Source: Spiroplasma poulsonii
GTDB taxonomy: Bacteria; Bacillota_I; Bacilli_A; Mycoplasmatales; Mycoplasmataceae
Length of the DNA: 64,000 nt
Assembly: GCF_009866525.1 (NCBI RefSeq)
Contig: NZ_CM020866.1
Coordinates: 808,260-872,259, forward strand
Direction of reading: 5' to 3'
In this document: positions 1-64,000 of the stretch, one piece after another
How positions within the stretch are numbered: the stretch's first letter is position 1
Layout: each line of letters begins with the position of its first letter
Notes under the pieces: model-generated
What the model was told of the DNA's origin: nothing
Database searches by the model: none
What the model saw: only the letters and a program-made list of their open reading frames with translations
Made by a program: the position numbers and the translations under genes

Positions 1-194
1 TTATAATTTACAATTATTATATTTAACATAAAATATTTATTTAAAATTAAATAATTTAAATAATAAATTAATTTTTCGTTGTGGAAAAATATTAAATTTT
101 TAAATAAAAAACATAATTAATTAAAATTATATTTTTCTATTAGTATCTTTTTTACAAATATTTGCAATTTTTTAACAAGTAATGCAAGAAGTCT
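1..194 (+). mobile_element. IS5-family element, right-end fragment
   Basis: The window opens inside an IS5-type element. Bases 2-31 encode the last codons of the transposase second frame, with a TAA stop at 29-31, followed by the AT-rich 3' tail and the terminal GCAAGAAGTCT ending at 194. It is followed by AAT (195-197), the expected 3-bp target duplication. It lies within the coding start of another copy of the same element, so this is a nested insertion. The left part lies outside the window. Confidence 0.93.
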
Positions 195-1022
195 AATAAA
201 TTTAATACTCTTAATGATAGAGAATGGTTAAGATTAACAGGAATAAAAAAATCCACTTTTAATAAAATGTTAGATATTTTAAAAGTTGCTGAAATAGAAA
301 AATTTAAAAAAGGTGGTAAAACTAATAAATTATCATTAGAAAATAGATTATTGATGACCTTATTATATTGACGAGAATATCAGACTTATTTTCATCTTGG
401 TAAAAGTTTTGATATTAGTGAGGCTAATTGTTATCGTAATATTAAGTGAATTGAAGATATTTTAATTAAAAACTCTGATTTTCAACAACTTGCTGGTAAA
501 AAAGCACTAATAAATGATTATTTTAATGATAAAACTATTATTATTGATGCTACCGAAACTCCAATCCAACGCCCAAAAAAAGACAAAAACAATCTTATTC
601 TGGTAAAAAGAAAAAACACACGATCAAAACACAAGTAATTATCGAACAAGAAACCAAAAAAATTATTGCAACAAGTTTTTCGCTCGGAAAAAAACATGAT
701 TATGCTTTATTTAAAGAATCAAAAATCCCAATTTTAAAAAATACCAAATTAATAGTTGATAGTGGTTATCAAGGAATACAAAAAAATCACAATAATGTTC
801 TAATACCTACAAAGAAAACAAAGAAAAACCCTTTAAACAAAGAACAAAAGCAATATAATAGACTAGTTTCAAAAATGAGAATTATTATTGAAAATATTTT
901 TGCTATTCTTAAAAAAATTTAAAATTATTACAGAAAAATATCGTAATCGAAGAAAAAGATTTGGTTTAAGATTTAATTTAATTGCCTCAATTTATAATTT
1001 ACAATTATTATATTTAACATAA
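195..1022 (+). pseudogene. IS5 transposase, 5'-split and frameshifted
   Basis: The transposase lacks its start codon because of the nested insertion. Compared with the other copies it carries one extra A in the run at 911-917 (seven A instead of six), which breaks the second frame just after the catalytic Glu region. It cannot make active transposase. Confidence 0.88.
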
Positions 1023-1185
1023 AATATTTATTTAAAATTAAATAATTTAAATAATAAATTAATTTTTCGTTGTGGAAAAATATTAAATTTTTAAATAAAA
1101 AACATAATTAATTAAAATTATATTTTTCTATTAGTATCTTTTTTACAAATATTTGCAATTTTTTAACAAGTAATGCAAGAAGTCT
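195..1185 (+). mobile_element. IS5-family element, split by nested insertion
   Basis: This is the remainder of an IS5-type copy, starting at codon 4 or 5 of the transposase and running to the right terminal repeat at 1181-1185. The copy ending at 194 was inserted after the AAT of its start region; the missing left end should lie left of the window. AAT at 1186-1188 is the outer target duplication. Confidence 0.93.
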
Positions 1186-1233
1186 AATGATATAATTGCT
1201 GATCGTGTCACTTATTTAAGCAGTTTTAACTAG
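1186..1233 (+). pseudogene. 3' stub of a gene cut by IS5
   Basis: Directly after the IS5 end, an open frame of 15 codons (NDIIADRVTYLSSFN) runs to TAG at 1231-1233. It is followed within 35 bases by a terminator, which suggests the genuine end of a gene whose body lies left of the IS copies. The fragment is too short to name. Confidence 0.5.
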
Positions 1234-1265
1234 AATTACTTAACATTATTAACTTAATACAAATT

Positions 1266-1298
1266 AGCCATTTTTATGATAGTGGCTTTTTTATTATT
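1266..1298 (+). terminator. Rho-independent terminator
   Basis: AGCCA (1266-1270) pairs with TGGCT (1283-1287) and a T-rich tract follows. It ends the transcription unit of the gene stub before the next promoter region. Confidence 0.65.
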
Positions 1299-1358
1299 TT
1301 TTAAAAAATTTAATAAATCTATAATATAATAAAGAAAGAACAAATTAGGTAAAGGGGT

Positions 1359-1448
1359 ATGACAATGACAATTAATAATACTAAAAATCAAGATTTTCAT
1401 AAATGATTATTTTTTGCTCGTACTAATAACATGATGATGTGCCGTTAA
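1359..1448 (+). CDS. Possible Met/Cys leader peptide upstream of NhaC-type transporter
   Basis: A 29-codon open frame starts at ATG 1359 (a second ATG lies at 1365), just downstream of a good AAAGGGG ribosome site. It contains one UGA read as Trp and ends with ARTNNMMMCR before TAA at 1446-1448. The run of three Met followed by Cys-Arg at the very end, 60 bases ahead of a transporter gene, resembles attenuation leader peptides that sense charged tRNA. Some NhaC-family members are known methionine or tyrosine transporters. A regulatory role is inference; no clear terminator/antiterminator pair is visible in the short gap to 1509. It may alternatively be a decayed or chance ORF. Confidence 0.45.
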
Positions 1449-1508
1449 TTACGATAAATTTAATAATATTAAAAATCAATAATCAATTATTTTAACAAGA
1501 GAAAGTAG

Positions 1509-3104
1509 TTGATTAATGTGCCGAAAAAACAGAAAAAAGTTGAAAAATTATTACAAGAACAAACGCTAACAACAAATTTATTAGATTTAAAGAAAGAGGT
1601 TTCTTTTCGTGGTTTAGTACCGTTGTTATTATTTGTTATTTTATTTATTTTAGTGGGAATTATTTTAGATATTTTTAAACAAGAAATTTTTTCAAAAAAC
1701 AATCCAATGGGGTTTTATTTAATATTTGCTCCAATTATTATTTTGATTCCAACGATTATTGGTTTTTTAATTATTAAAGGAAATTTTACAACTAAATTAA
1801 ATGCCTTCTTAAAAGGAAGTGCTGATCAAAACATTTTAATTATGGTTTTTATTTATTTATTGTCGGGGTCATTTGCTCAACTAATGAACATAATTGGGGC
1901 TTCTTCTGCCATTGCTTTTCTTGGGTTCAAGGTTATTCCACCAGCAATTTTAGTTGGGGGTGTTTTTCTAATTAGTGCGATTATTTCAACTGCAATGGGA
2001 ACTAGTGTTGGAACAATTGTTGCGTTTGGACCAATTGCGTTTGGAATGGCAGCACAAGCAAATTTAAATTTAGCAATGGTAGGTGGGGCCTTATTGTGCG
2101 GAGCAATGTTCGGTGATGATTTATCAGTTATCTCTGATACAGCAATTGCATCATGTCGAACTCAAGATGTTACTCCGCAAAGTCGATTTTTATTTAATTG
2201 AAAAATTTTAATTTTTGCCGCAATTATTACTATTATTCTTTTCTTTACCGTTACTTATGTCAAATATGCAAAAGTAAATAGTGAAAGATGAATTTGGTGG
2301 CGAGCATTATTAACAATTTTACCATTCTTTGTTGTTCTAGTTGTTGCCTTGTGTGGTGTTAATGTTTTTATTGTGTTAATTAGTGGGATTTTTGGTGCCA
2401 TTATTGTTGGTTTTAGTTTAAGCCAATTTAATCAATGAGTAACAGCAACTGGTGATTTAACATCATCTTATTTACCAAGTTTAACGCCCGCTCGTATGTT
2501 AAATGGCAGTTTAAATCCAAATGGTCATTTCTTAAGTGGTTTAGATAAGTTTTTAGTGGCAACAGATGCTATTAAAAATGGAATGTTATCAATGGCGGAA
2601 ATTGCTTTTTTAGCACTTTTCACTGGTGGTTTAGCAGGGTTAAGTGAACTATCTGGGGGATTGGAATGAGCAACTGAAAAAATTAATCAAAAAATTAAAG
2701 GTAAAAAAAGTGCGCAATTTGGAATTGCAACTTTAACAAGTGTGGCAGATATTGCTTTAGCTAACAATACTATTGCTATTATTGTTGTTGGCCCAATGGT
2801 AAAAGAAATTCGACAAAAATATGATTTAAATAAAAACAAGATTGCTGCTTTTGTTTCAATTTTCCCCGCTGTCTTCCAAGGTTTAATTCCATATGGGGCA
2901 CAAATGCTAATTTTAGTTAGTATGGCAAATAACTATGTTACTAGTAATCAAACACCGATCTCTTTTCTTGATGTTTGAAAATATGCTTGATATTTATATT
3001 TACTATTTTTTTCAGCAATTATTTTTATTAGTTTTAATAGTTTAGAACGCTATTTAACAGCATCATGATGAAAAGGAATAACTAACATCTTTCGGAAAAA
3101 ATAA
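1509..3104 (+). CDS. nhaC: NhaC-family Na+/H+ antiporter or Na+-coupled transporter
   Basis: A 531-residue, strongly hydrophobic protein, read through several UGA Trp codons. About 11 membrane segments alternate with loops. The region around residues 150-220 (SAIISTAMGTSVGTIVAFGP, then GAMFGDDLSVISDTAIAS) is typical of the NhaC family, where the Asp/Ser-rich stretch lines the ion path. The second half repeats this pattern (LTSVADIALANNTIAIIVVG near residue 405). The start is taken as TTG at 1509 because AGAGAAAG lies just upstream; GTG at 1518 is possible. The family exchanges Na+ for protons, but related members carry amino acids such as methionine or tyrosine. The Met-rich leader ORF upstream makes an amino-acid substrate worth considering. 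The gene ends at a strong terminator and stands alone. Confidence 0.85.
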
Positions 3105-3108
3105 GATT

Positions 3109-3138
3109 AAAATAACTATTTTAAATAGTTATTTTTTA
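3109..3138 (+). terminator. Rho-independent terminator after nhaC
   Basis: AATAACTA (3111-3118) pairs with TAGTTATT (3126-3133), with a trailing T tract. It separates the transporter from the rRNA promoters. Confidence 0.75.
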
Positions 3139-3171
3139 TGAAAAAAATATTAATATTTTTAGTAAAAACGC

Positions 3172-3199
3172 TTGCAAAAAAATATGGATTTTATATACT
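3172..3199 (+). promoter_or_regulatory. rRNA promoter P1
   Basis: TTGCAA (3172-3177) and TATACT (3194-3199) with a 16-bp spacer, about 240 bp upstream of 16S. It is the first of two tandem sigma70-type promoters. Confidence 0.6.
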
Positions 3200-3293
3200 T
3201 ATAAAGGTGTCAGTTAGTAATACTTATTATTAATGAAAAATGAATATTTCCGCACAATATCGAAAAAATTATTACAAAAAAAGTCAAAAGTTA

Positions 3294-3322
3294 TTGACAA
3301 TAATCACTAATTTTTGTATGAT
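3294..3322 (+). promoter_or_regulatory. rRNA promoter P2
   Basis: A perfect TTGACA (3294-3299) and TATGAT (3317-3322) with an ideal 17-bp spacer. It is the strongest promoter match seen in the window and sits about 110 bp upstream of 16S. The intervening leader holds TCTTTGAAAACT, repeated in the 16S-23S spacer, as is usual for rRNA processing/antitermination elements. Confidence 0.8.
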
Positions 3323-3435
3323 TTGAAAGGTGTTTTGTTGACACAAAAACGATCTTTGAAAACTAAACATAACAACAAAGATAATCATTTAATCAATGAA
3401 TATCCGTCATTAAAGCTAGGAACAAAAACAATATT

Positions 3436-4957
<1,522 letters not shown>

Positions 4958-5234
4958 TATGGAGTTATTACTTTATAGTAATCTAATTAGTTTTAATGAC
5001 CGTTATGTTTAGTTTTCGGGGATTAGTTTCTCTGACAATAACACGAAAAATGTTATTGAAATTGTTCTTTGAAAACTGGATAATAGACATCTAGTTATTT
5101 TAATCATAAGATTAAAATAACAATAATTCAAAATTTCTGTTATTTTAAAAAAATAACTAAAATTTCACAGTTATATTTGTAAATGATTCTCAAAACTGAT
5201 TTAAAATCAGGTCAAATAATTAAATTAATAAAAC
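4958..5234 (+). other. 16S-23S internal spacer, no tRNA
   Basis: A 277-bp spacer with no tRNA gene. It contains TTCTTTGAAAACTGGATAAT near 5063, a repeat of the rRNA leader element, and several A/T-rich stretches able to form the processing stems that flank 23S. Absence of spacer tRNAs is usual for Spiroplasma and many Mollicutes. Confidence 0.8.
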
Positions 5235-8146
<2,912 letters not shown>

Positions 8147-8219
8147 AAAGCGAGAGCTTATTTACAAATTTTAGAATGTTTATTATCTAGTTTTGAGGGG
8201 ATAATTCCACTCAAGTGAT

Positions 8220-8326
<107 letters not shown>

Positions 8327-8331
8327 AAAAA

Positions 8332-8358
8332 AAGACTTTAAATAAGTCTTTTTTTTAT
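8332..8358 (+). terminator. rRNA operon terminator
   Basis: AAGACTT (8332-8338) and AAGTCTT (8344-8350) form a hairpin followed by a run of T, immediately after 5S. Confidence 0.85.
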
Positions 8359-8389
8359 TTGTTAAATTTTAACATTAAAAAATGCATTA

Positions 8390-9202
8390 TTATTTTGAAT
8401 AATGCATCGTATAAACATTAAAACATAATTTTTGACTTTTAAAACCAAGTTTTTCATATAGTGGTAACCCATCAGGAGTGGCAATTAAACCAGCATATTG
8501 GTAATTGGCTTGTTTTGCTTGGTTTAATAAATGAATTAGCATTTTCTTTGGCAAAACCTTGTTTTTGATGATTACTATGAGTTGCAATATCATCAATAAT
8601 TGCTAATTCTGGTTCAAAGTATAAGTTGCCAGTTGAAACGGGAATGTTGTTTTTTGTTAAAATGGTTAAATAACTAATTTTTTCAGCTTGGTTTAATTCT
8701 CAAATTGATTGATATTTTGCAAGATCAATGAGGGATAAATCAAAGGCACTTTTAATAACTTTAACAACATCATGAACAATCGTTTGTGATGTTACTTCTT
8801 GAAATTGTTCATTCTGGTTTTCCCGATTAGTTATTGTAAAAGTTGATAAATTAATTAACATTCCTAATGCAGTTTCAAAGTGTTGTAAACCACTTTTTTC
8901 AAAAAATGATTTTTCAGAGCTTGGTTATTGTCAACGGTAATAGTACATCAAGTAAAAGGGGTTTTATTGATGTGATATTGGTCGATAATTTCCCCAGCTT
9001 TCGCAAATTGCTCGGCGGTTGCTAAATGGGAACTAATCACAATATTTAAATTACTTTTTGATTTACGTGAATCAATGTGATGAAAAAAATTCTTATAATC
9101 AGTTTCAACGAATTGTTTTCCTTCATCATGTTTTGGGTCCACCATATAATGAATAAAATTTGTTACTAACTTATTTAGTTTTTCATCATTAAAATTTAAC
9201 AT
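8390..9202 (-). pseudogene. GNAT-type acetyltransferase, two frameshifts
   Basis: A gene on the minus strand starts at ATG 9202 behind an AAGGAGAC ribosome site and would encode about 270 residues. The C-terminal half shows the GNAT acetyl-CoA-binding fold: ELAIIDDIATHSNHQKQGFA (beta4 and the acetyl-CoA loop), then an AGLIATPDGLPLYEKLGFK segment and a short final strand. The frame is broken twice: near 8905, within an A-rich run, and near 8545, just after GFAK. Restoring one base at each site gives a continuous protein. The substrate cannot be told. Either a pseudogene or two homopolymer sequencing errors. Confidence 0.75.
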
Positions 9203-9398
9203 AACTTGTCTCCTTCTTACTAAGTATAATTTTATCATTTTTTATTTAATCAAAATCTTTTTTAAAACTTTATTTTGTTAAAATGAATGATTTGCTTTAA
9301 TTTTTATGATTTTTTGATATAATGGGAATAGTCTATGTAAAAATATTAAGAAGTATTCTTATATAGGAACGAAACATAAAAAGATGAGGAGTTTATTT

Positions 9399-9872
9399 AT
9401 GGCAGTAAAAAAGAAAGTTGTTATGCAAGAGGAGTTATCAGTAGTTGACTTAATAAATCAAATTATTGAAGAGGGAAAAGATTTAACTACTAAAACTGAT
9501 GAAAAAGAAGCAAAAGAAAAATTAATCCGTGAAGAATGAATTAAAAAAAATAATGAAGCATCTATTTTGGCTGTAAAGAAATGAGAAGCAAAGATTGCTT
9601 TAGCAAAACAAAAAGAAATTAAAGCTTCTGCAAAAGTAAAAGACGTTGATAAAATTGAACAAGAACGAATTATTGTGTTAGAACAAAAACGTAAAGAAGA
9701 AATTGTAAAAAATAATACCTTATACGAAAAACGTGCTAAAAAACAAATGCGTTTAACAAATATTTCACGTGTTAAAAATGCGATGCGTGAGCGTAAAGTG
9801 ATTTTATCAAAAGAATCATGAGAAAAAGAATCACAAAAGTGACAAAAATTATTAGATCAAGTTTCACGTTAG
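9399..9872 (+). CDS. Conserved charged coiled-coil protein
   Basis: A 157-residue protein starting at ATG 9399 behind GATGAGGAG. It is very rich in Lys and Glu (about 40 percent charged), has no membrane segment and is predicted helical throughout, with long stretches such as EQERIIVLEQKRKEEIVKNN that fit a coiled coil. Trp codons are UGA. No family is recognised. A promoter-like region (the TATAAT-like ATATAATGGG at about 9317) lies upstream and a terminator directly downstream, so it is a single-gene unit. A cytoplasmic structural or nucleic-acid-binding role is possible but unproven. Confidence 0.75.
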
Positions 9873-9880
9873 TTAACAAA

Positions 9881-10447
9881 TTACACTGGTTTTTTATCAG
9901 TGTTTTTTTTCGAAAATTTAAATTGAAAGTTATAGTCTGTTTCATCGAGATAATTTAAGAAACTCTGATTAAATAAAAAGGGATATTTATTTGCAAAATA
10001 ATATATCATTTTAATAAATGGAATTAAAACCGGAGTTGTTAAGGCGGTTGATGTTATTGCACAAATTGTATTATTTATTAACCAAAAGATTCAAACCCCA
10101 AGGGCTTGCTTAATATTTCCAAAAATAACTCAACTATATAGAAAAATGGCAATTAAATATTGTAAGTAAATTAAGACAAAAACGACAATTGGATATAAAA
10201 AATAATATTTAATAAAGCACCGACGCATAAAGAAAATAATAGTAACGATTAAATTTCAAGTAAAAAAGGTGAAAAAAACAAAAATAAAACCAAAGCCAGA
10301 ATAGTATAAACAGATTAAAGCCGTATAAACATTACAAATAATATAGTTAAGATATCAACGGAAATAAATTGCTCAAATTGTTAGCATGAGATAGTCAAAG
10401 GTAATATAGTTTAAGGATAGAATACTAATTAATCGAAAAACAAAAGC
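9881..10447 (-). pseudogene. Multi-pass membrane protein, 5' end removed by IS3
   Basis: An open frame of 188 codons on the minus strand runs from the IS3 junction at 10447 to TAA at 9881-9883. It has about five hydrophobic segments rich in Phe, Ile, Tyr and Trp (UGA) and a last loop TALTTPVLIPFIKMIYY followed by a charged tail. The N-terminus is lost beyond the IS3 element. No target duplication flanks that element, so the missing part was probably deleted. The helix pattern and length could suit a small substrate-binding membrane subunit of an ECF transporter, but nothing specific proves it. Confidence 0.6.
9883..9910 (+). terminator. Terminator between converging genes
   Basis: ACACTG (9883-9888) pairs with CAGTGT (9898-9903), followed by eight T. 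It overlaps the stop of the converging membrane gene and may serve both strands. Confidence 0.75.
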
Positions 10448-10502
10448 TGGAATGGCAAGGGTTTTTTGGACAAATTTTATGTAGAGTAAAGATTTTTATA
10501 TT

Positions 10503-11569
10503 AGACCTCTTGCGATACCCTTTTTTATTAAAATATTATTATAAAATATAATTTATGAGGACATAAAAATATGAACAATAATAAATTTAATACTCTTAAT
10601 GATAGAGAATGGTTAAGATTAACAGGAATAAAAAAATCCACTTTTAATAAAATGTTAGATATTTTAAAAGTTGCTGAAATAGAAAAATTTAAAAAAGGTG
10701 GTAAAACTAATAAATTATCATTAGAAAATAGATTATTGATGACTTTATTATATTGACGAGAATATCAGACTTATTTTCATCTTGGTAAAAGTTTTGATAT
10801 TAGTGAGGCTAATTGTTATCGTAATATTAAGTGAATTGAAGATATTTTAATTAAAAACTCTGATTTTCAACAACTTGCTGGTAAAAAAGCACTAATAAAT
10901 GATTATTTTAATGATAAAACTATTATTATTGATGCTACCGAAACTCCAATCCAACGCCCAAAAAAAGACAAAAACAATCTTATTCTGGTAAAAAGAAAAA
11001 ACACACGATCAAAACACAAGTAATTATCGAACAAGAAACCAAAAAAATTATTGCAACAAGTTTTTCGCTCGGAAAAAAACATGATTATGCTTTATTTAAA
11101 GAATCAAAAATCCCAATTTTAAAAAATACCAAATTAATAGTTGATAGTGGTTATCAAGGAATACAAAAAAATCACAATAATGTTCTAATACCTACAAAGA
11201 AAACAAAGAAAAACCCTTTAAACAAAGAACAAAAGCAATATAATAGACTAGTTTCAAAAATGAGAATTATTATTGAAAATATTTTTGCTATTCTTAAAAA
11301 ATTTAAAATTATTACAGAAAAATATCGTAATCGAAGAAAAAGATTTGGTTTAAGATTTAATTTAATTGCCTCAATTTATAATTTACAATTATTATATTTA
11401 ACATAAAATATTTATTTAAAATTAAATAATTTAAATAATAAATTAATTTTTCGTTGTGGAAAAATATTAAATTTTTAAATAAAAAACATAATTAATTAAA
11501 ATTATATTTTTCTATTAGTATCTTTTTTACAAATATTTGCAATTTTTTAACAAGTAATGCAAGAAGTCT
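10503..11569 (+). mobile_element. IS5-family element, full length, inside IS3
   Basis: A 1067-bp copy flanked by ATT at 10500-10502 and 11570-11572. Its left terminus reads AGACCTC instead of AGACTTC, a change in the inverted repeat that may lower its mobility. It sits near the 3' end of the IS3 orfB, so it is younger than that element. Confidence 0.95.
10571..11406 (+). CDS. IS5-family transposase (two frames, -1 slippage)
   Basis: A reference copy of the transposase. The first frame runs from ATG 10571 (behind GAGGACAT) to TAA 11021-11023, 150 residues, with an N-terminal helix-turn-helix-like region. A slippery A7 run (10960-10966, read A AAA AAA) lies just after the first catalytic Asp. 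A -1 shift there joins the second frame, ending at TAA 11404-11406, to give 278 residues. The DDE residues fit Asp121 (IIDATET), Asp192 (IVDSGYQG) and Glu236 (RIIIENIFAIL), typical of the IS5 superfamily groups that use frameshifting. Slippage is inferred from the frame layout and the conserved run. Confidence 0.9.
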
Positions 11570-12655
11570 ATTCAATTGGTGTTAAATAATTTAATTTGCT
11601 GTGAATTCGTACATTATTGTATCAATTAACATAGTCAAATAATTCTAATTTAAATTGTTCAATATTTTTAAATTTTCTGTTTTTAATTAATTCTGTTTTT
11701 AAAATTTTATAGGTTGATTCAGAAACAGCATTATCATAAGGACAGCCTGGTTTACTATAAGATTTTGCAACATTGTTTTTGGCTAAAAGATTGTAAATGA
11801 TATTGTTATTAAATTCGCTGCCTTGATCAGTATGAAATATTTTAATATTATCTAAAGAAAAACTAAGCTTTTTAAAAGTATTTTCAACTAATTTGGCATC
11901 TTTATCGGAACTAACATCATAACCAATAACTTCACGATTAAATAAATCAATTAGAAAGCACACATAATATCATTTGCTATTGATAGCAACTTGTGTTAAA
12001 TCACTGACAACAACTTCATGTAGTTTATAATTATTAAATTCTTGATTTAACAAATTATGATATTTGTATGTAGCGTTTTTGTTACTTTGATGTTTATATT
12101 TAAGTTTTGTATAATTGGAAATTAAGTTATATCTTTGCATTATTTTACTAATTTTTATTCGTGATAATAAAATATTTTGTTGTGCTAACATAACTTTAAT
12201 TTTTCTTGTGCCATAATTTTTACGACTTTTTAAGAAAATACTGATAACAGCATTATCAATAGTATGGTTTGATTTAGGATTATTTGATTTCAATTGATAA
12301 TAAAACGTTGATCTAGGAACTTTTAGTGTTTTGCATAAATTAATAATTGCATATTTTTCTTTGTTGTTTTTAATAATTACTATTTTTTGCCTATTATCAG
12401 TGTGGCTTGCTTTAAAATATCATTTTCCATTCGTAATTGTTTAATTTCTTTTCTTAGATGAATTAGTTCATTTTCTTCTGGGCTTCGATTATCTTTTGCT
12501 TTAAATGAACCAGAATTATTGAATTCATGAATTCATTTTCAAACTGTTGATTTACCGACCTGATAGTCACTGGACAATTGTTTTGCTGTTTTACCTGTTT
12601 TATAAAGACTAACAATTTGTTGTTTAAATTCATCGGTATAATGATTCTTTGCCAT
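11568..12655 (-). CDS. IS3-family transposase OrfAB, C-terminus trimmed
   Basis: OrfA (12655 to 12380, 91 residues) starts behind GGAGGTGTAATT and has a helix-turn-helix ([20 protein letters not shown] ... GKSTVWKW) and a leucine-zipper-like C-terminus ([20 protein letters not shown]). OrfB is in the -1 frame, joined at the C AAA AAA T run near 12383. It carries the DDE domain: Asp in VVSDLTQ, Asp in FHTDQGSEF and Glu in NAVSESTYK. The IS5 insertion supplies a TAG at 11568-11570 right after LTPIE, cutting off only the final few residues, so the enzyme may still be nearly complete. Confidence 0.85.
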
Positions 12656-12733
12656 AATTACACCTCCATTTATTAATTTAATTATAATCCTTACTCCACA
12701 TTATTGTTGTCCAATTTATCTTAACCCATCCAA

Positions 12734-14029
12734 ACAATTACAGAATGATGACATGTTACTTATCAACGAACACTTTTTAAATATTATGATCCAAATAAAT
12801 TAAATAAAGATGGCAGATATGGTGGTAACCGATTTGTCTTTTTGTTAGATGCCGAAATGGGACGAAAGCCATATCAGCGAATTCATTTTGACTTGTATAT
12901 TAAAGTTCTTAAGGAATTAGATTCTGGGAAACTATATCAAGATATCATTGATAAATATAAAGATTCAAAAATTACCCCAATGACTGTTTCTAATATTTTT
13001 AGAAGTATTGATTTGGCAGAAATTAATGAAAACTTTAAACATACTGCCCTTCATAATAAAATAAAAGCCGATAGCAAATACATTTATTTGGGATTAGATG
13101 ATACTTTTACTAAAATCTTTAAAAGACATAAAAAGATTGATAAGAATATGGTTCGATTAGCATATTTGCATACTGGAATTGATTGACAAAAATCTACTAA
13201 GAAACGACATTTTTCACAAAATAAGCTATTGTTAACGGTGATGTCAAAAAATGTAAATCTTAAGATGAAAGAATATCGGCAATTGTTAAAAGAATTCATT
13301 AATAATAATTATGATTTAACAGAAAAATCGTTAATAGTAATGGGTGATGGTGCTGAATGAATTAAAAAAATAGCAGAATATTTTAAATCAGACTATATTT
13401 TAGATGAGTTTCATTTAATGGCTAAAGTTCACCGTTGTTTTAATTTTCGTCGATTAAGTAAAGATTCAAAGAAAGTGCTAACAATAGAAGAAACACAGAA
13501 AAAAGCAATCTATCAAGATTTATATGCTTTTGTTCGAAAAGGGGGAGTTGATCATATCTTAGATTACTTAAAACCATTTTTAACAAAAGAAATGCAAGAA
13601 GTGTACCCATTTTTAAAGGATAAAAAAGACAAGGTTAAAGAATTAATTAAATATATTACTACAAATGCGAATGGCATTAGAAATTATCAGAATGAGTATT
13701 ATATTGGTTGCCAAACAGAATCACAAATTTCACATAATGTTAAGGCATTAAAATCTTATGGAGCAAAAGCATATAGTGAAATTGTCTTTCGTACTATGTT
13801 ATCGATGCGAATGGCAAAGGTTAATCAGTGAAGTCCAATTCAACTCATTATTAATGAACACATTGAAGAAGTTAAAGAAGCAACTGAGTATTATCGTCAA
13901 AATATGTGATTTCATCCAACAAATGAGAATTATGATTATGAATCAAAACAAGGTTCAGTCCCAATCTTAAAATCAAAAGAAAGAGGAATCACAAAATTAA
14001 TCAGAAAAGTTCTTAGTTCAAAAAACTAA
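12734..14029 (+). pseudogene. ISLre2/UPF0236-type transposase, N-terminus lost
   Basis: A continuous frame of 431 codons runs from the IS3 junction to TAA at 14027-14029, with several UGA Trp codons. It matches the ISLre2 family (also annotated as UPF0236, or Mbov_0401-type in mycoplasma ICEs). The segments YLGLDDTF, LIVMGDGAEWIKK, LDEFHLMAKVHR (the Asp-x-x-His core) and GCQTESQISHNVKALKSYGAKAYS (toward the catalytic Glu region) are visible. The start and the left end of the element are missing, removed at the IS3 border. Confidence 0.85.
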
Positions 14030-14176
14030 TCAGTTAACAATTTGGAACAAATTTTAATAATTTGCATTTTTGCTGTTGCAGAATATAAATATTCATGGTT
14101 TAATTAGAATAACTTAAAAAGACAAAGTCTTGTTAATGCTTTTATACGAAAAAGAATTAAATTTATGTCTATTAAA

Positions 14177-14199
14177 CAAACACTTACTTTATTCCAACA
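14177..14199 (+). repeat. Right terminal sequence of the ISLre2-type element
   Basis: CAAACACTTACTTTATTCC plus the following AACA closes the ISLre2 remnant about 150 bp after its transposase stop. The same 23 bases occur at the right arm of the hairpin at 23666-23691, which supports its role as an element end. Confidence 0.6.
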
Positions 14200-14200
14200 T

Positions 14201-14236
14201 AAAGCGGTCAAAACACCAATAACGCTTTATTTTTTG
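14201..14236 (+). terminator. Terminator-like hairpin
   Basis: AAAGCG (14201-14206) pairs with CGCTTT (14223-14228) and T-rich sequence follows. A TATAAT box at 14249-14254 then begins the next unit. Confidence 0.5.
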
Positions 14237-14298
14237 GCGATTTTAGGATATAATTATTACATAGAGTTTTGGGGTTAAATTAAAGTGGGTGCTAAATA

Positions 14299-16090
14299 AT
14301 GAAGAGCAATGACATTAAAATTTTAAAAATTAAACCAATTAAGCAAGGCCTTCTTAACAATCAGCATTCTGATTGTCAAGAGCCTTCTTTAATTGCTAAG
14401 TCACATTTTTTTGGTGGTGAAAATAGCCATTTTTTTAATAATGGTTTTTTTGCATCAAACTCATCTGTCCCAACACAAATGATGCCACAAAATTATCCTT
14501 CTTCATTAACCCAATGCCGAGAATTAAATTTAAATCTTGATAATCCTGACGCGTTAAAAGTTTTGCATACTCAAACAGAACAGTTAGAACAAGAAAAGAC
14601 AAGTTTTCACCAACGGTTAGATCGAATAAAAACAACATTTGATGAAAAAGCACCTTTTCATAATGATAACCATTTACAAGAACCGCCAGTGATGAGCAAA
14701 AAGATTGATTTAACCCATTTTAATAATAACAATCCAGTTCATCGTGTTCTTAAAGATGATCAGATTGATGTTGATCGAACAGTCTTAAAAGCACAAGCGC
14801 GTGCTATTGCTCAAAAAATTGTCCAAAAAACAGAACAGGAAACAGCTCGGAAAACAAATGAGACAGTTGTTGAAAATAAACCTGTTTTAAAACCAAAATC
14901 AATTTTATCAACACATTTTCCGAAGGTTAGTGCTGTTAATCCAATTCCAAAAAAAGATGTTATTGTGACACAAAGTTATAATAATAAAACTCAAAATACA
15001 GAAAGTTCATCTTGAAAAAAATCACAACCGCTTTTTAATAATAAAATAAACTTAATTAAGGAAGAAGCAAAAAAACCGCAGACAAACGAGCCTGAACAAC
15101 CAAGAACTAAACCAGAAGCTAAAGGGATTAACTTAAACGTCGCATTTGGTCGCGGTTCGGAGGTTTATGATGAAGCTGATGTTATGGAATGGGATATCAC
15201 AAAACGACCAAATTTAGGACTTGATCATACGACTAATAAATATTATCTTCAAGAAGAAATAACCCCAAAAGAAGAAGAAAAGATAGGTTCTTTGCCAATA
15301 ACGCAAAAAGATGAGTCTGAAACTGAAATACCACGGGCAATTGAAATTGATGAACCAGTAGGAAACTATCGAATCAATAATTTTTATGCAAGTTTGTTTG
15401 ATACAGTAGAGTCAACTGCTAAACCAAGCAAACCAATTAAAAATGTTAAAATTAAACGAATTCGTGCAAAGAAGCAGGTAAAATCCAACGATGAGGATCT
15501 AAATCAAGAAAATCAAAAAAAATGATGTTCAACCAGCAACTTTTTTTAGTAATAGTTATCAAATTCAACTATTACCAAACGGAAGACAAAGAATTAGTAA
15601 AATTAGGAAAAATAACATTATTACATGACGTAATCCAACGATTTTAACAGCACGGATTATGGCTGTTGTTGGTCTAATTCTTTTATGTGGTGCTTTTTTA
15701 ATCTTTAATAATTGAATTAATAATTCATCATTGGATTTATATAATTTTATTACAACAACTTTTGGAGAATTTGATTTTATTCAAACTAACCAAGATTATT
15801 TTTTACCGAGCCGGTTGTTTATGATTATCTTGCTTAGTATCTATGCTATTGTTATTATTTTACCATTCTGTGTTATTCCTAATTTTAAAATTCAATTATA
15901 TTTGCTTTTACCTTTTGGTTTATTATTATTAGGAAGTGTAATTGGAATTGCTTTGTATGGTTATTTTTACAGTAATAATACTTTTCTGTTAACAAGTGGT
16001 ATAATGCAAATTATTAGTTATAGTTTTTTAATATTAGCAAATATCTTAATGTCAATAGGGATTTTATTCTTAAAGCGTCAAAAAAGATAA
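14299..16090 (+). pseudogene. Large cytoplasmic-domain membrane protein, frameshifted at A8
   Basis: The frame from ATG 14299 runs 416 codons to TAG at 15547-15549. It encodes a polar, Lys/Asn/Gln-rich region with no signal peptide (cytoplasmic, probably disordered, with a coiled-coil stretch near residue 95). An overlapping frame continues to TAA at 16088-16090 and adds about 185 residues with four hydrophobic segments (residues about 450-470 and three more near the C-terminus). The two join smoothly (NQKNDVQPATFFSNSY) if the run of eight A at 15515-15522 were seven. The intact product would be about 596 residues: a long cytoplasmic N-terminus anchored by C-terminal membrane helices. No family recognised. 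It may be decay, sequencing error or a slippage-switchable tract. Confidence 0.65.
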
Positions 16091-16118
16091 CACTAAGTTT
16101 TTTAAACTTAGTGTTTTA
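16090..16118 (+). terminator. Rho-independent terminator
   Basis: ACACTAAGTT (16090-16099) and AACTTAGTGT (16104-16113) form a 10-bp stem with a T tract. It isolates mnmA from the upstream gene. Confidence 0.85.
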
Positions 16119-16166
16119 ATGTTAAAATAATATTGCTAATTATATTATTAAGGGAAGTGATTATAA

Positions 16167-17300
<1,134 letters not shown>

Positions 17301-17315
17301 GAAAGGAATATTGTA

Positions 17316-19463
17316 ATGGCTGAAAAGATACGTGGTTATTTAAAATTAATTGTTTTTGAATCAAAGAATGGTTATCGGATTTGTAAATTTCAATTAGAAA
17401 AAGATAAAACCCATTTTATCTTTATTAAAGGTTTTTTAGCAACGTTACAACCTGATCAATTATACGAATTAACTGGTGAATTTGTTTATAATAATCGTTA
17501 TGGTCAAAATTTTGAAGTTAAAGAATTAAAACAAATTGGACCCCAAAGCAATGATGAAGTTTTGAAATACTTAACAAGTAGTTTGTTTCCAACAATCGGA
17601 GCAAAAACAGCACAAAGTATTATTGATTATTATGGAAACGATATTGTTAGTAAAATTAAGTCCAATATTTTAGAACTAAAACAAATTCCAGGAGTTACTA
17701 CTAAACAAGCGGATATTATTGCAAAATCATTTAACGAAATGAGCCAAGATGATGAATTAAACCATCAATTTAATCAAAAAGGGTTGTCTTTGCAAGTTTT
17801 ATCATTATTAAAAACAAAATATAATGTTGATCAAATTTATGCTTTATTAACAAAAGACCCTTATTCATTACTGTTAAAAGATAATATTTCATTCAAAATA
17901 ATTGATCAAATTTATTTAGCGCTTGACCAAGACCCGCTTAGTGATATTCGAATTGGTTATTATGCCTGATATTTAGCAAAAGAATTTTGTAATAATACTG
18001 GTGATACTTATTTAACATTAGATGAATTAACAGTTATTTTACAAAAACATTTTAATGATTTAACAAAAGAATCTATTTTAGCGGGGTTAAAATATAGTAA
18101 AGAAATCAACTTACTAATTTTTAAAAATGATAAAATTTATGTTGCAGAAATATATCATAGTGAGTTAAATATTGCTGCCATGTTAAGTGGTCTAAATTCA
18201 ACGGATCAATATGATGAAGAAAAACTGGTAAAGCATTTAGAGAAGTTAACAAGCAAGAAACAAATTAGTTACAATGCAAATCAAACGAAAGCAATCAAAG
18301 CCGCTGTTCATTCCAATTTTTTAGTAATTATTGGTGGTCCAGGAACTGGTAAAACAACTGTAGTTGATGGAATTGTTAGTATTTTAAAGCAAGTTTATCA
18401 ACAATCAAAAATTGTTTTAGCAGCACCAACCGGAAAGGCAGCAAAACGATTGCGCGAAAAAACAGGACAAAAAGCCTTAACGATTCATAAATTATTGAAA
18501 TATGATGCAATTACAAATCAGTTTTTTTATAATGAAAGTAATCCGTTAGAAAATGATATTTTAATTTTAGATGAAGTTAGTATGGTTGATAGTTTGTTAT
18601 TAGCTCAAATTGCCAAAGCTAGTTTAAATTTACGAAAATTAATTTTAATTGGTGATCCAAATCAGTTGCCTTCTGTTGCCTGCGGTAACACTTTACGTGA
18701 TATTATCCAAAGTGATGTTTTCAATGTCATTAAGTTAGAAGAAGTTTACCGCCAAGAAGCAGGAAATGATATTTTGGAATTAAGTTATGCGATTGAGCAA
18801 GACCATTTTGAATATGATTTACTAAACAAAAAAGATTTAACTTTTATTGAAGAAACTGATCCTCATTTATTATTAACAACAATTGGTGATTTATATCAGA
18901 AACTAAATGAAGAAAAATCAGGAGATTATAATGCAATTCAAGTAATTGCTCCGATGTATAATGGTCCTGTTGGCATTAACATGTTAAACACCTATTTACA
19001 AGATAAAATAAATCGTTCTTATGGCCAAAAAGAGATTAAAATTGGTCATCGGATTTTTCGGGTTAATGATAAAGTAATGCAATTAAAAAATCGTCCCGAG
19101 TTGGAAATTTATAATGGTGATGTTGGAGTTATTGTTGATATTAAAAAAGATAGAAACTTTAACGATGTTTTATTAATAAAATATGACAACATTGTTGAAT
19201 ATAGTAAAGAAATGTATTACGATATTACTTTAGCTTATGCATGTAGTGTGCACAAATTGCAAGGAAGTGAATATGATAATATCATTTTTGTTATCACTAA
19301 AAGTTTTTGAATGATGTTAAAACGGAATTTAATATATACTGCAATTACTCGAGCAAAAACAAATTTATATTTAATTGGCGAACAAAGAGCTTTTTTGCAA
19401 GGTGTTAATAATTTGTCGCAAAAACGGCGAACAACGCTAGAAGAAGTTCTTAAAGATTATTAA
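17316..19463 (+). CDS. recD2: RecD2-type ATP-dependent DNA helicase
   Basis: A 715-residue SF1B 5'-3' helicase of the RecD2/YrrC type, which works without RecBC. The N-terminal OB-like and helix-hairpin-helix region (about residues 85-150) is followed by the motor: Walker A GGPGTGKTT (near residue 346), PTGKAAKRLRE, Walker B ILDEVSMVD (near residue 421), GDPNQLPSV, and the late motif ACSVHKLQGSEYD (near residue 646). The C-terminus YTAITRAKTNLYLIGE is also standard. UGA Trp codons at two points. It probably acts in replication-fork repair. Directly downstream of mnmA; a terminator hairpin lies 180 bp after it. Confidence 0.95.
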
Positions 19464-19715
19464 ATATAGGATTTGTTTTATTGTTGTTTTTGCTTTTATG
19501 ATGTTAATTTAAAATAAATTATTTTTTTAGGCCAAAACAGTTTTTTTGTTATAATGATGGTGCTTAAAACTAAAACTATAGCAGTTTATTTTTAAGCAGA
19601 CATAGAAACATATTTTATAGTTTTCATTAGTTTATATTTAGAATGTGTAATTAAATTTAGTTTTAATTACACATTTTATTTTTTTAGTGTGTGATTTTAT
19701 TGGTTAATTTTAAAT
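19464..19715. other. Intergenic region after recD2
   Basis: A 252-bp AT-rich gap. It holds TTTTTTGTTATAATGATGG near 19543-19560 (a TATAAT-like element at 19550) and the hairpin terminator at 19641-19690. This spacing would fit a short transcript of about 120 nt with no ORF, but no conserved RNA is recognised. Confidence 0.4.
19641..19690 (+). terminator. Rho-independent terminator
   Basis: AATGTGTAATTAAA is followed by its complement TTTTAATTACACATT and a run of T up to about 19686. The stem is long (about 13 bp). Confidence 0.8.
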
Positions 19716-20782
19716 AGACTTCTTGCATTACTTGTTAAAAAATTGCAAATATTTGTAAAAAAGATACTAATAGAAAAATATAATTTTAATTAATTATGTT
19801 TTTTATTTAAAAATTTAATATTTTTCCACAACGAAAAATTAATTTATTATTTAAATTATTTAATTTTAAATAAATATTTTATGTTAAATATAATAAATGT
19901 AAATTATAAATTGAGGCAATTAAATTAAATCTTAAACCAAATCTTTTTCTTCGATTACGATATTTTTCTGTAATAATTTTAAATTTTTTAAGAATAGCAA
20001 AAATATTTTCAATAATAATTCTCATTTTTGAAACTAGTCTATTATATTGCTTTTGTTCTTTGTTTAAAGGGTTTTTCTTTGTTTTCTTTGTAGGTATTAG
20101 AACATTATTGTGATTTTTTTGTATTCCTTGATAACCACTATCAACTATTAATTTGGTATTTTTTAAAATTGGGATTTTTGATTCTTTAAATAAAGCATAA
20201 TCATGTTTTTTTCCGAGCGAAAAACTTGTTGCAATAATTTTTTTGGTTTCTTGTTCGATAATTACTTGTGTTTTGATCGTGTGTTTTTTCTTTTTACCAG
20301 AATAAGATTGTTTTTGTCTTTTTTTGGGCGTTGGATTGGAGTTTCGGTAGCATCAATAATAATAGTTTTATCATTAAAATAATCATTTATTAGTGCTTTT
20401 TTACCAGCAAGTTGTTGAAAATCAGAGTTTTTAATTAAAATATCTTCAATTCACTTAATATTACGATAACAATTAGCCTCACTAATATCAAAACTTTTAC
20501 CAAGACGAAAATAAGTCTGATATTCTCGTCAATATAATAAAGTCATCAATAATCTATTTTCTAATGATAATTTATTAGTTTTACCACCTTTTTTAAATTT
20601 TTCTATTTCAGCAACTTTTAAAATATCTAACATTTTATTAAAAGTGGATTTTTTTATTCCTGTTAATCTTAACCATTCTCTATCATTAAGAGTATTAAAT
20701 TTATTATTGTTCATATTTTTATGTCCTCATAAATTATATTTTATAATAATATTTTAATAAAAAAGGGTATCGCAAGAAGTCT
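19716..20782 (-). mobile_element. IS5-family element, full length
   Basis: A 1067-bp copy in reverse orientation with AAT at 19713-19715 and 20783-20785. It lies in the gap between recD2 and the lipoprotein gene and so disrupts no coding sequence, but it may displace the lipoprotein promoter. Confidence 0.95.
19879..20714 (-). CDS. IS5-family transposase
   Basis: Both frames are open and the A7 slippage run is intact. Differences from the majority: Arg for His in the YFHLGKS segment, and His for Gln four codons before the stop. The latter is shared with the copy at 29650, which hints at a recent common source. Confidence 0.88.
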
Positions 20783-20894
20783 AATGTATTTATAGCAAAC
20801 AGCTTCAAGAGTATGAGACCACTTGTTTTTTTTGTTTTTTTGTCATAATTAAAAACATATGTAGCAAAAATATGCTGAAGGGGAGACTGAAAAA

Positions 20895-22448
20895 ATGAAA
20901 AAATTATTGGCGTTATTGGGTATTTCTGCTTTCACTGTAACAGGAGCTAGCACAATTGTTAGTTGTCATCGGGGGAGCGACTCAGATGATTCAAATACTG
21001 GAGCAGCAAAGGATGCCGAGACTTTAAATAAAATTTCGCAACGCATTTCAAATGCATTTTTAGAGTATGCTCGCACCAGAAACACAATTAATAGTAAGGA
21101 TTATCAACCAACATTTGATGAGTTATATACTATGGTTGATAAAACGACACAAAGTAAAGCATTAGATCAAAATGATCCTAAAGTTGTTGGTGCTTTACAA
21201 ATTTTAAAAACTAGTTTTATGGCTGTTTTTAACAATGTGAATCAACAAATTATTAATGATTATTCAAATTATTATATTGATACTAAACCAATTGATTTAT
21301 CTGAAGATAGTTTAAAATATAATTTAAATTTTATTGATACAGAAAAATTAGCAAAGTTAGCAAATAATCCAGCTGTTAAAGATGTTAAAGCAACCCGATT
21401 AGATTTTAGTTTTAGTTTTAAGGTTAATTTTAAAAATTTAGCAACCACTTCAAATTACTTTATTCAATATGTTATTACTGATGATCCAAAGACAATGGGG
21501 GATGTTTTACGTGGTGTTGTTGAAAAACTTTCAAAAGTAATTGTAAAATTTTTTGTTAAAGAAGGAACATTCCAAATTGATAAAACTCCAGGTTTTGAAG
21601 AAATTTATAATGATTTTAATGTTAACTATACCCAAGGCTTTCGTGATTTAGATAATATTATTTTAGCAAAATTAAAAAAAGCCATTGCGGAAGATTCTGA
21701 TTCAGCAAACCTTGTTGGAAGTATTAAATATAATGATTCATTAACGTTATTAACTTTATTAACAAGCGCTATTAATAACAGCACAAATGGGGTTGATCTT
21801 GTAACTGAAAAAACAGCTTCTTATGTTTGAGCCGGAATGGGTTATCAACCAGATAAAATTACACCAGAAAACTTTGTTACATTTTATCGTTCATTAGTTA
21901 ATATTTTTAATACAGGACATAATAGTTTAAATTTAGCTTATTTTAATGTTAATTTATCAAAAATGTTAGTTGCTGGATTTCCATTATTGGGGGCAGTTAT
22001 GAACGGCGGTGAAGCATTAAAAGTTCAAGTTGAAATTACAAAAGATGGTTTGGATAAAAAACTACTGGAATATGGAAAATTGGTAACAGCTTTTTATAAA
22101 CATTTTCGTCTTGAATCAAATAAAAATTCTGGGGTTTGACATCTTAGTGAGTCCGCCTTTAATAAAATTTTAGCTTTACCAGAATATAAATATCAAAAGG
22201 TTTTAAGAATTTTAATTGATGATTTTAAAGCATCTTCTGAGGCCAAAGGCTTATCAGGATTAGATATTTTTACAACAGGTGATTGAAAAAAACGTGGTCA
22301 TGATGTTACTTTAAATGATACAAAAGATACTTTTTCATTACGTCGTGGTACGGTCTGAAACTTTGATCTAACTTTTGGGACAAATAATGCCGTTTATTAT
22401 ACTGGGTGAACATCAACATTATTTACATTACAATTTACTAAAAAATAA
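20895..22448 (+). CDS. Secreted lipoprotein
   Basis: A 517-residue protein with a classic lipoprotein signal: MKKLLALLGISAFTVTGAST, then IVSC with the lipid-modified Cys at residue 24, then a Ser/Asp-rich linker. The mature part is hydrophilic and mostly helical, with several UGA Trp codons, and has no recognised domain. Start at ATG 20895 behind GAAGGGGAG. It will be anchored on the outer face of the single membrane. Spiroplasma lipoproteins often act in host contact or as substrate-binding proteins; the role here is unknown. Its terminator follows at once, and IS5 copies sit on both sides. Confidence 0.85.
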
Positions 22449-22457
22449 CATTAACTT

Positions 22458-22488
22458 AAAAAGCAAGAAAGTTCTTGCTTTTTTTATT
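22458..22488 (+). terminator. Rho-independent terminator
   Basis: AAGCAAGAA (22461-22469) and TTCTTGCTT (22472-22480) form a 9-bp stem followed by seven T. Confidence 0.88.
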
Positions 22489-22496
22489 TTAATATT

Positions 22497-23563
22497 AGAC
22501 TTCTTACATTACTTGTTAAAAAATTGCAAATATTTGTAAAAAAGATACTAATAGAAAAATATAATTTTAATTAATTATGTTTTTTATTTAAAAATTTAAT
22601 ATTTTTCCACAACGAAAAATTAATTTATTATTTAAATTATTTAATTTTAAATAAATATTTTATGTTAAATATAATAATTGTAAATTATAAATTGAGGCAA
22701 TTAAATTAAATCTTAAACCAAATCTTTTTCTTCGATTACGATATTTTTCTGTAATAATTTTAAATTTTTTAAGAATAGCAAAAATATTTTCAATAATAAT
22801 TCTCATTTTTGAAACTAGTCTATTATATTGCTTTTGTTCTTTGTTTAAAGGGTTTTTCTTTGTTTTCTTTGTAGGTATTAGAACATTATTGTGATTTTTT
22901 TGTATTCCTTGATAACCACTATCAACTATTAATTTGGTATTTTTTAAAATTGGGATTTTTGATTCTTTAAATAAAGCATAATCATGTTTTTTTCCGAGCG
23001 AAAAACTTGTTGCAATAATTTTTTTGGTTTCTTGTTCGATAATTACTTGTGTTTTGATCGTGTGTTTTTTCTTTTTACCAGAATAAGATTGTTTTTGTCT
23101 TTTTTTGGGCGTTGGATTGGAGTTTCGGTAGCATCAATAATAATAGTTTTATCATTAAAATAATCATTTATTAGTGCTTTTTTACCAGCAAGTTGTTGAA
23201 AATCAGAGTTTTTAATTAAAATATCTTCAATTCACTTAATATTACGATAACAATTAGCCTCACTAATATCAAAACTTTTACCAAGATGAAAATAAGTCTG
23301 ATATTCTCGTCAATATAATAAAGTCATCAATAATCTATTTTCTAATGATAATTTATTAGTTTTACCACCTTTTTTAAATTTTTCTATTTCAGCAACTTTT
23401 AAAATATCTAACATTTTATTAAAAGTGGATTTTTTTATTCCTGTTAATCTTAACCATTCTCTATCATTAAGAGTATTAAATTTATTATTGTTCATATTTT
23501 TATGTCCTCATAAATTATATTTTATAATAATATTTTAATAAAAAAGGGTATCGCAAGAAGTCT
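22497..23563 (-). mobile_element. IS5-family element, full length
   Basis: A 1067-bp copy with ATT at 22494-22496 and 23564-23566. The right terminus reads CTTAC where others read CTTGC. It is inserted just after the lipoprotein terminator. Confidence 0.95.
22660..23495 (-). CDS. IS5-family transposase
   Basis: Two open frames joined at the A7 run, with no disabling change seen relative to the copy at 10571. Confidence 0.88.
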
Positions 23564-23637
23564 ATTATGTTAAAGAATTTTAAAGATAGTATGCACCAGA
23601 TGTAGGCCGCAATTTTGCCGCGTTTTATCAGTGGACC

Positions 23638-23687
23638 GAATAAAGTAAGTGTTTACTGGATTTTACCAGCAAACACTTACTTTATTC
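23638..23687. repeat. Long hairpin made of ISLre2-type ends (MITE-like)
   Basis: GAATAAAGTAAGTGTTTACTGG (23638-23659) is followed by a 6-base loop and its complement (23666-23687): 22 pairs with one mismatch. The right arm plus the following CAACA equals the right end of the ISLre2 remnant at 14177-14199. It looks like two element ends with almost nothing between. It could also work as a bidirectional terminator. Confidence 0.65.
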
Positions 23688-23726
23688 CAACAGTGTTGTC
23701 GTTTTAGGAAAAAGTTTACTTTTAAC

Positions 23727-23755
23727 TTGCATTTTAAAATTAAACTTTATATTAT
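23727..23755 (+). promoter_or_regulatory. Promoter of the riboswitch/deoD operon
   Basis: TTGCAT (23727-23732) and TATTAT (23750-23755) with a 17-bp spacer put the transcript start near 23762, about 18 bases before the aptamer. Confidence 0.6.
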
Positions 23756-23779
23756 TACTTTAACAACTTTAAAAAGCAA

Positions 23780-23925
23780 TTTTGGATGTTACGGGAATTA
23801 GGTGAAAATCCTAGGCTGTCCCAGCAACTGTAAAGTGGATGAAAGCTAACATATGCCATTGAGAAGATACTTCTTGAGAAGGAATAGCGAGTAAAGTGAA
23901 ACTGAGCCAGTAGACCGATCTAAAA
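23780..23925 (+). promoter_or_regulatory. Cobalamin (adenosylcobalamin-type) riboswitch aptamer
   Basis: All core blocks of the B12 aptamer appear in order: GGGAA, GGTGAAAATCC, GCTGTCCCAGCAACTGTAA (the B12 box), a peripheral arm GCCATTGAGAAG...CTTCTTGAGAAGG, and GAGCCAGTAGACC. The closing stem pairs TTTTGGAT (23780-23787) with ATCTAAAA (23918-23925). The arm that usually lies between the first strand and GGGAA is shortened. The peripheral arm suggests the large adenosylcobalamin-binding class. A hairpin (23928-23947) and a second one around CCCTGGGG (about 23955-23985) follow as a likely switching region. The next gene is deoD, 411 bases further on. Confidence 0.92.
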
Positions 23926-24336
23926 AACATTGATATTTTATCAGTGCTGCCTTTATAGTTATTATCCCTGGGGTTGGATAGTTAATTATTTATTAGTGAA
24001 AAACTATTAAATAATAATTTGAAAGACGTCAAAAAGCGTTTTTTAGTTGTTAATTTAAAGCGATAATCCTATTAGGGCATTATTTAAAATAATAATAATT
24101 AAAAAATCTTTAAGTTTAATAAAACTAATTTTAAAATATTTTATAATTTTAATTTTTTATTAACCTAATTTATTAAATAAAAATAAAACTGTTAATTAAA
24201 CATCACTTATATGAATATATTAAAATATTCCTTTTCGTTTTGTTTAAATTTATTTTTAAGAAAAAGTATTTTAAATAATAATCTCATTAATAGGATCGTT
24301 AGTCCAATAAAGGTACAAAAAGAAGGAAATAAAAAA
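23926..24336 (+). other. Long untranslated leader between riboswitch and deoD
   Basis: It contains the hairpin CATTGATA/TATCAGTG (23928-23947), a second hairpin with loop region CCCTGGGG (23955-23985), and a possible long-range 9-bp pairing between ATCCTATTA (24066-24074) and TAATAGGAT (24288-24296) that would enclose about 210 bases. An ATG at 24211 is in frame with deoD, but the extra 42 residues are unlike DeoD proteins and have no ribosome site, so this stretch is taken as untranslated. No clear terminator is seen. Confidence 0.5.
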
Positions 24337-25047
24337 ATGACACCACATATTAATGCAAAACCAACGGATATTGCAAAAGTTGTTTTAATGCCCGGTGATT
24401 CGTTACGAGCAAAAGCAATTGCGGAAAAATATTTGACCGATTACAAATTAGTCAATGAGGTTCGAAATATGTTTATGTATACAGGAAAATATCAAGATAT
24501 TGAAATTACAATTGCTGGAAGTGGGATGGGTTGTCCAAGTATTGGAATTTATTCCTATGAATTATTTAAATTTTATGATGTTGATTATATTATTCGCATT
24601 GGTTCAGCGGGTAGTTATAAATCAGAGTTTGAACTATATGATATTTTCAATGTTCGCGAAGCGTTTGGTGAAAGTAATTATGCCAAAATTGCTGCTAATA
24701 TAGATTCTCATCTAATTCCATCAAGTGAAAAATTATTCAATACGATTGAAGATGTAGCGTTAAAGCAAGGAATCAAAACACATACTGGTACTGCCTATGC
24801 TGCTGATGTTTTTTATCGCTATGATGAGTCGTTATCATTTACGAAAGAACATAATCTAGATGTTGTTGAAATGGAATCATATGCCTTGTTTGCAAATGCA
24901 ATTGTGACCAAAAAACAAGCAGCAACATTGCTAACTATTTCTGATAACCTTGTTACAAAACAAGCAGCTTCAGCAATGGAACGCCAAAATAATTTTATGG
25001 TAATGGTGCAATTGGCGTTAACAACGGAAGTGCAATTAATGAAATAA
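24337..25047 (+). CDS. deoD: Purine-nucleoside phosphorylase DeoD
   Basis: A 236-residue hexameric-type phosphorylase (family about 235), cleaving purine (deoxy)nucleosides with phosphate to base and (deoxy)ribose 1-phosphate. Visible motifs: MPGDSLRAKAIAEKYL (phosphate site; the usual Pro of GDPLR is Ser here), AGSGMGCPSIGIYSYEL, RIGSAGSY, the sugar-binding VEMESYALF (near residue 180) and the catalytic Asp in TISDNLV (near residue 205). Start at ATG 24337 behind AGAAGGAAAT. It is the first gene of a five-gene operon under the B12 riboswitch. Confidence 0.95.
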   Translation: MTPHINAKPTDIAKVVLMPGDSLRAKAIAEKYLTDYKLVNEVRNMFMYTGKYQDIEITIAGSGMGCPSIGIYSYELFKFYDVDYIIRIGSAGSYKSEFELYDIFNVREAFGESNYAKIAANIDSHLIPSSEKLFNTIEDVALKQGIKTHTGTAYAADVFYRYDESLSFTKEHNLDVVEMESYALFANAIVTKKQAATLLTISDNLVTKQAASAMERQNNFMVMVQLALTTEVQLMK

Positions 25048-25065
25048 CCTAACGGAGGAGAAGAA

Positions 25066-25689
25066 ATGAAAATTGCTGTTTTTGGAACTGTTGGTGCTGG
25101 GAAAACAAAAGTTAGTGAGACGTTATGTCAACAGTTAAATTATAATTTATTTAAAGAACCCTTAGAAGAAAACCCATATTTTAATGATTTTTATCAGGAT
25201 ATGAAAGGATTTGCCTTTAAAATGCAAATTTACATGTTGACAACCAGAATTGAACAATTTTTTGAAATTGATAATTTAGAAGATACTGTTTTTGATCGCA
25301 CGATTTTAGAAGATCCGGTTTTTGTTCGGGTTTCACATTTGTTAGAAATTATGAATGATGTTGATTTTAAAGTTTACAATCGTTTTTTTCAAAATGTTAT
25401 TACACCAATTTTAAAACAAAAATTAGGGTTTGATGTCATTATTTATTTAAAAGTTTCAACAGCAAAAGCTGTTGAACGGATTAATAAGCGTGGCCGCGTA
25501 TTAGAATTAGAAACGCCATACCATTATTGGGAAAAATTAAATGAACAATATGAGGTCTTATATTATGAATTAAAGGATTATTATCATTTCATTGTTGTTG
25601 ATGCTGATAACGATAATTTTGCAGAAAAAATGACCTTTATTATGCAGAAATTATTAATGATAGATAATAAAGTTCCTTGTTTAATTTAA
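25066..25689 (+). CDS. Deoxynucleoside kinase (deoxyadenosine/deoxyguanosine type)
   Basis: A 207-residue kinase that phosphorylates deoxynucleosides using ATP. The P-loop GTVGAGKTK lies at residues 7-15. The segment FKEPLEENPYFNDFYQD is followed by DRTILEDPVF (the DRS-type motif, near residue 85) and the Arg-rich lid KRGRVLELETPYHYW (near residue 145). This pattern is typical of the Mollicute and Bacillus dAK/dGK family. It lies 18 bp after deoD behind GGAGGAG. Substrate preference cannot be decided from sequence. Together with the phosphorylase and transferase in the operon it supplies dNMPs from salvaged nucleosides. Confidence 0.9.
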   Translation: MKIAVFGTVGAGKTKVSETLCQQLNYNLFKEPLEENPYFNDFYQDMKGFAFKMQIYMLTTRIEQFFEIDNLEDTVFDRTILEDPVFVRVSHLLEIMNDVDFKVYNRFFQNVITPILKQKLGFDVIIYLKVSTAKAVERINKRGRVLELETPYHYWEKLNEQYEVLYYELKDYYHFIVVDADNDNFAEKMTFIMQKLLMIDNKVPCLI

Positions 25690-25734
25690 AAATAATTATC
25701 GTTGATATTTTAAATTTATTAGGAGGAAAACGAA

Positions 25735-27720
25735 ATGAAAGATACAAATAATAATATTGAAACAAAAAGCTTAAGTAATTTACGAATTTTAGGCTTAGAT
25801 CCAATTATCTATAATAAAACTGGCCATCCAGGGATTGTTTTAAGTGCAGCGCCAATGATGCAAGCAATTTATTTAAACAATTTAATTGCTAATCCAGCTG
25901 TCCCCGATTGAATTAATCGTGACCGTTTTGTGCTATCGCCAGGACATGCGTCAACGCTTCAATATGCAATTTTACATTTTGCAGGTTATGATTTATCAAT
26001 TGATGATTTAAAAAATTATCGCCATATTAATTCAAAAACCCCAGCGCACCCTGAATATGGTGTAACCCCAGGGGTTGATAATTCATCGGGACCATTAGGC
26101 CAAGGTGTTGGTTATGGCGTTGGAATGGCATTAGCAGAACAACATTTAGCTGCTAAGTTTAATAAATCAGGACATGACATTATTGATCATTATACTTATG
26201 TTTTGTGTAGTGATGGTGATTTACAAGAGGGGGGTGCTCTTGAGGCAATCCAGTTAGCTGGAGTATGAAAGTTAAATAAATTAATTATGTTGTATGATTC
26301 AAATGATTGTCAATTAGATACCAAGTGTGATGAAGTTTTAAAAGTAAATTATCAAAAATTTTTTGAAGCACAAAATTGAAATTATATTCGCGTTGATAAT
26401 GCTGATGAAGATTTAACAGCAATTAAAAAGGCAATCACAGCAGCGCAAAAAAGTGATAAGCCAACTTTAATTGAGTGTAAAACAATTATTGGTTATGGGC
26501 ATCCAAAACAAGGCTCACCAATGCATTCATCACCGTTTACAGCAGAAGAAATGCAACAAGTGCAAACCTTTTATGATTTTGAACATCCGCAATTTTATGT
26601 TGACCCAGATGTTAAAACTTATTGAAAGGATGCTTTTATTAAACGCGGTCAAGAAACATACCAAACATGAGCAAAAAAATTAAAAGCTTATCAAACTGCT
26701 TTTCCCGAGGAATTCAAGCAATTATTTGCTGCTCCGACTGTTGAATTTGATGCTTTTAAATCCTTTTTAACAACTGATCAAAATAAAAAAGCAGGAACAA
26801 GAATTATTATGGGGGATGTTTTTAAATATTATCAACAAAAATGTCCTAATAATATGTTTGGTGGTAGTGCTGATTTGGGAACAGCGACAAAGATTATTGG
26901 TTATAATGGTTCATGAACAATTAAGACACCCCAAAATAATAATATTCATTTTGGGGTTCGGGAATTTGCCGCCGGGACAATTAGCATTGGAATTGAATTA
27001 CATCAAGGATTAAAAGGATTTAATTCAACGTTTTTAATTTTTTCTGATTATATGAAACCGTGCATTAGAATGGCATGTATTCAAAATTTACCGGTTATTT
27101 TTGCTTTTTCACATGACTCAATTGGGGTTGGTTTTGATGGTAAGTCGCACCAGCCAGTTGAACAATTAGCAATGTTACGAAATTGTCCGAATTTAAACGT
27201 TTTACGTCCCGCTGATATTAATGAAGCAATTGGTTGTTTAAAACTTGTTGTTGAAACAAAAAAAACGCCTTCAGCATTAATTTTATCGCGCCAAGATACC
27301 CCTTATCAGTTAGCTACAACTTGTTATAAAAAAACATTGCAGGGAGGATATATTGTTGTTGAAGAAGACAAGACAAAACCATTAACGGCAATTATTATTG
27401 CAACAGGAACCGAAGTCCCAATTGCAATTAATGCGGCTAAGACAATGAAAGCAAATATTCGGGTGGTTTCAATGCCATCGGTTGAATTATTTGACCAGCA
27501 ACCAATTGCTTATCAAGAAAGCGTAATTCCAAAAGACTTTCCAAAAGTAATTGCAATTGAGTTTTCTAATGACTATGTTTGATACAAATTTGTTGGTAAA
27601 ACTGGTTTAGTAATTGGTGTTGATGATTATGGTTTATCAGGAAGTGCTGATGCTGTTATTAAGTACAAATGCTTAGATCAAGACACGATTATTCAAAGAA
27701 TTGAAAAATATTTAGGTTAA
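25735..27720 (+). CDS. tkt: Transketolase
   Basis: A 661-residue thiamine-diphosphate enzyme moving two-carbon units between pentose, triose and hexose phosphates. The N-terminal domain has [18 protein letters not shown] and [17 protein letters not shown], then the ThDP motif [13 protein letters not shown] (near residue 160) and its end DSNDCQL. The central domain has [10 protein letters not shown] and [37 protein letters not shown] (near residue 465) is the usual His-rich loop. The C-terminal domain is complete. About ten Trp are UGA. Starts behind AGGAGG at 25721-25726. In the operon it links ribose/deoxyribose phosphates from nucleoside breakdown to glycolysis. Confidence 0.96.
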
Positions 27721-27723
27721 GTA

Positions 27724-28344
27724 ATGAATGATTTACCCAAAATTTTAGAACAGAAAGTTTTTTATGTTATTCGTAATCAAGATTATAATGTTGCCCAGCA
27801 AATTTGTGAAATGTTAATCAATTTGCAAGTGACATGTTTAGAATTAACTTTTACAATTCCAAAGGTTGAATTATTAATTAAAGCATTACGAAAAAAATAT
27901 CCAACAATTTTAGTTGGCGCTGGAACCGTTTTAACATTAGCAGAAGCAATCTTAGCAGCTGAAGCAGGAGCACAATTTTTAGTTGGCCCTGTTTTTAACC
28001 CGACAGTTAGTGAATTTTGTCATCGCAAAGGATTATTTTATATTCCAGGAGCAATGACCTTACAGGAAGTGACGAATATTGTTAATGCTGATTGAGAAAT
28101 TATTAAGATTTTTCCAGCGACTGCTTTTAAATTAAATTTTATTCAAACTTTAAAAACCTTTTTTCCAACAAAAACATATATGGCTTCAGGGGGAATTAAT
28201 TTAACAAATTTAAAAGAAGCAAAAACGCTAGGGTATGACTTAGTAGCAGTTGGGGCTTTTGTAACGGGTGATATTAATAATAAAATTTTTGAACAAGAAA
28301 AAATAAAAACAATAATTAGCACAATTAACCAAGAAGGAGTATAA
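27724..28344 (+). CDS. eda: KDPG/KHG-type aldolase
   Basis: A 206-residue class I aldolase of the Eda/DgoA family. Catalytic Glu in CLELTFTIPKVE (near residue 42), phosphate- and substrate-binding VGAGTVLTLAEA (near residue 63), the Schiff-base Lys in IIKIFPATAF (near residue 128), and SGGINLTNLKEA (near residue 153). Its start lies three bases after the tkt stop, so translation is coupled. The Entner-Doudoroff pathway is not expected in Spiroplasma and no other pathway gene is here, so the true substrate may be another 2-keto-3-deoxy sugar phosphate; the nucleoside operon context is unusual. Confidence 0.88.
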
Positions 28345-28346
28345 TA

Positions 28347-28928
28347 ATGCAAGATAATAAAAAAGTAATTTATAATGCTGGAAGCATGTTTACTGAAGCA
28401 CAATGAAATACCCGAAAAGTAGAAGGGGATCGGTTACGAGCAATGTTTCCTGATTTTATTATTGGAAATCCAGTTGATTTTGAAACAAATCAAACCGTCC
28501 GTCCAACTAATAAAGCAATTTTTGACTTAGATTATGCTGGTTTAACCACCGCTGATTATGTCATTTTTGAGTTAGATGGATGAGATTCTGGGACTCATAT
28601 GGAATTTGGATTAATCGTCGAACAAGCAATTCATAATAAGAAAAAATATCTCTTCCCAATTATTTCTGATTTTCGAGTACAACAGGGAATTTTAAAAGGA
28701 GAATGTCCTGGTTTTGGCCTAAATGAAATGTTAACAGGGGCATTGTATCATGAACCGTTAAATAGTGGTAATGTTCCTCAAATTACTTTATGTAGTTCAC
28801 ATGCAATGGCGTGTGCAGCAATTAAAGCGATTGAAACTGGGGATGTAAAAGATTATCGCCAAAAATATGATATAAAAGAAATCTTTAAAGAAGATAAATT
28901 ATATCATGGCTTTGATTGTCATATTTAA
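28347..28928 (+). CDS. Nucleoside 2-deoxyribosyltransferase
   Basis: A 193-residue enzyme exchanging bases between 2'-deoxynucleosides. The N-terminal YNAGSMFTEAQWNTRKVEGD matches the family, as does DYVIFELDGWDSGTHMEFGL, where the Asp pair binds substrate and the Glu of MEFG (near residue 90) is the expected nucleophile. The ATG lies 2 bp after the eda stop, behind GAAGGAG, so it is the last gene of the operon. A strong terminator follows. Confidence 0.93.
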
Positions 28929-28960
28929 TCCCGTTGTTTCAAAAAAATATTATTTAAATA

Positions 28961-29006
28961 AAAAGCAATATTTTATAAATTAAAGGAATAAAATATTGCT
29001 TTTTTA
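28961..29006 (+). terminator. Terminator of the deoD operon
   Basis: AAAGCAATATTTTAT and ATAAAATATTGCTTT form a stem of about 14 bp with a T tail. The rest of the 281-bp gap shows no gene. Confidence 0.9.
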
Positions 29007-29209
29007 GTGTTAAAATGTTATGACTTAATTGTCTCAAACATTTGATTACAAATTAATTATGGAAAACTAATTTACATCAATTGTTTAAATTGTTCTGACC
29101 TCGTTCTTTAACTAATATTGAAAAATAATAAGTAAAAAAATAGAGTAACAATAAGTTAAACTTTTAATTTATAAATTAGAAAATATTGAAAGGAGAATAT
29201 TAAATATAA

Positions 29210-29605
29210 ATGGATCAAAATTATATCTATGGAAATTCAGAAGGTTCTTTTGAAGGAAAAAAACCAGATAATCTATGTCGTGCTGGTTGTATTTTATCGA
29301 TTGTTATATCATCAATTTTATTAGGGTTTTTTGTTCTTTGTGCATTATTAGCTTTTGTTATGACAACTGGTTACTTTGCTGGTTTTGGGGCAATGGCTGG
29401 AATTATGTACTTAATAATTGGGTCAGTTCAAATTGCCCCAATAATATTGTGCACCAGTGTTTTAAAGGGTAAAGCAGAATCACACATTGCTGCTGGAATT
29501 GTTTCGTTATTATTTTCATTTTTAATCGGTGGAATTTTAATTTTAGTGGGTAAATATGAAATCGATAAATCACGACCAATTATCATTAATCAACAACAAG
29601 ATTAA
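29210..29605 (+). CDS. Small membrane protein with three or four helices
   Basis: A 131-residue protein with a short polar, Gly/Asn-rich N-terminus (MDQNYIYGNSEGSFEGKKPD), hydrophobic segments at about residues 25-52, 60-82 and 92-116, and a charged tail. Start behind AAAGGAGAAT. No family recognised; the polar N-terminus plus small membrane core is common among Spiroplasma hypothetical proteins. It is a single-gene unit with its own terminator. Confidence 0.75.
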   Translation: MDQNYIYGNSEGSFEGKKPDNLCRAGCILSIVISSILLGFFVLCALLAFVMTTGYFAGFGAMAGIMYLIIGSVQIAPIILCTSVLKGKAESHIAAGIVSLLFSFLIGGILILVGKYEIDKSRPIIINQQQD

Positions 29606-29614
29606 TGTTATTAA

Positions 29615-29647
29615 GGAAACTATTATTGTAAAATAATAGTTTTTTTA
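29615..29647 (+). terminator. Rho-independent terminator
   Basis: AACTATTATT (29618-29627) and AATAATAGTT (29632-29641) followed by T. The IS5 copy at 29650 is inserted right after it. Confidence 0.85.
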
Positions 29648-29649
29648 TT

Positions 29650-30716
29650 AGACTTCTTGCGATACCCTTTTTTATTAAAATATTATTATAAAATATAATT
29701 TATGAGGACATAAAAATATGAACAATAATAAATTTAATACTCTTAATGATAGAGAATGGTTAAGATTAACAGGAATAAAAAAATCCACTTTTAATAAAAT
29801 GTTAGATATTTTAAAAGTTGCTGAAATAGAAAAATTTAAAAAAGGTGGTAAAACTAATAAATTATCATTAGAAAATAGATTATTGATGACTTTATTATAT
29901 TGACGAGAATATCAGACTTATTTTCATCTTGGTAAAAGTTTTGATATTAGTGAGGCTAATTGTTATCGTAATATTAAGTGAATTGAAGATATTTTAATTA
30001 AAAACTCTGATTTTCAACAACTTGCTGGTAAAAAAGCACTAATAAATGATTATTTTAATGATAAAACTATTATTATTGATGCTACCGAAACTCCAATCCA
30101 ACGCCCAAAAAAAGACAAAAACAATCTTATTCTGGTAAAAAGAAAAAACACACGATCAAAACACAAGTAATTATCGAACAAGAAACCAAAAAAATTATTG
30201 CAACAAGTTTTTCGCTCGGAAAAAAACATGATTATGCTTTATTTAAAGAATCAAAAATCCCAATTTTAAAAAATACCAAATTAATAGTTGATAGTGGTTA
30301 TCAAGGAATACAAAAAAATCACAATAATGTTCTAATACCTACAAAGAAAACAAAGAAAAACCCTTTAAACAAAGAACAAAAGCAATATAATAGACTAGTT
30401 TCAAAAATGAGAATTATTATTGAAAATATTTTTGCTATTCTTAAAAAATTTAAAATTATTACAGAAAAATATCGTAATCGAAGAAAAAGATTTGGTTTAA
30501 GATTTAATTTAATTGCCTCAATTTATAATTTACATTTATTATATTTAACATAAAATATTTATTTAAAATTAAATAATTTAAATAATAAATTAATTTTTCG
30601 TTGTGGAAAAATATTAAATTTTTAAATAAAAAACATAATTAATTAAAATTATATTTTTCTATTAGTATCTTTTTTACAAATATTTGCAATTTTTTAACAA
30701 GTAATGCAAGAAGTCT
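29650..30716 (+). mobile_element. IS5-family element, full length
   Basis: A 1067-bp copy flanked by ATT at 29647-29649 and 30717-30719, between two genes and disrupting neither. Confidence 0.95.
29718..30553 (+). CDS. IS5-family transposase
   Basis: Both frames are open with the A7 run kept. It shares the C-terminal Gln-to-His variant with the copy at 19879. Confidence 0.88.
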
Positions 30717-30795
30717 ATTGTTATTTTAAGGTAATAAGGCTTATTTTATGCTATACATTATTTTAATATTAATGTTATAATAAAATGAGCAAAAT

Positions 30796-31542
30796 ATGAT
30801 GAAAGTTATGGTGATGAAAATGAAAACAAATTTTATTACGAAATATCAAAGATTTATTAATGCTTTCTTTGTTATTTTTTTAGGATATATTTTTTTCTCA
30901 TCATCTTTTTCAATTATTAATCTTGAAGATAATTATAGTTTCTTAAATATTGCATTAAATTTATTGTATTTGTTTTTATCAAGTATTATTTTTCTTTTTT
31001 TCACGGGAATTCTCACGCAAATCTTAGTTAATTTTCAGCAAATTAAAAAAGAAACGCTTTCAACTTGAAAAGTAATTTTATATTCAAATTGGCAAATTAT
31101 TATCTTATGATTAGGTAATATTTTCATAATTTCAAGTGTTTTATTTTTTGGTGAAACTTCATTAATGATGCAATTAAAAATAATAATTAGTTATAAAGCA
31201 ATATATTTTTTTCTAGTTATTTTTTGTTATGTTTTTTATGCAATTTTTACTCTTAGTTTTATTGCAATGTTATTACTATTTCGTTTATATATTGGGTATT
31301 TAAAAAATATTAATGATGTTATTTTTTCTAGTTATCAAACATTTTGAGCGGTAACACTAACAAATGATGTTTTTTGTCAACAACAAAAATTATCATTTTC
31401 CCTTTTATTAATGTTATTATTAGGTTTTGCTAGAGATCGCTGATTTTTTAAATGTACTTGTCTTATTGATAATTTACGTAAAACCGAACTATTAACACAA
31501 TTTAAAAAACAATCAACACCACCTTGTTTTATTTTTAATTAA
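30796..31542 (+). CDS. Multi-pass membrane protein
   Basis: A 248-residue hydrophobic protein with about five membrane segments (near residues 18-36, 50-75, 100-120, 130-165 and 195-210) and a short charged C-terminus containing two Cys. UGA Trp codons occur. Several ATGs lie close together (30796, 30799, 30811, 30820) and no strong ribosome site chooses between them. No family recognised. It precedes the giant permease by 38 bp and may be co-transcribed with it. Confidence 0.65.
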
Positions 31543-31580
31543 ATTCAAATATTAAAAAATAAGAGAAAGAGTGTGAAAAA

Positions 31581-34500
31581 ATGCCTGGTTTTAAGTTATT
31601 ATTTAAAAACAATTTTAAAAACACAGTTAAAAATAAAATTCAATTTGTTGGATTAGTTATTTTAGTGTTTTTAACTAGTTTTATTTTTACAATTATTGAA
31701 GTTTCAAAACAGCGTGTTGAGAATAATTATAATAATTTTATTTTAGAACAAGTAAGTAATCAACATGATTTTGTTATTAATTTTGCTCAAACTAATTATG
31801 TTAAAAACCCAAATGGGGGGATTGATCAGTTTGAAAATATTACTGATGGTAATTTACGACAAAATGCTATTTTAGAGTTTATTAAACAACAAGTTAATAA
31901 TAATGATGAAAGTTTTTCTTATGATCGTGTTGAAGCACGAACATTTAGTTTGGGAAATAATAAAGTTATTAAAGCAGTAACATTAAATCCAAAACAAGTA
32001 ATTGATCGGTTTATTGTTTCGGTTGGAATGCCAATTGCTTTTTATGAACAATATTGAGAATCAATTAATCGTGAAACAATGCACTGAATTTATTTAACGT
32101 CGCAATTTGCGCAAAAAAATCATATTAAAATTAATGATGTTATTCGATTACAAACAGACCGTTATGGAACAACAATTAAAGTTGCTGATAGTGAATTACA
32201 AAAAGTTAATTTAGTGTCATATGAACATCAAGATATCAATAAATGGTTACCAACATCACCATATAGTAATGAAAATTGATTTCGTGTAGTTGGGTTTGGT
32301 CAATCTGCTGATTATATTACACCAATTATTGATGCGTCACATCCATTTCCAAATATGAATAACGAAGGAATTGCGTATTTAGATCCACGTTTATTTGGAT
32401 TAGTTGAAACAGAAGTTGCTGATACAACAGGACAACATTATCAAGTAACAGCCTTAGATTCAACAAGACAAGTGCTAATTCCAGAAAGTCAGTTAGATCG
32501 TGAAATTTATTATGTTGGAAAATTTAGTCAAACGAACAAGGATAATATTCGTATTGTTTATAGTCAAACGATTAATAATTATATTAATAGTGAACAAGGC
32601 CAACATATTGGGTTACATTCATATTATGTTAAAACATTATCGACTGGTTTACCAGTTGCTACTTTTCGAACCGATCATCGTTATGAATTTGCTAAGCGGA
32701 TTACTTATTTTACAACAACATTAAATTCCTTTATTAGGGGGTCATATATTTTAATTACTGTTTTATTAATTATTTCCTTTTTTGTCCTAATCTTAGTGGT
32801 TCGTCGCCAAATTGATGCAACCGGACCACAAAACGGATTATTACGAGCATTAGGATATCATCGTCGTGTATTAACACTTAGTTATATTTCTTATCCCTTA
32901 ATGATTGCATTAATTGGGGGTGTTATTGGTTACGCTAGTGGAATTAGTGGCCAATTTACGATTAAATACTTATTTGGGACATATTTTAATTTACCATATG
33001 GTAATTTTGTCTTTTCACCACTCGCATTATTAACTTGTGTTTTGTTTATTTTTGTTTTATTAACTTGAGTCACAATAATTAGTGGAACAATCATGATGGT
33101 ATCACGAACACCACTGCAATTAATTCGAAAAGAAAAAACGTTTTCAAATGGACGTTTAAAAAAAGCGGTTTATAAAATGTTTGCAATTCGGAAAACATTT
33201 GATGCTCGTTTTCAAGCGGTGCAATTATCAAATTCATTAGGAAAAATGGTTGGAGTTTCCTTAACAATGATTATTAGTACGATTATGATTACAATGTCGA
33301 CAACAATTCCAATTATTTTACAAAACAATATTCGTTATTCATATGAAGGAGATAATTATAAAACATTAGTTGAATATAATAGTCCGATTTATAATTTACC
33401 AATGACCTTTTTAAAAACTTATGATCCAACGCAAAAACCGTGAGATAGTAAGAATAGTTTTTTACCAAATACTAATATGACAAGTGATTCAAACCAATAT
33501 CTACGCGATTTTGTAACAGGGCAAATTAATCCCGAGAATTATACACCAACATATAATGCTGAAGATATGCGCTCATTACCATATTCTAATATTTCAAAAG
33601 AATTTTCAGAAAGTAAAAAACTGCAATCAAAGGATGCTGTTTCATCAAAAGCAATTTGTACAACATTATGAGGTGATTACAAGGATTTTGGTTTAAGTAG
33701 TTTAACAAAAACAACAATTGAACAATATTTACGAACAACAGAAACAGCACGCGAAAATATTAGTGCTTTAGAAAATTACCGCTTATTTTATTGAAAATAT
33801 CGTGACACACTTGCTTTAAATATTAAACGTTACAAGTATTTTGATAAAACCGGGAATATTAGTTTAAATGATAATTTAGAGCAAGAAATGTTCACGCAGA
33901 GTGATTATCAAAGAGATTTTGGACAAGGAAATGCTGTTATTGTGCTAGACAATAATCATTTTCGTCCAGCATTGGAACAACCATTGACAACATCGTTTTA
34001 TGATGTCCTAGATTCAGGAACAGGAAGCGACTTTAATACTCGTTTAAAAAAACCAATGTATGATTTATATAATTGAATTTATGCTTATTTTGTTGATAAT
34101 GTTAATCAATGTTTTATTCAAGGAGCTTATTCACGTTCACCACAAACAGTTCGTGTTAAAATGCAAGAAGCCTTTAAAACACCAAATAATAATTTTAATT
34201 TAACATTTGGGGTAATTCCTTTTAATCCGTTAACTGATGATCGTGGAACAATGGTTAATGCTGAAGTTAATAGTATTGATTTTAAAATGTATGGAATTAA
34301 TCAAACCTTTAAAAATCAAGTATTAACTAATAAAAATAAAGAAGATTTAAAACAAAAATTATTTACATCAAATAATAACATTGTTCTAAATGAAACATTG
34401 GCCAAACGATTAGGAATTGCAGTTGGTGATACTATTGATCCACGCATTATTCAAAAAGCATTACTAGCAAGTGATTCTAGTGTTACGGCGGATAGTATTT

Positions 34501-35678
34501 TACAAGGGTGAGATGCAAGTGAGGTAACGGGTGCTAGTGGTGCTGTTGGCAATGTTGGAAAACTAATGTTTAATGGTGATAATAACTATAAAAATAGTGT
34601 TTTAAAAGAAAACACTAATGAATATGTTTTAAAAAGTGGGATTGATATTACTGACCCCACCTTTACAAGATTAACAATTTTAAACGATAAAATTGTTAAT
34701 GGAAGTTATACAATTACTAATCAAACTAATTCTTCACAATTTAAAGTTGTCGGGATTACAAACCAATTTGGTGCTGCTCGGGCTTGAATTAATGAGGAAC
34801 GTGCACAACAGTTGTTAGGATATGATAAAACACGAGATTATTTATTACGCTTATTCTTAAATGAATGAAGTAATTCTTTTATTAAAAATAATAACACGTT
34901 ATCAGCAGCAAATAAAAATAGTTTAAATATGTTAGAAGCGTTTATTCAACAGCATCCTGCCACAGCAGGGAATAAGCATTTATGAGATGAATTTGTTAAG
35001 TACTGAATAACAGGACAAAGTAGTGTTGATTGAATTGCTGTGTTTCAAAATGAATATCCTATTTTTAACTATAAAATTTCAAATAGTAGTAAAGTTGATG
35101 ATATTGAAGCAGGATTAGGAACAAGTCAATTATTTGGTGATTATAGTTTTTATGGATTAAATGGTGGTATTAAACCCGTAACAGGAATTTCTTATCCAGC
35201 ATATTCAAATAGTACTTTTGGTACTTTAATGCCAATTGAACAAGCTAAAACAATTTTAGGAAACATTGCGAAAGCTGTTAATGGCGTTGTCTTCTTCATC
35301 ATTGGAATTTCCTTTGTGTTAAGTTTTATGATTATTATTTTAACAAGTAATATTGTAATTGCTGAAAATCAAACAATTATTGCAACAATGAAAGTTCTGG
35401 GATATCGTAACCGGTATATTACAAAATTAGTTATTGGAATGTATATTCCGATTATTGTCATAATGACAATTGCCGGATTTGGTTTTGGTTGGCTCTTCTT
35501 AACGATTTCTAATATGATTTTAATTAGAATTGGATTAGTATTGCCATTATTTATCAATATAATGATTCCAATTGTTGCAATTGGCAGTGGCTTATTATTA
35601 TACTTTATTGCTTATTTAATTAGTTGATTTAATATGAATCGCATTAATCCATTAATTGCGATTATGAATGCGGATTAA
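31581..35678 (+). CDS. Giant FtsX-like ABC transporter permease
   Basis: A 1365-residue protein unbroken through many UGA Trp codons. One membrane helix lies near residues 22-42, followed by a large extracytoplasmic domain. A first core of three helices follows (about 388-410, 430-460, 480-500), then another helix near 555-580, a second large outer domain (about 590-1220) and a final core of three helices (about 1235-1345). The cores match FtsX/MacB permease domains (LLRALGYHRRVLTLSYISYP and MKVLGYRNRYITKLVIGMYI are the typical coupling loops). Starts behind AGAGAAAGAG. This architecture (two FtsX domains with large outer domains) suits lipoprotein handling or mechanical signalling to the cell surface; the ATPase is not adjacent. 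A lipoprotein gene follows 13 bp later. Confidence 0.85.
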
Positions 35679-35691
35679 GGAGGGGATTAGG

Positions 35692-36651
35692 ATGAAAAAA
35701 CTGTTAGCGATTTTGACAACTAGTGTTTTAACAATAACACCAGTGACGACAATTATTAGTTGTAATAAAAGTGATGACTGAAATAATATTCCAGTTGATA
35801 TACCAGTGTTACCATTAGAAGTAACTGGGTTTGAGGGGATTAATTTTAAAACAATTAATCCGCAAGATTCTAAACAAACAATTCCCAAATTATTAGAACA
35901 ATTAGCACAATTGTTTCAAGGATCAAAATGAAATTTTAATCAATTAGTTAAAAATTATAAATTTAATAATCAATCAAAAGCACCAAGTGAAATTGATTTA
36001 TATCGAAATGGTAATTATGAATTAAATTTTAATGATGGTACAACAGTTAATACGATAAAGATTAATAAGACAGTAATAACTTCAAATCATCTTGCTGATA
36101 AGATAAAAAGTATTGATTTAGGTGTTATTGATGATGCTCGGCCAAAAACAATTTTAATTGCAATTGTTTTTAACAATATGCAACTTATTTCAGAATTAGA
36201 TAAATTTGGTGAATTTTTTATTGGTGAACAAACACCCAAAATTTGAAATCAACAAATTAGTCAGGTACCAAACATTGTAGTTAATAAAGACCAAACTGAA
36301 GCTATTTTAAAAACAGGAAAAGACCATTGAAGTGAACATGATGATCCAACGAAAGATTACTATGGTTCAATTACTATTCACTTTTCAGTTAAGACACCAG
36401 AACCTCCAGTGAAACAAGAAGATTTAGGAGCAATGAAATTAACGACAAATTTAGGAAAATTACCAAAAGTTACAATTTTGCAAACAATGATGATGTTTAT
36501 TAGTGCTAACTTTGTTAGTCAGTTAAAACGCTTAAGTGCTTTATTAAATGATTTATATTTAACGATTAATGATGATCAAAAGGGTGGAACAATTGTTGCT
36601 TATGATCACTCTAAATATTATACTGGTGAAGTTGAATTAACTTTTAATTAA
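35692..36651 (+). CDS. Lipoprotein paired with the FtsX-like permease
   Basis: A 319-residue protein with a lipoprotein signal (MKKLLAILTTSVLTITPVTT, then IISC with the lipid Cys near residue 24). The mature part is Asn/Lys-rich and of mixed structure, with a repeated theme of short beta and helix blocks. Starts behind AAGGAGGGGATTAGG, 13 bp after the permease stop, so the two are one operon. A substrate-binding or accessory role for the permease is a reasonable inference. Related in layout to the broken lipoprotein at 38013. Confidence 0.85.
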
Positions 36652-36666
36652 TTACCAAAAATATTT

Positions 36667-36698
36667 TAAAAAAAACCTTAATTAAGGTTTTTTTTATT
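36667..36698 (+). terminator. Rho-independent terminator
   Basis: AACCTTAA/TTAAGGTT (36674-36689) with long A and T flanks. Confidence 0.85.
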
Positions 36699-36704
36699 TT
36701 AAAA

Positions 36705-36797
36705 ATATGATATAATATCTTTCCAAAAATTATGGTATAATGTATATAGAAAAAACTGTTGTATAAGAAAACACTATGATAGAAAAATATTAGGCTC
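36705..36797 (+). promoter_or_regulatory. Orphan promoter region cut by IS3
   Basis: Two TATAAT boxes (36711-36716 and 36736-36741) lie after the terminator, but no gene start follows before the IS3 border at 36798. It is probably the promoter of a gene whose 5' part is gone, possibly the lipoprotein stub on the other side of the IS3 element. Confidence 0.45.
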
Positions 36798-38012
36798 TGG
36801 AATGGCAAGGGTTTTTTGGACAAATTTTATGTAGAGTAAAGATTTTTATATTCAATTGGTGTTAAATAATTTAATTTGCTGTGAATTCGTACATTATTGT
36901 ATCAATTAACATAGTCAAATAATTCTAATTTAAATTGTTCAATATTTTTAAATTTTCTGTTTTTAATTAATTCTGTTTTTAAAATTTTATAGGTTGATTC
37001 AGAAACAGCATTATCATAAGGACAGCCTGGTTTACTATAAGATTTTGCAACATTGTTTTTAGCTAAAAGATTGTAAATGATATTGTTATTAAATTCGCTG
37101 CCTTGATCAGTATGAAATATTTTAATATTATCTAAAGAAAAACTAAGCTTTTTAAAAGTATTTTCAACTAATTTGGCATCTTTATGAGAACTAACATCAT
37201 AACCAATAACTTCACGATTAAATAAATCAATTAGAAAGCACACATAATATCATTTGCTATTGATAGCAACTTATGTTAAATCACTGACAACAACTTCATG
37301 TAGTTTATAATTATTAAATTCTTGATTTAACAAATTATGATATTTGTATGTAGCGTTTTTGTTACTTTGATGTTTATATTTAAGTTTTGTATAATTGGAA
37401 ATTAAGTTATATCTTTGCATTATTTTACTAATTTTTATTCGTGATAATAAAATATTTTGTTGTGCTAACATAACTTTAATTTTTCTTGTGCCATAATTTT
37501 TACGACTTTTTAAGAAAATACTGATAAAAGCATTATCAATAGTATGGTTTGATTTAGGATTATTTGATTTCAATTGATAATAAAACGTTGATCTAGGAAC
37601 TTTTAGTGTTTTGCATAAATTAGTAATTGCATATTTTTTTTTGTTGTTTTTAATAATTACTATTTTTTGCCTATTATCAGTGTGGTTTGCTTTAAAATAT
37701 CATTTTCCATTCGTAATTGTTTAATTTCTTTTCTTAGATGAATTAGTTCATTTTCTTCTGGGCTTCGATTATCTTTTGCTTTAAATGAACCAGAATTATT
37801 GAATTCATGAATTTATTTTCAAACTGTTGATTTACCGACCTGATAGTCACTGGACAATTGTTTTGCTGTTTTACCTGTTTTATAAAGACTAACAATTTGT
37901 TGTTTAAATTCATCGGTATAATGATTCTTTGCCATAATTACACCTCCATTTATTAATTTAATTATAATCCTTACTCCACATTATTGTTGTTCAATTTATC
38001 TTAACCCATCCA
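36798..38012 (-). mobile_element. IS3-family element, full length
   Basis: A 1215-bp copy, inverted ends intact apart from single changes. The flanks (GGCTC left, ATACT right) show no target duplication, which suggests recombination with another copy or an adjacent deletion. Confidence 0.92.
36827..37935 (-). pseudogene. IS3-family transposase, two nonsense codons
   Basis: Compared with the intact copy at 55465-56573, a UGA Trp codon in the helix-turn-helix of OrfA has become TAA (near 37812). A Gln codon just after the first catalytic Asp of OrfB has also become TAA (37271-37273 region, after VVSDLT). The element can only move with enzyme from another copy. Confidence 0.88.
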
Positions 38013-38849
38013 ATACTAAAGAGGGTCAAGACCAAGATATCAAAAGATATTAAGGATGACCAAGATAGCAAAGACAGTAAAGATGAACAAAACCAAGATA
38101 ATCAGGACGAAAAGGAATTTCAAAAACAAATTCAAGATATTGATATTTCAAAGTATAGTTTTGATTTTACCCAAAATAACAATAATTTGATTGAAGTAGA
38201 TAAAATGGATGTTAATTTAATTAAAGCAAAATTATTAGAATTAAAAGATGTTTCTGATTCATTAAAAACCTTATTCAAAAATAATAACCTTAAAATAGTT
38301 TTAGAACAAGAATCATCAAATATTGTTAATTTACAATTAGATGCGATCGAAATAGAAGGTTATACTGGACAAGCAATTCTTCGTCTTGCTGTTAAAATTA
38401 AACAAGAAGTGCTTGATGATGCTATTCAAATTAATGGTGTTGCTAATTTAAATAAGGGGGCCAATAATGTTTATGAAACAACTACTTTTAAAAAACATTT
38501 TAAGCCATTATTAAAACTATATGATAAACCAGTTAAATTTAGCGTTGACACATGAACAGGATATTTACCAACATTGGGATTACCAATTGCTCTTTCCAAA
38601 AATCAAAAAAATATTTTAATGTCAGCTTTAAACGAAAGATATTTACCAACGCGTGAAATTGTTCAAATTCGTAAAAATGGAAATATTCAAAATTTACGTA
38701 TTCATTGAATTTTTAGTAAAGAGAACAAGAAAGATAAAATTATTGACCTTTTCCCATGCGCTTGAGAACAACCCTTTGATCAATCGCACTTTCAATTAGA
38801 TTTTAAATATAGTTTAAAAATTAAATATACAAATAATATTGCCTTTTAG
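38013..38849 (+). pseudogene. Lipoprotein C-terminal part, 5'-truncated
   Basis: An open frame of about 265 codons ends at TAG 38847-38849, but its start and signal peptide are missing at the IS3 border. A base shift near 38043 (CAAAAGA where CAAAGA would keep frame) separates the first ten codons from the rest. The region begins with an Asp/Lys-rich repetitive linker (DDQDSKDSKDEQNQDNQDEK), as in lipoprotein stalks, followed by a mixed alpha/beta part (KMDVNLIKAKLLELKDVSDS, DKPVKFSVDTWTGYLP). It resembles the Spiroplasma lipoprotein class, not a named family. Confidence 0.65.
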
Positions 38850-38854
38850 GCAAT

Positions 38855-39065
38855 AGACTTCTTGCATTACTTGTTAAAAAATTGCAAATATTTGTAAAAA
38901 AGATACTAATAGAAAAATATAATTTTAATTAATTATGTTTTTTATTTAAAAATTTAATATTTTTCCACAACGAAAAATTAATTTATTATTTAAATTATTT
39001 AATTTTAAATAAATATTTTATGTTAAATATAATAATTGTAAATTATAAATTGAGGCAATTAAATT
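38855..39065 (-). mobile_element. IS5-family right-end fragment (inverted)
   Basis: 211 bp of the right end of an IS5 copy in reverse orientation, with AAT at 38852-38854. It stops where the next IS5 left end begins, after ATT (39063-39065). Its remaining 850 bp are not found on the far side of the array, so they have been lost. Confidence 0.9.
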
Positions 39066-41429
39066 AGACTTCTTGCGATACCCTTTTTTATTAAAATATT
39101 ATTATAAAATATAATTTATGAGGACATAAAAATATGAACAATAATAAATTTAATACTCTTAATGATAGAGAATGGTTAAGATTAACAGGAATAAAAAAAT
39201 CCACTTTTAATAAAATGTTAGATATTTTAAAAGTTGCTGAAATAGAAAAATTTAAAAAAGGTGGTAAAACTAATAAATTATCATTAGAAAATAGATTATT
39301 GATGACTTTATTATATTGACGAGAATATCAGACTTATTTTCATCTTGGTAAAAGTTTTGATATTAGTGAGGCTAATTGTTATCGTAATATTAAGTGAATT
39401 GAAGATATTTTAATTAAAAACTCTGATTTTCAACAACTTGCTGGTAAAAAAGCACTAATAGACTTCTTGCGATACCCTTTTTTATTAAAATATTATTATA
39501 AAATATAATTTATGAGGACATAAAAATATGAACAATAATAAATTTAATACTCTTAATGATAGAGAATGGTTAAGATTAACAGGAATAAAAAAATCCACTT
39601 TTAATAAAATGTTAGATATTTTAAAAGTTGCTGAAATAGAAAAATTTAAAAAAGGTGGTAAAACTAATAAATTATCATTAGAAAATAGATTATTGATGAC
39701 TTTATTATATTGACGAGAATATCAGACTTATTTTCATCTTGGTAAAAGTTTTGATATTAGTGAGGCTAATTTTTATCGTAATATTAAGTGAATTGAAGAT
39801 ATTTTAATTAAAAACTCTGATTTTCAACAACTTGCTGGTAAAAAAGCACTAATAGACTTCTTGCGATACCCTTTTTTATTAAAATATTATTATAAAATAT
39901 AATTTATGAGGACATAAAAATATGAACAATAATAAATTTAATACTCTTAATGATAGAGAATGGTTAAGATTAACAGGAATAAAAAAATCCACTTTTAATA
40001 AAATGTTAGATATTTTAAAAGTTGCTGAAATAGAAAAATTTAAAAAAGGTGGTAAAACTAATAAATTATCATTAGAAAATAGATTATTGATGACTTTATT
40101 ATATTGACGAGAATATCAGACTTATTTTCATCTTGGTAAAAGTTTTGATATTAGTGAGGCTAATTGTTATCGTAATATTAAGTGAATTGAAGATATTTTA
40201 ATTAAAAACTCTGATTTTCAACAACTTGCTGGTAAAAAAGCACTAATAGACTTCTTGCGATACCCTTTTTTATTAAAATATTATTATAAAATATAATTTA
40301 TGAGGACATAAAAATATGAACAATAATAAATTTAATACTCTTAATGATAGAGAATGGTTAAGATTAACAGGAATAAAAAAATCCACTTTTAATAAAATGT
40401 TAGATATTTTAAAAGTTGCTGAAATAGAAAAATTTAAAAAAGGTGGTAAAACTAATAAATTATCATTAGAAAATAGATTATTGATGACTTTATTATATTG
40501 ACGAGAATATCAGACTTATTTTCATCTTGGTAAAAGTTTTGATATTAGTGAGGCTAATTGTTATCGTAATATTAAGTGAATTGAAGATATTTTAATTAAA
40601 AACTCTGATTTTCAACAACTTGCTGGTAAAAAAGCACTAATAGACTTCTTGCGATACCCTTTTTTATTAAAATATTATTATAAAATATAATTTATGAGGA
40701 CATAAAAATATGAACAATAATAAATTTAATACTCTTAATGATAGAGAATGGTTAAGATTAACAGGAATAAAAAAATCCACTTTTAATAAAATGTTAGATA
40801 TTTTAAAAGTTGCTGAAATAGAAAAATTTAAAAAAGGTGGTAAAACTAATAAATTATCATTAGAAAATAGATTATTGATGACTTTATTATATTGACGAGA
40901 ATATCAGACTTATTTTCATCTTGGTAAAAGTTTTGATATTAGTGAGGCTAATTGTTATCGTAATATTAAGTGAATTGAAGATATTTTAATTAAAAACTCT
41001 GATTTTCAACAACTTGCTGGTAAAAAAGCACTAATAGACTTCTTGCGATACCCTTTTTTATTAAAATATTATTATAAAATATAATTTATGAGGACATAAA
41101 AATATGAACAATAATAAATTTAATACTCTTAATGATAGAGAATGGTTAAGATTAACAGGAATAAAAAAATCCACTTTTAATAAAATGTTAGATATTTTAA
41201 AAGTTGCTGAAATAGAAAAATTTAAAAAAGGTGGTAAAACTAATAAATTATCATTAGAAAATAGATTATTGATGACTTTATTATATTGACGAGAATATCA
41301 GACTTATTTTCATCTTGGTAAAAGTTTTGATATTAGTGAGGCTAATTGTTATCGTAATATTAAGTGAATTGAAGATATTTTAATTAAAAACTCTGATTTT
41401 CAACAACTTGCTGGTAAAAAAGCACTAAT
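39066..41429 (+). repeat. Tandem array of six truncated IS5 left ends (394-bp unit)
   Basis: Six head-to-tail units start at 39066, 39460, 39854, 40248, 40642 and 41036, each exactly 394 bp. Each holds the left inverted end, promoter region, ribosome site and first 108 codons of the transposase, then breaks at CACTAAT straight into the next left end. In every unit the frame continues into the neighbouring terminus ([16 protein letters not shown]) and stops, giving a 124-residue protein with the N-terminal helix-turn-helix region but no catalytic residue. Unit 2 has one difference (T for G at 39772, Cys to Phe), so the units are not exact copies of one read. The complete element at 41430 closes the array. 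Confidence 0.95.
39134..39508 (+). CDS. Truncated IS5 transposase N-domain (first of six repeats)
   Basis: A 124-residue open frame: 108 transposase residues, one mixed codon, and 15 residues read through the next unit's terminal repeat. The same frame recurs at 39528, 39922, 40316, 40710 and 41104. It keeps the DNA-binding-like N-terminus (NDREWLRLTGIKKSTFNKML) and lacks all three catalytic residues. If expressed it could act as a competitor of full transposase; this is inference only. Confidence 0.6.
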
Positions 41430-42487
41430 AGACTTCTTGCGATACCCTTTTTTATTAAAATATTATTATAAAATATAATTTATGAGGACATAAAAATATG
41501 AACAATAATAAATTTAATACTCTTAATGATAGAGAATGGTTAAGATTAACAGGAATAAAAAAATCCACTTTTAATAAAATGTTAGATATTTTAAAAGTTG
41601 CTGAAATAGAAAAATTTAAAAAAGGTGGTAAAACTAATAAATTATCATTAGAAAATAGATTATTGATGACTTTATTATATTGACGAGAATATCAGACTTA
41701 TTTTCATCTTGGTAAAAGTTTTGATATTAGTGAGGCTAATTGTTATCGTAATATTAAGTGAATTGAAGATATTTTAATTAAAAACTCTGATTTTCAACAA
41801 CTTGCTGGTAAAAAAGCACTAATAAATGATTATTTTAATGATAAAACTATTATTATTGATGCTACCGAAACTCCAATCCAACGCCCAAAAAAAGACAAAA
41901 ACAATCTTATTCTGGTAAAAAGAAAAAACACACGATCAAAACACAAGTAATTATCGAACAAGAAACCAAAAAAATTATTGCAACAAGTTTTTCGCTCGGA
42001 AAAAAACATGATTATGCTTTATTTAAAGAATCAAAAATCCCAATTTTAAAAAATACCAAATTAATAGTTGATAGTGGTTATCAAGGAATACAAAAAAATC
42101 ACAATAATGTTCTAATACCTACAAAGAAAACAAAGAAAAACCCTTTAAACAAAGAACAAAAGCAATATAATAGACTAGTTTCAAAAATGAGAATTATTAT
42201 TGAAAATATTTTTGTTATTCTTAAAAAATTTAAAATTATTACAGAAAAATATCGTAATCGAAGAAAAAGATTTGGTTTAAGATTTAATTTAATTGCCTCA
42301 ATTTATAATTTACAATTATTATATTTAACATAAAATATTTATTTAAAATTAAATAATAAATTAATTTTTCGTTGTGGAAAAATATTAAATTTTTAAATAA
42401 AAAACATAATTAATTAAAATTATATTTTTCTATTAGTATCTTTTTTACAAATATTTGCAATTTTTTAACAAGTAATGCAAGAAGTCT
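41430..42487 (+). mobile_element. IS5-family element, complete but 9 bp shorter
   Basis: The last member of the array runs to a normal right end. It is 1058 bp because 9 bp are missing from the AT-rich tail after the transposase stop. AAT at 41427-41429 and 42488-42490 is the duplication of the ACTAAT site in the outer copy. Confidence 0.93.
41498..42333 (+). CDS. IS5-family transposase
   Basis: Full two-frame transposase, A7 run intact, with one Ala-to-Val change next to the catalytic Glu helix (NIFVIL instead of NIFAIL). Confidence 0.85.
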
Positions 42488-43164
42488 AATAAATGATTAT
42501 TTTAATGATAAAACTATTATTATTGATGCTACCGAAACTCCAATCCAACGCCCAAAAAAAGACAAAAACAATCTTATTCTGGTAAAAAGAAAAAACACAC
42601 GATCAAAACACAAGTAATTATCGAACAAGAAACCAAAAAAATTATTGCAACAAGTTTTTCGCTCGGAAAAAAACATGATTATGCTTTATTTAAAGAATCA
42701 AAAATCCCAATTTTAAAAAATACCAAATTAATAGTTGATAGTGGTTATCAAGGAATACAAAAAAAATCACAATAATGTTCTAATACCTACAAAGAAAACA
42801 AAGAAAAACCCTTTAAACAAAGAACAAAAGCAATATAATAGACTAGTTTCAAAAATGAGAATTATTATTGAAAATATTTTTGCTATTCTTAAAAAATTTA
42901 AAATTATTACAGAAAAATATCGTAATCGAAGAAAAAGATTTGGTTTAAGATTTAATTTAATTGCCTCAATTTATAATTTACAATTATTATATTTAACATA
43001 AAATATTTATTTAAAATTAAATAATTTAAATAATAAATTAATTTTTCGTTGTGGAAAAATATTAAATTTTTAAATAAAAAACATAATTAATTAAAATTAT
43101 ATTTTTCTATTAGTATCTTTTTTACAAATATTTGCAATTTTTTAACAAGTAATGCAAGAAGTCT
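42488..43164 (+). mobile_element. IS5-family right part (outer host copy)
   Basis: The sequence continues exactly from the ACTAAT site onward to a normal right terminus at 43164, followed by AAT. It is the right half of the copy that received the nested insertion. Only one right half exists for six left halves. Confidence 0.92.
42491..43001 (+). pseudogene. IS5 transposase C-terminal part, frameshifted
   Basis: It lacks the first 109 codons and has an extra A in the run at about 42759-42766 (eight A instead of seven), breaking the frame after SGYQG. Confidence 0.85.
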
Positions 43165-43317
43165 AATGAACAATTATTGCAATTGTATCAAACAAAGTTG
43201 ACAAAGTTAAAGAGCCAAGCAGAAGGTATTAATCATCAGCAAAAACGGGATAATTATCAATTGTCAATTACTGCTTTAGAACATAAGATTCAAAACTTAC
43301 AAGAGGAAATGGAATAA
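43165..43317 (+). pseudogene. 3' stub of a coiled-coil gene before pstB
   Basis: A frame of 50 codons opens at the IS5 border and stops at TAA 43315-43317, three bases before pstB. The peptide (LYQTKLTKLKSQAEGINHQQ ... NLQEEME) is Gln/Lys/Glu-rich and helical. Its 5' part is missing and is not found left of the array. Tight spacing suggests it was in the pst operon. Confidence 0.55.
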
Positions 43318-43320
43318 ATT

Positions 43321-44202
43321 ATGATGAAAAAAACAACACAAACTTCGCAGAATAAAATTAAACAATGATTTAAAAAACTTTTTCGGCGCTTAATAAATCA
43401 ACATCAATATGACCTATTAAAAGTGCCAACTGTTTTACCAAAAAATGTAATTTTAGGAATTGAAAAGTTTAATTTTTATTATAATTTTGGGACAAAACAA
43501 GCGTTATTTGATATTAATTTAAACATTTTAAAAAACAAAGTTACTGCTTTAATTGGCCCTTCAGGTTGTGGAAAATCAACTTTATTACAAGCAATTAATC
43601 GAATGAATGATTTAATTGAAGGGACAAAGATGAGTGGAGCAATTATGTATAATGATAAAAACATTTATCAATATCGCCAAAATATTATTTCATTACGGAC
43701 TAAAATTGGGATGGTGTTTCAAAAACCAAATCCTTTTCCAAAATCAATTTATGAAAATATTGCTTTTGGTTTAAAAAGTTTAGGAATTTTTGATAAAAGA
43801 ATTCTTGACCAAACTGTTGAAGGATCATTACGACAAGCAGCATTATGAGATGAAGTTAAAGATAATTTGCGGGACTCAGCATTGAGTTTATCAGGGGGAC
43901 AACAACAACGACTTTGCATTGCCCGCGCAATTGCTTTAAAACCAGAAATCTTACTAATGGATGAACCAACAAGTGCGTTAGATCCAATTGCAACTGCAAA
44001 GATTGAAGAGTTAATTTCTGATTTAAAAAAGGATTTTACGATTATTATTGTAACGCATTCATTACAACAAGCAGCTCGGATTTCGGATTATACTGCTTTC
44101 TTTTGAATGGGAGAGTTAATTGAATATAATAAAACAGCACTATTATTTTCACATCCGCACGAAACAAAAACAGAAGATTACATTACAGGACGTTTTGGTT
44201 AA
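43321..44202 (+). CDS. pstB: Phosphate ABC transporter ATP-binding protein PstB
   Basis: A 293-residue ATPase with a 40-residue basic N-terminal extension not usual for the family. Walker [21 protein letters not shown] (near residue 80), Q-loop [22 protein letters not shown], signature [16 protein letters not shown] (near residue 185), Walker [14 protein letters not shown] and H-loop [21 protein letters not shown] are all intact. The NRMNDL and [13 protein letters not shown] stretches are characteristic of PstB. ATG at 43321 (or 43324) follows GAGGAAATGG. The permease and binding protein are not adjacent; the IS5 array upstream has probably separated or removed part of the operon. Confidence 0.93.
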
Positions 44203-44231
44203 AAGAAATAAAATATATGATAAAATATAAT

Positions 44232-44252
44232 TGTCCGCAAGGACAGTTTTCT
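44232..44252 (+). terminator. Hairpin after pstB
   Basis: TGTCC and GGACA close a GCAA tetraloop, followed by GTTTTCT. It could end pstB transcription or be the first stem of the structured region that follows. Confidence 0.55.
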
Positions 44253-44386
44253 ACGTTTATTATAACGTTAAGGTGTGTTTGGGGTTATTAACCGCTATAT
44301 AAATCAATAACTCTACACCCAAGCACTTAAAGCGGTTCAGAGTTATTTAAAAGCAAAACGAAACTAACACTTGTTGTTAGTTTTTT
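44253..44386 (+). ncRNA. Candidate structured RNA with H-type pseudoknot upstream of miaA
   Basis: The 245-bp gap between pstB and miaA holds interleaved complementary blocks: AACCGCT (44290-44296) with AGCGGTT (44331-44337), and AATAACTCT (44306-44314) with AGAGTTATT (44339-44347). A further block GGTGT (44272-44276) matches ACACC (44315-44319), and ACGTT/AACGT (44253-44268) forms a hairpin. The blocks end in a clear terminator (44361-44386). GTTATT at 44284 could also pair with AATAAC, offering an alternative fold. It may be a small RNA or a riboswitch-like leader for miaA. No known class is recognised. Confidence 0.5.
44361..44386 (+). terminator. Rho-independent terminator upstream of miaA
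   Basis: AAACTAACA (44361-44369) pairs with TGTTAGTTT (44375-44383) with six T. It lies 62 bp before the miaA start, inside what could be its leader. Confidence 0.85.
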
Positions 44387-44447
44387 CATTTGAAAAAGTA
44401 GATTATTCATTAAAAATTAGTTATATTTATAATGAGATTAGGGAGGT

Positions 44448-45383
44448 TTGACTGGTGAAAAAAAAGTTATTTTAATTGTTGGACCAACAGCAAGTGGTAA
44501 AACAGATTTATCAATTCAAGTTGCCCAACAATTTAAGGGAGAATGTGTTAATGCTGATGCAACGCAAATTTTCAATGGGTTGAATCTTGCAACAAATAAA
44601 ATAACACCCGCTGAACAAGCAGGAATTCCCCATCATTTATTATCAACAATTGATTTAAATGATAATTATTCCATTAGTACTTACCAAGAACAAGGACAAG
44701 TTGTGTTAAAACAACTCTGAGCAAAAGACAAATTGCCAATTGTTGTTGGTGGTAGTGGCTTATATATTAATGCTTTATTAAAAAAATATAAATTTTCTAA
44801 TCAAGGTCGTGATTTAACAAAAGCAAAAGAATATGAACAAGATTCAAATCAAGTCTTATGAGAAAAATTAGCAGCAATTGATCCACAAGAAAGTGCTAAA
44901 ATTCATTCTAATAATCGGAAACGAGTTTGACGCGCATTAGAGTATTACTTTCAAACAGGAACTTTAAAATCAAGCAATGATCAAGCACATAATGATTGGT
45001 ATGCTGAGCCATACATTATTGGGTTATTGCCCGATAAAGCAGAACTATATCAGCATCTTGCTGATCGTGTTTTAACCTTGACAGAACGAGGTTTATTTGC
45101 TGAGGTTAAAGCAGCATATGAATATTGTAATTATGATGTAACAAAACAAAGCATGAAAATTATTGGTTGTCCAGAAATTATCCAGTATTTAAAAGGAGAA
45201 ATTTCTTATGAAGCAGCATTAGCAGCAATGGTACAATCTAATAAAATTTATGCAAAGAAACAAATAACATGATTTAAACATCAATTAACAAATGTTCATT
45301 GATACCCATTCCATTATGAACAATTTAAGGATGTTTGTCACCAAATTATTCTTGATTTACAAAATAGTCATTATTTAAAATAG
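44448..45383 (+). CDS. miaA: tRNA dimethylallyltransferase MiaA
   Basis: A 311-residue enzyme adding dimethylallyl to A37 of tRNAs reading U-starting codons. P-loop VGPTASGKTDLSIQVA (residues 11-26), NADATQIFNGLNLATNK (the D-Q-Y-type substrate region, with Phe in place of Tyr), PHHLLSTIDLNDNYSISTYQ, VVGGSGLYINALL (near residue 97) and the RVWRALEYYFQTG segment are in order. The start is TTG at 44448 behind GGGAGG; an alternative GTG nearby is out of frame. The chrA gene begins 13 bp downstream, with its own AGGAGG. Confidence 0.93.
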
Positions 45384-45467
45384 GAGGCCCCCCATATGAA
45401 AATTCCGTCAGATTTGCAATCATTTGCAGAAATGGTTCAAACAAAACGTCATCACATAAAAACTAAT

Positions 45468-46534
45468 AGACTTCTTGCATTACTTGTTAAAAAATTGCAA
45501 ATATTTGTAAAAAAGATACTAATAGAAAAATATAATTTTAATTAATTATGTTTTTTATTTAAAAATTTAATATTTTTCCACAACGAAAAATTAATTTATT
45601 ATTTAAATTATTTAATTTTAAATAAATATTTTATGTTAAATATAATAATTGTAAATTATAAATTGAGGCAATTAAATTAAATCTTAAACCAAATCTTTTT
45701 CTTCGATTACGATATTTTTCTGTAATAATTTTAAATTTTTTAAGAATAGCAAAAATATTTTCAATAATAATTCTCATTTTTGAAACTAGTCTATTATATT
45801 GCTTTTGTTCTTTGTTTAAAGGGTTTTTCTTTGTTTTCTTTGTAGGTATTAGAACATTATTGTGATTTTTTTGTATTCCTTGATAACCACTATCAACTAT
45901 TAATTTGGTATTTTTTAAAATTGGGATTTTTGATTCTTTAAATAAAGCATAATCATGTTTTTTTCCGAGCGAAAAACTTGTTGCAATAATTTTTTTGGTT
46001 TCTTGTTCGATAATTACTTGTGTTTTGATCGTGTGTTTTTTCTTTTTACCAGAATAAGATTGTTTTTGTCTTTTTTTGGGCGTTGGATTGGAGTTTCGGT
46101 AGCATCAATAATAATAGTTTTATCATTAAAATAATCATTTATTAGTGCTTTTTTACCAGCAAGTTGTTGAAAATCAGAGTTTTTAATTAAAATATCTTCA
46201 ATTCACTTAATATTACGATAACAATTATCCTCACTAATATCAAAACTTTTACCAAGATGAAAATAAGTCTGATATTCTCGTCAATATAATAAAGTCATCA
46301 ATAATCTATTTTCTAATGATAATTTATTAGTTTTACCACCTTTTTTAAATTTTTCTATTTCAGCAACTTTTAAAATATCCAACATTTTATTAAAAGTGGA
46401 TTTTTTTATTCCTGTTAATCTTAACCATTCTCTATCATTAAGAGTATTAAATTTATTATTGTTCATATTTTTATGTCCTCATAAATTATATTTTATAATA
46501 ATATTTTAATAAAAAAGGGTATCGCAAGAAGTCT
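45468..46534 (-). mobile_element. IS5-family element, full length, inside chrA
   Basis: A 1067-bp copy with AAT at 45465-45467 and 46535-46537, in the codons for the basic N-terminal extension of the first chrA gene. Confidence 0.95.
45631..46466 (-). CDS. IS5-family transposase
   Basis: Open in both frames. One Ala-to-Asp change (ISEDNCYRN instead of ISEANCYRN) in the helix-turn-helix area may affect function. Confidence 0.85.
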
Positions 46535-47380
46535 AATGAACAAATGCGAAAAGATTATTATGTTATCAAAAAAACAAAATTAATAGCAGCAAAAGAACAA
46601 GGGTGACGAAGAAAAAGAAAAAACCTTAATAAAGAGTATCAACAAGAACTTCATCGCTATTATTTAAATGCAAATCATTTTTTTACTGAACAGATTCTAG
46701 AAGTAAAAACAATAATTAATTTAAATCTTATGACAATAACAAACTTAAAAAAGAGTACTACCAAGGCTAATAAAAGTGAAGTTAAAACACAAATTAAAAC
46801 ATTACAAAAGAATAATAAAGTTAACTATCAAAAGTTAAATATTTTACAACCACATTTATTTTGAACAATTGTTTTAATGTTTATTAAGATTGCTTTTATT
46901 GGTTTTGGTGGCGGGAATGCGATGCTACCAATTATTTTTTCTGAAATTGTTGAAAAGAAAGGATGAATTAGTGCAGAATATTTTGATAAAATTGTTATTT
47001 TATCAAATGCTTTGCCAGGACCAGCAACAATTCAAGTTCCTGCTGTGATTGGTTATCAACTTTACGGGTGATGGGGGGCATTAGCAGCTTCTTTGTGAGC
47101 TAATTTTCCTCTAATGTTATTAGTTGGAGTTTTGACTGTTATTTTGCAAAATGCTATTCCTGAGTTATATTTGGCATACGTATCATTAGCCATTATGCCC
47201 GTTATTTTAGCTTTAATTTTTGTTTTAATTATTAAAATGTTTCGTTCTTCGATGAAAGAAATTACATTATTTGTTTCTTTACCAATTATGATTTTTTGAA
47301 TTATTTTTTTAGTGGCGGTTCCAGCTCCTTATAATATTCCAGCAATTGTTGTTATTGTAATGTTGATAATTAGTTTAATT

Positions 47381-48447
47381 AGACTTCTTGCGATACCCTT
47401 TTTTATTAAAATATTATTATAAAATATAATTTATGAGGACATAAAAATATGAACAATAATAAATTTAATACTCTTAATGATAGAGAATGGTTAAGATTAA
47501 CAGGAATAAAAAAATCCACTTTTAATAAAATGTTAGATATTTTAAAAGTTGCTGAAATAGAAAAATTTAAAAAAGGTGGTAAAACTAATAAATTATCATT
47601 AGAAAATAGATTATTGATGACTTTATTATATTGACGAGAATATCAGACTTATTTTCATCTTGGTAAAAGTTTTGATATTAGTGAGGCTAATTGTTATCGT
47701 AATATTAAGTGAATTGAAGATATTTTAATTAAAAACTCTGATTTTCAACAACTTGCTGGTAAAAAAGCACTAATAAATGATTATTTTAATGATAAAACTA
47801 TTATTATTGATGCTACCGAAACTCCAATCCAACGCCCAAAAAAAGACAAAAACAATCTTATTCTGGTAAAAAGAAAAAACACACGATCAAAACACAAGTA
47901 ATTATCGAACAAGAAACCAAAAAAATTATTGCAACAAGTTTTTCGCTCGGAAAAAAACATGATTATGCTTTATTTAAAGAATCAAAAATCCCAATTTTAA
48001 AAAATACCAAATTAATAGTTGATAGTGGTTATCAAGGAATACAAAAAAATCACAATAATGTTCTAATACCTACAAAGAAAACAAAGAAAAACCCTTTAAA
48101 CAAAGAACAAAAGCAATATAATAGACTAGTTTCAAAAATGAGAATTATTATTGAAAATATTTTTGCTATTCTTAAAAAATTTAAAATTATTACAGAAAAA
48201 TATCGTAATCGAAGAAAAAGATTTGGTTTAAGATTTAATTTAATTGCCTCAATTTATAATTTACAATTATTATATTTAACATAAAATATTTATTTAAAAT
48301 TAAATAATTTAAATAATAAATTAATTTTTCGTTGTGGAAAAATATTAAATTTTTAAATAAAAAACATAATTAATTAAAATTATATTTTTCTATTAGTATC
48401 TTTTTTACAAATATTTGCAATTTTTTAACAAGTAATGCAAGAAGTCT
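47381..48447 (+). mobile_element. IS5-family element, full length, inside chrA
   Basis: A 1067-bp copy with ATT at 47378-47380 and 48448-48450, cutting the last 14 codons off the first chrA gene. Confidence 0.95.
47449..48284 (+). CDS. IS5-family transposase
   Basis: Open in both frames with no disabling change found relative to the copy at 10571. Confidence 0.88.
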
Positions 48448-48491
48448 ATTGTTTATAGTTATAAAAATAGACCACAAAGAGGACAAAAATA

Positions 48492-49139
48492 ATGGTATTA
48501 AATATTATTCTTTATATTATTATTTGTTTTTTAGTCGGAATTACTACTTTTGGTGGTGGACAAGTTTTTTATGTTATTTTTAATTCGTTATTTACGCTAA
48601 TTTTAACGCCAACAGTTGCAAATGAATTAGTTACTGTGCAAGACTGAAATTGAGGATTAATTTTTTCATCAGTAACTCCAGGACCAGTATCTACTCATTT
48701 AACGGCTTATTTATCAATTTTAGTTTCAAAACAAAACGTTGGGCTATCACTATTAGTAATGATTATATCTTATGTTGTGATTACCTTGCCAGCAACAATT
48801 ATTATGGTTAGCGTTGATAAACATGTTTCAATGGAAAGCAAACAATTTGGGTACATTGCAAAATTATTAAAACCAGCTATTATTGTAATTCTATTTTATT
48901 TAATTATTGATTTGATTTTTTCAGTTGCTAATTTTAATTTATATGGGGGAACTGCAAAAACAGGACCCTATAGTTTTATTACAGGTAATTGGGTTGAAAT
49001 TGTTAAAGTAAGTGTTTATTTTATTGTTGATTTTAGTTTAGCTGTTTTCATTTTTCTAAAGTATAAAAAAGTTAATCCGTTATGAGTAATTTTAGGATCG
49101 GGGGTTATTGGGTTCTGTATCTTTTATTTTATCCATTAA
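48492..49139 (+). CDS. chrA: Chromate-transporter (CHR) half-size protein, second subunit
   Basis: A 215-residue membrane protein with about six helices and the CHR signature FLVGITTFGGGQVFYVIF near residue 12, followed by SVTPGPVSTHLTAYLS. Half-size CHR proteins usually occur as tandem pairs with opposite membrane topology, which fits the upstream gene. The start ATG overlaps the upstream TAA, a sign of translational coupling. With its partner broken by IS5 it may be nonfunctional. Whether the natural substrate is chromate or another anion cannot be told. Confidence 0.88.
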
Positions 49140-49320
49140 TTTCAGGTATTTCTAGTAAATAACTATTAAATTATTAGAATTTTTTGATATAATATAAAAT
49201 ATCAAAACTTAAAAACTATTTTATATTTAACTAGATATGACTACAGTAATATTTTTTACTTACAAAAATTATATTTAATAATAATTTTATTAATAGACTA
49301 TTTTTAATAAGAGGAAAATA

Positions 49321-49957
49321 ATGAATAAGAATTATTATACGATATTAGAAATATCATCAACTGCTTCTGCTGAAGAAATAAAAGAAAATTTTCGTCGTTT
49401 AGCAAAAAAAAATATTATCCAGATATTTCGAAAGAGAAAAATGCTGAAAACAAGTTTCGCGAAATTACTGAAGCATATGAAATTTTATCAAATCATAAAA
49501 CAAAACAAGAGTATGATGAAAGTTTATTTGTTCCTAGTTTTGATGATGTAAAACATCATTATTTTTTTGATTTTAATGATAAAGTTTGATTAAAAAAACG
49601 CTTTAAAAAACCAAAAAAAGGACCATTACTAGTTGGGAAAGTTGTTTTGAAAGCAGTTAATGTTATTAGTTCAGGGAAAGCTAATGTTACTTTATTAGTT
49701 GAAGAAAATTGCAAAATTTGTGATGGAACAGGGTATTACCTTGAAAATGATTTTGATTATTTCTGTTCGACTTGTAGTGGTTTTGGTCGGTATGAAGAAC
49801 AAAAAATAATTGTTGTTTACTTACCAAGTTTATCAAAGCCAAAGCAAAAAGTAACAATTCACCGTGTTGGCCATGCTGGCTATGCTGGTGGTGAACGGGG
49901 GGGGGTTCGGTTAAAGTTGGTTCTTTACTAGCCTTTGTTCATAAAAAGCAAAAATAA
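49321..49957 (+). pseudogene. DnaJ-like protein, frameshifts at A9 and G9 runs
   Basis: A J-domain begins at ATG 49321 ([20 protein letters not shown] ... RRLAKK) behind AGAGGAAAAT. A run of nine A (49404-49412) breaks the frame. After correction the sequence continues [20 protein letters not shown], so the essential His-Pro-Asp motif reads Tyr-Pro-Asp. Two zinc-finger repeats remain (CKICDGTG and CSTCSGFG; normal DnaJ has four), then a short C-terminal domain. A second break lies in a run of nine G (49897-49905), after which the frame ends GSVKVGSLLAFVHKKQK. The corrected length is about 212 residues. It would be a divergent co-chaperone or a dying gene. Confidence 0.72.
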
Positions 49958-49965
49958 CAAAAAAA

Positions 49966-49993
49966 CGAACAAATTGTTCGTTTTCTTTTAGTA
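49966..49993 (+). terminator. Rho-independent terminator before obg
   Basis: AACGAAC and TTGTTCGTT-type pairing with TTTTCTTTT, immediately followed by TATAAT (49992-49997), a likely -10 box of the obg promoter. Confidence 0.8.
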
Positions 49994-50028
49994 TAATGAT
50001 AATAATGGATTTAAGAAAAGGAAGAACG

Positions 50029-51333
50029 ATGAAATTTATTGATGTTGCAACAATTAAATTATTTGCAGGGAAAGGCGGCGATGGAGCGGTTGCTTTTCAT
50101 CGTGAATTGTATGTTCCCAAAGGAGGACCATCGGGTGGTGATGGTGGTGATGGCGGTAGCATTATCTTTGTTGGGGATGAAGGAATGAACACCTTATTAG
50201 ATTTAAAGTATCAACGTGAAATTAAAGCTCTTGATGGCGAAAATGGTACAATTAAAAATATGCATGGAAAAAATGCTACTAACAAATATATTAAAGTACC
50301 ATTGGGAACATTAATCTATAATAATGAAACCAATGAAGTTATTAGCGATATTGTTGCTCATCAGCAAGAGCTTGTTCTTGCGAAAGGGGGACAAGGTGGT
50401 CGTGGTAATGCTCGTTTTGCGAATGCAAAAAATAAAGCACCAACCATTTTTGAAGCAGGTGATTTAGGGGAAACATTAGAAATTCGTTGTGAATTAAAAG
50501 TTTTAGCTGATGTTGGACTTGTTGGATTACCAAATGCTGGTAAGTCGACATTATTAGCTAAAATTTCAAAAGCAAAACCCCAAATTGCTGATTATCCCTT
50601 TACAACTTTAACACCGCAACTAGGAGTTGTTCGTGATCAAAATAATGATAGTTTTGTTGTTGCCGACTTACCAGGATTAATTGCGGACGCTGCGGAGGGA
50701 AAAGGGTTAGGACATGATTTTTTACGCCATATTGAGCGTTGTAAATTAATTGTGCATGTCTTAGATATGTCCGGAAATTATGGAACAGAAGATGTTTATC
50801 AAAATTATTTAAACATTAAAAGTGAATTAAAAGATTATAATTATAAATTAGAACTCCGCAAAGAAATTATTGTGGCAAATAAAATGGACCTTGAAATTTC
50901 TCCAGCAAATTTAGTAAAGTTTAAAGCGCAGATGCCAAGTGCTGAGATTATTGAGATTAGTGGTTTAAAAAATCAAAATTTAACATTGTTAGTAAATCAA
51001 ATTGGTGCTACTTTAGCAACAATTAATGAAAATAAAGCTTTATGACAATTAGATGAACTACCCACAGAACAAGAAGATTATAAGGTATATACTTATAGGA
51101 CACCAATTGAAACAGAAGTAGTTGTCGATAATCTTGGCAATGGTGTTTGAAAAGTGAGTGGTCCCGCTGTTCAAAAAGCATATCAAAAAACACCAATCAC
51201 AACATATGATAATTTATTATTATTTAATAAAAAATTACAAGACTTAAAAGTTTTTGAAATGTTACGAGCAAAAGGAGCACAACAAGGGGATGTTGTTCGA
51301 ATTTTTGATTACGAATTAGAATGGGATGGATAA
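50029..51333 (+). CDS. obg: GTPase Obg (CgtA)
   Basis: A 434-residue essential GTPase of ribosome assembly. The Gly-rich Obg domain (residues 1-158: AGKGGDGAVAFHRELYVPKG and GGQGGRGNARF) precedes the G domain (G1 GLPNAGKSTL near residue 166, G3 DLPGLIADAAEGKGLGHDFL, G4 NKMDLE) and the C-terminal OCT domain (YTYRTPIETEVV onward). The start is ATG 50029 behind AAAAGGAAGAA; an upstream in-frame extension lacks a ribosome site. nadE starts overlapping the obg stop. Confidence 0.96.
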
Positions 51334-52085
51334 TGATGAAAGATTTAAAACAATATTTAACATATTTAACTGATTGAATCAAATCAGAAGTAACAAAAGC
51401 ACATTGTGATGGGGTTGTTATTGGTCTATCTGGTGGAATTGATTCTGCTGTGGTTGGGTTATTAGGACAAAAAGCTTTTCCTGAACAACATTTAACGGTT
51501 ATTATGCCTTGTCATTCTGATCAATTTGACCAAGAATGTGCAAATTTACTAATTAATAAACACCAGTTAAACCATCAAATTGTTGATTTATCATCAACAT
51601 ATGATCAATTAGTGACAACTTTAGCATTACCACCACACCAATTAGCATTAAGTAACATTAAACCACGATTACGAATGACAACCTTATATGCTTTAGCACA
51701 AAGTCATAACTACTTGGTGTTAGGAACGGATAATGCTGATGAATGACATGTTGGTTATTTTACCAAATATGGTGATGGGGGAGTTGATTTAGTGCCACTT
51801 ATTCACTTGTTGAAAGGTGAAGTCCAACAAGCAGCACATTTATTGGAGGTTCCAACTGAAATTATTATGCGTCCCCCAACAGCGGGATTATGAACAGCAC
51901 AAACAGATGAACAAGAAATGGGTGTTAGTTATCACCAGTTAGATGCTTATTTGCAAGGAAAACCAGTTCCAGCCGCGGCAGCAAACCGAATTCAACATTT
52001 GCATCAAGGTTCAGAACATAAACGGCAATTACCAAAAGCACCACCAGTTGTTTTTAGTTCTTTAATTAACGAATCAAAAAAGTAA
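51333..52085 (+). CDS. nadE: NH3-dependent NAD+ synthetase
   Basis: A 250-residue ATP-pyrophosphatase that amidates nicotinic acid adenine dinucleotide. P-loop [19 protein letters not shown] (residues 30-48), [36 protein letters not shown] (near residue 130) and [20 protein letters not shown] (near residue 185). It lacks a glutaminase domain, so it uses free ammonia. ATG 51333 overlaps the obg TAA (TAATG), with a second ATG three bases later. The terminator at 52197 ends the unit. Confidence 0.94.
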
Positions 52086-52114
52086 AAATTATGAAAGCAT
52101 AAACATAATGAAAT

Positions 52115-52173
52115 ATTTTTATTCCAACAGTTAAGATCATTTAACAGGTTAAGTTTGACTAAGTTAGAATAAA
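52115..52173. repeat. Second ISLre2-type end pair (MITE-like)
   Basis: TTTATTCCAAC (about 52117-52127) and GTTAGAATAAA (about 52163-52173) are complementary apart from one position and enclose about 35 bases. The outer sequence matches the ISLre2-type ends at 14177 and 23638. No coding sequence lies between. Confidence 0.5.
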
Positions 52174-52196
52174 GCGTATAATTATACTAACTGGTA

Positions 52197-52240
52197 ATCA
52201 CACTTACGAGACTTTTTTGTCTTATAAGTGTGATTTTTCT
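52197..52240 (+). terminator. Terminator after nadE
   Basis: ATCACACTTA (52197-52206) and TAAGTGTGAT (52225-52234), with GAGAC/GTCTT further in, form a long stem followed by T. Confidence 0.9.
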
Positions 52241-52323
52241 ATTTCAGTTAACAAAATAAGTAAGATAAATAATAATTTTATAGGTTATGGAAATATTAAT
52301 GGAAAGATATGAGGAATAAAAAT

Positions 52324-52854
52324 ATGGAACAAAAAGAAAATAAATTAATGAATTTAGATTTACCAAAAACAAGTTTTCAAGGTTTTTTCACTAAAAAAGT
52401 TAGTGTTAATGGTAAAGAAACAGAGCAAGAATTTGCCAAAATTAAATACGCTTAGGATCAAACATTTAATGTTTTATCTTCATGTTTTAAAAAACATTTA
52501 GTAAATGATACACAAGAAGTAAGCACTGATGGCAAAATTCATTTATCAAATTGAGTTAATAAAAATGCCAAAGCTACTGAATATAACTTTATTCGAATTG
52601 CAATGAATCCTGAAAAAGATGTACAAATTTCAATTAAAACACCAGAATTTGACACATTAACAGGAAAATCAAAGTTTGTATACAATAAAGTATCATTTAA
52701 AAACTTGTGTACCCATTTACAACCGGAACGTGATAAAGTTGTTGAAATTAAAAACAATCCTAAATTATCACGTGAAAAATCAATTAATTTTAAAAATCAA
52801 CAGGAAGCTGATCGTCAATTAGCTGCACAAAATAAAAAGCAATTACAGCCATAG
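52324..52854 (+). pseudogene. Plasmid-type hypothetical gene with in-frame TAG
   Basis: Starting at ATG 52324 (behind ATGAGGAAT) the frame would give 176 residues but is interrupted by TAG at 52453-52455 (codon 44). After it the frame stays open to 52854, with UGA Trp. The second half (IRIAMNPEKDVQISIKTPEF ... YNKVSFKNLCTHLQPERDKV) is polar with a basic, Gln-rich tail. No family recognised. It begins a run of genes unlike the housekeeping set before, probably from a plasmid or integrative element. Confidence 0.55.
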
Positions 52855-53375
52855 ATATTAATTATTTATCTTTACTTATTTTTATAAATATATATTTATG
52901 AAAGTGAGACAAATATTATGGACAGAAAACAATTAAATTTAAATGACTATATTGTCAACAATAATGGATCAGTTATTGGTAAACATGTATATGAATGAAA
53001 TACAGATACTAAAGTAATTACTTTAAAACTAAATAATGGTAATTTTATAACTATTGGCAAAAGTAAAAAAAGTAATAAAGCGCAAGAAAAAGCTTTAAAA
53101 GTAGCCAAAAGAATTAAAAAATGAGATGACAAATATAATCAGGTTAAAAAACCATTTTTAATGAAGAAATGAAAATGGGATTTAAAAAAAGAGCAAATTA
53201 GCAAAGAAACTCTTAGAAATGTTTTAGCAGAAACAGTTGATGCAAAAAGACAAACTGAACTAATTACTTCAAATTTAAAAAACAAAATTGAAGATACTCA
53301 GCAAGAACAACAAACTAGTTTAAATGTTGAAAAGCCCTCAGCTAAAAAGGTTGAATTATCTGAAATTGAAATATT

Positions 53376-54442
53376 AGACTTCTTGCATTACTTGTTAAAA
53401 AATTGCAAATATTTGTAAAAAAGATACTAATAGAAAAATATAATTTTAATTAATTATGTTTTTTATTTAAAAATTTAATATTTTTCCACAACGAAAAATT
53501 AATTTATTATTTAAATTATTTAATTTTAAATAAATATTTTATGTTAAATATAATAATTGTAAATTATAAATTGAGGCAATTAAATTAAATCTTAAACCAA
53601 ATCTTTTTCTTCGATTACGATATTTTTCTGTAATAATTTTAAATTTTTTAAGAATAGCAAAAATATTTTCAATAATAATTCTCATTTTTGAAACTAGTCT
53701 ATTATATTGCTTTTGTTCTTTGTTTAAAGGGTTTTTCTTTGTTTTCTTTGTAGGTATTAGAACATTATTGTGATTTTTTTGTATTCCTTGATAACCACTA
53801 TCAACTATTAATTTGGTATTTTTTAAAATTGGGATTTTTGATTCTTTAAATAAAGCATAATCATGTTTTTTTCCGAGCGAAAAACTTGTTGCAATAATTT
53901 TTTTGGTTTCTTGTTCGATAATTACTTGTGTTTTGATCGTGTGTTTTTTCTTTTTACCAGAATAAGATTGTTTTTGTCTTTTTTTGGGCGTTGGATTGGA
54001 GTTTCGGTAGCATCAATAATAATAGTTTTATCATTAAAATAATCATTTATTAGTGCTTTTTTACCAGCAAGTTGTTGAAAATCAGAGTTTTTAATTAAAA
54101 TATCTTCAATTCACTTAATATTACGATAACAATTAGCCTCACTAATATCAAAACTTTTACCAAGATGAAAATAAGTCTGATATTCTCGTCAATATAATAA
54201 AGTCATCAATAATCTATTTTCTAATGATAATTTATTAGTTTTACCACCTTTTTTAAATTTTTCTATTTCAGCAACTTTTAAAATATCTAACATTTTATTA
54301 AAAGTGAATTTTTTTATTCCTGTTAATCTTAACCATTCTCTATCATTAAGAGTATTAAATTTATTATTGTTCATATTTTTATGTCCTCATAAATTATATT
54401 TTATAATAATATTTTAATAAAAAAGGGTATCGCAAGAAGTCT
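53376..54442 (-). mobile_element. IS5-family element, full length
   Basis: A 1067-bp copy with ATT duplication, inside the coiled-coil gene at 52918. Confidence 0.95.
53539..54374 (-). CDS. IS5-family transposase
   Basis: Open in both frames; a Ser-to-Phe change (GIKKFTFNKM) lies in the N-terminal helix-turn-helix region. Confidence 0.85.
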
Positions 54443-55435
54443 ATTAAAAAATGAACTTCTTAATGAAAAGAAAAAATTAGCAGAAGCTAATGAAAAACTG
54501 AATCTTTTGTTAAAAGAAGTTGCAACATTACGTAAAGAAAATGCAAATTTAAAAACTGCAAATAAAAAATTAAAAAAACAAAAAGTAGTTAAACCTGCTT
54601 TAACAGTTTAGGAGAATAATCATGGAATTAACAGTCAATTACAGAGAATATAGTCATCCATATCGATTAAAGACGTTGCTAGAATTATGGAAAAAAATTG
54701 ATAATGAATATTTTTATTCTCGAAATCAAAGAGTAAATTCATTAGATAGTAATATTTTTACAATAGATATCGGAAATCAAGAATTTCAAGCTATTTGCCA
54801 AAATTTAAATATTAGATTATTAATAAGTACTTTAAATGAGTACAAAGAATTTGATGAAGAAAGTTTTTATAAAAACATAGATGCTTTGCCAACAGATATT
54901 AGAGAATATAATGTAGTTAATTTTAATAAATTATTTCCTGCATCAGGTTTTATTGAAGAAGCTCTTGATCGAAAACAAGCAATAAAAGAAATTAAAGAAA
55001 TTTATAGTAAAAATCCAGAATATACATTTTCAGCTAATGGCTATTGTCCAACTGATGATATTGAAGATGATTTAACTGGTGATGGTCATTATTGAACCGA
55101 TTGAGTGGATATTGATGCTGAAGAATTAATTGCCAAACTTGATGATCCAAATTATCAAATTGAAACTTGAATTTGTAATGAGTTATATCAAGATCAAGTT
55201 TTTAGTCAAGAAAAAATTCAAGAGAATTTACGCACTATTGAAAATGAAAAGCAGTATGTTACTAAACTTGAATCTATTGGAATTGAAGTTCAGAAAGAAA
55301 ACGAAGTATTTAAAAAAGTAGTCATTGAAAATAAAGCTACAATCGCAAATTTAACAGAAAAATTAAATCGATTAAGTTCTCAAGTAATAAATTTAAATAA
55401 AGAGAACAAAAATTTAATTAAAACTAATAATGATT

Positions 55436-56650
55436 TGGAATGGCAAGGGTTTTTTGGACAAATTTTATGTAGAGTAAAGATTTTTATATTCAATTGGTGT
55501 TAAATAATTTAATTTGCTGTGAATTCGTACATTATTGTATCAATTAACATAGTCAAATAATTCTAATTTAAATTGTTCAATATTTTTAAATTTTCTGTTT
55601 TTAATTAATTCTGTTTTTAAAATTTTATAGGTTGATTCAGAAACAGCATTATCATAAGGACGGCCTGGTTTACTATAAGATTTTGCAACATTGTTTTTAG
55701 CTAAAAGATTGTAAATGATATTGTTATTAAATTCGCTGCCTTGATCAGTATGAAATATTTTAATATTATCTAAAGAAAAACTAAGCTTTTTAAAAGTATT
55801 TTCAACTAATTTGGCATCTTTATGAGAACTAACATCATAACCAATAACTTCACGATTAAATAAATCAATTAGAAAGCACACATAATATCATTTGCTATTG
55901 ATAGCAACTTGTGTTAAATCACTGACAACAACTTCATGTAGTTTATAATTATTAAATTCTTGATTTAACAAATTATGATATTTGTATATAGCGTTTTTGT
56001 TACTTTGATGTTTATATTTAAGTTTTGTATAATTGGAAATTAAGTTATATCTTTGCATTATTTTACTAATTTTTATTCGTGATAATAAAATATTTTGTTG
56101 TGCTAACATAACTTTAATTTTTCTTGTGCCATAATTTTTACGACTTTTTAAGAAAATACTGATAACAGCATTATCAATAGTATGGTTTGATTTAGGATTA
56201 TTTGATTTCAATTGATAATAAAACGTTGATCTAGGAACTTTTAGTGTTTTGCATAAATTAGTAATTGCATATTTTTCTTTGTTGTTTTTAATAATTACTA
56301 TTTTTTGCCTATTATCAGTGTGGCTTGCTTTAAAATATCATTTTCCATTCGTAATTGTTTAATTTCTTTTCTTAGATGAATTAGTTCATTTTCTTCTGGG
56401 CTTCGATTATCTTTTGCTTTAAATGAACCAGAATTATTGAATTCATAAATTCATTTTCAAACTGTTGATTTACCGACCTGATAGTCACTGGACAATTGTT
56501 TTGCTGTTTTACCTGTTTTATAAAGACTAACAATTTGTTGTTTAAATTCATCGGTATAATGATTCTTTGCCATAATTACACCCCCATTTATTAATTTAAT
56601 TATAATCCTTACTCCACATTATTGTTGTCCAATTTATCTTAACCCATCCA
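55436..56650 (-). mobile_element. IS3-family element, full length with target duplication
   Basis: A 1215-bp copy flanked by ATT at 55433-55435 and 56651-56653. Its removal restores the host reading frame, so this is the one IS3 copy here with clear boundaries and a clean insertion history. Confidence 0.95.
55465..56573 (-). CDS. IS3-family transposase OrfAB, intact
   Basis: OrfA 56573-56298 and OrfB in the -1 frame ending YKNLYST at 55465, with all three catalytic residues and no internal stop except Trp UGAs. The OrfA ribosome site is changed to GGGGGTG from GGAGGTG. His is Tyr in the WKWIYEF segment. It is the best candidate for active enzyme of this element. Confidence 0.88.
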
Positions 56651-56724
56651 ATTTAAAAACTAAATTACATAATGTAGAAAAAAGTTATCAAGAATTTGGT
56701 GAACTTTTATAGGAGGTGACTTAA

Positions 56725-57095
56725 ATGTCAGAAACAACAAATTGAGAAACAATATTAATTAATAAAAGTAGAATTGAAAAAGAATTAGAGAAAAATCTAG
56801 TTATTAATTATGATGAAAGTAAAAACTTTATTTATCCAAAAAAACTTGTTTTTCCAAAAAGTAAAACAATGGAAGATTTAGCAAGCTTAGACGATGCTAA
56901 ATATGTTAATTTATCATTTCCGGTTGACGGTGATTTTAAAACGGTTACTGTTAAAGAAAAAAGGGAATTAAAAATGAAGATGGTAATTGAGTAAATAAAG
57001 AAGAAATTCTAGACTTAAAAGATTTAAAAGAGCATTTTAAATCTGAAAGTATAGAAATTTGAAAAACAGTTAAGGAGTTAAAAGAAAATTCATAA
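56725..57095 (+). pseudogene. Small plasmid-type protein, frameshifted
   Basis: ATG 56725 follows AGGAGGTGACTTAA. The frame encodes MSETTNWETILINKSRIEKE and onward, but stops at TAA 56992-56994. A second frame starting within AAAAAAGGG at about 56958-56966 continues KNEDGNWVNKEEILDLKDLK to TAA 57093-57095 and reads as the natural C-terminus, for about 123 residues in all. No family recognised; acidic and soluble. Confidence 0.55.
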
Positions 57096-57420
57096 TCTTT
57101 TTCTTTCAATTTTGGCAACAATTCATATTCCGTTTCTAGCAGATGGTGGAGATATTCCTAATCCACCAGATTGAATGAGTTTAGCAGATGCCTTTGGAGC
57201 ATGAATGAAACCATTTTTTATTGCAGTAGCTGTGGTTGCTGGAATAGCTAGTGTTGGAACCTTAATTACTTGAGGATGGCGCTTTAAAAAGGCAAAAACA
57301 GCTGCTGAACGAAGCGAGTGTTGAGAAGGCCTATCAGGGTTATTTATTGGATTACTTATAATTTGTTTGGCATCTTCAATTGTAGCAATTATTGTATCTG
57401 TAGTTAAAACTAAAACATAG
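57088..57420 (+). CDS. Small pilin-like or VirB2/TrbC-like membrane protein
   Basis: A 110-residue frame with probable ATT start at 57088, 10 bases after AAGGAG; TTG at 57112 is an alternative. It opens with a signal-like stretch (NLFLSILATIHIPFLADGG), then GDIPNPPDW, a hydrophobic helix (FFIAVAVVAGIASVGTLITW), a short basic Arg/Lys loop and a second helix (LFIGLLIICLASSIVAIIVS). Signal plus two helices with a basic loop matches the layout of T4SS major pilins, and the next gene resembles VirB6/TrbL. It could equally be a holin-like protein. Confidence 0.5.
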
Positions 57421-57659
57421 TTTTAACTAGTACTATCAAATAGAAAATAGAAAGGAGTTGATAGTTTGATTCATTTATATTTAGATTCAGTAATTGGTGA
57501 TGCAATTTTAAAAGCAATTTATACTGCAGTTTGAGGAATGTTTATTCAAGGTCCATTACAATTAATTAGTCAATTTAATCAAATTTTAGTTTGATTAGCT
57601 AGTGGAGTAATTTTTGCGCTTATTTTTGGTAATAAAAAACTTGATGTAACTGATACATT

Positions 57660-58726
57660 AGACTTCTTGCATTACTTGTTAAAAAATTGCAAATATTTGT
57701 AAAAAAGATACTAATATAAAAATATAATTTTAATTAATTATGTTTTTTATTTAAAAATTTAATATTTTTCCACAACGAAAAATTAATTTATTATTTAAAT
57801 TATTTAATTTTAAATAAATATTTTATGTTAAATATAATAATTGTAAATTATAAATTGAGGCAATTAAATTAAATCTTAAACCAAATCTTTTTCTTCGATT
57901 ACGATATTTTTCTGTAATAATTTTAAATTTTTTAAGAATAGCAAAAATATTTTCAATAATAATTCTCATTTTTGAAACTAGTCTATTATATTGCTTTTGT
58001 TCTTTGTTTAAAGGATTTTTCTTTGTTTTCTTTGTAGGTATTAGAACATTATTGTGATTTTTTTGTATTCCTTGATAACCACTATCAACTATTAATTTGG
58101 TATTTTTTAAAATTGGGATTTTTGATTCTTTAAATAAAGCATAATCATGTTTTTTTCCGAGCGAAAAACTTGTTGCAATAATTTTTTTGGTTTCTTGTTC
58201 GATAATTACTTGTGTTTTGATCGTGTGTTTTTTCTTTTTACCAGAATAAGATTGTTTTTTTCTTTTTTTGGGCGTTGGATTGGAGTTTCGGTAGCATCAA
58301 TAATAATAGTTTTATCATTAAAATAATCATTTATTAGTGCTTTTTTACCAGCAAGTTGTTGAAAATCAGAGTTTTTAATTAAAATATCTTCAATTCACTT
58401 AATATTACGATAACAATTAGCCTCACTAATATCAAAACTTTTACCAAGATGAAAATAAGTCTGATATTCTCGTCAATATAATAAAGTCATCAATAATCTA
58501 TTTTCTAATGATAATTTATTAGTTTTACCACCTTTTTTAAATTTTTCTATTTCAGCAACTTTTAAAATATCTAACATTTTATTAAAAGTGGATTTTTTTA
58601 TTCCTGTTAATCTTAACCATTCTCTATCATTAAGAGTATTAAATTTATTATTGTTCATATTTTTATGTCCTCATAAATTATATTTTATAATAATATTTTA
58701 ATAAAAAAGGGTATCGCAAGAAGTCT
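57660..58726 (-). mobile_element. IS5-family element, full length
   Basis: A 1067-bp copy with ATT at 57657-57659 and 58727-58729, inside the VirB6/TrbL-like gene. Confidence 0.95.
57823..58658 (-). CDS. IS5-family transposase
   Basis: Open in both frames. A base change next to the slippery run (ACAAAAA to AAAAAAA on the coding strand) alters Asp to Glu in the first frame and Gln to Lys in the second. Confidence 0.85.
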
Positions 58727-60019
58727 ATTTACTTTTTCGGGAATTCCATCAGTTTTTTGAGGATTTTGTATTCTAGCATTCTTTGTTTTAGTAGTAATAT
58801 TTATGATTCAGTATTTTAAAATTATTTATAGTGATGTTGTTAAAATGAAACCAGCCCTTTTTGAAGCACTCAAAGGATCTGGTAAAGCTTTATTATTTAT
58901 TTTTATTATTCCATTTGCCTTTTTCGTTGCAAATGAATTAATTGTATTTTTAAATAATGGAACTCAAATGATTTCTGGCGCACAAAATGTAAATATTGCT
59001 GATGTACTATATCATTTGGGAGATGCTTAATGAGATGAAACATCAGGGGCACCAAGCAATTATGGAGTGCCTGGTAATGTTTTAAAGTACAATATGTTTA
59101 TTCAAATAATAGGAAAATACTTTTTTGTATATGCCTTAATAATGACTGGATTAGCTTTAACCGGGAAAGTAATTGAATTATTTATTTTATTTATTACTGG
59201 CCCAATTGTTTTTGCTAAAATGCCAAACGATGGTGGACAAGCAGCGGGAGTATGGAAAAACTTGTGTATTACTAAATTAATTGCTTCATGAGGGACGTTA
59301 ACTTCATATTCATGCTTTACAATGGCAATATCATTATTACTAAAAAATGGGTTGAGTGATTTCTCAGAAATTGGTAGAATTGTTGCAATGTTGTTCTTTG
59401 TTTGTGGTGGTGCTGTGTCAATTTTAGGTGTTTCAGCGATGATTGCAAACTTTGTAGGTGAATCAGTTGGTGCAATGGAAGGCGCCGCGTCATTGCGTTC
59501 AACAATAGCCGCTGGAGGGATAATGTTTGCAGCAAGTCGAAAAGCAGGCCAAATTCTAGGATTTGGGAAGAATGCTGTTAATGCCGGTGGACAAAAACGT
59601 GGATTTTTCAGTAAAATGTTTGGAAAACCAGGTGGAGGGCCATATGATTCTCAAGACTTTTCTAGAGCAGATAGTGGTGGAATTAGTGAATTTGTTATTC
59701 CAAGAAATTCATTTCAAAATCGAACAGGACTAATGGCCGCTGTTGGTAGCACAATTGGTGGTATTTCAAGCATCTGAGCTGCTCGAAATGCAGCTGCATC
59801 ATTACCAAAAGAAAAAGGTTCTGCTGAATGAAAAGCAGCTAAACAAGCAAGAAATAAAGCTGGTTGAAGTGTATTTGGTAAAGGTTTTGGAAATGTTGTT
59901 GGAAATGTTACTGGAGTTAATAAGGTGAAAGATGGTATTCGCAATATTAAGGAAAGTACAAAGCAACAATATGATTCACATTCTAAGAAATATGATGACA
60001 AAGATAACAATAAAAAATT

Positions 60020-60046
60020 ATAGAAGCAGAATTGCTTCTTTTATTG
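60020..60046 (+). terminator. Rho-independent terminator
   Basis: GAAGCA (60023-60028) and TGCTTC (60033-60038) with TTTTAT, directly after the VirB6/TrbL-like gene. Confidence 0.75.
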
Positions 60047-60615
60047 TATAATTTTTGTAAGTATTAAGAGTTTTTATAGAAAGGAATATATTTAATGGGA
60101 ATTATTGGGAGAATTATAGGTATCGGTGAAGATTCTAAACAAAAGGCTGCTGAAAAAAATTATCAGAAAGATTTAAAATGGCAAAGAGAGCAACAAGAAA
60201 TTAAAAAAGAAAGACTTGAAAAAGTTAAACAAAGAATTTTAGAAGGTAAAGAACAATATGTTGTTGCTGTTTTAATGGAAGGAAAATATGGAATGGAACG
60301 TTTAACAAACTTTGTTAATGAAAATCCAGGTGTTATTCCGTCATATGTTTTGCCAACAGAAGAGTTAAAAAAATTAAATGGTGATAATATAATATAGTAC
60401 AAAATGATTTAGAATTACAAAAACAAATTTTAGAATTAGAAAAAGAAAAATTAGCAATGCAGTTAGAAATTGAAAGGTTAAAACAATCTTCAAATAATGA
60501 TGAAAATAATTCAAATGATTTTAAAATTAATAAATTGATGTCATGAGGTTATACTAAAGAAAAAGCAAATAAAGTTAGTGATGAAGATTTTGAAAGACTT
60601 GAATATTGATATAAT

Positions 60616-61682
60616 AGACTTCTTGCATTACTTGTTAAAAAATTGCAAATATTTGTAAAAAAGATACTAATAGAAAAATATAATTTTAATTAATTATGTT
60701 TTTTATTTAAAAATTTAATATTTTTCCACAACGAAAAATTAATTTATTATTTAAATTATTTAATTTTAAATAAATATTTTATGTTAAATATAATAATTGT
60801 AAATTATAAATTGAGGCAATTAAATTAAATCTTAAACCAAATCTTTTTCTTCGATTACGATATTTTTCTGTAATAATTTTAAATTTTTTAAGAATAGCAA
60901 AAATATTTTCAATAATAATTCTCATTTTTGAAACTAGTCTATTATATTGCTTTTGTTCTTTGTTTAAAGGGTTTTTCTTTGTTTTCTTTGTAGGTATTAG
61001 AACATTATTGTGATTTTTTTGTATTCCTTGATAACCACTATCAACTATTAATTTGGTATTTTTTAAAATTGGGATTTTTGATTCTTTAAATAAAGCATAA
61101 TCATGTTTTTTTCCGAGCGAAAAACTTGTTGCAATAATTTTTTTGGTTTCTTGTTCGATAATTACTTGTGTTTTGATCGTGTGTTTTTTCTTTTTACCAG
61201 AATAAGATTGTTTTTGTCTTTTTTTGGGCGTTGGATTGGAGTTTCGGTAGCATCAATAATAATAGTTTTATCATTAAAATAATCATTTATTAGTGCTTTT
61301 TTACCAGTAAGTTGTTGAAAATCAGAGTTTTTAATTAAAATATCTTCAATTCACTTAATATTACGATAACAATTAGCCTCACTAATATCAAAACTTTTAC
61401 CAAGATGAAAATAAGTCTGATATTCTCGTCAATATAATAAAGTCATCAATAATCTATTTTCTAATGATAATTTATTAGTTTTACCACCTTTTTTAAATTT
61501 TTCTATTTCAGCAACTTTTAAAATATCTAACATTTTATTAAAAGTGGATTTTTTTATTCCTGTTAATCTTAACCATTCTCTATCATTAAGAGTATTAAAT
61601 TTATTATTGTTCATATTTTTATGTCCTCATAAATTATATTTTATAATAATATTTTAATAAAAAAGGGTATCGCAAGAAGTCT
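60616..61682 (-). mobile_element. IS5-family element, full length
   Basis: A 1067-bp copy with AAT at 60613-60615 and 61683-61685, near the 3' end of the coiled-coil gene. Confidence 0.95.
60779..61614 (-). CDS. IS5-family transposase
   Basis: Open in both frames; one Ala-to-Thr change (QLTGKKAL). Confidence 0.86.
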
Positions 61683-61746
61683 AATAAAGATAGAAAGTTT
61701 TTTAATGATTTATTAGAGATTGAACTAGGAACAATAATGGTTAAAA

Positions 61747-62009
61747 ATGAACAAATTAGTGAATAATCAAGTTAATTGCTTATCTGGTGAAATTTGGCTT
61801 TGTAAAATAGACAATAATAATGACATAAATCCTCATCCCGTTATTATTCTGAAGAATATTTATAACTATTGATATGATGCATTGCAATTATCAACATCAT
61901 ATTATAAAATAAAAAAATCCAAGTGGTTAATTAAACTTAATAAAAGTAATGGTCTACGAAAAGAAAGTTATGCGTGTGTTTCAGAACTAATCACTATAAA
62001 CAGCAGAAA
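61747..62009 (+). pseudogene. Possible PemK/MazF-like fragment, 3' end cut by IS3
   Basis: ATG 61747 overlaps the end of the preceding gene by 20 bp in another frame. The first 88 residues (SGEIWLCKIDNNNDINPHPV, then IILKN) recall the beta-barrel start of PemK/MazF toxins, where a Gly-x-hydrophobic strand leads to a Pro-Val-hydrophobic strand, but the match is short. The frame runs into the IS3 end and stops at 62062-62064. The C-terminal part is lost because the downstream side is IS sequence to the window end. Confidence 0.35.
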
Positions 62010-63126
62010 TGGATGGGTTAAGATAAATTGGACAACAATAATGTGGAGTAAGGATTATAATTAAATTAATAAATGGAGGTGTAATTATGGCAAAGAATCA
62101 TTATACCGATGAATTTAAACAACAAATTGTTAGTCTTTATAAAACAGGTAAAACAGCAAAACAATTGTCCAGTGACTATCAGGTCGGTAAATCAACAGTT
62201 TGAAAATGAATTCATGAATTCAATAATTCTGGTTCATTTAAAGCAAAAGATAATCGAAGCCCAGAAGAAAATGAACTAATTCAGCTAAGAAAAGAAATTA
62301 AACAATTACGAATGGAAAATGATATTTTAAAGCAAGCCACACTGATAATAGGCAAAAAATAGTAATTATTAAAAACAACAAAGAAAAATATGCAATTATT
62401 AATTTATGCAAAACACTAAAAGTTCCTAGATCAACGTTTTATTATCAATTGAAATCAAATAATCCTAAATCAAACCATACTATTGATAATGCTGTTATCA
62501 GTATTTTCTTAAAAAGTCGTAAAAATTATGGCACAAGAAAAATTAAAGTTATGTTAGCACAACAAAATATTTTATTATCACGAATAAAAATTAGTAAAAT
62601 AATGCAAAGATATAACTTAATTTCCAATTATACAAAACTTAAATATAAACATCAAAGTAACAAAAACGCTACATACAAATATCATAATTTGTTAAATCAA
62701 GAATTTAATAATTATAAACTACATGAAGTTGTTGTCAGTGATTTAACACAAGTTGCTATCAATAGCAAATGATATTATGTGTGCTTTCTAATTGATTTAT
62801 TTAATCGTGAAGTTATTGGTTATGATGTTAGTTCTCATAAAGATGCCAAATTAGTTGAAAATACTTTTAAAAAGCTTAGTTTTTCTTTAGATAATATTAA
62901 AATATTTCATACTGATCAAGGCAGCGAATTTAATAACAATATCATTTACAATCTTTTAGCTAAAAACAATGTTGCAAAATCTTATAGTAAACCAGGCTGT
63001 CCTTATGATAATGCTGTTTCTGAATCAACCTATAAAATTTTAAAAACAGAATTAATTAAAAACAGAAAATTTAAAAATATTGAACAATTTAAATTAGAAT
63101 TATTTGACTATGTTAATTGATACAGT
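62010..63126 (+). mobile_element. IS3-family element, right end displaced by IS5
   Basis: The left terminus TGGATGGGTTAAG starts at 62010. The element is intact up to the codons for YVNWY near the end of OrfB, where the IS5 copy at 63127 is inserted. The last part should lie beyond the window. Confidence 0.92.
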
Positions 63127-63168
63127 AGACTTCTTGCGATACCCTTTTTTATTAAAATATTATTATAA
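62087..63168 (+). CDS. IS3-family transposase OrfAB, chimeric C-terminus
   Basis: OrfA 62087-62362 (behind GGAGGTGTAATT) and OrfB in the -1 frame from about 62359, with the full DDE set. The last native residues (after NWY) are replaced by [14 protein letters not shown], read from the IS5 left end, before TAA at 63166-63168. Loss of about 25 C-terminal residues may inactivate it. Confidence 0.78.
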
Positions 63169-64000
63169 AATATAATTTATGAGGACATAAAAATATGAAC
63201 AATAATAAATTTAATACTCTTAATGATAGAGAATGGTTAAGATTAACAGGAATAAAAAAATCCAATTTTAATAAAATGTTAGATATTTTAAAAGTTGCTG
63301 AAATAGAAAAATTTAAAAAAGGTGGTAAAACTAATAAATTATCATTAGAAAATAGATTATTGATGACTTTATTATATTGACGAGAATATCAGACTTATTT
63401 TCATCTTGGTAAAAGTTTTGATATTAGTGAGGCTAATTGTTATCGTAATATTAAGTGAATTGAAGATATTTTAATTAAAAACTCTGATTTTCAACAACTT
63501 GCTGGTAAAAAAGCACTAATAAATGATTATTTTAATGATAAAACTATTATTATTGATGTTACCGAAACTCCAATCCAACGCCCAAAAAAAGACAAAAACA
63601 ATCTTATTCTGGTAAAAAGAAAAAACACACGATCAAAACACAAGTAATTATCGAACAAGAAACCAAAAAAAATTATTGCAACAAGTTTTTCGCTCGGAAA
63701 AAAACATGATTATGCTTTATTTAAAGAATCAAAAATCCCAATTTTAAAAAATACCAAATTAATAGTTGATAGTGGTTATCAAGGAATACAAAAAAATCAC
63801 AATAATGTTCTAATACCTACAAAGAAAACAAAGAAAAACCCTTTAAACAAAGAACAAAAGCAATATAATAGACTAGTTTCAAAAATGAGAATTATTATTG
63901 AAAATATTTTTGCTATTCTTAAAAAATTTAAAATTATTACAGAAAAATATCGTAATCGAAGAAAAAGATTTGGTTTAAGATTTAATTTAATTGCCTCAAT
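63127..64000 (+). mobile_element. IS5-family element, runs off the window
   Basis: The left end begins at 63127, preceded by AGT (63124-63126), where the uninterrupted IS3 reads AAT: either a target with a base change or a later mutation. The right end lies outside the window. Confidence 0.93.
63195..64000 (+). pseudogene. IS5 transposase, frameshifted
   Basis: An extra A at about 63664-63671 (eight A instead of seven after ETK) breaks the second frame. Ala next to the first catalytic Asp is Val (IIDVTET), and Thr is Asn in the helix-turn-helix (KKSNFNKM). Likely dead. Confidence 0.85.

Follow-up and report, generated by a model that had tools for sequence, protein, structure and literature searches.

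A cobalamin riboswitch upstream of a deoxynucleoside salvage operon in Spiroplasma poulsonii: a probable OFF switch for B12-independent dNTP supply

The locus described here lies within a 64-kb stretch of the Spiroplasma poulsonii genome (hereafter the window; the genome is designated G000), and all parts of its leader and operon are found on the forward (+) strand. A cmscan search of the whole window returned a single riboswitch, an RF00174 Cobalamin element at 23767-23937 that scores 80.2 bits (gathering score 31.5; E 3.8e-18) and covers the complete model from 1 to 189, confirming by covariance model that the element is a cobalamin riboswitch of RF00174. The initial annotation had recognized a nearly complete B12 aptamer, which this search bears out, and had begun it at 23780; the element is real, but this coordinate leaves out the 5′ element and 13 bases at the start of the aptamer. 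Four RF00174 elements are present in G000, the other three scoring 102.7, 82.6, and 80.7 bits. The RF00174 alignment of the aptamer includes a large peripheral stem; a class I peripheral domain is one mark of the AdoCbl-selective subclass Cbl-I, to which the element may belong. A probable sigma-70-type promoter (TTGCAT-17 bp-TATTAT, 23727-23755) was recognized upstream by eye; nine genomes share it, and in their aligned leaders conservation runs from the promoter to the start codon, the DNA upstream of the promoter being unrelated. The promoter had earlier been judged a good one; it was missed by a generic consensus promoter scan.

The predicted 5′ end of the RNA is formed by the element UUAACAACUUUAAAAAGC (23760-23777), which overlaps the start of the aptamer and pairs with the U-tract of the attenuator. 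Loop L5 of the aptamer (UGUCCCA, 23817-23823) is predicted to form a kissing interaction with L13, the loop of hairpin P13 (UAUCC-CUGGGGUU-GGAUA, 23963-23980), which was delimited from sequence and alignment. The CCCA of L5 is found in 9/9 leaders and is complementary to UGGG at 23969-23972; this CCCA/UGGG complementarity is kept in every intact leader, and P13 is changed only in the decayed copy of G013. Further downstream, at 24025-24053, lies an attenuator-like hairpin, GACGU-CAAAAA-GCGUU, followed by a U-tract and UUUUUUAGUUGUUAA. The hairpin is weak (-2.7 kcal/mol), is kept in 7/8 intact leaders (the G002 stem has a C-to-A change), and is laid out like the stronger terminators that belong to uptake and nrdFIE riboswitches in relatives. 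A spacer of 280 nt separates the attenuator from the ribosome binding site of deoD (Shine-Dalgarno GAAGGAA, 24322-24328). Within this spacer, AUCCUAUU at 24068-24075 (CCUAUU) can pair with AAUAGGAU at 24286-24293 (AAUAGG), just before the deoD ribosome binding site, and the other of the two clades that carry this leader retains the pairing via one compensatory change (CCUAUC/GAUAGG); it may be a translational element.

The genes below the aptamer follow in the order deoD, dNK, tkt, eda (a KDPG-type aldolase gene), and an NDT-like gene, with tight spacing except between the first pair, and their profile scores support the functions given to them in the initial annotation, the last being held to NDT-like. 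The first, deoD (24337-25047, start codon ATG at 24337), encodes a 236-aa purine-nucleoside phosphorylase (TIGR00107, 236.6 bits; cut-off 232). It is followed by a 207-aa deoxynucleoside kinase (dNK, 25066-25689; PF01712, 134 bits), whose best solved relative, at 188 bits by phmmer, is 2jaq, deposited as a deoxyguanosine kinase; G000 has two dNK loci, of which the operon copy is the second. The third gene (25735-27720) encodes a 661-aa transketolase paralogue (TIGR00232, 693 bits; cut-off 682) and is likewise a second copy, the housekeeping transketolase being found at G000:C1:1067076. The operon enzyme retains the active-site His, Asp, Arg, and Glu, and motifs around its substrate channel are altered, with GFDGKSH for GEDGPTH, HSSP for the HGAP loop, and Ala for a phosphate-contacting Ser. 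The fourth product is a 206-aa class I aldolase of the KDPG/KHG type (27724-28344; PF01081, 103 bits vs 27.8) that scores below the NCBIfam subfamily cut-offs; its best solved relative is the KDPG aldolase 1wa3, and Lys128 of its IIKIFPA segment aligns with the motif of the active-site Schiff-base Lys (KLFP of 1wa3). The last is a 193-aa nucleoside 2′-deoxyribosyltransferase-like protein (28347-28928), which at 27.2 bits does not pass the PF05014 gathering threshold of 28.8 bits. Its orthologues match PF05014 in 8/8 cases (best E 1e-7) and conserve DGWDSGTHMEFG with a candidate nucleophile Glu; an AlphaFold model built with 8 close sequences reached a pLDDT of 39 and was discarded. The gene is accordingly called NDT-like here and not a proven member of PF05014. 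By family membership, dNK, DeoD, and the NDT-like protein together would constitute a salvage route.

Three near-identical 150-aa transposase-like ORFs, representing one insertion sequence, are found in the window at 20262-20714, 23043-23495, and 29718-30170; one of them ends ~230 bp before the deo promoter is reached and another lies after the operon.

The outer stem noted previously is present as a duplex of 23760-23777 with 24036-24053 (-13.4 kcal/mol); an ungapped complementarity search misses this helix, which contains a two-base bulge, and the duplex test detects it. Across 25 riboswitch leaders, the 5′ and 3′ elements of the same leader pair with a mean energy of -10.2 kcal/mol, vs -6.4 kcal/mol for cross-clade pairs, and 0/1000 permutations reach the observed mean, a result that overstates the number of independent events because the 25 leaders are related. 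Terminator hairpins come after most of these riboswitches, beside uptake genes and nrdFIE. Leaders of relatives with the same arrangement have clear terminators, of the type ACAUCC...GGGGAUGU-UUUU (-11.6 kcal/mol) or of a second type, CACGAUUU...AAAUCGUG-UUUUU (-6.7 to -9.1 kcal/mol), and their 5′ element varies together with the U-tract, as ACAACUAAA/UUUAGUUGU in one set and GAAAUAAAAA/UUUUUAUUUC in another. Since the helix between the 5′ end and the U-tract captures the last bases of the terminator stem, it probably acts as an antiterminator, possibly an unusual one belonging to this leader family. The weakness of the deo hairpin means that control may be partial or lie elsewhere and, taken together with the 280-nt spacer, that it could be partial or translational. 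A covarying 5′ end and U-tract were seen in leaders L047, L057, L073, L143, L144, L148, L068-L071, and L157-L160, and in the window at 23760-24053.

At least one RF00174 element was found in 41/149 relatives, and nine genomes of the genus show the deo layout (G000, G001, G002, G004, G005, G010, G011, G012, and G013), eight of which are intact or nearly so; the tkt gene of G011 is frameshifted and the G013 copy is decayed. A genome search for nrdJ and btu-like genes found both NrdJ and BtuR in G000. The NrdJ protein is intact at 859 aa (PRK08115, 1306 bits vs 854; TIGR02504, 554 bits), the adenosyltransferase BtuR is also intact, and whole-genome HMM searches of G000 returned no NrdF and no NrdD. 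By the same profiles, NrdJ is the sole reductase in G000, G004, G010, and G012 (TIGR02504 over its cut-off; no NrdF or NrdD), while HMM searches found no reductase of any class in G001, G002, G005, G011, and G013. The first four of these RNR-less genomes keep the deo operon and its switch, with the frameshifted tkt in G011, and the fifth has the decayed copy. G003, G008, and G009 combine NrdJ with a class Ib enzyme, carry a B12 riboswitch on nrdFIE, and have no deo operon. The operon is also missing from G006, which has NrdJ only, and from G007, which has no reductase; with neither RNR nor operon, G007 indicates that the operon is not strictly required for RNR-less growth. Within the genus, none of the 9 operon genomes has NrdF and none of the 3 NrdF genomes has the operon (Fisher p 0.027, uncorrected for phylogeny). 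Over the 149 genomes, RF00174 is found in 24/30 with NrdJ vs 17/119 without it (odds ratio 24), and BtuR co-occurs with NrdJ at an odds ratio of 264, both values again being uncorrected for phylogeny. Absence calls are HMM searches of assemblies rated 95-99.9% complete. No RNR of any class was found also in G007, G016, and G026, and none of the RNR-less G001, G002, G005, G007, G011, G013, G016, and G026 is cited as an RNR-less example in the portion of PMC10121223 consulted.

The other targets of this riboswitch family fall into two kinds, B12-independent reductases and candidate uptake genes. RF00174 elements precede class Ib nrdFIE in G003, G008, G009, G025, G029, G054, G019, G037, G063, G076, G081, G086, and G094, and class III nrdD in G003 (L056, G003:C1:163178-174348) and in G009 (L062), where nrdD is broken. 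Remnants of RF00174 scoring 22-27 bits, below the cut-off, are found just upstream of nrdF in G030, G035, G049, and G053 (~C1:101-107 kb), which have a class Ib RNR and no intact NrdJ. Within the family, RF00174 also precedes candidate uptake genes, which comprise those for an ECF S component-like integral membrane protein and small secreted proteins as well as ABC genes, and in one uptake-type locus BtuR (PF02572, 167 bits) lies behind the riboswitch. The ECF S-component label of cluster c2 was assigned by eye, and the related cluster c239 matches PF12822 weakly (E 2.5e-4); a DUF4430 label for the small secreted proteins encoded next to the ECF-like gene was dropped, as no Pfam match was obtained. 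Clusters c13, c16, c5, c19, c31, and c32, which lie behind riboswitches (e.g., L048, L049, and L052) and comprise a lipoprotein as well as small proteins that are secreted or membrane-bound, are candidates for Mollicute B12 uptake; c13, c16, c19, c31, and c32 gave no Pfam match, apart from a weak ABC-2 match for c13. Uptake genes and B12-independent isozymes are sensible targets only under repression by B12, and the deo operon is thus most simply placed in the same OFF regulon.

The remark that spiroplasmas are not known to make B12 needs amendment, since synthesis is not needed and G000 has both an adenosyltransferase and a dependent enzyme. What was said of B12 uptake also needs amendment: relatives have candidate uptake genes behind paralogous riboswitches and three of the four riboswitch operons of G000 are broken. 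The gene sets behind these other three elements (G000:C1:1318295, 1810373, and 127662; L034, L035, and L036) have been disrupted in different ways: c19 is cut after 75 aa and c2 is gone from the neighbourhood, c16-c5 is gone, and c32 is split by ~1 kb. Two are thus broken by clear loss or truncation and one is split, leaving deo as the only intact riboswitch operon. Of the links to B12 suggested at the outset, the one that has gained support is a dNTP supply controlled in concert with a B12-dependent RNR, from NrdJ and BtuR in a genome without NrdF or NrdD and from the switches of relatives on nrdFIE and nrdD.

We consider it likely, from comparison of sequences, that the element is an AdoCbl-sensing OFF switch of a B12-independent dNTP supply operon. 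The only RNR of G000 needs B12 and the salvage genes would not, and the cell therefore probably turns salvage on when B12 is short. For this scheme we infer ligand binding, the sign of regulation, the termination step, the enzyme activities, and the roles of the transketolase and the aldolase. When AdoCbl is plentiful, NrdJ, as the only and AdoCbl-dependent RNR, would make the deoxynucleotides, and the ligand-bound aptamer, closed by P1 and the L5-L13 kissing loop, would favour the attenuator hairpin and U-tract, keeping deoD-dNK-tkt-eda-ndt low. When B12 is scarce, NrdJ would stop, and in the ligand-free leader the 5′ end would pair with the U-tract and the foot of the hairpin, allowing antitermination and expression of the operon. 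DeoD and the deoxyribosyltransferase would then remodel scavenged deoxynucleosides, which the kinase would convert to dNMPs, and salvage would take the place held in relatives by nrdFIE or nrdD under the same kind of switch.

Several observations count against this OFF-switch reading, among them the weak attenuator hairpin with its long spacer, the existence of G007, and the descent of the switch from an uptake-operon riboswitch and not an nrdFIE one. Another dNK and a deoC sit outside the operon without a cobalamin switch, no dedicated deoxynucleoside importer was found within the operon, and the transketolase and KDPG aldolase have no agreed role in salvage. In addition, the broken uptake candidates of G000 place the AdoCbl supply to the switch today in doubt, and decay of the operon has begun in two RNR-less relatives, with the tkt frameshift of G011 and the degraded copy of G013.

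An alternative in which the operon serves deoxynucleoside or pentose catabolism for carbon and energy, B12 control mirroring the general nutrient state of the host and not RNR, is unlikely. DeoD and the KDPG aldolase do look catabolic, as does the transketolase, whose subfamily in G025 adjoins a sugar PTS and a ribulose-phosphate epimerase. However, deoB was not found by TIGR01696 in the whole genus, deoC is located elsewhere, the operon genomes lack KdgK, which partners Eda in G003, and the operon contains two anabolic salvage enzymes, dNK and NDT, and tracks the absence of class I RNR.

Slightly less likely still is a relic, namely a leader orphaned by the loss of its B12-uptake operon and now acting as a mere promoter-bearing leader for deoD, an explanation that had also been raised in the initial annotation. 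Its account of ancestry is half right. In the aptamer tree the deo aptamer is sister to the aptamer of the c63-c2 uptake operon of G003 and G009 (99% bootstrap), and the breakage by insertion sequences of the uptake operons behind the other riboswitches of G000 fits the same picture. Placement beside the uptake aptamer and not beside the nrdFIE ones indicates that the switch was probably recruited from an uptake operon, and the tree rejects inheritance from an nrdFIE riboswitch. As an explanation of the present element the relic fails, given the evidence for purifying selection. Divergence between the clades is 6% in the aptamer and in the segment from P13 to the U-tract, compared with 28-35% in the rest of the spacer and 47-54% at four-fold sites of the five operon genes. 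The switch is therefore under strong purifying selection, and both clades retain its aptamer, kissing loop, 5′ element, and U-tract before the same genes. This conservation of aptamer and attenuator, and the recurrence of the layout in eight congeners, mean that the deo riboswitch is not a relic, and the only visibly broken switch copy, in G013, has a broken operon too.

The sign of regulation is not readable from sequence alone, and the deo terminator is weak; both leave some room for an ON switch, in which B12-dependent induction would match salvage to NrdJ activity. We regard this as improbable, because the order of parts in the deo leader is that of the uptake-gene and nrdFIE leaders, which is sensible only under OFF control. 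Characterised RF00174 switches are, moreover, mostly OFF switches.

It is similarly improbable that the operon constitutes a de novo deoxynucleotide route needing neither B12, ribonucleotide reduction, nor outside deoxyribose. In such a route, the aldolase would join pyruvate and glyceraldehyde 3-phosphate to KDPG, which the operon transketolase, as a divergent ThDP enzyme, would decarboxylate to 2-deoxyribose 5-phosphate, with matching stereocentres. A pentomutase would then yield the 1-phosphate, to which DeoD would add a purine; the deoxyribosyltransferase would pass the sugar on to further bases, with dNMPs then produced by the kinase. A weaker form of the proposal has the aldolase acting as a synthetic DERA. 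Retention of tkt and the aldolase gene in G001 and G002, which lack RNR and deoC, favours the route, and the absence of KdgK, the usual partner of the aldolase, from the operon genomes favours it a little. Against it, TIGR01696 found no deoB across the genus (a search of that family, PGM-type mutases aside), tkt and eda are gone or broken in G013 and tkt is frameshifted in G011, and the transketolase of G025 shares two of the operon-tkt changes, A385/F468, in an ordinary pentose locus.

The suggestion that DeoD disposes of 5′-deoxyadenosine released from coenzyme B12, hence the B12 switch, is very hard to credit, for its only point is a purine nucleoside phosphorylase as first gene, whereas DeoD scores as the ordinary type (TIGR00107/PRK05819), far below the MTA/SAH nucleosidase cut-offs, the four other genes would go unexplained, genomes without NrdJ retain the operon, and class II RNR regenerates its coenzyme.

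Salvage in place of ribonucleotide reduction is a known way of life, Ureaplasma being an RNR-less example. E. coli deprived of RNR can live on deoxynucleosides when given a Mycoplasma dNK (PMC10121223), and the RNR-less Borrelia burgdorferi relies on the PF05014 deoxyribosyltransferase BB0426 (PMC2764106). The OFF-switch reading of the deo operon resembles these cases in that a deoxyribosyltransferase of the PF05014 kind and a dNK-type kinase would supply dNTPs without reduction, and in the absence of deoB. It differs in that salvage is here joined to a riboswitch, B12 switching of salvage not being known in those organisms, and in that an intact B12-dependent RNR is encoded elsewhere in the genome.

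The system is best read as a variant of the nrdAB/NrdJ and metE/MetH logic. In Streptomyces, a coenzyme B12 riboswitch controls nrdABS (class Ia RNR), with NrdJ alongside (Borovok 2006, as cited in PMC4991794). The arrangement here is likewise a cobalamin riboswitch on a B12-independent deoxynucleotide route beside NrdJ, and several Spiroplasmataceae do exactly so with nrdFIE; unlike in Streptomyces, the route in G000 is a salvage operon in a genome without class I RNR, and several relatives have also lost NrdJ. A cobalamin riboswitch on metE controls the B12-independent methionine synthase beside MetH, e.g., in M. tuberculosis (PMC11260477). The isozyme-swap principle would be shared, B12 presumably shutting off the B12-independent alternative here too, but the alternative in this case is a five-gene pathway using scavenged nucleosides. 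The deo element belongs to the same aptamer family as the RF00174 riboswitches of B12 uptake, an uptake-operon aptamer being its closest relative, and differs from them in its target genes and its weaker attenuator hairpin. If correct, the OFF-switch reading would extend isozyme swapping by B12 riboswitches from enzyme-for-enzyme to reductase-for-salvage, and would place it in Mollicutes, where a search of open-access literature turned up no described cobalamin riboswitch.

Such a switch would also offer a path to RNR loss. Should B12 or its uptake fail, AdoCbl-repressed salvage should be permanently on, and NrdJ and BtuR could then decay, as in five congeneric genomes. One of them, G002, has diverged only recently from G012, which still has NrdJ (0.3% in 1.3 kb of coding sequence of the operon); G002 has lost NrdJ, BtuR, and the uptake riboswitch and has kept the deo operon. 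Present states of these genomes suggest an order of events in which failure of the B12 supply comes first, constant salvage expression follows, and NrdJ can then be dispensed with. The eLife 2023 study of RNR-less E. coli (PMC10121223) leaves open whether deoxyribose is made in any organism through an aldolase in place of RNR, and the deo operon of RNR-less genomes that are also without deoC is a candidate for such aldolase-made deoxyribose.

In the RNR-less G016, locus L138 (G016:C2:26505-30558) contains a gene for a KDPG-type aldolase followed by genes for an acetolactate-synthase-like ThDP enzyme and an acetolactate-decarboxylase-like protein, as identified by eye, so that an aldolase again lies beside a ThDP enzyme in a genome without RNR.
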